Assembly (NCBI GenBank): GCA_016209205.1
Contig: JACQWQ010000179.1
Location: forward strand, 1-43,039
Source: Chloroflexota bacterium
GTDB lineage: Bacteria; Chloroflexota; Anaerolineae; UBA4142; SHND01
DNA length: 43,039 bases
Reading direction: 5' to 3'
Positions 1-43,039 of this stretch are shown in pieces. Made by a program: the position numbers and the translations under genes. The notes below the pieces were generated by a model, which saw only the letters and a list, made by a program, of their open reading frames with translations, did not search any database and was not told the origin of the DNA. The first letter of the stretch is position 1; each line of letters begins with the position of its first letter.

Positions 1-1571
1 CGCTCGCCGCTTTGCAGCGGATTGACGAGCGCCAACGCGGTCAAGCTGCTCGTGGCTTGATCCAACGTGTCGGTTGACAAAGCGCCGACGCGGCGCCATG
101 ACTCAAAAGACGCCGAAAGCGGAAAATACGATAATGCTGTGAGCGCGGTCCGCGCGTCGTTCGTCAACGTTCCCACCGCTTCGTCATAAATAAAACGCTG
201 TAGGTCCGCGCCCAGTTGGGCGCCGCGTTGGAGCATCTCGATGGCGCGCTCAAAGCCCAGCCCGCGCACGCGAATCAAGCCGAGCGTCCACAAGAGCGCC
301 AGCGGCGAGCCGCCGGTTTCTTGAAACAATTCGCGTTGTTGGACTTGATTTTCTTCCGCGCATAGAAATGCCAGGCGATTATCTGCTTCCGCTTCGTGCA
401 GCATGATCGCGCGTGCCGTGTCCCAATCCAGGCGGTCCAGGCGCAGCCAACGCGCCCCGTCACCGCCTTGCCGACGGCTGGTCAGAATGGCTTTGCAGCC
501 CGGCGGCAACGTTTGCAAAAATTCCGCGAGGGCTTCTTGGCCTTCTTTGGGCAGCGTCTCTAAATTGTCAAAGAGCAGCAGCGTGTGTGTACCTTGCAGG
601 GCATCAAAGAGCGCCTGAAGTTTGTACGCCCCGACCAATTGCAAAATGCCAGGTTGTCCCAATGCACGCGCCGTATCATTCAAAATTTGATCGAGCGTTT
701 GCGGCGCGAGGGGAATTGGTACGATGCCGGTCGGATTGAGGCGGTGCGCTTTGGCGCTGACAAAAATAAAATCTTCAAAGAGCGCGCGTTCTTTGCACAA
801 ATACGCGGCTTCGATTGCCAGCGCGGTTTTGCCGATGCCGCCGATGCCGCTGATGACGACACCCCAGCCGCGATCCTCCGGCAACATAGCGCGCAGCATC
901 TTGGTCAATTCTTCTTGGCGTCCGAAAAACGGCGCGCGGCGCGGCAGATTATCGCGTCGCCGCGTGGGAGTGAGCGTGAGAATTGCCTGCGGCGTCAGCG
1001 GTCGTGTACTCTCTTGCTTGCTGTAGGCAATCAACAGCTTTTGCAGTTGATCAAACAGGAGATTCGCAAACCCCTCGGTTGTCTCGAAACTCTGCGCCAA
1101 TCCCGGCTGCGTGCCGCCGGGGGCATCCAAATCCGCGAAAAAGGACTGGACCTTTTTGTACTGGTCGGGATCCAATTGGTCGAGCCGAACCGGTCTCATG
1201 CAGCGATAGAAACTGACGCGCGGGCGACCGAAATTGCGCCACAATTCGAGCGCGGCTCTGAATTCTTGATCTGTGCCCGACGGGGTTGAGGCGCCCGTTG
1301 GCGCACCCGTTCCTCCGGTCGCGCTTTCAAAGCGGTGCCAGAGGATGCCAATGAAAATATCCCAGCTCGTCGGGTGCAGTTGATCCAGTATCAATTGACG
1401 GGGCAATCCCGGATTCGGAACGACACTGCGCCAATCTATCACCTCAAGCCGTACGCCGACGTGATCCGCCAACGGTTCGAGCGTCGCCGCTGCCCATTCG
1501 ATTTTGGCGCGCTCTGCTGCCACGTCAAAAGGGGCGCACGCCAAGATTCGCAGTGTTCGAATGTCCTTCAT
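1..1571 (-). CDS. STAND/NB-ARC family NTPase with N-terminal DUF4062-like domain (3' end missing)
   Basis: The reading frame is open from an ATG at 1571 to the left edge, about 523 codons, so the C-terminus is outside the window. The start is backed by a GGAGG nine bases upstream. Residues 1-180 resemble a DUF4062/TIR-like effector domain: it begins MKDIRTLRILACAPFDVAAE and later has a DIFIGILWHRFES stretch. A P-loop GIGGIGKTAL lies near residue 241, a Walker B-like LLLFDNLE follows about 100 residues later, and a GSPLAL motif lies beyond it, the order expected of NB-ARC ATPases. Family knowledge: such proteins are signal-transduction NTPases, and some relatives are anti-phage NLR-like sensors. 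The missing C-terminus would carry the sensor repeats (TPR, WD40 or similar). The NTPase call is firm; the biological role is inference. Confidence 0.8.
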   Translation of the reverse strand, partial: MKDIRTLRILACAPFDVAAERAKIEWAAATLEPLADHVGVRLEVIDWRSVVPNPGLPRQLILDQLHPTSWDIFIGILWHRFESATGGTGAPTGASTPSGTDQEFRAALELWRNFGRPRVSFYRCMRPVRLDQLDPDQYKKVQSFFADLDAPGGTQPGLAQSFETTEGFANLLFDQLQKLLIAYSKQESTRPLTPQAILTLTPTRRRDNLPRRAPFFGRQEELTKMLRAMLPEDRGWGVVISGIGGIGKTALAIEAAYLCKERALFEDFIFVSAKAHRLNPTGIVPIPLAPQTLDQILNDTARALGQPGILQLVGAYKLQALFDALQGTHTLLLFDNLETLPKEGQEALAEFLQTLPPGCKAILTSRRQGGDGARWLRLDRLDWDTARAIMLHEAEADNRLAFLCAEENQVQQRELFQETGGSPLALLWTLGLIRVRGLGFERAIEMLQRGAQLGADLQRFIYDEAVGTLTNDARTALTALSYFPLSASFESWRRVGALSTDTLDQATSSLTALALVNPLQSGE

Positions 1572-1646
1572 GGTGCATTGCCTCCGCTGCCATATACCCA
1601 AAAAACTGTATGCGCGTTTTCTTTTTCGAGAACGCGCATCAGGAGC

Positions 1647-1675
1647 TTGGCACGCGCGTTCAATCTACGTATAAT
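1647..1675 (+). promoter_or_regulatory. near-consensus sigma70-type promoter of the YHS gene
   Basis: TTGGCA at 1647-1652 is followed by a 17-base spacer and a perfect TATAAT at 1670-1675. Transcription would start near 1682, giving a leader of about 25 bases to the ATG at 1707. This is the best-looking promoter in the window. Confidence 0.75.
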
Positions 1676-1706
1676 CAGGTTCCAATTCGTCGGCACGAGG
1701 TGAAAG

Positions 1707-1994
1707 ATGCAAACGACTCCCATCAATCCTGCAACGGTTTCTATCTCTGGTCTGGATGCCGCGTTCGTCCCGCCCGCGCCTCAAGCAGCTAGCGCGCAAT
1801 TTTCTACGGCGAGCGCCGATCCGGTCTGTGGGCGCGTGTTGGATTGCCGCCAGACCGAGTTCACCCTCGCGTTCGAAGGCGAGACCCTGTACTTTTGTTC
1901 CGCCGAGTGCAAATTTGTCTTTCTCTCGTGCGCGGGGCGGAACCCCGGCACGCGTCCACAGCCCGGCGATTTTCCGGTGCGGCTTTGGGGCTAG
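1707..1994 (+). CDS. small YHS-domain protein
   Basis: A 95-residue protein with a disordered, Ala/Pro-rich first 35 residues and then a YHS-type metal-binding domain: DPVCGRVLD, followed by LYFCSAECKFVF. The three cysteines (DPVCG and CSAEC) match the treble-clef-like YHS/TRASH signature found in copper-ATPase tails and in metal-handling or monooxygenase-associated proteins. The start has GAGGTG just upstream and a strong promoter 30 bases further. It stands alone, convergent with the ATP-grasp gene. A metal-sensing or metal-trafficking role is the usual guess for the family; nothing here identifies the metal. Confidence 0.75.
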   Translation: MQTTPINPATVSISGLDAAFVPPAPQAASAQFSTASADPVCGRVLDCRQTEFTLAFEGETLYFCSAECKFVFLSCAGRNPGTRPQPGDFPVRLWG

Positions 1995-2100
1995 ACCAGA
2001 GCATTATCTTGTGTTAAAGCGCAGTTGCACTGCGCGTTCGCCGACGGCAGTTTGCAATGCAACCGCATTGCCACTGCCTTTCAACAAATAGGAGTTTGCT
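1995..2100. repeat. two hairpins between convergent genes, flanked by a short direct repeat
   Basis: The gap holds a perfect hairpin GCGCAGT-TGC-ACTGCGC (2021-2037) and an imperfect one built from GGCAGT and CAATGC arms (2046-2078). Similar 16-base stretches, CTAGACCAGAGCATTA near 1993 and CTAGACCACAGCATCA near 2101, flank the segment. Each contains the stop codon of the adjoining gene. There is no U-tract, so it may be a palindromic repeat insertion rather than a classical terminator. Confidence 0.55.
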
Positions 2101-3090
2101 CTAGACCACAGCATCACAAGTCGCGCGGCGTTCCTGCGCCGCCTGCAAAAACTTGACCAACAGGTCGCCGTATTCGATTCCCGCCGCCGCGGCGGAAACG
2201 CCCACCGCTGATTCGGCGTTAATGTCCGGATTGGCATTCACATCCAAAAGATACGGCTCGCCGCCGCCGAGCCGTACATCTATGCGCGCATAGTCCCGGC
2301 ACGCCAACGCGCGAAACGCCCCCACGGCCAATTCGTTCAGCTCTGCCATCACGCGCGCATCCAGTGTGACGGGATAGCGAAAATCCACCTCCGGCACATC
2401 CGAAATGAATTTGGCTTCGTACGAATAGATGTGGTGCAAACGCGCGCCGAACATGCCGTAATCCAATTCCAGCGGCGGCAAGAGCTCCAAGTTTGCATTT
2501 CCACACACCGTCACTGTGAACTCGCGACCGGGAATAAATTCCTCGACGAGCGCCGGGGCGTGAAAGACATCGAGCACAAAGGCAACCTGGCGCGCGAGCG
2601 CCGCCTCGTTTTGCACCACCGAATCGTTCGTGATGCCGATGCTCGCGTGTTGATTCGAGGGTTTCACAATCGCCGGAAATTTGCGCCAGGCCAGGTCTTG
2701 CAGCGTCTCGACGACACTCCCTTCCGGGATGCGCAAACCTTTTTCTCGCAAACGCGCGCGCACTTGTCTTTTGTCGGCGACCGTTCGCAGCGTCGCACTG
2801 CCGGAACCCAAATGGTTCAAGCCCAGCGCCTCGATTTCTTCCAGCGTCTCGATGTACCCCGAAGGGCGATCCGTAAAACCGTCGCACCAATTCACGACCA
2901 GCCATTCGGCAGGGTCATACCCTTTTCCGTCGAGCGCCCGCGCTACATTCCCGGCGACCATTTCTTCGGCGACCACATACCCGCGCGCTTGGAGCGCGTC
3001 GAGCAAAGGTATGTGCTCTTCCGTGCGTTCCGCCCAGTCCACTTGCGTCCATGAATTCTTGGCGCTCCATAGAAAAAGAATCTTGACCAT
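2101..3090 (-). CDS. ATP-grasp family carboxylate-amine ligase (D-Ala-D-Ala ligase-like)
   Basis: A 329-residue protein of typical ATP-grasp size. The N-terminal third is a Rossmann-like preATP-grasp domain. Central residues carry KRQVRARLREKGLRIPEG and FPAIVKPSNQHASIGI, the lysine and glycine-rich loop that bind ATP. The C-terminal third has VEEFIPGREFTVTV, ARIDVRLGG and LLDVNANPDI, the acidic and Asn residues that coordinate Mg-ATP. This follows the D-alanine-D-alanine ligase pattern, but the protein lacks enough landmarks to call it Ddl and sits in no cell-wall operon. A peptide-bond-forming ligase acting on an unknown amino acid or peptide is the safest reading. Its stop lies in the repeat next to the YHS gene. 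Confidence 0.75.
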   Translation of the reverse strand: MVKILFLWSAKNSWTQVDWAERTEEHIPLLDALQARGYVVAEEMVAGNVARALDGKGYDPAEWLVVNWCDGFTDRPSGYIETLEEIEALGLNHLGSGSATLRTVADKRQVRARLREKGLRIPEGSVVETLQDLAWRKFPAIVKPSNQHASIGITNDSVVQNEAALARQVAFVLDVFHAPALVEEFIPGREFTVTVCGNANLELLPPLELDYGMFGARLHHIYSYEAKFISDVPEVDFRYPVTLDARVMAELNELAVGAFRALACRDYARIDVRLGGGEPYLLDVNANPDINAESAVGVSAAAAGIEYGDLLVKFLQAAQERRATCDAVV

Positions 3091-3148
3091 TGCGATTCTA
3101 TCTTAATGCGAGTGTTCACGCTTGTCTAGCGGAAAGCTGCGAATTTTC

Positions 3149-3255
3149 AATCGCTCTGGTGATTACCCGTTTTCAAAACCTGTGAGGTCTTGAAGACCTC
3201 ACAGGTTTTGAAAACAGCTGTATTCTTCCACTTGTGAGTAATCACCAGAATCGCT
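3149..3255. mobile_element. MITE-like palindromic element with 7-bp target duplication
   Basis: AATCGCT at 3149-3155 is repeated exactly at 3249-3255. Inside are 11-bp terminal inverted repeats, CTGGTGATTAC (3156-3166) and GTAATCACCAG (3238-3248). The core is a perfect 47-base palindrome (3169-3215) with 23-bp arms around a single G and contains the motif CCTGTGAGGTCTT. The element is 93 bp and has no reading frame. The ends and duplication are directly visible; mobilisation by a transposase in trans is inferred. Confidence 0.75.
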
Positions 3256-3293
3256 GCGTTGACATCTCCCAGCGCCCGTGCTAGCGTGGCGTT

Positions 3294-3309
3294 GCGTGGC
3301 GCGCCACGC
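3294..3309. promoter_or_regulatory. 16-bp palindrome upstream of the alpha/beta hydrolase
   Basis: GCGTGGCGCGCCACGC is a perfect palindrome 27 bases before the AGGAGG of the hydrolase. A TTGACA lies about 30 bases further upstream. It could be an operator or part of a hairpin. No regulator can be assigned. Confidence 0.3.
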
Positions 3310-3365
3310 CGTACTTTGTCACCGGTCACCTTTTCAGGAGGACGAACGTTATACCGACACTGTCA

Positions 3366-4139
3366 GTGAACGACTTCCAAATGTATTATGAAATGAGCGG
3401 CGCGGGCGAGCCGTTGGTTTTGATTCACGGCTTGGGTTCGAGCACGCGCGATTGGGAATTTCAGACGCCCGAATTTTCAAAAAAATTGAAAGTCATTACG
3501 TTCGACGTGCGCGGGCACGGGCAATCGGAAAAACCGCCAGGTCCGTACAGCATGGCGTTGTTCGCCGCCGATACTGCCGCGCTGCTGCGCGCGCTGGGCA
3601 TTGCATCCGCGCATATTATCGGCGTTTCGATGGGCGGCGGCGTTGCGATTCAATTCGCGCTCGATTATCCGGCGCTGGTGAAATCGCTGGTGATTGTCAA
3701 CAGCGGGCCCGCCGTGTCCGCCGACCCCGCGCAGACGAAACGTGAAGTCGAGAGCCGCGTCGCCGTGGTCAAACAAATGGGCATGCGCGCGATGGGCGAC
3801 GTGCTCGCGCCGCGTCTTTTTCCCAAACCGGAACAAGCCGCGCTGCGCGAAACATTTCGCGCGCGCTGGGCAGAGAACGACCCGCGCGCCTATATTGACG
3901 CGACGTTGACGATGGCAGATTGGAATGTGCTCGCCCGCGTGGGCGAAATTCAATGCCCCACACTGGTCATTGCCGCCGACCAAGATTACACGCCCGTTGC
4001 GATGAAAGAAGCCTACATCCAGCGCATGCCGAATGCAAAACTGGTCGTCCTCGCCGATTCGCACCACGCCGTCCCGATGGAACACCCGGAAGAATTTAAC
4101 GCAGCGGTGATAGAGTTTTTGGATTCGGTAAATTCCTAA
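3366..4139 (+). CDS. alpha/beta hydrolase (3-oxoadipate enol-lactonase-like fold); possible kynurenine formamidase
   Basis: A 257-residue alpha/beta hydrolase when read from the GTG at 3366. Visible parts are the oxyanion-hole HGLGSS (about 21-26), the nucleophile elbow GVSMGG with Ser88, an acid candidate in AADQDYTP (about 205-207) and a catalytic His in DSHHAVPMEHP. The frame is open upstream: a strong AGGAGG (3336-3341) is followed nine bases later by ATA, and reading from there gives xPTLSVNDFQMYYE, the usual N-terminus of this family. The original start may therefore have been ATG, now ATA. The substrate is not readable. The tryptophan-kynurenine genes downstream lack a recognisable formamidase, so N-formylkynurenine hydrolysis is a reasonable but unproven role. 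Ring-cleavage or thioester hydrolysis are alternatives. Confidence 0.75.
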   Translation: MNDFQMYYEMSGAGEPLVLIHGLGSSTRDWEFQTPEFSKKLKVITFDVRGHGQSEKPPGPYSMALFAADTAALLRALGIASAHIIGVSMGGGVAIQFALDYPALVKSLVIVNSGPAVSADPAQTKREVESRVAVVKQMGMRAMGDVLAPRLFPKPEQAALRETFRARWAENDPRAYIDATLTMADWNVLARVGEIQCPTLVIAADQDYTPVAMKEAYIQRMPNAKLVVLADSHHAVPMEHPEEFNAAVIEFLDSVNS

Positions 4140-4765
4140 TGCCCGAATTTGCGCGCGAGCCAACGCACACGCTCCCACGTCAGTAATAGCGCCAACACGA
4201 GAATGACGAGTGTGATCGCGAGATAAAACAAAATGATTGCCGGTGAATCGGACCCAAAGATCGGATTGAGCGGGTGCAAGATATTGACCGCGCCGCGCAA
4301 TACAAACAACACCAGAAGCGCGTTCACCACTGCCGCGAACGCCATCCACACGGGGTGCTCCATCCAACGCGCGACAACATAAACCAACAGGGTTCCAAGC
4401 AAAATCCAGGTCGCGCTGGCCACATGCGGTTCGCTCAGCGTGATACCGCCCCATGCCAGAACCTGCGCCGGGAGACTCACCACGTAATGCGCGAGCCACA
4501 ACAGCACCGCCATTTCCATTGCCGCTTGCGTCCACCGCACCAGCGCCGAACGAACCAACACCACTTGCACAATTCCGAGCACACCGGCAGCCAAATACGC
4601 CAGCATCGCCACCCGCTGCAACGCGCCGTGCAAATACACAATTTTCACGACATTGCCGAGCGTCGCTTCGGCAGGCGCCAAAACCAAGAGCACGCCGAGC
4701 AGCCCTATCAATCCGCCATACCACAACCAGTGATTGGTTTGTTCCAGTCGCGCCAGCAGCGTCAT
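4136..4765 (-). CDS. CcmC-like cytochrome c assembly membrane protein
   Basis: A 209-residue very hydrophobic protein starting at an ATG preceded by GGGAGGG. Six probable membrane spans are visible. The stretch VVKIVYLHGALQRVAMLAYL matches the first-loop pattern of CcmC/CcsA proteins (K-I-x-Y-x-H) used to handle haem, and HPLNPIFGSDSPAI fits the second periplasmic loop. Family knowledge: these proteins present haem for cytochrome c maturation. The tryptophan-rich WWD segment of classical CcmC is not obvious, so it may be a divergent homologue. It is convergent with the hydrolase, with a few bases of overlap, and no other ccm gene is in the window. Confidence 0.55.
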   Translation of the reverse strand: MTLLARLEQTNHWLWYGGLIGLLGVLLVLAPAEATLGNVVKIVYLHGALQRVAMLAYLAAGVLGIVQVVLVRSALVRWTQAAMEMAVLLWLAHYVVSLPAQVLAWGGITLSEPHVASATWILLGTLLVYVVARWMEHPVWMAFAAVVNALLVLFVLRGAVNILHPLNPIFGSDSPAIILFYLAITLVILVLALLLTWERVRWLARKFGH

Positions 4766-5082
4766 TATTTTTCCCTCCCTCGACGAGCTCACGGAATGAT
4801 CGGGCAATTCTAGCACCGCTCCGCAGATAAACTCAATCGGCAACTAGCGCACGGGTATGCGTCACATTTTTGGGATGCCAGTCGCTGTAGAGCGACTTGG
4901 TGTTGTTGTTGCCGCGAATTCTATTCGCCCGATCCCGCGCATCGCGCGCATCGCGACTTGGTCCCGATCACCAAGATGACGCGATTGCGCAAGTGTGCGA
5001 CAATAGGAGCATCCACACATTCGCTGCTGTAGCAAGGCAAAGATTTTCCCGGACCCTAGGGGTCACTCACGGATAACACGAA
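4766..5082 (+). promoter_or_regulatory. upstream region of the aminobenzoyl-CoA operon
   Basis: This 317-base gap precedes the first gene of the catabolic operon and is divergent from the CcmC-like gene, so it should contain promoters for both. Visible structure is a hairpin AGTCGCT-GTAG-AGCGACT (4880-4897) and repeats of GCGACTTGG downstream of it. No convincing -35/-10 pair or ribosome site was found; only a weak GGA precedes the ATG at 5083. Confidence 0.35.
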
Positions 5083-6648
5083 ATGAAAATCAATATCCTC
5101 GGCGGCGGACCGGCAGGACTGTATTTTGCCGTCCTGATGAAAAAGCAAAATCCCGCGCACGACATCACGGTCGTCGAACGCGACGGACCAAACGATACCT
5201 TCGGCTGGGGCATTGTATTTTCAGAAACGACGCTCGACAATTTCGCGTTGCACGACCGCGCGACGTACGACGAATTTACGCGCGCGGCACAAAAACGCGA
5301 TTGTGTGGTGATTCATCATCAAGACACCGTGACGCACGTTCACGGCAATCCGATTTCGGGCGTCGCGCGATTGACGTGGCTGCAAATTTTGCACCGGCGC
5401 TGCGCCGAGTTGGGCATCCCCATCCGTTTCAACACCAACGTCACCAACGTCGCGGATTATTTGGACTGCGATTTGCTCGTCGGCGCAGACGGCGCAAACA
5501 GTTTGGTACGTAAAACGTACGAGGGCTTTTTCATGCCCTCGATCGAAATTCGCCAAAACAAATACATCTGGCTCGGCACACAACAAAATTTCGACGGCTT
5601 GACGATGATGTTTCGTCCGACCGACGCGGGTTTGTTCATCGCCCATGCGTATCGTTTCAGCGCGACGCACAGCACGTTCATTGTCGAATGTCCGCCCGAA
5701 ACGTGGCTCCACGCGGGCTTGGACAAAATGGGCGACGATGAAACGGTGACATCTCTCGCCAAGATTTTCCAACAAGAACTCGGCGGGCACGCGCTGCTGC
5801 ACAACAATTTCGTGCGCTGGTTGAATTTCCCACTCGTCAAAACGCGCCGCTGGTGTCATCTCCCGCCGCAGGGCACGCCAATTGTCTTGCTCGGCGATGC
5901 ACTGCACACCGCGCATTTTTCCATCGGTTCGGGCACCAAACTCGCGATGGAGGATTCGATCGCGCTTGCCGATGCGTTTGCGCGCTGCGGCGACATCCAA
6001 ACCGCGCTGCCCGAATTTCAACGCGTGCGCAAACCCGTCGTGGATCGTATTCAAACCGCCGCGCTGCGCAGTTTGTCGTGGTTGGAAAATGTGCAAAAGT
6101 ATATGCACCTCGCGCCGCTGCCGTTCGCGTATCGTTTAATGACGCGCAGCCAACGCGTCAGCTTTCGACGTATTCAAATGGCAGACCCCGAATTTGCGGC
6201 GCGTTACGAAGCATGGAAAAAAGCACAGCCCAAGCGCGGTCCGATTCCCGAAGAATTTCTCGACCTGTTCCAGAAAAAGACGTTCGGGCATCTGGCGACG
6301 CTCATGCCCGACGGCACGCCGCACGTGACGAGCGTTTACGTGGATTGGGACGGCAAACACGTTATCATCAATTCGGCGCGCGGGCGCGTCAAAGACAAAA
6401 ACATGCAAGCGCGTCCGCACGTCGCGCTGCAAATTCCCGATCCCGACAATTCCGACCGTTATATTTCGATTCGCGGGCGCGTGGTGGAAATCACACGAGA
6501 AGGCGCGGACGCGCATCTGGACAAACTCGCGCAGCGGTATCTCGAAAAAGAATTTTATCCGCCGAGCATGCGTTTTGAAGGCGAGGTGCGCGCGTTGTAT
6601 AAAATTTTGCCCGACAAAGTGACGGTGTGGAGTCCGTGGGGAGGGTAG
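5083..6648 (+). CDS. aminobenzoyl-CoA/salicylyl-CoA-type flavin monooxygenase fused to a PPOX (F420-type) domain
   Basis: A 521-residue fusion. Residues 1-380 form a group-A FAD monooxygenase: [10 protein letters not shown] near the N-terminus, [42 protein letters not shown], and [21 protein letters not shown] for the flavin. These match the N-terminal half of 2-aminobenzoyl-CoA monooxygenase/reductase and salicylyl-CoA 5-hydroxylase. In the described enzymes the C-terminal half is an Old-Yellow-Enzyme reductase. Here residues 386-521 are instead a split-barrel PPOX domain ([46 protein letters not shown]), like F420- or flavin-binding oxidoreductases. Expected role: hydroxylation at C5 of the aryl-CoA, with the second domain reducing an intermediate or supplying electrons. 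It leads the operon with tryptophan dioxygenase. Monooxygenase class is firm; cofactor and product are inferred. Confidence 0.85.
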
Positions 6649-6740
6649 AAATTCGAAATTCAAAATTAGAAATTCAAAATTCGCGCGATCAAGTTCTAAT
6701 TTTGAATTTTGAATTTCGAATCTCCATTCTCAAAGACGAG
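6649..6740. repeat. AT-rich inverted repeat between the monooxygenase and tryptophan dioxygenase
   Basis: ATTCGAAATTCAAAATT (from 6652) recurs in reverse complement at about 6705-6721, with an extra AGAAATTCAAAATTC between. The gap is AT-rich in contrast to its GC-rich neighbours. The downstream reading frame is open through it, which can cause the dioxygenase start to be placed too early. Confidence 0.65.
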
Positions 6741-7580
6741 ATGAAAACACAAACGACCAACCTCGATGCTTACGGCGCGCGTCTGGATTTCGAGCGCGCG
6801 ATGAGTTATGGCGATTATCTCGACCGCGACGCGTTATTGTCGGCGCAGCATTTACGTTCGGCCAATCACAACGAAATGCTGTTTCTTGTGATTCATCACG
6901 TCCAAGAGCTGTGGTTGAAATTGGTTTTGCACGAATTGAGCGCGGCGCGCGAGCGTATCAAGAGTGACGACCTCATGCCGAGTTTCAAAATGACGGCGCG
7001 CGTGTCGCGCATTCTCGAACAAATGGTGAGCGCGTGGGGCGTGCTTGCAACCATGACGCTGAGCGAATACTTGCAGTTTCGCGGCACACTCGGCAACGCG
7101 TCGGGTTTTCAATCGTACCAATATCGCCTGCTCGAATTCGTGATGGGCAACAAAAACGCGGTCGTGCTGAGACCGCACGCGCATCGTCCCGAAATTCACG
7201 CGGCGTTGGAACAAGAGCTGCGTACGCCGTCGTTGTACGACGAAGCATTACGTTTGATGGCGCGGCGCGGCAGCGCGCTGCCTCCCGAAGTGATCGAACG
7301 CGATTGGGCGCAGCCGTATCACGCGCATCCCGCGGTAGAACAAGCGTGGCTCGAAATTTATCGCGAACCCGAAACGCATTGGGACCTGTACGAACTCGCG
7401 GAAGAATTAATTGACCTCGAAGATTTGTTTCGCCAATGGCGTTTTCGTCACCTCACCACCGTCGAACGCATCATCGGTTTCAAGCAAGGCACGGGCGGTA
7501 CGCCGGGCGTTCCGTATTTGAAAAAAATGTTGGACATGGTGTTGTTTCCCGAACTCTGGAAAATTCGCACGGCTTTGTGA
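6741..7580 (+). CDS. kynA: tryptophan 2,3-dioxygenase
   Basis: Haem enzyme that uses O2 to open the indole ring of L-tryptophan to N-formylkynurenine. From the ATG at 6741 it has 279 residues, the usual bacterial length. Signature stretches are present in order: [38 protein letters not shown] (substrate-side His), [17 protein letters not shown] (carboxylate-binding Arg), and [24 protein letters not shown] with the haem-ligating His and substrate-contacting GTGGT loop. An upstream GTG at 6627 is in frame but would add AT-rich repeat DNA, so 6741 is preferred. It follows the monooxygenase and is separated from kynureninase by an unrelated gene. Confidence 0.95.
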
Positions 7581-7605
7581 TCCACTTCAACAAGGGGCAT
7601 TACTC

Positions 7606-8643
7606 ATGGCACCAGGTCATCTCGACGTAGGAGTGGATTCGCGGATTGAACTTTTATCCATTGTGCAATTTCTGAGCGGATACCGGTTAATTACCCAAAA
7701 GGATTCTTTGTACAGGCGGAATATCAACCACCATTTTTCACCGTACAAAAGTCACCCTGCTGTGAAATTGTTCGCAGAGCTGAGCAAAGATTTCAACTAT
7801 GACGCGCCGCCTGCCGCAATGCTTCACCTCTCAGAACCGCCTGACCTACACTTACAGTTGCCCTTTACTGAGGATTTGGAGCGGAGAGCGGGTGGCAAGG
7901 ACCGATTGGAACAATTCATAATACAGCTTCGAGATTTCGCCCGAGAGACGCGGTTCATGACTTTTTTTGAAGCCAACCAGCCGATCCTTTTGCCCATGGT
8001 CGCACATGTCCGCCGCCAAGCCCAGAGCTGCAATGTTGTGCGCACCGTTGAAGACTACTTTGGTTCGCGGCAACACAGTTACAGAGTGATTCTCGCGCCA
8101 CTCTTGGCAAATAATTGCTTTGGTCTACGCAGTGAGCGTTCGGATAACACCTATGATGTTTCCGTCGTCGTCGGCGGAACGATGGAGCTGGCAATAAAAG
8201 GGATGCTCATATTTTCGTCAAGTCTCTCCGTCTCTTGTCCTGTTCTTTGGCACGAGCTGAGTCACTCGTTTGTCAATCCACTCACTGCGCGGTTTCGAGC
8301 CGAGATTGAATGTTACCGCGGACTGTATAACCCGATTTCCAACAGAATGGCGCGCATCGCATATCGAACTTGGGAAGTTTGCGTGAACGAGCACATCATA
8401 CGCGCGGTCACGACCCGCCTCATTCATCGCGAGTACGGCAACGTGCGAGGGAAATTAAGTCTCTTGGAAGAAACGATGCGTGGCTTTCGGTACGTGGACG
8501 CCTTGTGTGCACGCCTGCAAGAGTGTGAGCTCCAGCGTGACCAGTACCCAACGTTTGAAGATTTTTATCCGCAGCTGGTGGATGTGTTCAGAGAACTCTC
8601 GGAAAATGGCAACGCTAGCACTCGATCTCGCCTGCGCGCGTGA
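7606..8643 (+). CDS. DUF4932-like putative metallopeptidase, inserted in the kynurenine operon
   Basis: A 345-residue protein resembling the DUF4932 family. It has a zincin-like HELSHSFVNP motif (HExxH) around residue 218 and downstream acidic residues (AEIECY) that could supply a third ligand. No signal peptide or membrane span is seen. Base composition is lower in GC than in its neighbours. Its stop at 8643 lies 38 bases inside kynureninase, so the last dozen residues (NGNASTRSRLRA) are read from the kynureninase start in another frame. That suggests a late arrival between kynA and kynU. Function is unknown; protease activity is inferred only from the motif. Confidence 0.75.
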   Translation: MAPGHLDVGVDSRIELLSIVQFLSGYRLITQKDSLYRRNINHHFSPYKSHPAVKLFAELSKDFNYDAPPAAMLHLSEPPDLHLQLPFTEDLERRAGGKDRLEQFIIQLRDFARETRFMTFFEANQPILLPMVAHVRRQAQSCNVVRTVEDYFGSRQHSYRVILAPLLANNCFGLRSERSDNTYDVSVVVGGTMELAIKGMLIFSSSLSVSCPVLWHELSHSFVNPLTARFRAEIECYRGLYNPISNRMARIAYRTWEVCVNEHIIRAVTTRLIHREYGNVRGKLSLLEETMRGFRYVDALCARLQECELQRDQYPTFEDFYPQLVDVFRELSENGNASTRSRLRA

Positions 8644-9919
8644 GCTCGACGCACACGACCCACTCGCGCGTTTTCGCGATGAATTTGTGATTTCGCAAGA
8701 GGTCGCCGCGTCTGTGACAGAGGGGCGACCTCTTACGACAGATCCCGACACGCTGTATCTCGACGGCAATTCGTTGGGTCGGCTGCCAAAGCGTACGGTC
8801 GCGCGTTTGCAGAACGCGATAGAACACGAATGGGGCAAGCGTTTGGTGCGCGGTTGGGGCGAAGGATGGATGGACGCGCCCGCGCGTATCGGCGCAAAAA
8901 TCGCGCAATTGATTGGCGCACAACGCGACGAAGTGATTGTCGCGGATTCGACTTCAACCAATTTTTACAAACTGGTCTACGCCGCGCTCGACGCCCGCGC
9001 GGGGCGCACGCAAATCGTCACCGAAACGGTGAACTTTCCAACCGACGCGTATATTTTGCAGGGCATCGCGCGGACGCGCGGCGTCGAAATCACGTACGTG
9101 GATTCGACGGACGGCATCACCATTTCCACCGACGCGATTGTGAACGCGATAGAGCGAAACAAATGCGCGCTCGTTACTCTGACGCACACCGCGTTCAAAA
9201 GCGGATACGTGTACGACATGCAAGCCGTCACGGACGCGGCGCATCGCGCGGGCGCATTGGTGCTGTGGGATTTGTCGCATTCGGTCGGTTCGCTTCCGGT
9301 GGATTTGAACGCGTGCGACGCAGATTTGGCAGTCGGCTGCACATACAAATACCTCAACGGCGGACCGGGCGCGCCTGCTTTTTTGTACGTGCGGCGCGAT
9401 TTGCAAGAGCAATTGCTCAATCCGATTCAAGGATGGTTTGGACAGCGCGACCAATTCGCGATGGGTTTTGAATACGCGCCCGCGCAAGGCATGACGCGCT
9501 TTCTGGTCGGCACACCGCCGATGCTTTCGCTGTTGGCAATCGAAGCGGGCGTAGATTTGCTGCTCGAAGCGGGGATAGAAAACTTGCGCGCAAAATCCGT
9601 GCAGCAAACGGAATTTCTCATCGCGTTGTGGGACGCGTGGCTGAAACCGTTTGGCGTCACGCTGAATTCGCCGCGCGATGCGAATATGCGCGGCTCGCAC
9701 GTTTCGCTGGGGCATCCCGACGGTTTGCGGATTGACCGCGCGTTGATTGAAGAAATGCACGTCATTCCCGATTTTCGCCCGCCCGACAACATCCGTTTTG
9801 GCATCGCGCCCATTTACACGCGCTTTGAGGACATTTATTGCGCCATGGAACGAATGCGGCGCGTGATGCAGGAAAAATTGTACGAAAAGTATCCGAGCGA
9901 GCGCCGCGTCGTAACTTGA
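8606..9919 (+). CDS. kynU: kynureninase
   Basis: PLP enzyme that cleaves L-kynurenine to anthranilate and L-alanine. It has 437 residues from the ATG at 8606, close to the family length. Visible landmarks are LYLDGNSLGRLPK, the PLP-phosphate region DSTSTNFYK, LTHTAFKSG, WDLSHSVGSLPVDL (PLP-ring Asp) and GCTYKYLNGGPG with the Schiff-base Lys248. The C-terminal GSHVSLGHPDGLRI and VIPDFRPPDNIRFGIAPIYTRF blocks are also typical. A 126-base upstream extension in frame runs through the DUF4932 gene and was rejected. With kynA and the downstream CoA ligase it supplies anthranilate for CoA activation. Confidence 0.95.
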   Translation: MATLALDLACARELDAHDPLARFRDEFVISQEVAASVTEGRPLTTDPDTLYLDGNSLGRLPKRTVARLQNAIEHEWGKRLVRGWGEGWMDAPARIGAKIAQLIGAQRDEVIVADSTSTNFYKLVYAALDARAGRTQIVTETVNFPTDAYILQGIARTRGVEITYVDSTDGITISTDAIVNAIERNKCALVTLTHTAFKSGYVYDMQAVTDAAHRAGALVLWDLSHSVGSLPVDLNACDADLAVGCTYKYLNGGPGAPAFLYVRRDLQEQLLNPIQGWFGQRDQFAMGFEYAPAQGMTRFLVGTPPMLSLLAIEAGVDLLLEAGIENLRAKSVQQTEFLIALWDAWLKPFGVTLNSPRDANMRGSHVSLGHPDGLRIDRALIEEMHVIPDFRPPDNIRFGIAPIYTRFEDIYCAMERMRRVMQEKLYEKYPSERRVVT

Positions 9920-9940
9920 TTCACTCTACAAGGAAGCCAA

Positions 9941-10483
9941 GTGACTGTCTTTTATCTTGTTCGTCATGGACAAACCAATTTCGATCTCGCGGACGAACGA
10001 CGCCTCAAGGGGGATTCGCGAAGTCTCGTGCCGCTTACGCGCGAGGGTCAAGACGAAATCGTTCAGGCGAGCCATACCTTGCGCCAATTGCGAGCAGAGC
10101 TGATTCTTGCTTCGCCAATGACTCGCGCGCTGGAATCTGCTGCTATTCTCTCGTGCCTGCTCAATTTGCCGATTCAAGTTGAGTTTGATTTGCACGAATG
10201 GATTCCCGATTTAACTTTTTCTGTGACTGAGACGACGTCTGTAGAGGTGGCATACCAAGAGATGATGCAAGCGCAAGAATGGCAGCCCGATGAACCCAAA
10301 AACTGGGAGCCACTTTCTTGCGTACGAAAACGAGCTTTAGGTGTTTTGAAACGGTACTGCGATTTGAATTATGTGCTCGTTGTCTGTCACGGTGTTGTTA
10401 TTTACAGTCTCACGGGGCAAAGAATAAATACGGGCGGCTACTGTCCTTATGAGTTTGATAAGGATGCTGTGCTGCCTGCATAA
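9941..10483 (+). CDS. histidine phosphatase (phosphoglycerate-mutase-like)
   Basis: A 180-residue protein starting at GTG with AAGGAAG upstream. It carries the phosphohistidine motif LVRHGQT (about residues 6-12), SPMTRALESA and a late VVCHGVV, the two-His/Arg pocket of the branch. Family members range from phosphoglycerate mutase to SixA- and CobC-like phosphatases. Substrate cannot be read. Its base composition is lower in GC than the flanking catabolic genes, and it has no evident role in tryptophan breakdown, so it may be another insertion in the operon. Confidence 0.8.
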   Translation: MTVFYLVRHGQTNFDLADERRLKGDSRSLVPLTREGQDEIVQASHTLRQLRAELILASPMTRALESAAILSCLLNLPIQVEFDLHEWIPDLTFSVTETTSVEVAYQEMMQAQEWQPDEPKNWEPLSCVRKRALGVLKRYCDLNYVLVVCHGVVIYSLTGQRINTGGYCPYEFDKDAVLPA

Positions 10484-10525
10484 AAGAATCCCTGCTAACG
10501 ATTAAGTTTCAGCGCCGAGCAAAAA

Positions 10526-11317
10526 ATGAATTACGATTTCCTTTACGACGTACAAGACCACATTGCGACGATTACGTTGAATCGTCCCGAAGTGTTGAAT
10601 GCGATTACGTTGGAAATTTATGCGCAGCTGCGCGATTTGTTCGAGGCGCTGCGCTATGACGACGACGTGCGCGTGGTGGTAATTACGGGCAGCGGGCGCG
10701 CGTTTTGCGCAGGCGGCGATGTGCACAAAATTATTGGCGAAATGTTGACGCGCGATACGCGCGAGCATCTGGAATTTTGCCGCATGACGGGACATCTTGT
10801 GCGCAATATGCGCTTGCTGCCCAAACCGATCATCGCGGCGGTGAACGGCATGGCGGCGGGCGCGGGCGCGGTCATTGCGCTGGCGTCGGATTTTCGCATC
10901 GTCGCCGATTCGGCAAAATTCGCGTTTTTGTTTACGCGCGTCGGCTTGACGGGCGCGGACATGGGCGCAGGGTTTTTGCTGCCGCGCGTCATTGGACAAG
11001 GACGCGCGCTGGAACTCTTGATGTTGGGCGATGACGTGGACGCGGCGACGGCAGAGCGATTCGGTCTGGCAACGCGCGTTGTGCCACTCGACCAGCTAAT
11101 GCCCACCGCACGCGAATTGGCGGCGCGCCTCGCGAACGGTCCAACCTATTCACTCGGCATGACGAAACTGATGGTCAACAACGAATGGACGATGGACATG
11201 AACTCCGCGCTCGAAGCGGAAGCGCAGGCGCAAGCGTTGATGATGATGGGCGAGGACCATCGCGCGTTTTATGAAGCGTTTGTGGAAAAACGGAAACCGG
11301 AGTTCAAAGGGAAATGA
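10526..11317 (+). CDS. enoyl-CoA hydratase/isomerase (crotonase family)
   Basis: A 263-residue crotonase-fold protein. The CoA-binding/oxyanion segments ITLNRPEVLNA, GSGRAFCAGGDV and PKPIIAAVNGMAAGAGAVIALASDFRI are intact. The later FTRVGLTGADMGAGFLLPRVIG carries the region of the catalytic acids; the usual Glu of hydratases at GLTGADMG is not clear, so activity may be an isomerase, hydrolase or ring hydrolase variant. Similar genes sit beside anthraniloyl-CoA monooxygenases in aerobic CoA-dependent aminobenzoate clusters. A role in hydrating or opening the reduced ring is expected. Confidence 0.85.
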   Translation: MNYDFLYDVQDHIATITLNRPEVLNAITLEIYAQLRDLFEALRYDDDVRVVVITGSGRAFCAGGDVHKIIGEMLTRDTREHLEFCRMTGHLVRNMRLLPKPIIAAVNGMAAGAGAVIALASDFRIVADSAKFAFLFTRVGLTGADMGAGFLLPRVIGQGRALELLMLGDDVDAATAERFGLATRVVPLDQLMPTARELAARLANGPTYSLGMTKLMVNNEWTMDMNSALEAEAQAQALMMMGEDHRAFYEAFVEKRKPEFKGK

Positions 11318-11333
11318 GGGAAATTGTAGTAAC

Positions 11334-11353
11334 GTGCGATGCAGTTCATCGCC
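11334..11353. repeat. dispersed 20-bp near-palindrome, copy 1
   Basis: GTGCGATGCAGTTCATCGCC lies in the short gap before the Rid gene. Related copies occur at 19395-19414 and, on the opposite strand, at 39903-39922. These two are identical to each other; this copy is inverted in its centre. The surrounding gap also has repeated GAGGGAAnT units. Confidence 0.6.
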
Positions 11354-11407
11354 TCATTCGTTTGGTGAGGGAACTCAGGGAAATGAGGGAACTCGGGGAT
11401 ACGCGAC

Positions 11408-11812
11408 ATGGAAAAGACTATTATCAATCCCGCATTGCTCGCAAAACCTGTCGGTTATGCGCATGGAATTGTCATGCATGGCGGAAAAATTCTTTTCCTC
11501 GCGGGACAAACAGGAATGGATTCAACGGGGACTATTGTCGCGCCGGACGATATGGTGCAACAGTTTCGTCAGGCGTTGACGAATTTGCGCGCAGTGATTA
11601 ACGACGCGGGCGCGCAAATGACCGACATCGTTAAATTGAACATTTTTGTCGCGAATAAAAAAGCCTATCAAGCCCACACGCGCGAAATCGGGCAGGTGTA
11701 CCGTGAATTTTTTGGCAAGTATTATCCGGCGATGACGCTGGTAGAGGTAAAGAGCTTGTGGGACGACGCGGCGATGATTGAAATTGAAGGGATAGCGGTG
11801 ATTGGATCGTAG
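11408..11812 (+). CDS. Rid (YjgF/YER057c) family protein, probable enamine/imine deaminase
   Basis: A 134-residue Rid-fold protein with ILFLAGQTGMDSTGTIV, QFRQALTNLRAVINDAGAQM and the C-terminal VEVKSLWDDAAMIEIEGIAV. Archetypal RidA has an Arg in the PARSCVEV stretch; the corresponding position here is Met (PAMTLVEV), so this is likely a different Rid subgroup. Rid-type proteins hydrolyse reactive enamines and imines. The expected product of aminobenzoyl-CoA monooxygenase/reductase is a 2-amino-oxocyclohexene-carbonyl-CoA, itself a vinylogous enamine, so deamination of that intermediate is an attractive role. That assignment is inference from context. Confidence 0.85.
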   Translation: MEKTIINPALLAKPVGYAHGIVMHGGKILFLAGQTGMDSTGTIVAPDDMVQQFRQALTNLRAVINDAGAQMTDIVKLNIFVANKKAYQAHTREIGQVYREFFGKYYPAMTLVEVKSLWDDAAMIEIEGIAVIGS

Positions 11813-11833
11813 AGACGTTTCGGTGAAACGTCT
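11813..11833. repeat. hairpin after the Rid gene (AGACGTTTC repeat family)
   Basis: AGACGTTTC-GGT-GAAACGTCT directly follows the Rid stop codon. The same stem with a different loop occurs at 41199-41221 between convergent genes. No U-run follows, so this is probably a palindromic repeat; it could still modulate expression within the operon. Confidence 0.65.
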
Positions 11834-11848
11834 TGGAATTGCGGCGGA

Positions 11849-13006
11849 ATGAATTTTTCCTTATCCGATTCACAACACGAAATCCAACAACGCGCGCGCG
11901 ATTTCGCGCAAACGCGCGTCGCGCCGCTCGCGCGCGCGATGGACGAACGCGGCGCGATGCCGTTGGAGCTCGTGCGCGAAATGGGCGCGTTGGGTTTGCT
12001 TGGCGGACCCCTGCCGAAAGAATTCGGCGGGGAGGAATGGGACGCGCTGTCGCTCGCGTTGTGTTATGAAGAATTGGGACGCGTGGACTCGTCGGTACGC
12101 GGGTTTATGACCGTGCACACGTCGCTTGTGTCGCAGTGCATTTTGGCATGGGGCATGCAAGCGCAAAAGGAAAAATATCTGCCGAAACTCGCGCGCGGCG
12201 AATGGATTGGCTGTTATGCGTTGACCGAACCGAACGCGGGTTCCGACGCGGCGAACATGGAAACGACGGCAACGCGTGATGACGACGCGTTTGTGTTGAA
12301 CGGCGAAAAAATTTGGATTACGAATGGCGGCATCGCGGACGTCGCAATCGTGTTTGCGACGCGGGCGCGCACGTTGAAACACAAAGGGATTTGCGCGTTT
12401 TTGGTCGAAACGAAGACACCGGGGCTTGGGCGCGAAAAAATGCCGGGACAAGAATTGGGGCATCGCGCGTCCGACCACGCGCACATTCGTTTTGAAAAAA
12501 TGCGCGTGCCCAAAACCGCGCTGCTCGGCGCGCCGGGCGAAGGGTTCAAGGTTGCCATGTCCGCGCTCGACCACGGACGGCTCGGCGTGGCGGCGGGCGC
12601 GTTGGGCGTGGCGCAAGCGTGTTTGGATGCGAGCGTCGCGTTTGCGCGCACGCGCCGCCAATTCGGTCAGCGCATCGGCGATTTCGAAATGATTCAGAGC
12701 GTGATTGCGAACATGGCAGCCGACGTGGACGCCGCGCGCCTGTTGGTCTATCGCGCGGCGTGGCTCAAGGATCAGGGGCAGCGCGCCACGCGCGAAACGT
12801 CCATCGCAAAATTATTCGCGACCGAAGCGGCGGTGCGCGCGGCATCGGAAGCGGTGCTGCTGCACGGCGGGCGCGGGTATTCCAATGAATTTCCCGTCGA
12901 ACGTTACTATCGTGACATCAAAGGTTTGCAAATCTACGAAGGCACGTCGCACATTCAGCGCATCGTGATTGCGCGCGATCTGATAGGTAAAGAGAGTAAT
13001 CAGTAA
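11849..13006 (+). CDS. acyl-CoA dehydrogenase
   Basis: A 385-residue FAD acyl-CoA dehydrogenase. Landmarks are CYALTEPNAGSDAANM and GEKIWITNGGIADVAIVFA for FAD and substrate, GRLGVAAGALGVAQACLD, FARTRRQFGQRIGDFEMIQ, and LHGGRGYSNEFPVERYYRDIKGLQIYEGTSHIQR with the catalytic Glu in YEGTS. It would oxidise an alicyclic or ring-opened acyl-CoA in the aminobenzoate route. Its last few residues (SNQ) are already encoded by the TAATCAG-type tandem repeat that fills the gap behind it. Confidence 0.93.
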   Translation: MNFSLSDSQHEIQQRARDFAQTRVAPLARAMDERGAMPLELVREMGALGLLGGPLPKEFGGEEWDALSLALCYEELGRVDSSVRGFMTVHTSLVSQCILAWGMQAQKEKYLPKLARGEWIGCYALTEPNAGSDAANMETTATRDDDAFVLNGEKIWITNGGIADVAIVFATRARTLKHKGICAFLVETKTPGLGREKMPGQELGHRASDHAHIRFEKMRVPKTALLGAPGEGFKVAMSALDHGRLGVAAGALGVAQACLDASVAFARTRRQFGQRIGDFEMIQSVIANMAADVDAARLLVYRAAWLKDQGQRATRETSIAKLFATEAAVRAASEAVLLHGGRGYSNEFPVERYYRDIKGLQIYEGTSHIQRIVIARDLIGKESNQ

Positions 13007-13156
13007 TCAGTGACCAGTGACCAGTGATCAGTGACTGATAACTGATAACTGATCACTGATAACTGATAACTGATGACTGATAACTGATCACTGATAACTG
13101 ATCACTGATAACTGATAACTGATGACTGATAACTGATAACTGATAACTGATAAAAG
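12990..13156. repeat. tandem array of AACTGAT/CAGTGAxCAGTGA units
   Basis: About 165 bases made of repeated TGATAACTGA and CAGTGATCA units with small variations. It overlaps the last codons of the acyl-CoA dehydrogenase and ends at the ligase start. It reads as self-complementary heptamers and could form long alternating hairpins. No ribosome site is visible at its right end, so the ligase may depend on coupling or a weak start. Confidence 0.85.
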
Positions 13157-14731
13157 ATGAGAGCATCCGATTTACCGTTGCAATACAACGCCGTCCAAAT
13201 TCTCGAACACAATCTCGCCGCGCGGGCCGACCAAGTCGCGTTGTATTCGCCCGAACGCGAACTGACGTTTCGACAAACGAGCGACGAGGTGAATCGCGTC
13301 GGCAATGCGTTGAAACGGCTCGACGTGCACATCGGCGAGAGCGTGGCGATTTTGAATTTGGACAATGCGGAATGGGCGGCGGCGTATTTCGCGATTATGA
13401 AAATCGGCGCGGTCGCGGTGGGGATGAATACGCTGCTCAAGCCGCACGAGCACGCGTATATTCTGAACGATTCGCGTGCGCGCGTGTTGATCGTTCACGC
13501 CGCGCTGCTGCCCGCGCTTGATCCGGTGCGCGAGCAATTGTTGTTTGTGAAACACGTCATCGTCGTCGGCGGAGATTCTTCGACTCCACTGCGTTCCGCT
13601 CAGAATGACACGGTGCGTTATGAAGATTGGATTGCGAACGAGTCCGCGACGCTTGAAGCCGCGCCGACGCACCGCGATGATTTTTGCGCGTTGAATTATT
13701 CGAGCGGCACGACGGGCGAACCGAAAGGCATTCTACACGCGCATAAAGATTTGCCGCTCACCGCGCAATTGTGGGCAGTCAACGTGTTGGGTTTGCGCGA
13801 AAAGGACCGGACGTTCGCGACCGCGAAATTATTTTTCACGTTCGGCACGGGCGGCAATCTTGTGTTCCCGTGGTACGTCGGCGCGAGCTGCATTTTGATG
13901 GCTGCGCCGCCGCGCATTCCCGCGAACGTGTTGCAAACCATTGACCGCTTCAAACCGACGATTCATTTCAACGCGCCGACGGGTTACGCGGCGATTTTGG
14001 CGGACCAAGATTTTCTCGATGGCAAGTACGATTTGTCCTCGATACGGCTGTGTGTTTCGGCGGGCGAATCACTGCCCGCGCCGGTGTGGCACGCGTGGAA
14101 AGAAAAAACGGGGCTTGATATTATTGACGGCATCGGCTGCACCGAAATCTGGCACATTTTTATTTCGAATCGCCCCGACGATATTCGTCCCGGCAGCAGC
14201 GGCAAACCGGTGCCGGGCATGGACGTGAAAATCGTGGACGATAACATGAACCCTGTCGCGCAAGGCGAGGTGGGCAATCTGCTCGTCAAGAGCGAAACGA
14301 CTGCACTGTTTTATCTGCACCAAGCGGAAAAAAGTCGGCGCACCTTTTTGGGTGAATGGCTGTTGACGGGCGACAAGTACATGATGGATGCGGACGGATA
14401 TTTTTGGCACGCGGGACGTTCGGACGACATGCTCAAGGTCGGCGGCATTTTTGTTTCGCCGGTCGAAGTGGAAAGCACGTTGCTGAGTCATCCTGCGGTG
14501 TTGGAATGCGCGGTGGTCGGGCTGCCCGATGCATCGAATCTCATCAAGCCCAAAGCGTTCGTCGTATTGAAGCAGGGGTACGACGCGAGCGACGCGTTGA
14601 AACAAGAACTCGTCGTGTATTGCAAAGAAAAAATGGCGGAATACAAACGCCCGCGCTGGCTCGACTTTGTGAATGAACTACCGAAAACAGCGACGGGGAA
14701 GATACAACGCTTCAAATTGCGCGCGCAATAA
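13157..14731 (+). CDS. benzoate/2-aminobenzoate-CoA ligase family (AMP-forming)
   Basis: A 524-residue ANL-superfamily ligase. AMP-binding motif YSSGTTGEPKG, AKLFFTFGTGGNLVFPWY, SAGESLPAPVW, GIGCTEIWHIFISNRPDD, LLTGDKYMMDADGYFWHAGRSDDMLKVGG and the catalytic Lys in PKTATGKIQR are all present. AKLFF and TEIWHIFISNR are characteristic of the benzoate-CoA ligase branch rather than acetyl-CoA synthetases. With kynureninase upstream and an aryl-CoA monooxygenase in the operon, anthranilate (2-aminobenzoate) is the expected acid; benzoate cannot be excluded. Residues 139-151 are encoded by an inserted palindromic-repeat sequence. The start lies directly after a tandem repeat and lacks a clear ribosome site. 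Confidence 0.9.
   Translation: MRASDLPLQYNAVQILEHNLAARADQVALYSPERELTFRQTSDEVNRVGNALKRLDVHIGESVAILNLDNAEWAAAYFAIMKIGAVAVGMNTLLKPHEHAYILNDSRARVLIVHAALLPALDPVREQLLFVKHVIVVGGDSSTPLRSAQNDTVRYEDWIANESATLEAAPTHRDDFCALNYSSGTTGEPKGILHAHKDLPLTAQLWAVNVLGLREKDRTFATAKLFFTFGTGGNLVFPWYVGASCILMAAPPRIPANVLQTIDRFKPTIHFNAPTGYAAILADQDFLDGKYDLSSIRLCVSAGESLPAPVWHAWKEKTGLDIIDGIGCTEIWHIFISNRPDDIRPGSSGKPVPGMDVKIVDDNMNPVAQGEVGNLLVKSETTALFYLHQAEKSRRTFLGEWLLTGDKYMMDADGYFWHAGRSDDMLKVGGIFVSPVEVESTLLSHPAVLECAVVGLPDASNLIKPKAFVVLKQGYDASDALKQELVVYCKEKMAEYKRPRWLDFVNELPKTATGKIQRFKLRAQ
13573..13610. repeat. palindromic-repeat sequence embedded in the CoA-ligase reading frame
   Basis: This 38-base stretch begins AGATTCTTCGACTCC and ends CGCTCAGAATGACA. 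It resembles the repeat AGATTTCTCGCTCCGCT...AATGACA found intergenically at 14920-14946. It encodes the peptide SSTPLRSAQND in frame, in a surface-loop position between strands of the N-terminal domain, and looks like an insertion relative to the family. Confidence 0.6.
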
Positions 14732-14769
14732 AAAATCGCGGCGGGATAAAACCCTGCCGCGATTTTTTT
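14731..14769 (+). terminator. rho-independent terminator after the CoA-ligase operon
   Basis: AATCGCGGCGGG is followed by a short loop and CCCTGCCGCGATT, then TTTTT. The stem is GC-rich with a preceding A-run, so it may work in both directions. It closes the first catabolic operon. Confidence 0.85.
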
Positions 14770-14826
14770 GGCAAGAGATTAAAAGTGTCATTTCGAGATG
14801 GTCAGCCCGCGTGGGCTGTATGAGCT

Positions 14827-14946
14827 GAGGACTGTCATATCGAACGGAGTGAGATATCTCACTCCGTTCGATATGACAAGTCCTGTGCAGCGGAGCGAGA
14901 AATCTGGGTCTGCCAAAAGAGATTTCTCGCTCCGCTCGAAATGACA
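14827..14946. repeat. pair of long REP-type palindromes
   Basis: The first is a perfect 46-base palindrome (14833-14878) with half-site TGTCATATCGAACGGAGTG, extended by AGGACT arms with a one-base bulge. The second has AGCGGAGCGAGAAATCT (14889-14905) and its reverse complement at 14920-14936. They fill the gap between the terminator and the convergent response-regulator gene. Confidence 0.85.
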
Positions 14947-14956
14947 GAGTACTGCC

Positions 14957-15616
14957 TCAGTGCGGTTTCGGTTTGAGCAGTCCGCTTTGCAGCGCGTACG
15001 CGACGGCTTGGGCGCGATTGCGCAGGTGCAATTTTTCCAAGATATTTTTGAAATGATACTTGATCGTGTTTTCGCTCAAGTTGAGCCGCCCGGCGATTTC
15101 ACGATTTGTCAGCCCCTCGGACGCGAACGCGAGCACCTCTTTTTCACGTTCGCTCAACGCGTCGTCCTTTGCCGCTTCCGCCGGTTCGTTGTTCATGCGT
15201 TTCGCAAATTCGCGCAGAATGCGCGAGGCAAGGCGTCCCGACAGTGGCGTTTCGCCGCGCGCCGCGCCTTCGATCAAATCAAAAAAGGTGCGTGTGTCGG
15301 TGCTTTTCAACAGATACCCCTGCGCGCCGCTTTTGATCGCTTCAAACACATCCTCGTCGTCGTCGGACACGGTGAGAATCACCACGCGCACGGCGGGCAT
15401 TTCGCTGGTCAGGATGCGCGTCGCCGCCAAGCCGTCGAGCTCGGGCATGTGAATGTCCATCAACACCAAATCGGGATGCGTTCGCCGAATTGTCTCTAAC
15501 ACCTCGCGCCCGTTCGCCGCTTCGCCGACAATTTCAAAACCGCGCGCGCGCAGCAGCGACGCGACGCCGTCGCGAAACAATGGATGATCGTCCGCCAACA
15601 CGACTCGTAGATTCAT
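14957..15616 (-). CDS. NarL/LuxR-family response regulator
   Basis: A 219-residue regulator. The receiver domain has the acidic pair ADD at 8-10, the phosphoacceptor Asp54 (DLVLMDIHMPELDG) and a Lys in QGYLLKSTD. The C-terminus (about 155-215) is a LuxR-type helix-turn-helix, LSEREKEVLAFASEGLTNREIAGRLNLSENTIKYHF. Its ATG overlaps the stop of the kinase gene (ATGA), so the two are co-translated. The target genes are not known; it is convergent with the aminobenzoate operon and may respond to the same growth condition. Confidence 0.95.
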   Translation of the reverse strand: MNLRVVLADDHPLFRDGVASLLRARGFEIVGEAANGREVLETIRRTHPDLVLMDIHMPELDGLAATRILTSEMPAVRVVILTVSDDDEDVFEAIKSGAQGYLLKSTDTRTFFDLIEGAARGETPLSGRLASRILREFAKRMNNEPAEAAKDDALSEREKEVLAFASEGLTNREIAGRLNLSENTIKYHFKNILEKLHLRNRAQAVAYALQSGLLKPKPH

Positions 15617-17337
15617 GTGCGCTCTCCCCGATAGATGAGTGGAATCTCTACCGTAACGGTTGTCCCTTGCCCCGGTACCGAACGGAGCTTGAGTGTACCA
15701 TGAATGGATTCGACGCGCTCGCGCATGGATTGTAACCCAAACCGCGGACCCAAACCACGTCCCGGATTCGCCGGGTCAAAACCCTGCCCGTCGTCGCCAA
15801 TTTCGATTTGGACAATTTCTGCGCGCCGCGTCATCCGCACCCACGCGTGCTGCGCGTGCGCGTGTTTGCGCACATTGCTCAGGGCTTCTTGCACGACGCG
15901 AATCAATTGTACCTCGACCGCTGGAGAAAAATTCACCTCCACGCCGTCCGCGTCGAACGTCGTCGGCAAATTGCAAAATTGACTGAACCGTTCGACGTAA
16001 CTTGAAAGCGCGGGCACGAGACCGCGTTCGGGACCCACTTCGGTGCGCAGACCCAAAATCAATTCGCGCGTGTCTTGATACAATTCTTGTGAGAGCAGCG
16101 AGAGTTGATCGAGCTGCGTTTCCGCTTGTTCCAGTTTGCCTTGCGCCAAAAATTCGCGCGCGGTGGCGGTCTTGACATTCACAAACCCCAAAATCTGCGC
16201 GAGGGTATCGTGAATTTCGCGCGCGAGGCGTTCGCGTTCCGCCGTCGCCGCGCGACTGCCCAACGTTTCGAACGCGCGCGTTCGTTCCACCGCGAGCGCG
16301 GCTTGGTCGGCGATGCCCGTGAGCAGGGCGCGTTCACTGTCCAGATATTCGCGCGGCGTTCGATTTGCCACACATAGGCAGCCGACGATTTGTCCGTTGC
16401 GCTGGAGCGGAAAATCGAGGTGCGCTTGACGATATTTGAAACGAATCACCGGACATTCGAGAAACTGTCCATCGCCGCGTTCAAAGTGCGCGACGGAAAC
16501 TTCGAACGCGTCCGTCGCGCCGCTCGTGCCCTGCACCACCCACCACCGTTTTTGCTCGTCCCACAAACACAATGCCGACGCTTCCGCGCCAATCAATTCG
16601 CGCGCGCGGTCCACAATCGTGCGCAAGAGTTCTTCGTAATTTTCCGTCGCCGTCACGTCAAGCCCCGCTTGCCACAAACGTTTTTCATCTGCCAGCTGCG
16701 CACGCACGCGTGTCAACTCGCGCGCATCAGCCAGCGCGGCAGCGAGCGCGCGCCCGACCGTTTCAAACCATTCGTATGTAATACGCGCTAATTCGCCGTG
16801 ATACCGCGCCGCAATTTCCAAGACACCCACCGGGTGATTGTACGCCGCAAGCGGAATTTGTACGCGTTCGACGAACCCTTTGCTCGCGAGCGCCGGAGCG
16901 TCGTCCAGCGCACTGTGAAACGTCACGCGTTCGGGTATCACGGGGAGCGCGTTGAAACTTTCGGGAAAAAGTCCGCGATGCATTGCGGGCACGAGTCGCG
17001 CGTCATGCTCCGAGATGTGCCACAACTGCGCGGCGGCTGCGTGTGAAAATTCCAAAATTACGTCGAGCGCGCGCGCCAGCGCTTCTGCCGAATCCGTGCA
17101 AGAAGCGAGCGCGAGTTCCACGTGCGCGAGGGCATTCAATTCCCGCGTGCGCTGCGCGTCATGTTCACGGGCGCGGCGCAAACCGACGACGAGAAGCCCC
17201 GCCAACACGCTCAACCCGACAATGACCGCGCCGCCGAGGGCAAACAGCCAAGGTGTGTCGGGCAAGCTGAAGCGTATGGCCATTCCGGCAATCGCCGCCG
17301 CGATGAGCGGTGCAACGCTGAACCGCAATCCATTCAT
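15613..17337 (-). CDS. membrane sensor histidine kinase, HisKA_3 type, with GAF domains
   Basis: From the ATG at 17337 it has about 574 residues; a GTG at 17427 would add 30. Two membrane spans lie near the N-terminus (VAPLIAAAIAGMAIRF and LFALGGAVIVGLSVLAGLLVVGL), followed by two GAF-like regions. One holds EASALCLWDEQKRWWVVQG and LQRNGQIVGCLCVANR. The dimerisation helix carries REIHDTLAQILGF with the phosphorylated His (about 376). The ATPase domain shows VVQEALSNVRKHA, IGDDGQGFDP and GLGPRFGLQSMRERV. It phosphorylates the NarL-type regulator encoded next to it. The start upstream of 17337 contains a hairpin and looks non-coding. Confidence 0.92.
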   Translation of the reverse strand: MNGLRFSVAPLIAAAIAGMAIRFSLPDTPWLFALGGAVIVGLSVLAGLLVVGLRRAREHDAQRTRELNALAHVELALASCTDSAEALARALDVILEFSHAAAAQLWHISEHDARLVPAMHRGLFPESFNALPVIPERVTFHSALDDAPALASKGFVERVQIPLAAYNHPVGVLEIAARYHGELARITYEWFETVGRALAAALADARELTRVRAQLADEKRLWQAGLDVTATENYEELLRTIVDRARELIGAEASALCLWDEQKRWWVVQGTSGATDAFEVSVAHFERGDGQFLECPVIRFKYRQAHLDFPLQRNGQIVGCLCVANRTPREYLDSERALLTGIADQAALAVERTRAFETLGSRAATAERERLAREIHDTLAQILGFVNVKTATAREFLAQGKLEQAETQLDQLSLLSQELYQDTRELILGLRTEVGPERGLVPALSSYVERFSQFCNLPTTFDADGVEVNFSPAVEVQLIRVVQEALSNVRKHAHAQHAWVRMTRRAEIVQIEIGDDGQGFDPANPGRGLGPRFGLQSMRERVESIHGTLKLRSVPGQGTTVTVEIPLIYRGERT

Positions 17338-17465
17338 GTTTGTGATTTGTTCCCGCACTGTGAACGCTCGAATCGCCAGCGATTCGCTTTCGTTCCCCTT
17401 CCCCTGAACGCTGCGGCGAGCGTTCACTACTTTCGGGTAGGGTATCGAGCGCAGTGAACTACTCT

Positions 17466-17564
17466 AACTGTCATAACAAATTACCCCATCGCAGGTGGAA
17501 TCGTACTTGTGGCATGTCTATAATCCGCATAACGGAATTGTAACGATATATTGGAAAACTGTCA
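17466..17564 (+). promoter_or_regulatory. putative promoter/operator region of the PaaX-benzoyl-CoA-reductase operon
   Basis: The gap between the divergent kinase and PaaX genes has a TATAAT at 17519-17524 but no good -35. The octamer AACTGTCA occurs twice (17466-17473 and 17557-17564), flanking the -10, in direct orientation. Autoregulation by the PaaX-like protein would place its operator here. This is suggestive only. Confidence 0.35.
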
Positions 17565-17572
17565 CATTTCAA

Positions 17573-18436
17573 ATGAGCACGAACAGCATTCGTCCCCAAG
17601 CTCTCATTTTCACACTTTTTGGCGATTACGTTCACGCGCGTGGTGGGCGTATTTGGATTGGGAGTTTGGTCGAATTATTGAGCTTGTTCGGCGTTTCGGA
17701 ACAGGCAGTGCGGACTACCGTTTCGCGCATGACGCGCAGCGGCTGGCTGGCGAGCCAACGCGTTGGCAGCACTTCGTTTTACGCGTTGACCGCGCAAGCA
17801 CAACAGATGTTGGATGAAGGCGCAGCGCGCATTTTTCAGCCGCCCGCCAATAGCGCGCCGTGGGACCACAGCTGGCATTTGGTCACGTATTCCATTCCCG
17901 AAGATCAACGCGAAGCGCGCGATACGTTTCGCCGCGAACTCATGTGGCACGGCTACGGCATGTTAGCCAACACGGTGTGGATTTCGGCGCACCGGCAGCA
18001 AGAACAAATCGCGCAACTCGTCGCACGTTTGAACCTTCAGCCATACGTGCAAACCTTCACCGCTACTCTCGAAGGATTCGTTTCCGAACAAGACATTGTC
18101 GTGCGCAGTTGGGATTTGCAGGCCATCAACGCGGGCTATCAGGAATTTATCGCCAAGCATCGCACGTTATTCGACGACTGTCAACAGCGGCTACAAGCCG
18201 GCGACGCGTTGAACGAGGCGGAATGTTTTGTGCGCCGCTTTAACCTCATCCACGATTATCGGCGCTTTCCGTTTCGCGATCCGCACCTGCCCATCGAACT
18301 TGTACCGCCCGATTGGTGCGGCGTACAAGCGGCAAACTTTTTTCGTGAATATCATCAACTGCTCGCGGAACCGGCGAATCGCTATTTTGATTCCGTTTAC
18401 ACCATGACCTCCGCCGCAAGGAGCACTCGTACATGA
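17573..18436 (+). CDS. PaaX-family transcriptional repressor
   Basis: A 287-residue PaaX-like regulator from the ATG at 17573. The N-terminal winged helix reads PQALIFTLFGDYVHARGGRIWIGSLVELLSLFGVSEQAVRTTVSRMTRSGWL, the PaaX hallmark. The middle has WDHSWHLVTYSIPEDQREARDTFRRELMWHGYGMLANTVWIS, and the end has LIHDYRRFPFRDPHLPIELVPPDW. Known PaaX proteins repress aromatic acyl-CoA pathways and are released by phenylacetyl-CoA. Here, as the first gene of the reductase operon, it likely senses an aryl-CoA such as (amino)benzoyl-CoA. The next gene overlaps by ATGA. Confidence 0.93.
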   Translation: MSTNSIRPQALIFTLFGDYVHARGGRIWIGSLVELLSLFGVSEQAVRTTVSRMTRSGWLASQRVGSTSFYALTAQAQQMLDEGAARIFQPPANSAPWDHSWHLVTYSIPEDQREARDTFRRELMWHGYGMLANTVWISAHRQQEQIAQLVARLNLQPYVQTFTATLEGFVSEQDIVVRSWDLQAINAGYQEFIAKHRTLFDDCQQRLQAGDALNEAECFVRRFNLIHDYRRFPFRDPHLPIELVPPDWCGVQAANFFREYHQLLAEPANRYFDSVYTMTSAARSTRT

Positions 18437-19395
18437 CCAATAAATTTCCCGCGCGTCCCGCCGACGCGTTTCCGTTCCAAGAAATCATTTACACGAAACA
18501 AGATTGGGTCGCACGTGTCACCATCAATCGCCCCGAAGTCTTTAACGCGTATTCGACGCTGACGATTCGCGAACTCACTGCCGCGTTCAAAGACGCGATG
18601 TGGGACGATGCGGTCGCGGTGATCGTGTTGACCGGCGCAGGCGACAAAGCATTTTGCACGGGCGGCGATGTCAAAGAGTACGCCGAAGTGTTTACCCAGC
18701 GCCCGCGCGATTATTGGAAATGGATGGGCGAATTCATCGAGTGTCACGATGTACTGCGCAACATCGGCAAGCCCGTGATTGCGCGCATCAACGGCATCGT
18801 CGCGGGCGGCGGCAATGAATTCAACATGTCGTGCGATCTCGCGGTCATGGCAGACCACGCGACGATTCGCCAAGTCGGCACGCGCGTCGGTTCCGTCGCG
18901 GCAGGCGGCGCAACGCAGTGGTTACCGATCATGGTCGGCGACCGGCGCGCGCGCGAAATGTTGTTGACGTGCGAACCGATTGACGCGGCGACCGCGCTCG
19001 ATTGGGGCTTGGTCAATCGCGTCGTGCCGTACGCGCAGTTGGACGACGCGGTGAATGCCCTCGCAGAAAAATTGATTGACAAATTTCCCGAATGCACGCG
19101 CTACACCAAAGCCCAAGTCAATTACTGGAAAGAAATGGCGTGGGCGCAAACGATTCGGCACGCGCAAGATTGGTTGTCCTTGCATTTTGCGACGACCGAG
19201 CCGTACGAAGGCATGACGGCGTTCGTCGAAAAACGCAAACCGCGTTATCGCGAAATGCGCGCGCAAGCGCTGGAAGGCGCGCCCGAATTTCTCTTTGGCG
19301 CGTACGCGCAAACGTGTCCCGCGTGCGGCACAAAAGGTCTGCCCAGTGAATTTGAATTCTGCGGCAGGTGCGGCACAAAGCTCACCGAAGAATAG
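18433..19395 (+). CDS. 6-oxocyclohex-1-ene-carbonyl-CoA hydrolase-like crotonase with C-terminal zinc ribbon
   Basis: A 320-residue crotonase-fold protein. VLTGAGDKAFCTGGDVKEYAEVF, KPVIARINGIVAGGGNEFNMSCDLAVMAD and VGSVAAGGATQWLPIMVG follow the pattern of BamA/Oah ring hydrolases (GAGDKAFCTGG, KEYAE, GSAAIGGATDFLPVMIG) better than ordinary enoyl-CoA hydratases, as does KLIDKFPECT. BamA opens the ring of 6-oxocyclohex-1-ene-carbonyl-CoA after benzoyl-CoA reduction. This protein is shorter than typical BamA (about 375). It also has an extra C-terminal zinc ribbon, CPACG...CGRCGTKL, in its last 25 residues. It overlaps paaX and precedes the reductase genes. Ring hydrolase is likely; a diene hydratase or hydrolase of an amino-oxo analogue is possible. 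Confidence 0.75.
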   Translation: MTNKFPARPADAFPFQEIIYTKQDWVARVTINRPEVFNAYSTLTIRELTAAFKDAMWDDAVAVIVLTGAGDKAFCTGGDVKEYAEVFTQRPRDYWKWMGEFIECHDVLRNIGKPVIARINGIVAGGGNEFNMSCDLAVMADHATIRQVGTRVGSVAAGGATQWLPIMVGDRRAREMLLTCEPIDAATALDWGLVNRVVPYAQLDDAVNALAEKLIDKFPECTRYTKAQVNYWKEMAWAQTIRHAQDWLSLHFATTEPYEGMTAFVEKRKPRYREMRAQALEGAPEFLFGAYAQTCPACGTKGLPSEFEFCGRCGTKLTEE

Positions 19396-19500
19396 TGCGA
19401 TGAACTGCATCGCCTTCATCGGCAAAAGAATGACACAAAATAAACCAAAGAATGAAGCTTCCACAAACATTCTTTGTCTTGCTTTGACATTCTTTTGCCG
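19395..19500. repeat. nested inverted repeat with copy 2 of the dispersed 20-bp element
   Basis: GTGCGATGAACTGCATCGCC opens the element right at the preceding stop. CGGCAAAAGAATG (19420-19432) pairs with CATTCTTTTGCCG (19488-19500), and inside CAAAGAATG (19446-19454) pairs with CATTCTTTG (19468-19476). The stem lies 30 bases before the next gene and could affect its expression. Confidence 0.75.
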
Positions 19501-19530
19501 TAGTTTTCCAAACTACGGATGGAGTGAAAC

Positions 19531-20691
19531 ATGAACGTCCTCGACAACTGGCGGGATAAACCTCTCGACGAAATTTTTTACATGTGCCGTGAGCTCGTCG
19601 AAGACCCGGACTTTCCGACGGTCAAACGTTGGCGCGCGGCGGGCGGCAAGGTGCTCGGACATTTTCAAGTGTACTTTCCCGAAGAGCTCGCGCACGCGGC
19701 GGGAATGCTGCCCGTCAAAGTGCGCGGCGCGCCGTTGGACGTGCGCCAAGCCGATTCGCATTTTGGTTCGTACCTCTGCTCCATCCTCAAAAGTTCGCTC
19801 GAACTCGCGCTGACCAAGCGTTTGGAGCTGGACATGTTTGTGTCTACGCCGATTTGCGATGCCTCGCGCAATCTCGCCGCGATTTGGGGACGCAACATGC
19901 CGTACCCGTCGCAAATTATCTATCTGCCGCAGAATGCCAACTCGCGTCACTCGGTACAGTATTTGAGTGAAGAATATGCGCGCGTGCTGCGCGACATTGA
20001 AGCGGTGACGGGACGCGAAGTGAGCGCGGACGATCTGCGCCGCTCGATTGCGGTGTTTAACGAGAATCGCGCGCTCCTCCGCGAGCTGTACCAGATCAAA
20101 CGTGAAACGCCGTGGCTGTTGAGCGTGGACGAAGCGTACGTCCTCGTCGCGCTCGGCGGCATGATTCCGCGCGAGGAGCACAACGAGCTTTTGGATTACG
20201 TGATTCCGCTGATTCGAGAGCGCGGCGCGCGCAAGCAAGACAAGATTCGCGTCGTGTTCGAGGGCGGTTTTTGCGAACAGCCGCCGCTGGATTTGCTGCG
20301 CGTCATTGCGCGTTCGTGTTATGTCGTGGACGACGATTTGCTCATCGGCTTGCGTTGGATTTTGGACGATGTGCCAACCGCAGGCGATCCGCTGTGGAAT
20401 CTCGCCGACGCGTATTTGAATCAATCCTCGTACAGTCCCGTACAGCACGATTTACGCAAGCCCAAAGAAAAAATGCTGCTCCAACGTATTCACGACGCGC
20501 ACGCCGAAGCGGCTATCATTTCTGCCGCGAAAATGTGCGAACCGGGATTGGACGAACAGGTCGCGTACTCGAAAGCGCTGGATCACGAAAACATTCCGTA
20601 CTTTGTCAGCGAGTTCGAGGAAAAGATGACGAGTTTCGACAGTTTGCAGATTCAGTTGGAAACGTTCGTCGAGAATTTGTTGTTTGAGTAA
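19531..20691 (+). CDS. bcrC: benzoyl-CoA reductase-type subunit (BcrC/BzdN-like)
   Basis: A 386-residue member of the benzoyl-CoA reductase/2-hydroxyacyl-CoA dehydratase family, one of the two FeS subunits that bind the aryl-CoA and catalyse ATP-driven dearomatisation. Visible signatures are [55 protein letters not shown] and [17 protein letters not shown]. Conserved cysteines in SYLC, PICD and GFCEQ are cluster-ligand candidates. [10 protein letters not shown] followed by the ILDDVP block is typical of BcrC rather than of hydroxyglutaryl-CoA dehydratase. Subunit sizes across the operon resemble the Azoarcus (Bzd) subclass. The substrate could be benzoyl-CoA or an amino/hydroxy derivative. 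Confidence 0.88.
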
Positions 20692-20692
20692 A

Positions 20693-20747
20693 GTGACGGG
20701 TGACGGGTGACGAGTGACGGGGACAATGCAATCCTGTCACCCGTCAC
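20693..20747. repeat. GTGACGG tandem/inverted repeat between reductase subunit genes
   Basis: GTGACGGGTGAC (20693-20704) is followed by further GTGACGG units and its exact reverse complement GTCACCCGTCAC (20736-20747). The structure lies within the operon, between the stop of the BcrC-like gene and the ribosome site of the BcrB-like gene. Confidence 0.75.
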
Positions 20748-20775
20748 TTGTCACCTTCTCCTTTTCGAGGTCAGT

Positions 20776-22065
20776 ATGTCTGAGCACAACGGTCATGAAA
20801 TCGTCGGGCGCGGCGCCAAAGAGGGCGGGCGTTTGTTTCGCGAATGGTTCGAGCAATTGAGCCACGCGCCGGAACGCGGCGAACAAGTCGCGTATGTTTT
20901 CGTCATGGGCAGCATCACGGAAATCTTGCGCGCGTTCGATTTTCAGGTCTCGTTTCCCGAAATCAATGCGCTGCAGACCGCCGTGCGCCGCACCGCGCAC
21001 GAATACTTGAATGTCGCCGAAGATTACGGCTACTCGCCCGACATTTGCGGGTACGTCAAAGCCGACTTCGGAATGCAGCTCCGCAACGGCGAACATCCGA
21101 TGGGACGCATTCCCAAACCGAACCTCGCCGTGTACACCAACGCGTGCAACACGTACTTGAAGTGGGCAGAGATTTGGGAGCGGATGTACAACATCCCGAG
21201 CTTTGCGATTGACGTGCCCGGCGCGCGCAGCGCAGACTATTACGCGCGCGAGGGACGCGGGGATTTCGACCGCGACCGCAAATATGTAGAAGCGCAATTG
21301 CGCGAATTGATTGCGCTGTGCGAAGAAATGACGGGCAAAAAATTCGACGTGGACAAACTGCGCGAAACGATGGCGTACACCAACGCAATGGGCACGGGCT
21401 ATCAACGCCTGTTGGACTTGAACAAGAGCCAGCCCGCCGTGTTCAACGCGGTCAACGAAGGCACGATCTATCTCGGCGTGGCGAACGGTTTGCGCGGCAG
21501 TCGCGCCGGCGCCCAGTATTTCCGCGAGCTCGTGCAAGAGATGGAATACAAAGCCGCGCATCACATTGGCACGGTCGTAGACGAAAAATATCGCTTGCTC
21601 TTTGTCGGCGTGCCGTGTTATCCCATCTTTCGCCGTTTCTATGAATTGTTCGCGGAGTGGGGGGGGGTGTTTTTGGGTTCGACGTACCTGTGGTTTGCCG
21701 CCGGTGGTTTGGAACTCGGGCACCAGTACGATTTGAACAAGCCCATCGAAAGTTTGGCGGAAGGTGTTTTGTTGATGGTGCGCAACGCGATGGATGCGAT
21801 GTTCTTTCAAGACCGCATTCTCGTGGACATGCTCCAGCCGTATCACGTAGACGGCATCGTGTATCATCCCATCAAGAGCTGTCGCACCGTCTCGTCGGGG
21901 CTTGCCGACAATCGCCGCGCGGTCATGCAGCAGTCCGATGTCATGTCGCTCTACATCGAATCGGATCACATGGACAAGCGCGTCGTTTCGGAAGCGCAAA
22001 TGAAAAATCGCATTGACGCGTTCTTTGAAGGATTAGCCACGCGGAAATTGAGAGCAGCGGCGTGA
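20776..22065 (+). CDS. bcrB: benzoyl-CoA reductase-type subunit (BcrB/BzdO-like)
   Basis: A 429-residue partner of the preceding subunit, starting at the ATG after CGAGGTCAGT; an earlier in-frame start would run through the repeat. The N-terminal part has YVFVMGSITEILRAFDFQVSFPEINALQ, then YTNACNTYLKWAEIWERMYNIP, GVPCYPIFRRFYELFAEWGG and YHPIKSCRTVSSGLADNRR. Cysteines in NACN, VPCY and KSCR are candidate [4Fe-4S] ligands. Together with the BcrC-like protein it forms the substrate-reducing module. A run of nine G occurs at about 21659-21667 (EWGGVFL), a possible slippage site. Confidence 0.88.
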   Translation: MSEHNGHEIVGRGAKEGGRLFREWFEQLSHAPERGEQVAYVFVMGSITEILRAFDFQVSFPEINALQTAVRRTAHEYLNVAEDYGYSPDICGYVKADFGMQLRNGEHPMGRIPKPNLAVYTNACNTYLKWAEIWERMYNIPSFAIDVPGARSADYYAREGRGDFDRDRKYVEAQLRELIALCEEMTGKKFDVDKLRETMAYTNAMGTGYQRLLDLNKSQPAVFNAVNEGTIYLGVANGLRGSRAGAQYFRELVQEMEYKAAHHIGTVVDEKYRLLFVGVPCYPIFRRFYELFAEWGGVFLGSTYLWFAAGGLELGHQYDLNKPIESLAEGVLLMVRNAMDAMFFQDRILVDMLQPYHVDGIVYHPIKSCRTVSSGLADNRRAVMQQSDVMSLYIESDHMDKRVVSEAQMKNRIDAFFEGLATRKLRAAA

Positions 22066-22297
22066 GGCGTGAAACGTGAAACGTGAAACGTCAAATGCCA
22101 AACGTGAAACGTGAGGCGTGAAACGTGAAACGGCAAACGTCAAACGTGAAGCTGCCTGCCCTGAATGCAATGAAGGGTGAAACGTGAATGATTTGACGTT
22201 TGACGCATGACGTTTGACGCATGACGTTTGACGCATGACGTTTGACGCATGACGTTTGACGTTTGACGCATGACGCATGACAATTGATGGAGGTCGT
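22066..22297. repeat. large inverted array of AAACGTG and TTTGACGCATGACG units
   Basis: From 22066 to about 22150 the sequence is mostly (G)AAACGTG units with CAAACGT variants. From 22193 to 22280 it is TTTGACGCATGACG units, which are largely complementary (ACGTTT/AAACGT). The 230-base gap separates the catalytic subunits from the ATPase subunits and could fold into a very long imperfect hairpin. Confidence 0.85.
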
Positions 22298-23113
22298 ATG
22301 GCTTTTGCAGCCGGTGTAGATGTCGGTTCGACGCAAACCAAAGCAATTATTCTGGACGAAGACGCGCGCATTGTCGGACGCGCGATTATTGATACGGGCG
22401 CGAACGTGGTCAAAGCCGCCGAGAGCGCGTATTTCGCCGCGCTCGCGCAAGGCGGGATTGATGAAGAAGAAGTCGGCTACGTCGTCGGCACGGGCTATGG
22501 TCGCTACAAAGTCACTTTCGGCGACACGCAGATCACCGAAATCAGCTGTCACGCCCGCGGCGCGACGCACATGTTCCCCGGCACGCGCACGGTGCTCGAC
22601 ATGGGCGGGCAAGACACCAAAGCGATTCGCGTGCATCCCAACGGCGAAGTGATTGACTTCTGCATGAACGACAAATGCGCGGCGGGCACGGGACGGTTTC
22701 TGCAATCGGCGGCGGCGGCGCTTGATATTCCGCTGGGCGAATTGGGCAGCGTGGCGTTGCGCGCGGAAAAAGCCACGCCGATCAGTACGACCTGCACCGT
22801 GTTTGCGGAATCCGAAGTGTTGTCGTGGCTGGGCAAGGGGAAAAAGATTGACGAAATTTTGCTCGGCGTGCATCGTTCGATTGGTTCGCGTTCGATGGGT
22901 TTATTGAAACGCGTGGGGATTGAGAATGAGGTCACTTTTACCGGCGGCGTGACGCGCAATCCGGGCATGGTGCACGTGTTGAACGAATTGCTCGATACCC
23001 AAATGAACATCAGCGAAGAATCGCATTACATGGGCGCGTTGGGCGCGGCGCTATTCGCATTGGATCGCATCAAGAACAGCCGCGCGCCGATTGCAACGAA
23101 AGAGGTGGCGTAA
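22298..23113 (+). CDS. ATPase subunit of benzoyl-CoA reductase-type enzyme (BadF/BadG/BcrA/D family), first copy
   Basis: A 271-residue ASKHA-type ATPase. The ATG at 22298 follows GGAGGTCGT and is preferred over one seven codons upstream. [16 protein letters not shown] is the phosphate-1 motif, [26 protein letters not shown] and [12 protein letters not shown] the adenosine and phosphate-2 regions. The two cysteines that bridge a [4Fe-4S] cluster between subunits are in [12 protein letters not shown] and [12 protein letters not shown]. Such ATPases couple ATP hydrolysis to low-potential electron transfer into the BcrB/C module. Both ATPases here are short, as in the Azoarcus Bzd enzyme, rather than one long and one short as in Thauera. 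Confidence 0.9.
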
Positions 23114-23952
23114 TGTACACCGCTGGCATTGACGTAGGTTCCACGTACACCAAAGCGATTGTTCTGGATGAACAAGGCAGCATCGTCGGCAAGGGCATGA
23201 ATGCGACGGGCTTTCGTCTCGCCGAAGCCGCAACGCAGGCGTACGAGCAGGCGTTGGCGCAAGCCCATCTCGACGCGCAAGCGATTGCGTACATTGCGAG
23301 CACTGGTTATGGTCGCTTTCAAGTTCCGTTTTGCGATGTCCAGGTCACTGACCTTTCGGCGCACGCGCGCGGCGCGTATCATTTTTTCCCCAATACCAAA
23401 ACCGTTTTGGACGTCGGCGGACAAACGATGAAGGCGAGTCGTTTGGGCGAACACGGCAAGGTGCGCCAATTTCGCCTGAACGACAAATGCGCGGCGGGCA
23501 CGGGCGCGTTTCTCGAAAAGACCGCGCGTTACATGGGCTATCGGATTGAAGAAATCGGTCCCTTGATTTCGACCTCCAAAGACGCGGTTGCCATTTCGAG
23601 CGTGTGCGCGGTGTTTGCAGAATCCGAAGTCATCAATCACGTTTCGAGCGGCAGCACCCCGGCGGACATTATGCACGGCGCGATCGTGTCGCTCGTGGAT
23701 CGTTCGGTGCAATTGATGAAGCGCGTGCAAATGGAGCCCGAATTTACATTGGTCGGCGGCATTTTGCGTTTCGATACGATGGTGCGCGTCGTCCGCGACC
23801 GCTTGAAGGCGCATGCGAATGTGCCGCCCGGCGATTTGCCCCAGTACACCGGCGCGTTGGGTGCGGCGATTCTGGCGCAGCGGCGCTTGAAAAAATTGCA
23901 AAGCAACGGGCACGCCCGCGCAGAGCTCGACGCAGAGGCGTTGCCAAGCTGA
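23113..23952 (+). CDS. ATPase subunit of benzoyl-CoA reductase-type enzyme (BadF/BadG/BcrA/D family), second copy
   Basis: A 279-residue paralogue of the previous gene, overlapping it by one base (TAATG). [74 protein letters not shown], and SSVCAVFAESEV are intact, so both cluster cysteines are kept. VLDVGGQTMKA instead of the usual GGQDxKA is a small departure in the phosphate-2 loop. Two different ATPases plus two FeS subunits distinguish a benzoyl-CoA-reductase-type complex from hydroxyacyl-CoA dehydratases, which use one activator homodimer. Confidence 0.9.
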   Translation: MYTAGIDVGSTYTKAIVLDEQGSIVGKGMNATGFRLAEAATQAYEQALAQAHLDAQAIAYIASTGYGRFQVPFCDVQVTDLSAHARGAYHFFPNTKTVLDVGGQTMKASRLGEHGKVRQFRLNDKCAAGTGAFLEKTARYMGYRIEEIGPLISTSKDAVAISSVCAVFAESEVINHVSSGSTPADIMHGAIVSLVDRSVQLMKRVQMEPEFTLVGGILRFDTMVRVVRDRLKAHANVPPGDLPQYTGALGAAILAQRRLKKLQSNGHARAELDAEALPS

Positions 23953-24206
23953 TGGCGAACGAAGGTTTAGCGGCGCTGGTCAAACCGCGCACCCGCAGCG
24001 AAGCCGAATTGCGCGCCGAAGGTTGGACGCGACGCTTTGTCGGCGGTCCGCCGCGCTTGCAGGAAATGGTCGAGCTGTATCGTTCGCTTGGCTATGAGGT
24101 GTGGCTCGAACCGCAAGCGCCGGACGAATTACGCGACGAGTGTGAAGATTGTTTGTTGGCGCTCGCGTTGTTTCGCGTGGTGTATACGCGACGCACACAG
24201 ACCTGA
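23952..24206 (+). CDS. small conserved-looking CxxC protein linked to the reductase
   Basis: An 84-residue protein whose ATG overlaps the previous stop by one base (TGATG), so it is translationally coupled to the reductase ATPase. GWTRRFVGGPPRLQEMVELYRSLGYEVWLEP is followed by DECEDCLLALALFRVVYTRRTQT. The CEDC pair near residues 65-68 and the final YTRR suggest a small metal-binding or assembly protein, but I cannot name the family. The last two codons and the stop (CAG ACC TGA) are supplied by a dispersed palindromic repeat that begins at 24199. Confidence 0.7.
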   Translation: MANEGLAALVKPRTRSEAELRAEGWTRRFVGGPPRLQEMVELYRSLGYEVWLEPQAPDELRDECEDCLLALALFRVVYTRRTQT

Positions 24207-24300
24207 CAGGTTTTTGTCGCGTGCGCGTCACGAACACCATGCACGATGTAGAGCGCGTCCGCGACATGTGAAACGTACATCTCAAAAACCTGTCAGGTCT
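24199..24300. repeat. inverted-repeat element (AGACCTGACAGG family), copy A
   Basis: AGACCTGACAGGTTTTTG (24199-24216) and its exact reverse complement (24283-24300) bracket a 66-base centre. The left arm contains the stop codon of the CxxC protein gene. The same arm motif occurs at 36375-36440, and a relative (CCTGTGAGGTCTT) in the element at 3169-3215. Confidence 0.85.
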
Positions 24301-24311
24301 TGGGCTGACCG

Positions 24312-24836
24312 ATGAAAATTACCGATGCCCTACGCGGCGAACACGGCGTTTTCTATGCGCAATTTACGTTGATGCAAAACACCGTGGATGCTGCCACGTT
24401 AAATACCATCCAAACGCAAGGCGCAATGCTCGCCGTCGCGCTTGGGTCGCACGCGCAAATCGAAGACGAAATTCTCTTTCCCGCGCTCGAAGCAGAAATT
24501 GGCGAACACGGTCCTACGCGCGTCATGCGTGAGGAACACGTGCACATCGAAGAATTGTTGATGCAATTGCAATTGCGGCAATTGCCGCAATTACAAACGG
24601 TGCGCGAATTGACGCAAGCGCACGACGACATTGAGGGCAAACTCGCGCAGCTCCCCGACGTGACCAGTGTGGACGACGCACGCACGATGGTGTACGATTT
24701 GCTCTATGCGGCACGCGAACATTTCGCCAAAGAAGAAAATGTCCTCTTTCCATTGGCAGAACAATTGTTGAGCGCGCGCGCGTTGGAGGAACTGGGCGCG
24801 CAGTGGGCAGAACGACGCGGGGTCGTGCTTGCATAG
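24312..24836 (+). CDS. hemerythrin-like HHE-domain protein
   Basis: A 174-residue four-helix protein with the hemerythrin iron-ligand pattern: DALRGEHGVFYAQF, SHAQIEDEILFPALE, MREEHVHIEELL and AREHFAKEENVLFPLAEQLL. The His and Glu residues for a di-iron site are all present. Family members bind O2, sense it, or store iron. Placed just after an oxygen-sensitive reductase operon in an organism with O2-using tryptophan dioxygenase and monooxygenase, an oxygen-buffering or sensing role is plausible but inferred. A bidirectional terminator follows. Confidence 0.85.
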   Translation: MKITDALRGEHGVFYAQFTLMQNTVDAATLNTIQTQGAMLAVALGSHAQIEDEILFPALEAEIGEHGPTRVMREEHVHIEELLMQLQLRQLPQLQTVRELTQAHDDIEGKLAQLPDVTSVDDARTMVYDLLYAAREHFAKEENVLFPLAEQLLSARALEELGAQWAERRGVVLA

Positions 24837-24865
24837 CACTGTGTCCCTACGCGATGCCCCGATGA

Positions 24866-24897
24866 AAAAATGACGAGCAAATTTGCTCGTCATTTTT
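24866..24897. terminator. bidirectional terminator between hemerythrin and toxin genes
   Basis: TGACGAGCAAATTTGCTCGTCA is a perfect stem with an A-run before and a T-run after, so it can end transcription from both sides. The toxin gene stop at 24890 lies inside the stem. Confidence 0.88.
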
Positions 24898-25330
24898 CTT
24901 GGGCGGAACTTTCCAACCGCTCGATCACTTTTTCGACGATCACGATAAAGTTGACCTGCGGTACGTCGAGCGGATAAACTCGCTCGCGTTTTTGCTTGGA
25001 CTTGACACCGCGATGCAAGTGGTGGGGATGAGTGGCAATTTCAGGATGATGCGGCGCGTCGTCGTATTGAAAGATGCGGTTGCCGTGATGGTCGTAATAG
25101 ATGTAGGCGTAATCGTATTCGCGGACAGCAGCTTGGTCATCAAGAGATGCGCGCGCAAATAATCGGGAACCATCGCGCATAATCAACGTTGCTTCAAGAA
25201 CTTGACGATTGATAGCAATGTCTTCATCGGGAAACCGAAAGGCGAAATGCTCGGTGTCAAGATACTCCGAACGTTCCGCCAAGAATGTCATCACGTGCCA
25301 GTAGTACTCACGCAGTTTTCCGTTTGCCAT
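24890..25330 (-). CDS. TumE-like (DUF6516) toxin
   Basis: A 146-residue protein with YYWHVMTFLAERSEYLD, LEATLIMRDGSRLFARASLD, YDYAYIYYDHHGNRIFQYDDAPHHPEI and THPHHLHRG, the His-rich pattern of the DUF6516/TumE family. Family knowledge: TumE is the toxin of a type II-like toxin-antitoxin pair with a putative nuclease fold. It overlaps the upstream gene by 23 bases, as toxin-antitoxin pairs often do. The family assignment is from memory of its motifs and should be checked. Confidence 0.6.
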   Translation of the reverse strand: MANGKLREYYWHVMTFLAERSEYLDTEHFAFRFPDEDIAINRQVLEATLIMRDGSRLFARASLDDQAAVREYDYAYIYYDHHGNRIFQYDDAPHHPEIATHPHHLHRGVKSKQKRERVYPLDVPQVNFIVIVEKVIERLESSAQEK

Positions 25331-25712
25331 TGGCGATTTTCTTTTTCAGGCGTTTGTAGGCATTGTATTGCACTCGCCAATCAAAGTAATCCAGCTCGTC
25401 CTCGCCCAATTCACCAGATTGGAATTTGCGATAAAACGCTGCCGACGTCATTTTGTATTTCTTTTCGTACTGGCGCAGATCGTGGAGTGTCTCGGTAAGA
25501 TGCTGTGTCAGTGTCTTGGGACGACGCGGCGAGAGATATTCTCCGAATTTTTGCATCGCGCGCAGCTTATCGAATTCGACCTGTGGCAAAACGACGACAA
25601 CCATCTCCGAGTCTTGGACGCGGATTTCGATGGGCGACGACGACTCCTTCGCGCGCGCGATGAGTTGGGCGACTGTTGTCTTGGGCGTGTAAATGACAGA
25701 GGTGCGTGACAT
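25308..25712 (-). CDS. probable cognate antitoxin (TumA-like/Phd-like) of the TumE pair
   Basis: A 134-residue protein from the ATG at 25712, which has GAGGAA upstream; a longer in-frame extension to 25961 lacks one. The first 45 residues (SVIYTPKTTVAQLIARAKESSSPIEIRVQDSEMVVVVLPQVEFDKL) read like a Phd-type antitoxin fold. The remainder is charged and helical (HLTETLHDLRQYEKKYKMTSAAFYRKFQSGELGEDELDYFDWRVQY), perhaps the toxin-binding part. It is encoded first and overlaps the toxin gene. Confidence 0.55.
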   Translation of the reverse strand: MSRTSVIYTPKTTVAQLIARAKESSSPIEIRVQDSEMVVVVLPQVEFDKLRAMQKFGEYLSPRRPKTLTQHLTETLHDLRQYEKKYKMTSAAFYRKFQSGELGEDELDYFDWRVQYNAYKRLKKKIANGKRKTA

Positions 25713-25900
25713 TTCTGGTTTCCTCACTGCAACCCATTCTATGCGATTCGAAATGGTTTGGCAATGTGAAGGGTGTCGCCTGCCGATTCCGCCGCAAGCG
25801 CACCGCGAAATGCAAGTACGTTTGTCGGCGAAAACTACGATGCCCGTAATGCGTGACGATGGTGGAATCGGCGGACTGGTGTTAGACACCATTTCTTTGC

Positions 25901-26080
25901 AGAGTCCCCCATGAACCATTGGCTCACTTGCAGCCAATGAAAATGGGCGATGGTACGACAAATTTCAAATTTGTCCTACCTCTTCATAGTAGAGTCCCCC
26001 ATGAACCATTGGCTCACTTGCAGCCAATGAAAATGGGCGATGGTACGACAAATTTCAAATTTGTCCTACCTCTTCATAGT
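25901..26080. repeat. perfect 90-bp tandem duplication
   Basis: 25901-25990 is repeated without change at 25991-26080. Each unit holds two hairpins: CATTGGCT-cacttgc-AGCCAATG and GACAAATTT-C-AAATTTGTC. The unit has no long reading frame. The rest of the 25713-26156 gap shows only a further weak hairpin (CAAACAA.../...TTGTTTG, about 26104-26140). Confidence 0.95.
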
Positions 26081-26156
26081 AGATTGGGGCACAGCTCGCA
26101 GAGCAAACAAAACCGCCGCACAGTGGCGACGGCTTGTTTGACAATCTGGAATACTT

Positions 26157-26363
26157 CTACCAATGGTCGGGCATCGAACCGCGATTATTTGTGACGAGCG
26201 TAAAGTCATTGGCTTCGCACTACAACAAGATGTCAGGGTCGAGGATTCCGATTGGTGGAGTCATTGGGTCGCTGATGCGCCAGACCACCATATCGGGATA
26301 ACGTCTATGCAGACCCTGACGGAGACTCTCACCGACGTTTTCGTCCAGAAGATATTTTCTCAT
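26157..26363 (-). pseudogene. DUF5615/PIN-like toxin, inactivated
   Basis: The ATG at 26363 overlaps the DUF433 stop (ATGA). Translation gives MRKYLLDENVGESLRQGLHR, then PDMVVWRISDPMTPPIGILDPDILL, then a stop TAG at 26220-26222. The frame continues as CEANDFTLVTNNRGSMPDHW before a second stop at 26157. These are the family landmarks (LLDENV, CEANDFTLVTNNR, SMP), so the first stop most likely replaced a Trp or similar codon. The C-terminal third of the family is not recoverable. Toxin activity is therefore improbable. Confidence 0.8.
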
Positions 26364-26695
26364 GGCTTGGGGGGAGAGGCGGCTTGGCGTTCGGCAGCAA
26401 TGCGGCGCAATCGTTGTATCGCAGGCGAGGGATTGCGATTCTGTTCTTCCCAGCGCCGATTGGCAGTCTCAAGCCAGTTGACGAGATAAGCGGTGACCTT
26501 CTCCTTATTGTGCAGGTAATAAGTAATGGTCGCGTGAACTTGTTCGAGGGTCAGCGAGGAGTATTCTGCCACAATCTCTTCAGGCGTACGACTACGGTGG
26601 ATATAGTCATAGAGTATCGTCTCTATACCGACTCGCGTGCCTTTGAGCCGAATATCATTGGGTGCAAGGAAATTGAAATAATCTTCAAGTTGCAT
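26360..26695 (-). CDS. DUF433 antitoxin-like protein
   Basis: A 111-residue protein from the ATG at 26695, preceded by GGGAGGTGAG. IRLKGTRVGIETILYDYIHRSRTPEEIVAEYSSLTLEQVHATITYYLHNKEKV is the classic DUF433 helix-turn-helix-like core. DUF433 proteins usually pair with DUF5615 PIN-like toxins. The partner is directly downstream but carries a stop codon, leaving this antitoxin as a probable orphan. Confidence 0.85.
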   Translation of the reverse strand: MQLEDYFNFLAPNDIRLKGTRVGIETILYDYIHRSRTPEEIVAEYSSLTLEQVHATITYYLHNKEKVTAYLVNWLETANRRWEEQNRNPSPAIQRLRRIAAERQAASPPKP

Positions 26696-26734
26696 CGGAC
26701 TCACCTCCCGACAGAAAATATAGCACAAATGGCA

Positions 26735-26858
26735 AACGCTACAGCACACCGACAACGGCGGACGTGGGCAAGCCACCTTTGCGGGCAAAGTGTCTTGCTG
26801 GAAAAAGTTACTTCGCTGGCAGCCGATACCGCCGTTGTCGGTGTGCGTGTGTTTGGCG
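26735..26858. repeat. attC-like imperfect palindrome upstream of the TIR-like gene; outer arm matches the one downstream
   Basis: GCACACCGACAACGGCGG (about 26743-26760) pairs perfectly with its complement starting at 26829, around a 68-base centre. The right arm (26829-26858) is an inverted copy of 27981-28010 with 28 of 30 bases matching. The two stretches thus face each other across the TIR-like gene. Confidence 0.75.
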
Positions 26859-26911
26859 ACATTCCCTTTTACATCGCAGGTTGAACTGCACTTGCAAGGA
26901 GAAACACATCA

Positions 26912-27955
26912 ATGTTGCGATTGAATATTTCTGGAAGTTATCAAGTTGAAGGCTCTGTGCCGCTGCAACTGCTGGAACAGTTACCACAGACAAAGGGGAT
27001 TGAGCCAACAGAATGTCATGGTCAGATTCTTTTATTGCAGGTCGGCGATTTCATCTTGGGACGTGGTCACCTCATACATCATGCCGAAGACCTAAAAAGT
27101 CAAAACGCCGAGTCGCGCGGACTATCGGGGTGGTATTTGGACTTTCAGGGAAGAATTGTTCGTCCCGTTGTGCAAATACAGACGGTTGAGTTTGAGGGAA
27201 GATGTATTTCAAGGGGCGCTACAAAATCCCACGCATCTGTGAGCGATGTTCGAGGCGTAATTTTTCCTGTTGAGGAATCCATAGAGTTGTCATTGGGACA
27301 GTCTGGAGTGCTTGGCAAATTGCGACTTTTCAATTGGTTCTTCATTGGTGACATCACTGAGAACGAAATCTGGTATGAGTTTTTCAAGGACCGACTCTTG
27401 ACTTCAAAACCTTGGTCTCTATTGTTATCCCACGAAAAATTGCAATCCCCATTAGCAAGGTATTTGCGGCAGTCGGAGTTTGAAAGGAATGTATTCATAA
27501 TGATACGGTTTCAAACGACCCGCGAGAACAAGATGATAAGGGAAGTCATAAGCAGGACTTTGAAAGATGAAGGACTAATACCTCAATTCGCTGATAATTT
27601 GAGTGTTGCCGATGACCTTTGGGAGAACGTTTGCGCGTATATGCTTGGAAGCAAGTTTGGAATTGCTGTTATTGAGCAGATTGAGGAACGAAGTTTCAAC
27701 CCCAATGTCGCAATCGAAATTGGCTTTATGTTGGCACTCCAACGAAAGGTTCTCGTTCTCAAAGACAAGAGAGTCCCGAGATTGCCCGCAGACCTAATTG
27801 GTCGAATTTATAGAGAGTTTGATTCCTATCAAATCGAGGATACTGTTGCAACAGAGATTCGCGGTTGGGTCGAAGAACTGAGAATGCTTGGAGAGATTCC
27901 CCCAAAACACCTCTATCCGATTTTGTACACTGACCAAGGTGAGGCTCTACGATAA
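26912..27955 (+). CDS. TIR-like/nucleotide-binding effector protein, candidate defence gene
   Basis: A 347-residue protein with an AAGGAG site upstream. Residues 1-190 form an unrecognised N-terminal domain (QILLLQVGDFILGRGHLIHH, RGLSGWYLDFQGRIVRPV). Residues about 190-320 look like a TIR-like or deoxyribosyltransferase-like flavodoxin fold: RNVFIMIRFQTTRENKMIREVISRTL, GSKFGIAVIEQIEERSFNPNVAIEIGFMLAL and KVLVLKDKRVPRLPADLIG. The Glu in NPNVAIEIG is where the catalytic Glu of TIR NADases would lie. The gene is markedly AT-richer than the rest of the window and is framed by inverted repeats. A nucleotide- or NAD-targeting defence role is inferred. Confidence 0.65.
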   Translation: MLRLNISGSYQVEGSVPLQLLEQLPQTKGIEPTECHGQILLLQVGDFILGRGHLIHHAEDLKSQNAESRGLSGWYLDFQGRIVRPVVQIQTVEFEGRCISRGATKSHASVSDVRGVIFPVEESIELSLGQSGVLGKLRLFNWFFIGDITENEIWYEFFKDRLLTSKPWSLLLSHEKLQSPLARYLRQSEFERNVFIMIRFQTTRENKMIREVISRTLKDEGLIPQFADNLSVADDLWENVCAYMLGSKFGIAVIEQIEERSFNPNVAIEIGFMLALQRKVLVLKDKRVPRLPADLIGRIYREFDSYQIEDTVATEIRGWVEELRMLGEIPPKHLYPILYTDQGEALR

Positions 27956-27975
27956 AAACATCTGACGACTTGATG

Positions 27976-28070
27976 AACGCCGCCAAACACACGCACCACG
28001 ACAACGGCGGGGCGGCTGGCAATTGAAAGATATTTTCGATTCATCCGCCGTTGCGTGGTGCTATGGCGTT
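27976..28070. repeat. attC-like imperfect palindrome downstream of the TIR-like gene
   Basis: The arms AACGCC...CACCACG-A-CAACGGCGG and CCGCCGTTGCGTGGTG...GGCGTT pair with an extra A in the left arm. That leaves an unpaired T on the bottom strand, as in integron attC sites. The outer AAC/GTT ends are right, but the full RYYYAAC/GTTRRRY consensus is not met. The element may be a cassette recombination site or another palindromic repeat. Confidence 0.4.
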
Positions 28071-28180
28071 CTCTGAAGTCCGTTCTCTCTCCGATGTCCC
28101 TGCGGGAATGCAACCGCAAATCTCTTTGCCACGCGCCTTCGTGAAAAAGTGCCAAAGTATACTTTCCTTGCGTTTGGCTG

Positions 28181-28564
28181 CTATGCTTTGGTTTGGTTCT
28201 CAATGCGATAGGAAATTTGCCTCGCCCCTGCATATTCTTTGGCAATTGTCTTGGCTTGAATGTCCGCGTAGGAGTACGGGTAGCCGTTCTCATGCGCCCA
28301 AGCGACGAACTTCTCTGCCGATGCGATTTCGAGATGACTAAATTTCTTCTTGCAGATTTCCATGAACTCCCAGTCGGACAGTCTGCCGCTATCGAGCAGT
28401 CGGTGATGAGTTGGACAGAGCGCAATGATTTCGACTCCGCCGCGATATTTTCTCGATGGGAAATGCGCGTCTTCTGTCCATCTGTCCTCACTGCAAATCA
28501 GACACGGCTTATCAAAACTTTTGCCTGGGCTGCGTTGCATTTTCCCTCGTTCCTTTCCGCGCAC
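28181..28564 (-). CDS. HNH-type endonuclease-like protein
   Basis: A 127-residue protein with CLICSEDRWTEDAHFPSRKYRGGVEIIALCPTHHRLLDSGRL at about residues 21-62. The CxxC, the DAH and the CPTHHRLLD stretch fit a zinc-bound HNH core. The rest (WEFMEICKKKFSHLEIASAEKFVAWAHENGYPYSY) is unassigned. It stands between two attC-like palindromes in the accessory island and is divergent from the TIR-like gene. Restriction, mobile-element or defence function is possible; the substrate is unknown. Confidence 0.7.
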   Translation of the reverse strand: MRGKERGKMQRSPGKSFDKPCLICSEDRWTEDAHFPSRKYRGGVEIIALCPTHHRLLDSGRLSDWEFMEICKKKFSHLEIASAEKFVAWAHENGYPYSYADIQAKTIAKEYAGARQISYRIENQTKA

Positions 28565-28697
28565 GCGTTTAGGTTTTTAGTGGAAGTCCAACCACTTTCG
28601 CGAGCAAGACTCTGTCGTGATAAACCGTCATCGCTGCCGAGACCACGAAAAATCTACGCCGACCTGCCGCGCCGCTCTTTCAAAGAGGATTTCAGAG

Positions 28698-28789
28698 AAC
28701 GTTAAGTCTTTGCGACGTGCGGCGGGAAACAACATTCGGCTTGGCAGTCATCGTCCTACCGCCGCATGTCCGCAAAGCGGATGTTGAAC
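28698..28789. repeat. third attC-like imperfect palindrome, in the gap before the transposase
   Basis: TTTGCG-ACGTGCGGCGG and its partner CCGCCGCATGTCCGCAAA pair with one unpaired base, and the right end GTTGAAC fits GTTRRRY. The remaining 28565-28992 gap contains no recognisable gene; only fragments of overlapping frames are seen. Confidence 0.4.
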
Positions 28790-28992
28790 GAAGTGCATCG
28801 TTCGTATTTCCGTCAGTTGGACTTTCCGCCTAATTCATCTCGGTCAATCGTGCCTCTCGTGTAATCGTTTCTTACTCTCGCCACCCTCGCATTCAACCTC
28901 TGCAGATGAAAAAAACGCTACCGACTCAAACCGAAATAAGCCGTCAGACGAGCGGCGGCTGCGCAAAGACATCATCAAGCACGTACCTTGTT

Positions 28993-30177
28993 TCAGCTCG
29001 TATCCGCATACGCCAACTCCGGCAACCGGCTACCCGGGAACAGGAATGGAATAGCGCTAAACTCCGTGCGCCAAAAGACCAGTTCGCAGCGGCAGGCAGG
29101 ACACACCAACGGATCTTCGCCGGTCTTGTCGATTTGCAACTCGCGCCAACTCAATTTCTCCGGCATCGCGCGGGGTTCTTCTGCGGGCAGGGGTGGCAAG
29201 TCTTTGAAATGGGCATACAGTCCATAGTAACGAACCATGCGAAACCCAGGCAACGGAACGTGCTGAAACAGTCGATCGAAGAACTCGCCATAGTGCAAGC
29301 AGACGGTTTTCAATCCGGGCTTGCCGGCTTCAGCGGTCGTATAGTCTTTGCACTCGAACGTAATCACCCCGTCGCTAAAATCAGTAATGCGATATTCGGA
29401 CAAGCAGGCTCGACGCGTGTAGCGCCCCACATAGCGCACGATGTTCTCGGGGTCTGCTAACGGTGGCTGCACCGCGACCACCCATGCCACCGAATGCAAC
29501 TTTTTCACCAGCCGCATGAATTCGCGTCGCTCTTGCATCACCGCCAGCTCGCCAGGCAGTTGCAAGCGACCGTGGTCATACGCGGCGACCAGTTGGTTCA
29601 AGAACAGCCAGCGAAACTTTTTTTGCAGATACTTGTGGTTGACCAGGTAGGCGCTGGCTAACTCAAACCACTGGTTCGCTTTCAACCCGCCCGCCGAGAC
29701 AAGCATGTGAATGTGCGGATGGTAATGCAAGTCACTGCCGGCAGTTTGTAACACACTGATAATCCCAGGAATGGTGTGATGCTTCTCGGCGAACCACTCT
29801 TTGATCACTGCGGCGCTGGTGTGAAAGAGCAACGTCTGGAGCAATTCTGGGTTGGCTTTCGCCAACGGGCGCAATTGCTCCGGGAGCGTGAAAACGACGT
29901 GGTGATGTTTGATGCTGGGCAACTGGCTGAGAATCGTCGCCGCCCAGTGATCGGTTTCATATTGCCCGCACCGTGGGCAGAAACGATTCTTGCACGAGTG
30001 ATAGACAAACTTGGTCGTGTCACAATTGGGACAACGGTACACGTCCGTGCCGAGTATGGGTGTGCGGCACGCCATGATTTGATTCGCCGCCTTGAAGACA
30101 TGCGGCGGAATGTAGCGGCCGCCTTCATGCACATACTCGTCCCAGTGTGTGTCCAGAATTTCGGCGAGACGAATCAA
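28993..30177 (-). CDS. IS91-family transposase
   Basis: A 394-residue transposase of normal length. The N-terminal zinc-binding domain has YRCPNCDTTKFVYHSCKNRFCPRCG. The HUH-type relaxase core shows HHHVVFTLPEQLRPL and DLHYHPHIHMLVSAGG (metal-binding His pair), with the putative catalytic Tyr in VRYVGRYTRRACLSEYRITDF. The end has another zinc ribbon, CPACRCELVFW. IS91 elements move by rolling-circle transposition without target duplication and can carry adjacent DNA, which fits the mosaic gene content on both sides. The exact element ends could not be fixed. Confidence 0.92.
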   Translation of the reverse strand: MIRLAEILDTHWDEYVHEGGRYIPPHVFKAANQIMACRTPILGTDVYRCPNCDTTKFVYHSCKNRFCPRCGQYETDHWAATILSQLPSIKHHHVVFTLPEQLRPLAKANPELLQTLLFHTSAAVIKEWFAEKHHTIPGIISVLQTAGSDLHYHPHIHMLVSAGGLKANQWFELASAYLVNHKYLQKKFRWLFLNQLVAAYDHGRLQLPGELAVMQERREFMRLVKKLHSVAWVVAVQPPLADPENIVRYVGRYTRRACLSEYRITDFSDGVITFECKDYTTAEAGKPGLKTVCLHYGEFFDRLFQHVPLPGFRMVRYYGLYAHFKDLPPLPAEEPRAMPEKLSWRELQIDKTGEDPLVCPACRCELVFWRTEFSAIPFLFPGSRLPELAYADTS

Positions 30178-30253
30178 TGTTGCGTCACCAATCCTCGCAC
30201 TGAAGCGCGACCTAATCTAATGCCAAAGCATTTCTGTTCAACTTATGTTTTAC

Positions 30254-30313
30254 GCACCCAAAGTTGCGGGAAGCACGGGAATTTGGGGGTGCTTGCCGCA
30301 TCTTTGGGTGCGG
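30254..30313. repeat. imperfect long hairpin upstream of the IS91 transposase
   Basis: CGCACCCAAAG (30254-30264) and CTTTGGGTGCG (30303-30313) form the outer stem; GCGGgAAGCAC and GTGCTTgCCGC form an inner one. It lies about 75 bases upstream of the transposase start and may belong to an IS end. The remaining gap to 30655 has no gene that I can support. Confidence 0.55.
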
Positions 30314-30491
30314 GAAACCAAATGGGGTTTCCTACTCTTATTGATGCAATTCTCGCCCAGTTTCTTTCAATCACTTTTTCCCCACAACCGCTGCCACGAA
30401 TTCAAAAGTCCAGACAAAAACACCCGCCGCCCACGCGCGCATGCGCGTCAGGCGACAGGTGTCGGTTCCATTTACGAACGACGATGGATTA

Positions 30492-30503
30492 GAACAAACG
30501 TTC
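30492..30503. promoter_or_regulatory. LexA (SOS-box)-like palindrome
   Basis: GAACAAACGTTC fits the Gram-positive/Chloroflexota LexA box pattern GAACrnryGTTC. It is directly followed by ten G. No intact gene starts right beside it, so it may be a remnant regulatory site of a lost gene or may act on the transposase more than 300 bases away. Confidence 0.35.
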
Positions 30504-30655
30504 AGGGGGGGGGGTAAAAATAAGTTTGTTTCAGCGAATTTTGCGGCATGGCACTGATGAACCTCCAACCGAATTCGTTCAGTTCATAATCGAGATGCAT
30601 TATAGCAGAAGAATTGTTTTTGCGCGCAACGTGTTTTTTCAAAAAAGTATATCGT

Positions 30656-31165
30656 TCATTTCCAGAACTCATCCAACTGTTTCACGGGGGAACGATATCC
30701 AGTGTCTATCATCTCTTGCAAGATACTATTCGCTTCCGCGAGGGACAGACCAATTTTCCGCGCGAGAATCAATGCGCCCACTGTTCCAATCACGTCTACA
30801 CCCTTTGCCTTTGCCAATTTTCGCGCCGCCAAATCATCCGTTCCCAAAACGTAATGCCGGTGCAAAGCGATGGCGAGACAGCTCGCTTCCCCCGCATGTA
30901 GCCGCAAACGCAATTCTCGAAAGGTTACAAGTTCTTTTGGCTCGAGCGAAACAATTTGCAACGGTGAATTCTCTCCAAGCAACGATGTTTCCAACGCGTT
31001 CAAGTGACTGTATCCTGCTTGAACTCCATCGCTGATTTCACTCACAACTTCGGGCGTCGTACAGAGAGGACGGTCTAATGCGCGCGTCAATAGCTCCGTG
31101 CGTTTGGCAGCGGCAAAATTCGACAACAGCGTTGTGTTACAGACAACCGTCTTAGCCGCGTTCAA
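30656..31165 (-). CDS. PIN-domain toxin (DUF3368-like)
   Basis: From a TTG at 31165, nine bases after AGGAG, it has about 169 residues; a GTG at 31183 is an alternative. VVCNTTLLSNFA at the N-terminus is the first acidic-motif region with Asn in place of the usual Asp. HAGEASCLAIAL, VLGTDDLAARKLAKAKGVDVIGTVGALILARKIG carry the central Glu and the Asp pair, and EANSILQEMIDTGYRSP ends it. Such proteins are ribonuclease toxins of type II pairs. Its expected UPF0175 antitoxin is adjacent but frameshifted. Confidence 0.8.
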   Translation of the reverse strand: MNAAKTVVCNTTLLSNFAAAKRTELLTRALDRPLCTTPEVVSEISDGVQAGYSHLNALETSLLGENSPLQIVSLEPKELVTFRELRLRLHAGEASCLAIALHRHYVLGTDDLAARKLAKAKGVDVIGTVGALILARKIGLSLAEANSILQEMIDTGYRSPVKQLDEFWK

Positions 31166-31402
31166 AGGCAGACAACTCCTCACGCAGTTCGTCGGCGCTT
31201 GCTGGACCAAGATGAATCGGGATACCCGCGCGGAGCAAGAGCTCCTTCATCTCTTCCGCAGACACACCCATCAGTTCGGCTGCTTTGCCCAAGCTAATGT
31301 CGCCAACCTGATATGCAACGCGCTGCGCCATACGGCATCGGCGTCCGCGTACAAACCCGAGCGCACGAGATAATTGATTTGCCATTCCTGCTTGACCGTC
31401 AT
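31152..31402 (-). pseudogene. UPF0175 antitoxin, frameshifted with internal deletion
   Basis: The ATG at 31402 has AAGGAG seven bases upstream and reads MTVKQEWQINYLVRSGLYAD, then ADAVWRSAL, the UPF0175 N-terminus. That frame soon ends at a stop. The UPF0175 C-terminus (VGDISLGKAAELMGVSAEEM, then KELLLRAGIPIHLGP) is in another frame down to 31152. Between RSAL and the second part, about 15-20 family residues are missing. The simplest reading is an out-of-frame deletion that destroyed the antitoxin. The C-terminal frame alone can be opened to 31424 but lacks a ribosome site there. Confidence 0.8.
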
Positions 31403-31463
31403 GTTCCACTCCTTGCTGCGACAATTCTACTAAACCCGCGCAAAATTGGCAACCGCAAAAAAC

Positions 31464-32432
31464 CTAACCCGTGCGCCGATACCGCGTCACCCCCCCCTCC
31501 AATCGTTCCGCGCGTCCCTCACCCACCAAAAACTCCAAATGCGCCAGCGTTTCCACCACTGCCATGCGCACATCCTCCGCGTTTTCCAATCGCTCGAAGG
31601 TTTTCAGTGCAATCTCGTACGCGCTGCATTCGCGTGCCGCGTTCCAGCACGCGTGCGCGCGTTCGGCGTGATGCACGCGCAATTCTTGAATCCGCGCCGC
31701 GACATTTTCAATCACCGCGCGGTGCCCCGTCAACGCGGTGCGCGCGTGCAGCGCATCTACTTTTTCCAGCGACGCGAGATAGCTCTTGAGCGGATTCGGG
31801 TCGGACTGGGGCCACAGTCCAATGTTCGGCGTAATCTTTGCCAGAATCATATCGCCCGCCAAAAGCAAACCATCGTTCGCGCTTTGCAACACCGCATGCC
31901 CGTCGGCATGTCCGGGCGTCCACACCACGCGATAGTGATGTTCTCCGACCAGAACGGTGTCGTTTTCATGCAGCGGCGTGAACTGCGGCAGCGGATGCGT
32001 CCAGCGAATCAATTGGCGCGAGCGTTCTTGGATATTCGCCACCACGCGCGACGGAACGCCGTGTTGCGCAAAAAACGCGCTCAACGCTTCGACATGCGCC
32101 GCGTCATCGCGCCAAATCACCGGCACCGTTTCAATTTCGCGGTCGAGCGCGTACACCGGCGCATTGGACAAATTTTGAAAATACCCTGCCAGCCCAAAAT
32201 GGTCGGGGTGCGTGTGCGTCAAAATGATGCGGCGAATATCGCGCGGGGAGATTTGCAAAACATCGAACACGTGCATCCACGCGTTCAAGCCGGGTTCATC
32301 GTGCAAGCCGGTGTCGAGGAGCGTCCAACCATTGTTTTCGCGGAACAGATAACAATTGACATACTTTAGCGGAAACGGAACGGGGATACGAACTTGAAAA
32401 ATATCTTGCGTAATTGGATGAATCAGCGTCAT
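31464..32432 (-). CDS. metallo-beta-lactamase-fold hydrolase
   Basis: A 322-residue protein from the ATG at 32432. The zinc motif LTHTHPDHFG (His73, His75, Asp77, His78) is intact, with VVWTPGHADGHAVL for the next His, LLAGDMILAKITPNIGLWP for the bridging Asp and ALTGHRAVI for the last His. PFPLKYVNCYLF and WTLLDTG mark the N-terminal strand. It resembles the glyoxalase-II-like/LACTB2-like branch with an added C-terminal helical domain. Its start is eight bases from the stop of the V4R gene, so both belong to one operon. Substrate unknown; thioester or lactone hydrolysis is the common theme. Confidence 0.88.
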   Translation of the reverse strand: MTLIHPITQDIFQVRIPVPFPLKYVNCYLFRENNGWTLLDTGLHDEPGLNAWMHVFDVLQISPRDIRRIILTHTHPDHFGLAGYFQNLSNAPVYALDREIETVPVIWRDDAAHVEALSAFFAQHGVPSRVVANIQERSRQLIRWTHPLPQFTPLHENDTVLVGEHHYRVVWTPGHADGHAVLQSANDGLLLAGDMILAKITPNIGLWPQSDPNPLKSYLASLEKVDALHARTALTGHRAVIENVAARIQELRVHHAERAHACWNAARECSAYEIALKTFERLENAEDVRMAVVETLAHLEFLVGEGRAERLEGGVTRYRRTG

Positions 32433-32439
32433 GGCTGAA

Positions 32440-32949
32440 TTATACCGCGCCTTGAATGAGGATGCGGCATTGCGGGTCGCCCATCGCGATACATTCCACT
32501 TCGTGCGATTCGACCGCACATTCAAAAATGCCGCTTGCCAAACCCGCGAACACGCCGCGAATCAAATGACACACGCCGTGTTTTGAGGGACCGTGCGCGA
32601 TGGCGAACGGCGAACTCGCGACGGTGATTTCCAAAACGCGCGCGCTCACATCTAAACGCGCGATTTCAATTTTGCCCCAACCGATTTCCGCGCCCATGCG
32701 CGCCATGAACTCGACCGACTGCTGCGCGTCCAATCCAAACACATCGCGATATTTTTTCGCGCTCAAACTCCCGCCCGTGAATCCGCCGCGATGCATCGCC
32801 TGATGCGCATGCTCGCCAATTTTTTCTTCGACCGCTTTGTAGAACATGTCCACCGTTTCGGGGCGAATCAACAAATAGCGCACGCCTTTGTACAGCAGCG
32901 CGCCGCGTTCGGGGTCGAATTCGAGTTCGTCCAGAATGGAATTGTTCAT
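32440..32949 (-). CDS. V4R-domain (4-vinyl reductase-type) protein
   Basis: A 169-residue protein. YLLIRPETVDMFYKAVEEKIGEHA is the N-terminal part, HRGGFTGGSLSAKKY the middle, and HGVCHLIRGVFAGLASGIFE with VESHEVECIAMGDPQCRILI the characteristic V4R end with paired cysteines. V4R domains bind small hydrophobic or aromatic ligands, for example as the sensor half of XylR/DmpR. A free-standing V4R between hydantoinase B and a metallo-beta-lactamase-fold protein could be a ligand sensor or carrier for that operon. This is inference. Confidence 0.82.
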   Translation of the reverse strand: MNNSILDELEFDPERGALLYKGVRYLLIRPETVDMFYKAVEEKIGEHAHQAMHRGGFTGGSLSAKKYRDVFGLDAQQSVEFMARMGAEIGWGKIEIARLDVSARVLEITVASSPFAIAHGPSKHGVCHLIRGVFAGLASGIFECAVESHEVECIAMGDPQCRILIQGAV

Positions 32950-32956
32950 CTTAAAA

Positions 32957-33030
32957 TTGGACGCGGATGAACGCGGATGTACGCGGAAAAAGAAAACACA
33001 TCCGCGTTTATCCGCGCCAATCCGCGTCCG
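32957..33030. repeat. inverted array of ACGCGGAT units
   Basis: GACGCGGATGAACGCGGATG (from 32960) pairs with CATCCGCGTTTATCCGCG (from 32999), allowing one mismatch and a one-base gap. A further TCCGCGTCC follows. It fills the gap between the hydantoinase B stop and the V4R start and is likely transcribed. Confidence 0.8.
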
Positions 33031-33040
33031 AAAAAATCTC

Positions 33041-34816
33041 TTAACCTGCGCGCATTGCGCGCGTCTTCACGTCATCCACCGCGAGCGGTTCCGCTTCCAA
33101 TGCGACGCCGTATTCGCGTTCTGCGGACGCGAATGAAACTTTGCCATCGCGCACGTCGCGCAGAACGGCTTGCGGATCGCGATCGCGCGGCTCGCCATAA
33201 CCGCCGCCGCCGGGCAAGCGCAGGGAAACGACATCGCCTTTTTTCAATTTGTCGAGTCCTTTGGATTTCAGCGGACGTTCGTCGGGCGAATCGGGATTCA
33301 AAATAAATTTTCCTTTTGCCCCTTCTTTGCCGCCAAACAGACCGAACGCGCCGTACACTTGACGGTCGCCGTAGCGCGCAAAGGACATGTCGTCAATCAA
33401 CATGCGAATATCGCGCCGCAAACCCAACGCGCCGCGAAATTTTCCCGCGCCGCCGGTGTCGGAAATGAATTCGTAACATTCGACGCGCGCGGGAAATTCG
33501 AGTTCCACCGCTTCGACCGGCGTATTCAAAAAGCGCGCGAGGTGCGAGTCCTGCCCATCGCGCCCGTCTTTGCAAAAACGCGCGCCTGCCCCCCCCCCTT
33601 GAATGTCAATGTACACAAAACGTTTGCCCGATTCGTGCGCGGTTGCGCTATGATAACCGCTGAAACCACAGTTGGTGATTTGTCCGTGCGACCCCGCCAT
33701 GACGCGTTCCGGCAACGCCTGCGCGAGCGCGAGCAGCATCGCTTCCGTAATTTTTTGCGACGTTTGCGTACGCGCACCGCATGCGCGCGGCAAGCGTGGA
33801 TTCACCACCAACCCTTCACGCGCGCGCACTTCGAACGGACGATAGCAGCCGGAATTGGGCGCAACGTGCGGGTCCACCACCGCGATCAACGCGTAATACA
33901 CCGCCGCGTGTACGGTCGCCAACGGACAATTCACATTGCCCGGCACTTGTTCATCCGTGCCGTCGAAATCTACAATCGCGTGGTCGCCTTGTTTGTGAAT
34001 GTTGACTTGCAACTTGATGGGCTTGCTCGTCAAACCATCGTCGTCCACATAATCCACGCCGGTATATGTGCCGTCAGGAACTTTTTCCAAGCCCGCGCGA
34101 ATTCTTTTTTCGGAATAGTCCAACAGCGCGTCCGTGTGCAATTGCACGACAGCGGGCGTATAGCGTTCGAAAATTTCTCTTAATCTTCGCGCGCCGACAA
34201 AATTCGCGGACGCTTGCGCGCGAATATCGCCGAGCGTTTTATCGGGGACCCGAATGTTGTTGTTGAGAATACCGAACAGTTCCGCGTCCTCTTGCCCTTT
34301 TTTGTACAGCTTGACCATCGGAAAGCGCAGACCTTCTTGATAGATTTCGGTCAAGCCACCTTGCGTGCCGCCCGGCGCCGCGCCGCCCAAATCCGCATGA
34401 TGCGCCATTGAGCCGACAAACCCCACCAGTAGGGGCGCACCCTTGTGGTCGCCCTTTCCGCGCGAGGGATAAAACACGGGCGCGAACGTGACCAAATCCA
34501 TCACGTGCTGCCCGCCGTTGTACGGGTCGTTAAACACAATCACGTCGCCGTCGTTCAAGTCCTGATCGCGGAATTGCGCGCGCAGATGCCGCATCCCCAA
34601 TTCAAAACCGGTGAGCAGCATCGGCGCGTGGTGCGCCTGCGCGATGGTGTTGCCATTGCGGTCGAATACCGCGCACGAAATGTCTTTGATTTCTTTGATG
34701 ACCGTCGAGCGCGCCGTGCGAATCAACGTGTGTCCCATCTCGTCCGCGATTTGTTCCATCGCGTAACGGAGGACTTGCATCAATACAGGGTCGGCGGTTG
34801 TTTTTTTCTTTGGCAT
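33041..34816 (-). CDS. hydantoinase B / 5-oxoprolinase (HyuB) family subunit
   Basis: A 591-residue HyuB-type protein. DPVLMQVLRYAMEQIADEMGHTLIRTARSTVIKEIKDISCAVFD starts it, followed by HHAPMLLTGFELGMRHL, DVIVFNDPYNGGQHVMD, LVGFVGSMAHHADLGGAAPGG, the GHGQITNCGFSG-like SHGQITNCGFSGYHS, and LPGGGGYGEPRDRDP at the end. These enzymes are ATP-dependent amidohydrolases acting with HyuA on hydantoins, 5-oxoproline, or, in relatives, on acetone or acetophenone. Residues 121-130 (KGDHKGAPLL) come from an inserted repeat. A coding-strand run of ten G encodes glycines in DIQGGGAGARF. HyuA lies 6.4 kb upstream instead of adjacent. Confidence 0.9.
   Translation of the reverse strand: MPKKKTTADPVLMQVLRYAMEQIADEMGHTLIRTARSTVIKEIKDISCAVFDRNGNTIAQAHHAPMLLTGFELGMRHLRAQFRDQDLNDGDVIVFNDPYNGGQHVMDLVTFAPVFYPSRGKGDHKGAPLLVGFVGSMAHHADLGGAAPGGTQGGLTEIYQEGLRFPMVKLYKKGQEDAELFGILNNNIRVPDKTLGDIRAQASANFVGARRLREIFERYTPAVVQLHTDALLDYSEKRIRAGLEKVPDGTYTGVDYVDDDGLTSKPIKLQVNIHKQGDHAIVDFDGTDEQVPGNVNCPLATVHAAVYYALIAVVDPHVAPNSGCYRPFEVRAREGLVVNPRLPRACGARTQTSQKITEAMLLALAQALPERVMAGSHGQITNCGFSGYHSATAHESGKRFVYIDIQGGGAGARFCKDGRDGQDSHLARFLNTPVEAVELEFPARVECYEFISDTGGAGKFRGALGLRRDIRMLIDDMSFARYGDRQVYGAFGLFGGKEGAKGKFILNPDSPDERPLKSKGLDKLKKGDVVSLRLPGGGGYGEPRDRDPQAVLRDVRDGKVSFASAEREYGVALEAEPLAVDDVKTRAMRAG
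34429..34454. repeat. 26-bp repeat inside hydantoinase B, identical to 39723-39748
   Basis: The stretch starting GTAGGGGCGCACCCTTG is exactly repeated at 39723-39748 in a noncoding gap. In the gene it encodes GDHKGAPLL in frame within a segment where relatives pass directly from FYPSRG-like residues to LVGFV. It looks like a repeat insertion tolerated in a loop. Confidence 0.8.
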
Positions 34817-34838
34817 ATCATCCTCTATGGTTGCGTGA

Positions 34839-34860
34839 TATAATTTGAGTGGAGGCGCTT
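34839..34860 (+). promoter_or_regulatory. conserved leader of module 1 (-10 TATAAT plus GGAGGCGC ribosome site)
   Basis: TATAAT at 34839-34844 is followed almost directly by GGAGG (34851-34855) and the ATG at 34861, so the leader would be very short. The context GTTGCGTGATATAATTTGA closely matches GTTGCATGATATAGTTTGA at module 2. Confidence 0.55.
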
Positions 34861-35316
34861 ATGAAAGTTGTGACGATTAGAGAACACTCGTCTTTGTACA
34901 GTACAGAGCCAGCTCTGACGATTGAATCGGTTATTGGCGAAGTTCAAGAGACGAACGAACCCTTGATTTTGGTGCGCGATGATAAACCCGTCGTGGCGGT
35001 GATTCCATTTTCAGATTATGAGCGCTTTACTCGGTGGCGCGAGACTGAGATGCCGCCGCGCGAGGCGGCGGATAATGGTTTTGAACGGGAACATGCCGCA
35101 TTTCAGCGCCTCAAGCCGGATTTATTGAAAACGCATTACGGACTGTATGTTGCAATTCACAATGAACAGCTTGCCGATGCCGACTCGAGTGATAGTGAGC
35201 TCGCAAAGCGAATTTATGCCAAACACCTCTTTCCTGTTGACATCGAATTGGTGAGTAACGAGCTACAAAGCTTTGAGAATCCATCACCGGAAGAGGTTTG
35301 GGATGTATCACTTTGA
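34861..35316 (+). CDS. Phd-like/DUF5678 fusion protein, module 1
   Basis: A 151-residue protein from the ATG at 34861, with GGAGG six bases upstream. Residues 1-60 read as a Phd/YefM-type antitoxin fold (PLILVRDDKPVVAVIPFSDYERF). After a charged linker, FEREHAAFQRLKPDLLKTHYGLYVAIHNEQLADADSSDSELAKRIYAKH is a DUF5678-type segment. No toxin follows; instead its last 14 bases overlap a retropepsin-like protease gene. A second copy of the same gene pair lies at 40407-41196. The Phd part may bind DNA and autoregulate, and the protease could process it or a shared target. Function unknown. Confidence 0.75.
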   Translation: MKVVTIREHSSLYSTEPALTIESVIGEVQETNEPLILVRDDKPVVAVIPFSDYERFTRWRETEMPPREAADNGFEREHAAFQRLKPDLLKTHYGLYVAIHNEQLADADSSDSELAKRIYAKHLFPVDIELVSNELQSFENPSPEEVWDVSL

Positions 35317-35677
35317 CAATACATCGAAACCACCTGCGCCTTATCTCGAGGTTTTTGTTCGCCATCCTCAAACGCGCGCCGAATTTAAGGTTGCCGCGAA
35401 ATTGGATACTGGCGCATCCAAAAGTGCGATTCCAGCCGCTATTGCCGTGGCGTTGAATTTGGAAACGATGGGCAAGCTCATGGTGCAAGGTTTCAATCAA
35501 GTGTCCGACAAGTATCCTGTTCACTATGTCGAGCTTGAGGTCGCAGACCTTAAATTGCCCATGTTTCCAGTCATTGCTCTCCCGCGTAAAGACATACTCT
35601 TGGGACGCGACATCCTCAATCACTTTATCATTACGCTCGACGGCAAAGCGCTCACCTTTGACATACGTGACCCGTAA
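35303..35677 (+). CDS. retropepsin-like (clan AA) aspartic protease, module 1
   Basis: A 124-residue protein from the ATG at 35303, preceded by GAAGAGG; a longer in-frame opening at 35273 is less likely. VAAKLDTGASKSAIPAAIA is the DTGA catalytic motif of retroviral-type aspartic proteases, and ALPRKDILLGRDILNHFIITLDGKALTFDI is the conserved second half (LLGRDILN). One DTG per chain means it must act as a dimer. No membrane span is seen. It overlaps the Phd/DUF5678 gene and so is co-translated with it. Substrate unknown. Confidence 0.85.
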   Translation: MYHFDNTSKPPAPYLEVFVRHPQTRAEFKVAAKLDTGASKSAIPAAIAVALNLETMGKLMVQGFNQVSDKYPVHYVELEVADLKLPMFPVIALPRKDILLGRDILNHFIITLDGKALTFDIRDP

Positions 35678-35683
35678 CGCCGC

Positions 35684-36382
35684 ATGGAACACAAGCCGCT
35701 CGTTCTCGTCGTGGACGATGAACCGGGCATCCTCGACATCGCGCAGATGTATTTGACCCGCGAAGGGTTCCGCGTCGCGTTCGCCCGCGATGGACAAGCC
35801 GCGCTGGATGCCGTCGCCCAAGAAACTCCCGCGCTCGTTATCCTCGACTTGATGCTGCCCCAAATAGACGGTTGGCAAGTTTGTCGTCAACTCCGCCGCG
35901 CGTCCAACATTCCCATCATCATGCTCACCGCGCGCGATGAGGACGTGGACAAAATCGTCGGTTTGGAGCTCGGCGCCGACGACTATATCACTAAACCGTT
36001 CAATCCACGCGAATTGACGGCGCGGGTCAAAGCCGTATTGCGCCGCGCCGCCGCGTCGGCAAATACTACCGCGCCGCCGCTTGTGCGCGTCGGCAGCTTG
36101 TCGCTCGATCGCGTCAGTCATCGCGCGCAGGTTCACGCGCAGCCGCTCGAGCTCACGCCCCGCGAATTCGACTTGATGTGGACGCTCGCAAACAACGTCG
36201 GCAAAGTTTTCGAACGCGAGCAGCTGCTCGAGCAGGCGTGGGGTTATGATTTCCCCGGCGGCACGCGCACGGTGGACATGCACATCGCGCAATTGCGCCG
36301 CAAACTCGCCGCCGCCCACGCGGACGATGTGACCATCACGACTTTACAGCGCGTGGGCTATCGTTTGGATATCCAGACCTGA
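35684..36382 (+). CDS. OmpR/PhoB-family response regulator
   Basis: A 232-residue regulator. The receiver has VVDDEP (acidic pair at 11-12), the phosphoacceptor Asp55 (ALVILDLMLPQIDG) and Lys104 in DYITKPFNP. The winged helix follows: LELTPREFDLMWTLANNVGKVFEREQLLEQAWGYDFPGGTRTVDMHIAQLRRKL. It begins six bases after the protease stop. Its last residues (QT) and stop codon are provided by a palindromic repeat (36375-36440) that separates it from its kinase. Confidence 0.96.
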   Translation: MEHKPLVLVVDDEPGILDIAQMYLTREGFRVAFARDGQAALDAVAQETPALVILDLMLPQIDGWQVCRQLRRASNIPIIMLTARDEDVDKIVGLELGADDYITKPFNPRELTARVKAVLRRAAASANTTAPPLVRVGSLSLDRVSHRAQVHAQPLELTPREFDLMWTLANNVGKVFEREQLLEQAWGYDFPGGTRTVDMHIAQLRRKLAAAHADDVTITTLQRVGYRLDIQT

Positions 36383-36440
36383 CAGGTTTTCGCCGCGACC
36401 GTCAAATTCCACACGGATGTGTTGGAAACCTGTCAGGTCT
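36375..36440. repeat. inverted-repeat element (AGACCTGACAGG family), copy B
   Basis: AGACCTGACAGGTTT (36375-36389) and its exact reverse complement (36426-36440) bracket a 36-base centre. The stop codon of the response regulator is inside the left arm, as in copy A at 24199. Confidence 0.85.
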
Positions 36441-36447
36441 TGTTCAA

Positions 36448-37845
36448 ATGTTAAAGAGTTATCGCGCGCGTTTGCTCCTCGCGTTTCTCGGCGCGATTCT
36501 GGCTTCCCTCGCGCTCTTTGCCGCGTTGACGCTCACGCAATTCGTCAACTATAGCCGTCAAACTCGGCTTGAAGAACTGCATCTACGGCTCAAATTGACG
36601 AGCACGTGGGTCGAACCCCTTGCGCCGCAAACCAAGGATGCGCTGCATAATGTCAGCGCCGACTGGGGCGCGGCGTTGTTTCTGATTTACGGCGACGCGA
36701 CGCGCGCGCGTTTTTACGCCACCGATGGTTACGCGATTCCCGACGCCGATGCGGGACGCATCAAAGGTATTCTCGACCGCGAACTTGTACAGCCGCGCGC
36801 CGCGCAGTTCGACAGCGGCGACCTCGTCATTGTCACGCAGCCCGTCATCACCGCCGACCAAACCCCTGCCTTGCTCGCGGCAGTGCTGCCCGCCGCGAAT
36901 TTGACCGCCGGCTGGCGGCGGCTGCTCGATGCGATGCTGTACGCCGCGCTGTTTGGCGTAATTCTTTCGCTGCTGCTCGCGCTAATTTTTTCGCGTTCGC
37001 TCGCGCGTCCCGTCACGCGCCTCATCGCCGCATCAGAGCGCATCGCGCAAGGCGTGTATGACGACCCGCCGCTCCCCGCCGACGCGAACGAATTGGGACG
37101 CTTGACCCGCGCGTTCAATGCGATGCGCGAACGCGTGCGCCAAGCCCAACAGCAGCAGCGCGATTTTTTGACGAACGTTTCGCACGACCTCAAAACGCCG
37201 CTCGCCATCGCGCAGGGTTACGCCAGCGCGCTCGCCGACGGCGCCGCCGACGACGAGGATTCGCGTCAACGCGCGTTCGCGGGAATTCAACGCGAGACGG
37301 AACGCATGACGCAGCTCATTGCCGCGCTGCTCGAACTCGCGCGCCTCGAAGCGGGCTTGACCCCATTCAAGTTTGTCGCATTGGACATGACAACTTTAGC
37401 GCGCCAAGTTCTCACCGATTTGGCGCCGCAAGCGCAAGCACAAGAGCTCAAGTTGCTTGACGAACTGCCCGCCGCATTGCCCGCCATTCCAATTGATGCG
37501 CTGCAAATGGAGCGCGTGCTGGTGAATCTGTTGGACAATGCTTTGCGCTTGACGCCGCGCGGCGGCGCGATTCGCGTCGGCGGCGCGGTTCAGGCGGAAA
37601 ACCAAATTGCGTTGTGGGTGCAGGACAGCGGTCCCGGAATCGCGCCCACGGCATTGCCTCACATCTTTGACCGTTTTTACCAAGCCGATGCGGCGCGTTC
37701 GCCCCAACGCGCAGGCAGCGGTTTAGGTTTGACGATTGCGCGCGAAATCGTGATGCGTCACGGCGGCGAACTGAGCGTCGCGAATGAAAGCGGTCACGGC
37801 GCGCGCTTTACCATTCTCCTCCCCAGCTCCCGTGCGGGCGAATAA
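36448..37845 (+). CDS. sensor histidine kinase (HAMP-HisKA-HATPase)
   Basis: A 465-residue kinase. Membrane spans lie at about 8-30 and 160-183, enclosing an extracytoplasmic sensor of roughly 130 residues. A HAMP linker (SRSLARPVTRLIAASERIAQGVYDD) follows, then the phospho-His246 in FLTNVSHDLKTPLAIAQGYAS. The ATPase domain has MERVLVNLLDNALRLTPRGG, VQDSGPGIAP, IFDRFYQ and GSGLGLTIAREIV. Partner of the OmpR-type regulator just upstream. Signal unknown. The stop codon merges with the first unit of the tandem hairpin array. Confidence 0.96.
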   Translation: MLKSYRARLLLAFLGAILASLALFAALTLTQFVNYSRQTRLEELHLRLKLTSTWVEPLAPQTKDALHNVSADWGAALFLIYGDATRARFYATDGYAIPDADAGRIKGILDRELVQPRAAQFDSGDLVIVTQPVITADQTPALLAAVLPAANLTAGWRRLLDAMLYAALFGVILSLLLALIFSRSLARPVTRLIAASERIAQGVYDDPPLPADANELGRLTRAFNAMRERVRQAQQQQRDFLTNVSHDLKTPLAIAQGYASALADGAADDEDSRQRAFAGIQRETERMTQLIAALLELARLEAGLTPFKFVALDMTTLARQVLTDLAPQAQAQELKLLDELPAALPAIPIDALQMERVLVNLLDNALRLTPRGGAIRVGGAVQAENQIALWVQDSGPGIAPTALPHIFDRFYQADAARSPQRAGSGLGLTIAREIVMRHGGELSVANESGHGARFTILLPSSRAGE

Positions 37846-38178
37846 ATTCGCGCCAACACCTACACGAAACCTGCCTTCGCAGGTTATTGCCAGTCTGCGG
37901 AGGCAGACTTGGCGTCTTTGTTGCTGCGGTTTCTAACCGCAATTCATTCAGGCAATTCAATTCGCGCCAACACATACACGAAACCTGCCTTCGCAGGTTA
38001 AACTCCCCAGTCTGCGGAGGCAGACTTGGCGTCTTTGTTGCTGCGGTTTCTAACCGCCCGCAATTCATTCAGGCAATTCAATTCGCGCCAACACCTACAC
38101 GAAACCTGCCTTCGCAGGTTGAACTCCCCAGTCTGCGGAGGCAGACTTGGCGTCTTTGTTGCTGCGGTTTCTAACCGC
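37845..38178. repeat. three tandem copies of a triple-hairpin unit
   Basis: Units begin at 37845, 37959 and 38080 (114, 121 and about 99 bases, the last one ending after the third hairpin). Each has the same three stems: AACCTGC-CTTC-GCAGGTT, AGTCTGC-GGAG-GCAGACT and GCGGTT-TCT-AACCGC. In copy 1 these are at 37868-37885, 37892-37909 and 37926-37940. UUCG/GGAG-type tetraloop-like centres make stable RNA folds likely if transcribed. A reading frame through it exists but only mirrors the repeat. Confidence 0.92.
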
Positions 38179-38309
38179 TCAAACCCCTTTACAACCCCTT
38201 TACAAATCCCTTACCAGAACCTGGTGAGTCGGTAACACGCGCCTGCTACGATTCTGTGCAGATAACACCCTCGCCTACGCGCGAGCAAAAAACAAAAGGA
38301 GTCAAAACT

Positions 38310-39611
38310 ATGAACACCATTCTTCGCGCAGGATTCGCGGCGCTGGTTCTGGCAATCACATTCTTGCTGACCGCCGGAAACTCGGGCGCAGATTTTTCGC
38401 GTGACGCGAACATTGCGCGCGCGGCAAACCGCGCGCTTCGCCATCACATCTTTGTGGACGGGCCCAATCCCCTCTGTTCCGACGACAACCCCGGGACCAA
38501 GAATCGTCCGCTCTGCACCATCCAAGTCGCCGCAGACCGTAGCGCGCCCGGTTCAATAATTCACGTCCGCGAGGGCGTCTATCCCGAAATGGTGCGCGTT
38601 CACATCTCGGGCGCGCCCGGCGCGCCGATTCGCTTTGTCACCGACAACCAAGGCCACGTCGTGATTGATTCCCCCCGCGAAGCGGGTTTCGACCTCGTGA
38701 ATGTGACGCACATCAAGATTGGCGGTTTTGAAATTACCGGCGCGTGGATGCCAGAGACAGCGACGGCGAACGCCGCAGAACTGGGGCGTCCCGCGCACGG
38801 CGGCGGCATTCGCGCGGTGCGCGTCCACAAGAGCGTCTTTGCGCGCAACGTCATTCACGACAATGACGCCGGGATATGGCTCGCCGAAAGCAACGCCAAC
38901 AAAATCCACAATAACGTGCTTTACCAAAACGGCGAGGCGTCTGTGCGCGTCAAACGCGGACATCACAACCGCATCTACAACAACCTGATTTTCAACAATG
39001 GCACGCGCGAACGCTGGGGCATCACCTTTTACTGCGCGCTCGGGACAAAGGTCTATCACAATACAGTCATCGAGCCGAGCGGCGGCGCAATTTACATCTA
39101 CGAAGGCACTGCTAATCTCACCGGCACCCCACCGGGCGATCCAGGTTTTTGCATCCCCAGCAACGATACGCAAGTGTATGACAATCTCGGCGTCGTCATC
39201 GGCAAGCTTGCGGGTGAAACCGCGCCGCTCGTCATTGGCAGCAGCACCACGACCGACCGCCCCGACATTCTCGAACAGTTATACGGACCGCTGACCAATC
39301 AATATCACCACAATCTTTTCTACAACCGCTTTTTTGAAGCGGACGTGGTGAGCTGGGGTGATTTCGCCGAGCGTCTCACGTTTGCGTACTATGACCTGTT
39401 GAACCTCGCCGAATTTCAACAGAAAGCTCCGGGCTATGGCGCGGACTCGTTGACCGACAATCCATTGTTCGAGGACCCGCTCCACAACAACTTTAAGCTC
39501 GCCGAGAACAGTCCCGCCAAAGGACAAGCTTCGGATGACAGCGATCTGGGCGTAAATTTCCAAACACTGCCCGCCGTCAACTATGACGCGCTGCCCAGTT
39601 TCTGGGAATGA
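38310..39611 (+). CDS. secreted right-handed beta-helix protein (NosD/pectate-lyase-like fold)
   Basis: A 433-residue protein from the ATG at 38310 with AAAGGAG upstream. MNTILRAGFAALVLAITFLL then TAGNSGA is a signal peptide. FVDGPNPLCSDDNPGTKNRPLCTIQVAADRSAPGSIIHVREGVYPE is the DUF1565-like entry of a beta-helix. It is followed by solenoid turns (NVIHDNDAGIWLAESNANKIHNNVLYQNGEASVRVKRGHHNRIYNNLIFNNG). A C-terminal DNPLFEDPLHNNFKLAENSPAKGQA is usual for polysaccharide-active or structural family members. No catalytic residues can be named. The two-component system upstream may control it. Confidence 0.85.
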   Translation: MNTILRAGFAALVLAITFLLTAGNSGADFSRDANIARAANRALRHHIFVDGPNPLCSDDNPGTKNRPLCTIQVAADRSAPGSIIHVREGVYPEMVRVHISGAPGAPIRFVTDNQGHVVIDSPREAGFDLVNVTHIKIGGFEITGAWMPETATANAAELGRPAHGGGIRAVRVHKSVFARNVIHDNDAGIWLAESNANKIHNNVLYQNGEASVRVKRGHHNRIYNNLIFNNGTRERWGITFYCALGTKVYHNTVIEPSGGAIYIYEGTANLTGTPPGDPGFCIPSNDTQVYDNLGVVIGKLAGETAPLVIGSSTTTDRPDILEQLYGPLTNQYHHNLFYNRFFEADVVSWGDFAERLTFAYYDLLNLAEFQQKAPGYGADSLTDNPLFEDPLHNNFKLAENSPAKGQASDDSDLGVNFQTLPAVNYDALPSFWE

Positions 39612-39960
39612 CGCCGTGTGTGTTGGAACACGAGTACAACCGATGGAACACAAATTGTACTCGTGTTCCCGCTGCATTGTGGAGCCCATCAAATCGAATG
39701 ATTCACTTGGCGAAGTGCATTTGTAGGGGCGCACCCTTGTGGTCGCCCATCCACTGGGCAAGGACAAGCCATTGCCCCTACGATTTCGCCAACAGCGTCA
39801 TCGAATTTGACGCCTCAACAAGGCGGCGGAAAAAACAATGCGAATCCAAACGCGCGTCCTTTCGCCTGCTTTGTTTCTCACAACACTTTGTTGAGGCGTC
39901 GAAGGCGATGCAGTTCATCGCACCATTCGATGCTGAGCATTGCGGAATATGAGTTATAAT
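39612..39960. repeat. gap with three different inverted repeats and a dispersed 20-bp element
   Basis: GGAACACGAGTACAA (39625-39639) pairs with TTGTACTCGTGTTCC (39655-39669). GTAGGGGC (39723-39730) pairs with GCCCCTAC (39774-39781), and the former opens the 26-base stretch also found in hydantoinase B. GACGCCTCAACAA (39809-39821) pairs with TTGTTGAGGCGTC (39888-39900). Copy 3 of the dispersed 20-bp element is at 39903-39922. A TATAAT at 39955-39960 probably serves the next gene. Confidence 0.85.
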
Positions 39961-39986
39961 CAACGCGCTTCGACGAGGTGATGCAA

Positions 39987-40325
39987 ATGGCAAGAAAAAC
40001 TATTCGCGAAAGCCAAACCAGTTACACCGTGCAAATGAAAGCGAACGAGACGCTTGATAAACCAATCATCGTCAGACGGAATGGCAAACGCTTTGCCGCG
40101 CTCGTTCCGCTAACCGATTACCAAGAGTTTGTCGCGTGGAAGAAAAAGCACCGCGCGCTTACACCAAAATCAACGCGGCGCGCGCGTGTCCCGCGCAAGC
40201 GCAAACAAAGCAAGCTCACCGACTTGATTGGAATCATTCAAGCCGAACCCAGCGGCGAAAAAATTGACTTTTCCGAGTTCATGAACAAGCATGGCTATGA
40301 ACAAATTGACCGCGACGATTCATGA
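39987..40325 (+). CDS. lone Phd-like antitoxin-type protein
   Basis: A 112-residue protein from the ATG at 39987, eight bases after GAGG and 27 after a TATAAT; ATG 39981 is possible. Residues 1-50 (SQTSYTVQMKANETLDKPIIVRRNGKRFAALVPLTDYQEFVAWKKK) fit a Phd-type fold. A very basic linker (TRRARVPRKRKQSK) and a helical end follow. No toxin gene is downstream; module 2 begins 80 bases later. It may belong to the neighbouring Phd/DUF5678-protease module or be an orphan. Confidence 0.65.
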   Translation: MARKTIRESQTSYTVQMKANETLDKPIIVRRNGKRFAALVPLTDYQEFVAWKKKHRALTPKSTRRARVPRKRKQSKLTDLIGIIQAEPSGEKIDFSEFMNKHGYEQIDRDDS

Positions 40326-40383
40326 TTTTGCCATTTTCATTTTCACTTGCAATCCAAATCTGGTCGCTGCCAATGTTGCATGA

Positions 40384-40406
40384 TATAGTTTGAACGGAGG
40401 CGCAAA
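40384..40406 (+). promoter_or_regulatory. conserved leader of module 2 (-10-like TATAGT plus GGAGGCGC)
   Basis: TATAGT lies about 20 bases upstream of the ATG at 40407 and is followed by TTGAACGGAGGCGCAAA. Apart from a few bases this matches the leader of module 1 at 34831-34860, supporting a shared control mode. Confidence 0.5.
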
Positions 40407-40829
40407 ATGTCAATGGCTATCGTAAAAGAATCGTCTTTGGGTTATACCGCAGAAATCGAACGAGTCAAGGCAACTGGCGAGCCGCTTGTTATAGAAGGGG
40501 ACGGCAAACCCCTGCTCGTCGTTCTTCCTTATGCCGAATACGACGCGTTGGTCAAGCAGAAGCTACAAGAGCAACGCAAAGCGTATATGGATGTATTTGA
40601 ACGCGAGCGCGCCGCGTTTGAAAAATTAAAACCACAGCTGCTTGAAACTCATCTCGGACAATATGTTGCAATTCATGATGGACAAGTTGTTGATTCGGGG
40701 ACGTCTGATACAGAACTTGCCCAACGCGTTCTGCCGCGCTTTCGAAATCAAGCGGTTTATATACAACTTGTGCAAAAAGAATTGCCCGTCTATGAAATTA
40801 CATCGCGTGAGGAATTGACCCGTGCCTGA
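40407..40829 (+). CDS. Phd-like/DUF5678 fusion protein, module 2
   Basis: A 140-residue paralogue of the module 1 protein. The N-terminal Phd-like part reads EIERVKATGEPLVIEGDGKPLLVVLPYAEYDALV. FERERAAFEKLKPQLLETHLGQYVAIHDGQVVDSGTSDTELAQRVLPRF is the DUF5678-type part, and it matches the corresponding stretch of module 1 closely. Its stop overlaps the GTG start of the next protease gene by eight bases. Same gene order, same overlap style and same leader as module 1. Confidence 0.78.
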   Translation: MSMAIVKESSLGYTAEIERVKATGEPLVIEGDGKPLLVVLPYAEYDALVKQKLQEQRKAYMDVFERERAAFEKLKPQLLETHLGQYVAIHDGQVVDSGTSDTELAQRVLPRFRNQAVYIQLVQKELPVYEITSREELTRA

Positions 40830-41196
40830 ATACGACCTCCGTGAGCGACCGCCCGCGCCCATCGCTACCCTTGTTGTGACAAATTTTGAAAACGGCAAAA
40901 GTATCTCACTGCGCGGCAAGTTGGATACGGGCGCATCCATTTCAGTTTTGCCCCTGTCCGCACTTGACCTCTTGGAACTGTATCCGAAAGGTGAAACGGC
41001 GATCGTTGGATACGACGGCACACGCACTGTGCGCGAAATTTATTATGCAGATTTGGAAATCGAAAGTGTTCGCTTGGCAAGTGTGCGCCTGACCACGACC
41101 CCGCGCGATGAAATGCTGTTGGGACGCGATGTTCTGAATCAATTTCTCATTATCCTCGACGGCAAAGCCCAAACGTTCGAAATGCGCGCGACATAA
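40822..41196 (+). CDS. retropepsin-like (clan AA) aspartic protease, module 2
   Basis: A 124-residue protein starting at the GTG at 40822. LRGKLDTGASISVLPLSALDLL has the catalytic DTGA, and TTPRDEMLLGRDVLNQFLIILDGKAQTFEM the second half. It matches the module 1 protease over its whole length, at roughly 40 percent by eye. Like that protein it would be a homodimeric aspartic protease without a signal peptide. The stop is followed by a hairpin that separates it from the convergent hydantoinase A gene. Confidence 0.85.
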   Translation: MPEYDLRERPPAPIATLVVTNFENGKSISLRGKLDTGASISVLPLSALDLLELYPKGETAIVGYDGTRTVREIYYADLEIESVRLASVRLTTTPRDEMLLGRDVLNQFLIILDGKAQTFEMRAT

Positions 41197-41198
41197 AG

Positions 41199-41221
41199 GA
41201 GACGTTTCACCGAAACGTCTC
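41199..41221. terminator. hairpin between convergent genes (AGACGTTTC repeat family)
   Basis: GAGACGTTTC-ACC-GAAACGTCTC is a perfect 10-bp stem located exactly between the protease stop and the hydantoinase A stop. It lacks a U-tract, but its position suggests a terminator or end-stabilising role. The same stem occurs after the Rid gene at 11813. Confidence 0.55.
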
Positions 41222-43039
41222 TACAAATCAATCACGATATTCCCCCACCCATCCAATTTCGCGGTTGCCCCCGGAATCACCACCGTCGTCGAAATGATTT
41301 CTTCGATGATACAAGGCCCCTTGACCGTCATCCCCGGTTTCAACAAATCGCGTTCATACACGGGAACATTCACATAACCGCGTCCGGCGAAATATACGCG
41401 ACGTTTGTTTTTCAATGCCGTCCGCGCGGTTTGTGTCGCGCGTTTGCGTTTTGGCAATTTCACATCGGGCACTTGACCGATGCCCGTGAGCCGCACGTTG
41501 ATGACATCCACACCCTCTTGCTCGGAACTATAGGCGTACACCTTTTCATGCAGCGCGTGAAAATGCGCCACCGTCGCGTCAATTTCTTTGCGCGTCAAGT
41601 GTCCGTTGTGAATGACTGGCACGTTCAATTCGTATGCCTGCCCCGCATAGCGCAAATCCGCCGTCCATTGAATTTCAATATCCTCCGCCGCGATTTTTTC
41701 TTCCGTCAACGCGGCGCGCGCTTGTTGCTCCATCGCGTTGTACGCGCGTTCCAACGCATCGAGGTCGAGCGACGACGCGGGTTTCGCAATCGTCTGCACG
41801 TAATCGTGTCGAATGTCGCTCGTGACCAAACCGAATGCGGAAAACGCGCCGGGGTACAGCGGCACGACGACTTTTTTCATTCCCAAATCTTGCGCCAATT
41901 CACACGCGTGCAGCGGACCCGCGCCGCCGAACGCGAGCAGCGTAAATTCGCGCGGGTCGAATCCCTTTTCAATCGAACTGCCCGCCATGCCCTTGACCAT
42001 GTTCGCGTTGACGACGCGCACAATGCCGTACGCGGCTTGCTCAATCGTCATGCCCAGCGGCTGCGCGATATATTTTTCAATCGCCGCGTGCGCGCGTTCG
42101 GGGTAGAGTTTGATTTCGCCGCCGAGAAAATATTCGGGATTCAATCGTCCCAAAACCAAATTCGCATCGGTGACGGTCGGACGTTCGCCGCCCACGCCGT
42201 AACACGCGGGACCGGGGTCGGACGACGCGGACTGCGGACCGACATTCAATGCGCCGCCCGCGTCCACCCACGCGATGCTCCCCCCCCCCGCACCGAGTGC
42301 ATGCACATCCACCGCAGGAATTTTTACGGGATAACCCTCGAACTTGCCTTCGGACGAAATGCGCGGCGCGCCGTCAATGATGAGACCGATGTCGAAACTC
42401 GTCCCACCCATGTCCACCGTCATCACCTGTTTATCGCCAAGCAGCGTCCCAATGAATGCGCCCGCGACCGTGCCGCCCGCGGGACCCGAATTGACAATGT
42501 TGACCGCGTGCTCGCGCGCCGCCTCCGCTGAAATCGCGCCGCCGCTTGCCTGCATGATGCGCACCTGCACCGCACCATATTTTTCATTCAGCATCGTCGT
42601 CAAATTGTGCAAATACCGTCCAACAATTGGCTGCAAGTACGCGTTGATGACCGTCGTAGACGTGCGCTCGAATTCGCGGAACTCGGGACAGATGCTCGAC
42701 GAAAGCGACACAGGCGCTTCGGGAAAAATTTCCTGACAAATCTCTTTGACGCGCTGTTCGTGCGACGGATTCAAAAAGGAAAAGAGCAAGCACACGGCGA
42801 TGGTTTCAACGCGCTGCGCTTTTAAATAATTCACCGCGCGCACGACGGAATCTTCGTCGAGCGGATGCACCACATTGCCGTGCGCTTCAATGCGTTCATC
42901 CACTTCGGCGCGCAAAAAACGCGGCACGAGCGGCTCGGGCGTATCCACCAAAAAGTCGTACAACCCTTCGTCGGGACGCTCGACGCGCGCGATTTCCAAA
43001 ACATCGCGAAAACCGCGCGTCGTAATCAGCCCCGTGCGC
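41221..43039 (-). CDS. hydantoinase A / 5-oxoprolinase (HyuA) family subunit (5' end missing)
   Basis: The frame is open to the right edge (about 605 residues present, starting RTGLITTRGFRDVLEIARVERP), so roughly the first 80-100 residues are outside. Landmarks are DGLYDFL-type DEGLYDFLVDTPEPLVPR, SLSSSICPEFREFERTSTTVINAYLQPIVGRYL, MQASGGAISAE, NSGPAGGTVAGAFIG, VTVDMGGTSFDIGLI (nucleotide-binding), HALGAGGGSIAWVDAGG and the C-terminal GPCIIEEIISTTVVIPG. With HyuB it forms an ATP-dependent hydrolase or carboxylase-like enzyme. A coding-strand run of ten G encodes AGGGS. Confidence 0.92.
   Translation of the reverse strand, partial: RTGLITTRGFRDVLEIARVERPDEGLYDFLVDTPEPLVPRFLRAEVDERIEAHGNVVHPLDEDSVVRAVNYLKAQRVETIAVCLLFSFLNPSHEQRVKEICQEIFPEAPVSLSSSICPEFREFERTSTTVINAYLQPIVGRYLHNLTTMLNEKYGAVQVRIMQASGGAISAEAAREHAVNIVNSGPAGGTVAGAFIGTLLGDKQVMTVDMGGTSFDIGLIIDGAPRISSEGKFEGYPVKIPAVDVHALGAGGGSIAWVDAGGALNVGPQSASSDPGPACYGVGGERPTVTDANLVLGRLNPEYFLGGEIKLYPERAHAAIEKYIAQPLGMTIEQAAYGIVRVVNANMVKGMAGSSIEKGFDPREFTLLAFGGAGPLHACELAQDLGMKKVVVPLYPGAFSAFGLVTSDIRHDYVQTIAKPASSLDLDALERAYNAMEQQARAALTEEKIAAEDIEIQWTADLRYAGQAYELNVPVIHNGHLTRKEIDATVAHFHALHEKVYAYSSEQEGVDVINVRLTGIGQVPDVKLPKRKRATQTARTALKNKRRVYFAGRGYVNVPVYERDLLKPGMTVKGPCIIEEIISTTVVIPGATAKLDGWGNIVIDL

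Follow-up and report, generated by a model that had tools for sequence, protein, structure and literature searches.

Does a small gene pair that occurs twice within one stretch of Chloroflexota DNA form a functional module, and could that module be a toxin-antitoxin (TA) system with a retropepsin-like protease in the place of the toxin? The window, by which we mean the whole stretch of 43,039 nucleotides that was analysed, holds two pairs made of an antitoxin-type gene (D) and a protease gene (P), in identical order and with overlapping reading frames, as read from the open reading frames and their translations (Table 1). A first-pass annotation of the same sequence had described two copies with overlaps of 14 and 8 bases, and the frames are as it stated. 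Judged by the alignment of their products, the two copies are homologous, with 39% identity between D1 and D2 (E 1e-32) and 35% between P1 and P2 (E 2e-27).

Table 1. Positions of the two D/P pairs and of neighbouring features in the window.
Feature	Position	Strand	Description
hyuB-like gene	33041-34816	-	Presumably hyuB (hydantoinase/oxoprolinase B type); flanks the module, outside it; marks the insertion site (synteny)
Copy 1 leader	34830-34860	+	TGATATAAT (extended -10-like) and GGAGG site
D1	34861-35316	+	151 aa, ATG; Phd-like head, DUF5678-type domain and short C-terminal tail; candidate antitoxin/regulator
P1	35303-35677	+	124 aa, ATG; retropepsin-like protease; 14-nt overlap with D1
P1 Asp-Thr-Gly-Ala catalytic motif	35405-35416	+	Asp codon 35405-35407 (from translation)
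Phd3	39978-40325, ATG at 39987	+	Third Phd-like gene, immediately 5' of copy 2; Phd match weak (E 0.03)
Copy 2 leader	40375-40406	+	Element matching the copy 1 leader, 34830-34860 (alignment)
D2	40407-40829	+	140 aa, ATG; Phd-like head, DUF5678 domain and tail
P2	40822-41196	+	124 aa, GTG start; retropepsin-like protease; 8-nt overlap with D2
P2 Asp-Thr-Gly-Ala catalytic motif	40924-40935	+	Asp codon 40924-40926 (from translation)
hyuA-like gene	41221-42999	-	Presumably hyuA; other flank, outside the module; adjoins hyuB directly in module-free genomes

The leaders of the two copies are nearly identical in alignment, and the same leader is seen at locus L201 (genome G065) and a similar version at L116 (G137). 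That of copy 1 sits in the short interval between D1 and hyuB, which runs divergently, and, from its sequence elements, may serve as a promoter; that both copies share it is only suggestive of operon autoregulation. No toxin of its own was recognised for Phd3, of which a relative with 79% identity adjoins the module in G065, and this gene is possibly an accessory one. With hyuA on one side of the window copies and hyuB on the other, a link to these genes was considered. The module was found between them in five genomes and next to hyuB in a sixth, and in four genomes the two genes are joined and the module is absent. A general link was rejected, given that no neighbour family is present in more than 6 of 98 loci; there is thus no recurrent third gene among them.

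The genome-wide search for adjacent DUF5678 and protease genes that the first-pass annotation had proposed returned, among the matches listed (150 for DUF5678 and 150 for the protease), at least 45 D-P pairs in at least 31 of the 199 genomes of the class. D comes first and on the same strand in all 45, with no reversed or opposite arrangement among the matches listed, and random placement would give about 0.04 pairs under the assumption of 4.5 Mb per genome. Starting from the protease alone, although with a query derived from paired proteases, D was found upstream in 76 of 80 loci, while three of the remaining four start at a contig edge and one is a protease fragment. Upstream of 143 distinct proteases there is a DUF5678 protein in 133 cases, an AF2212-like protein in eight and a contig edge in two, so that every protease with upstream sequence (141/141) has a partner. 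Profiles A1 and A2 were built from pairs picked by Pfam hits, and the counts obtained with these profiles therefore lean towards paired members; the figure of at least 45 pairs rests on Pfam only and is independent of both. Taking the protease start codon closest to the D stop, the genes overlap by at least one nucleotide in 96 of 120 pairs and by exactly four in 68. The layout is that of type II TA systems, i.e., small, co-directional and close or overlapping genes, the antitoxin usually being first. Of the annotation's proposal, a TA-like or regulated-proteolysis system in which the protease is held in check by its partner or cleaves it, the part supported is the recurrent two-gene module with this layout.

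Across genomes, presence is patchy and multi-copy, and the named loci are nearly all from Chloroflexota. The initial genome scan with a single protein gave no match. Plasmid and phage collections, searched with the RHH-type protease of L095 as the only query, contained no relative, and viral contigs yielded two weak relatives of the protease. Membership of a known defence family was rejected, the PADLOC matches being weak only (best 0.0057).

As the annotation had it, the second gene encodes a DTGA aspartic protease: both window copies have the pattern DTGA...LLGRD and exceed the Pfam cut-off for gag-asp_proteas (PF13975; 6.6e-10 for P1 and 1.3e-7 for P2). The two motifs of clan AA retropepsins, D[TS]G and hydrophobic-hydrophobic-Gly-Arg, are present in P1 and P2, and within the family D[TS]G is found in 141 of 143 distinct proteases, [LIVM][LIVMA]GR in 140 of 143 and the catalytic Asp in all 44 sequences of alignment A2. 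When compared with the PDB, the protease profile matched the HTLV, HIV and DDI1 proteases (best 6.4e-9). The scores for TIGR03698 (clan_AA_DTGF), 32.0 and 26.8 bits for P1 and P2, are below its cut-off of 57.35. Purifying selection acts on both proteases, with dN/dS of 0.185 for P1 (against G199) and 0.092 for P2 (against G065), next to 0.088 for D2 (against G065). From these features, P is expected to be proteolytically active. Retropepsins work as homodimers and, by analogy, P probably does so as well. The same genome encodes three further PF13975 members (contigs C13, C97 and C222), none with a DUF5678 neighbour.

The first protein carries an antitoxin-type head, in the window a Phd match below the Pfam cut-off and in its relatives a match to profiles. 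D1 and D2 match PhdYeFM_antitox at about 9e-6, under the Pfam cut-off, and D2 passes that of NCBIfam phd_fam, which D1 fails. For DUF5678 (PF18929), D2 is matched at 4.4e-4, again under the cut-off; D1 has no Pfam match, yet aligns to D2 in this region, and the domain is matched in 43 of 44 D proteins with E up to 0.1. Based on custom iterated profiles, the heads of 133 DUF5678 partners comprise 96 of RHH and 14 of Phd type; there are also matches below cut-off, of two heads to DUF2281 and of one to Unstab_antitox. The RHH head profile matches the solved structures of CopG (1.9e-4) and VapB26 (2.2e-3), with a designed non-RHH protein scoring between them (3.3e-4). On the protease tree, parsimony requires 14 head changes, where the minimum possible is seven. 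The heads are thus exchangeable, with Phd being one of several and RHH the commonest. Of the Phd-like/DUF5678 partner originally described, the antitoxin-type protein upstream stands; Phd is just one head, and eight partners are AF2212-like and have no DUF5678.

In 13 units no head is recognised and the protease is still present, and contig C219 of the same genome encodes a natural fusion of DUF5678 and protease in a single chain; therefore, DNA binding is not essential. A CCA-adding-type enzyme is another neighbour or fusion partner of DUF5678, which is thus no dedicated inhibitor. The strict tail motif [ST]P[RH] is found in only 52 of 132 DUF5678 partners and is missing in both window tails, which have SPE and SRE instead. 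The likeness between the DUF5678 and AF2212-like tails may be a coincidence. Excess mutual information between tail and protease is raised in the tail columns; since it is raised elsewhere too and confounded by kinship, no conclusion is drawn from it.

Proteins that are AF2212-like (a name given mostly below curated cut-offs) and have other tails precede toxin genes, namely PIN at L248, L254 and L255 (9e-15 to 2e-19), a partial PIN match at L253 (4.7e-6) and PemK at L250 (4.3e-11). Given that eight of the proteases follow an AF2212-like partner without DUF5678, the protease occupies the toxin slot. Moreover, a broken protease lies beside an intact partner at 12 loci, the reverse being found in none of 141, and five further partners have no protease at all. 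Kept outside this count are L145 (D broken as well), one locus with masked bases, L105 (protease start lost, DAG; included in the 143 by the coverage rule) and a rearranged second copy on contig C151 of the same genome (stop in the protease). Such one-sided decay favours, without proving, a protease held in check by its partner. Where only the partner is left, it may instead be a repressor retained on other grounds.

To the reading of the pair as a two-gene type-II-TA-like module, in which D restrains a retropepsin as the effector, we give about an even chance. Gene 1 would encode a modular antitoxin-type protein composed of a DNA-binding head that can be exchanged (in the window it is Phd-like), DUF5678 and a short C-terminal tail, and gene 2, translationally coupled to it, the retropepsin-like protease. 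D would bind and silence the protease, perhaps with the tail in its cleft, and repress the operon. Once stress, degradation or disappearance of the locus has removed D, the protease would be free to cut cell proteins, and growth would be stopped or reprogrammed. In favour of this reading are the constant pairing and order, the gene overlaps, the conserved catalytic residues, the purifying selection, the exchange of heads and of the partner, the toxin-slot position, the one-sided decay, the presence or absence of the module at the hyu junction and the lack of a recurrent third gene. Against it stand the fusion and the units with no recognised head, the occurrence of DUF5678 with the CCA-adding-type enzyme, the plasmid and phage collections that hold no relative of the L095 protease, the near restriction of named loci to Chloroflexota, the matches below curated cut-offs and the other possible reading of partner-only loci. 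A more specific version, a TA class with a retroviral-protease-like toxin and an antitoxin that neutralises it by a substrate-like tail (often SPR) on varied heads, one motif serving both DUF5678-type and AF2212-like partners, seems doubtful to us.

Chance adjacency of unrelated small genes, or an annotation artefact, could only appeal to the Pfam matches of the window D proteins, which lie under the curated cut-offs. Set against the excess of pairs over expectation and the partner beside every protease with upstream sequence, it is vanishingly improbable and was rejected; D lying upstream in nearly all loci found through the protease likewise excludes that the pair occurs only here by chance. 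The main rival is a switch like ImmA/ImmR or CapP/CapH, in which D acts as the repressor and P as an anti-repressor that cleaves D on a signal, possibly at the tail, so that the operon or other genes are derepressed and P is no toxin. The extended tail, which in some family members resembles SPR, is a plausible cleavage site, partners that outlive the protease would be permanent repressors, and the layout is that of the COG2856 Zn-protease/Xre pairs presented in PMC2701414. However, such a switch predicts that loss of D is about as harmless as loss of P, against the one-sided losses recorded; ImmA has HEXXH where P is an aspartic protease, and D proteins in which no head is recognised are still paired with the protease. 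We hold this switch to be possible, but on the whole unlikely.

It is also conceivable that D belongs permanently to a stable regulated-proteolysis complex, as a subunit or as a targeting partner, the protease being a housekeeping enzyme, autoregulated and without toxin function. The natural fusion, the partners with no recognised head, the association of DUF5678 with an unrelated enzyme and the purifying selection would all fit. Patchy multi-copy presence, with presence or absence at one and the same site, would be unusual for a housekeeping enzyme, as would head exchange and repeated protease decay, and some proteases have AF2212-like partners that lack DUF5678; such a complex is thus improbable in our view.

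Literature searches, in which subscription papers and preprints were thinly covered, found no description of a D-retropepsin module, only off-topic material on DUF5678 and nothing on topic joining retropepsins, aspartic proteases or clan AA with toxin-antitoxin systems. If the TA-like reading is true, a group of bacterial retropepsins would gain a role and a partner, the known range of effectors in TA-like modules would extend to an aspartic protease, a retropepsin would have a natural inhibitor (or substrate) that is a protein, and DUF5678 would have its first testable function. The D/P pair is small and directly testable in E. coli.

Among known systems, type II TA systems with Phd/YefM, RHH or AF2212-like antitoxins, such as Phd-Doc, VapBC and MazEF, resemble the module in having the regulator gene first, overlapped by a small effector gene, in the exchangeable antitoxin-type heads and in the decay of the effector while the partner is kept. 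Unlike in these, the effector and candidate toxin is a retropepsin-like aspartic protease, and there is no plasmid match (query L095). As a small retropepsin-like protein, P resembles the clan AA families PF13975 and TIGR03698. It also resembles the Rlo proteases of Pseudomonas aeruginosa, bacterial retropepsin-like aspartic peptidases which, according to PMC12239564, are secreted, carry signal peptides and have a role in osmotic stress, whereas P1 and P2 have no signal peptide by eye and are located after an antitoxin-type partner. In the COG2856 ImmA/ImmR pairs, ImmA is required for the proteolytic inactivation of ImmR, and a protease gene likewise stands with a DNA-binding regulator, of a type that also accompanies ordinary toxins, in a putative operon (PMC2701414, where neither "aspartic protease" nor "aspartyl protease" appears). 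Those pairs combine a HEXXH metalloprotease with Xre, whereas the module combines a DTG aspartic protease with an RHH, Phd or AF2212-like partner; in the window, P1 and P2 are aspartic and the D proteins have no Xre head.

The window carries two overlapping gene pairs in the same order, as the first-pass annotation had described, and the coordinates and overlaps were confirmed. Each pair consists of an antitoxin-type gene (D1, D2) followed by a retropepsin-like protease gene (P1, P2). Identity is 39% between the two D proteins and 35% between the two proteases. The assignment of the second product as an aspartic protease held, both P1 and P2 scoring above the Pfam cut-off. On the partner side, D1 and D2 match Phd/YefM (both ~9e-6) and D2 matches DUF5678 (4.4e-4), all under the Pfam cut-off, and the NCBIfam phd_fam cut-off is passed by D2 and not by D1. 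By alignment, a near-identical leader with TGATATAAT and GGAGG precedes both copies, and was found again in one same-genus genome. Elsewhere in the window, an overlapping UPF0175 gene and DUF3368/PIN gene have the look of a standard VapBC-like pair, the two PIN-side matches being under cut-off, and a tandem array is flanked by a histidine kinase and a beta-helix gene.

Features located in the window
Feature	Positions	Description
UPF0175 and DUF3368/PIN genes	30656-31424 (-)	overlapping genes
D1	34861-35316	overlaps P1 by 14 nt
P1	35303-35677	gag-asp_proteas, 6.6e-10, above Pfam cut-off
Tandem array	37845-38178	121-bp unit x 2.8 copies, 94% matches
Phd3	39978-40325	weakly Phd-like, own C-terminus; no toxin recognised
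D2	40407-40829	overlaps P2 by 8 nt
P2	40822-41196	gag-asp_proteas, 1.3e-7, above Pfam cut-off

Contig C135, which is the window, belongs to a genome of 6.4 Mb. The genome-wide search for adjacent DUF5678 and protease genes that had been proposed as a check gave 10 Pfam protease matches, with DUF5678 adjacent or fused in seven (two each in the window and on C151, one each on C84, C121 and C219). An unpaired PF13975 protease on C222 (L015; below cut-off) is followed by two genes which we take to be HicA-like and HicB-like. Among 199 genomes of the class, DUF5678 occurs in 86 and the protease in 82; within the 150 matches listed per family, at least 45 pairs in at least 31 genomes were found against ~0.04 expected, which rejects chance adjacency and marks the pair as widespread. 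In all 45, D precedes the protease and shares its strand. Ten RHH-type proteases used to query named genomes recovered 80 loci, 76 of them with D (the remainder comprise a fragment and three loci that begin at a contig edge); the titles were nearly all Chloroflexota, many Anaerolineae, with one Dadabacteria and one just "bacterium". In a phylum sample whose class make-up is only partly visible, 5/201 genomes matched at 1e-10, namely the own genome and four of the same class. No description of the pair was found in the literature searched.

The module lies antisense between hyuA- and hyuB-like genes in five genomes (G000, G199, G178, G205, G137), and in G065 it adjoins hyuB, hyuA being outside the stretch seen. 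The two genes adjoin without a module in G204, G206, G004 and G149, and likewise in five genomes of more remote kinship (L349, L350, L351, L353, L356). Copy 1 has its nearest relative in the G199 module (68/73%), while those of copy 2 and Phd3 are in G065 (83/84% and 79%), where the Phd3 relative is 3' of the protease, as opposed to 5' of D in the window. The G178 module has a broken protease (L190).

The protease profile matches HTLV, HIV and DDI1 proteases. The Gly-Arg of LGR, like the catalytic Asp, is invariant in 44/44 aligned proteases, and D[TS]G is kept in 141 of 143 distinct sequences with near-complete coverage (L105 and one of the copies in L203 depart from it). Against orthologs, dN/dS was 0.185 for P1 and 0.092 for P2 (hyuB for comparison, 0.096-0.13; D1 is left out, its dS not being estimable). 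Inspection by eye revealed no signal peptide in P1 or P2.

A Phd/DUF5678 partner, as first annotated, describes the Phd-like D1 and D2 but not the family in general: own profiles assigned the heads (N-terminal domains) of 133 DUF5678-type partners as RHH in 96, Phd in 14 and neither in 23. Two of these 23 match DUF2281 (4.6e-4, 5.9e-5); four others have similar heads, of which one matches Unstab_antitox (0.0096). Each of these three matches falls below cut-off. In 13 of the 23 no head was recognised. Among solved structures, the RHH profile matched CopG and VapB26, and a single designed protein that is not RHH ranked between the two. On a tree of 135 proteases, with about half of the forks unresolved, parsimony gives 14 head changes (minimum possible 7). 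The Phd-DUF5678 partners of L223 and L225 carry an extra N-terminal extension, that of L223 MerR-type-like by eye. A short DUF5678 gene also stands immediately 5' of a CCA-adding-type nucleotidyltransferase (PolyA_pol head) in L143 (by Pfam), L144 and L152 (both by eye), and is fused to one in L139 (by Pfam); frames of 550-620 aa among the class DUF5678 matches may be the same fusion.

Eight proteases, which group in one supported clade (99*), have an AF2212-like partner lacking DUF5678; the name AF2212 is based on matches that are weak (best 0.001). The tails (C-termini) of eight aligned AF2212-like proteins carry SPR/SPH in seven and TPR in one. Of 21 AF2212-like matches, nine have a protease downstream, including L237 with a stop codon; it is internally deleted in L236 and L240 and absent from L239 and from L245, whose partner is broken. 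L236 lies in the own genome (C126), its partner intact and the active-site half of the protease gone. Since AF2212-like proteins that differ in their tails lie upstream of PIN genes (L248, L253, L254, L255) or a PemK gene (L250), the protease occupies the toxin position; neither was recognised after L247, L249 and L251. By eye, the gene following L251 resembles a cysteine peptidase of the C39 type and may be a further protease in this position.

A partner is present in 141/141 proteases with enough upstream sequence (of 143). Whether it is intact was judged by domain coverage, open frame and start codon, and residues before DUF5678; short partners were types without a recognised head, or L068 at a contig edge. 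A broken protease stands beside an open-frame partner at 12 loci: L146, L151, L159, L161, L164, L173, L190, L213 and L223, frames checked, and L236, L237 and L240 with AF2212-like partners (L145 and L105 are left out of this count). The reverse was seen in 0/141; under equal chances the two-sided sign probability of this 12:0 split is 4.9e-4; assembly errors should affect both genes equally. Five further partners lack the protease altogether (L158, L160, L163, L006, L239).

Several results count against a toxin-antitoxin-like reading: 13 units have no recognised head; the [ST]P[RH] tail motif is strict in only 52/132 DUF5678-type tails and absent from both window copies; DUF5678 has its second association with the CCA-adding-type enzyme; one DUF5678-protease fusion exists (C219); and one RHH-type protease used as query gave no matches in plasmid and phage collections. 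Layout, overlap coupling (D and protease overlap in 96/120 pairs, by exactly 4 nt in 68), head exchange, partner exchange, toxin-slot position and one-sided decay are, at the sequence level, best fitted by an antitoxin-type protein D that would restrain the retropepsin-like protease. The main rival is that the pair follows the pattern of ImmA/ImmR (PMC2701414), in which the protease is of a different class from the retropepsin-like protease of the module.
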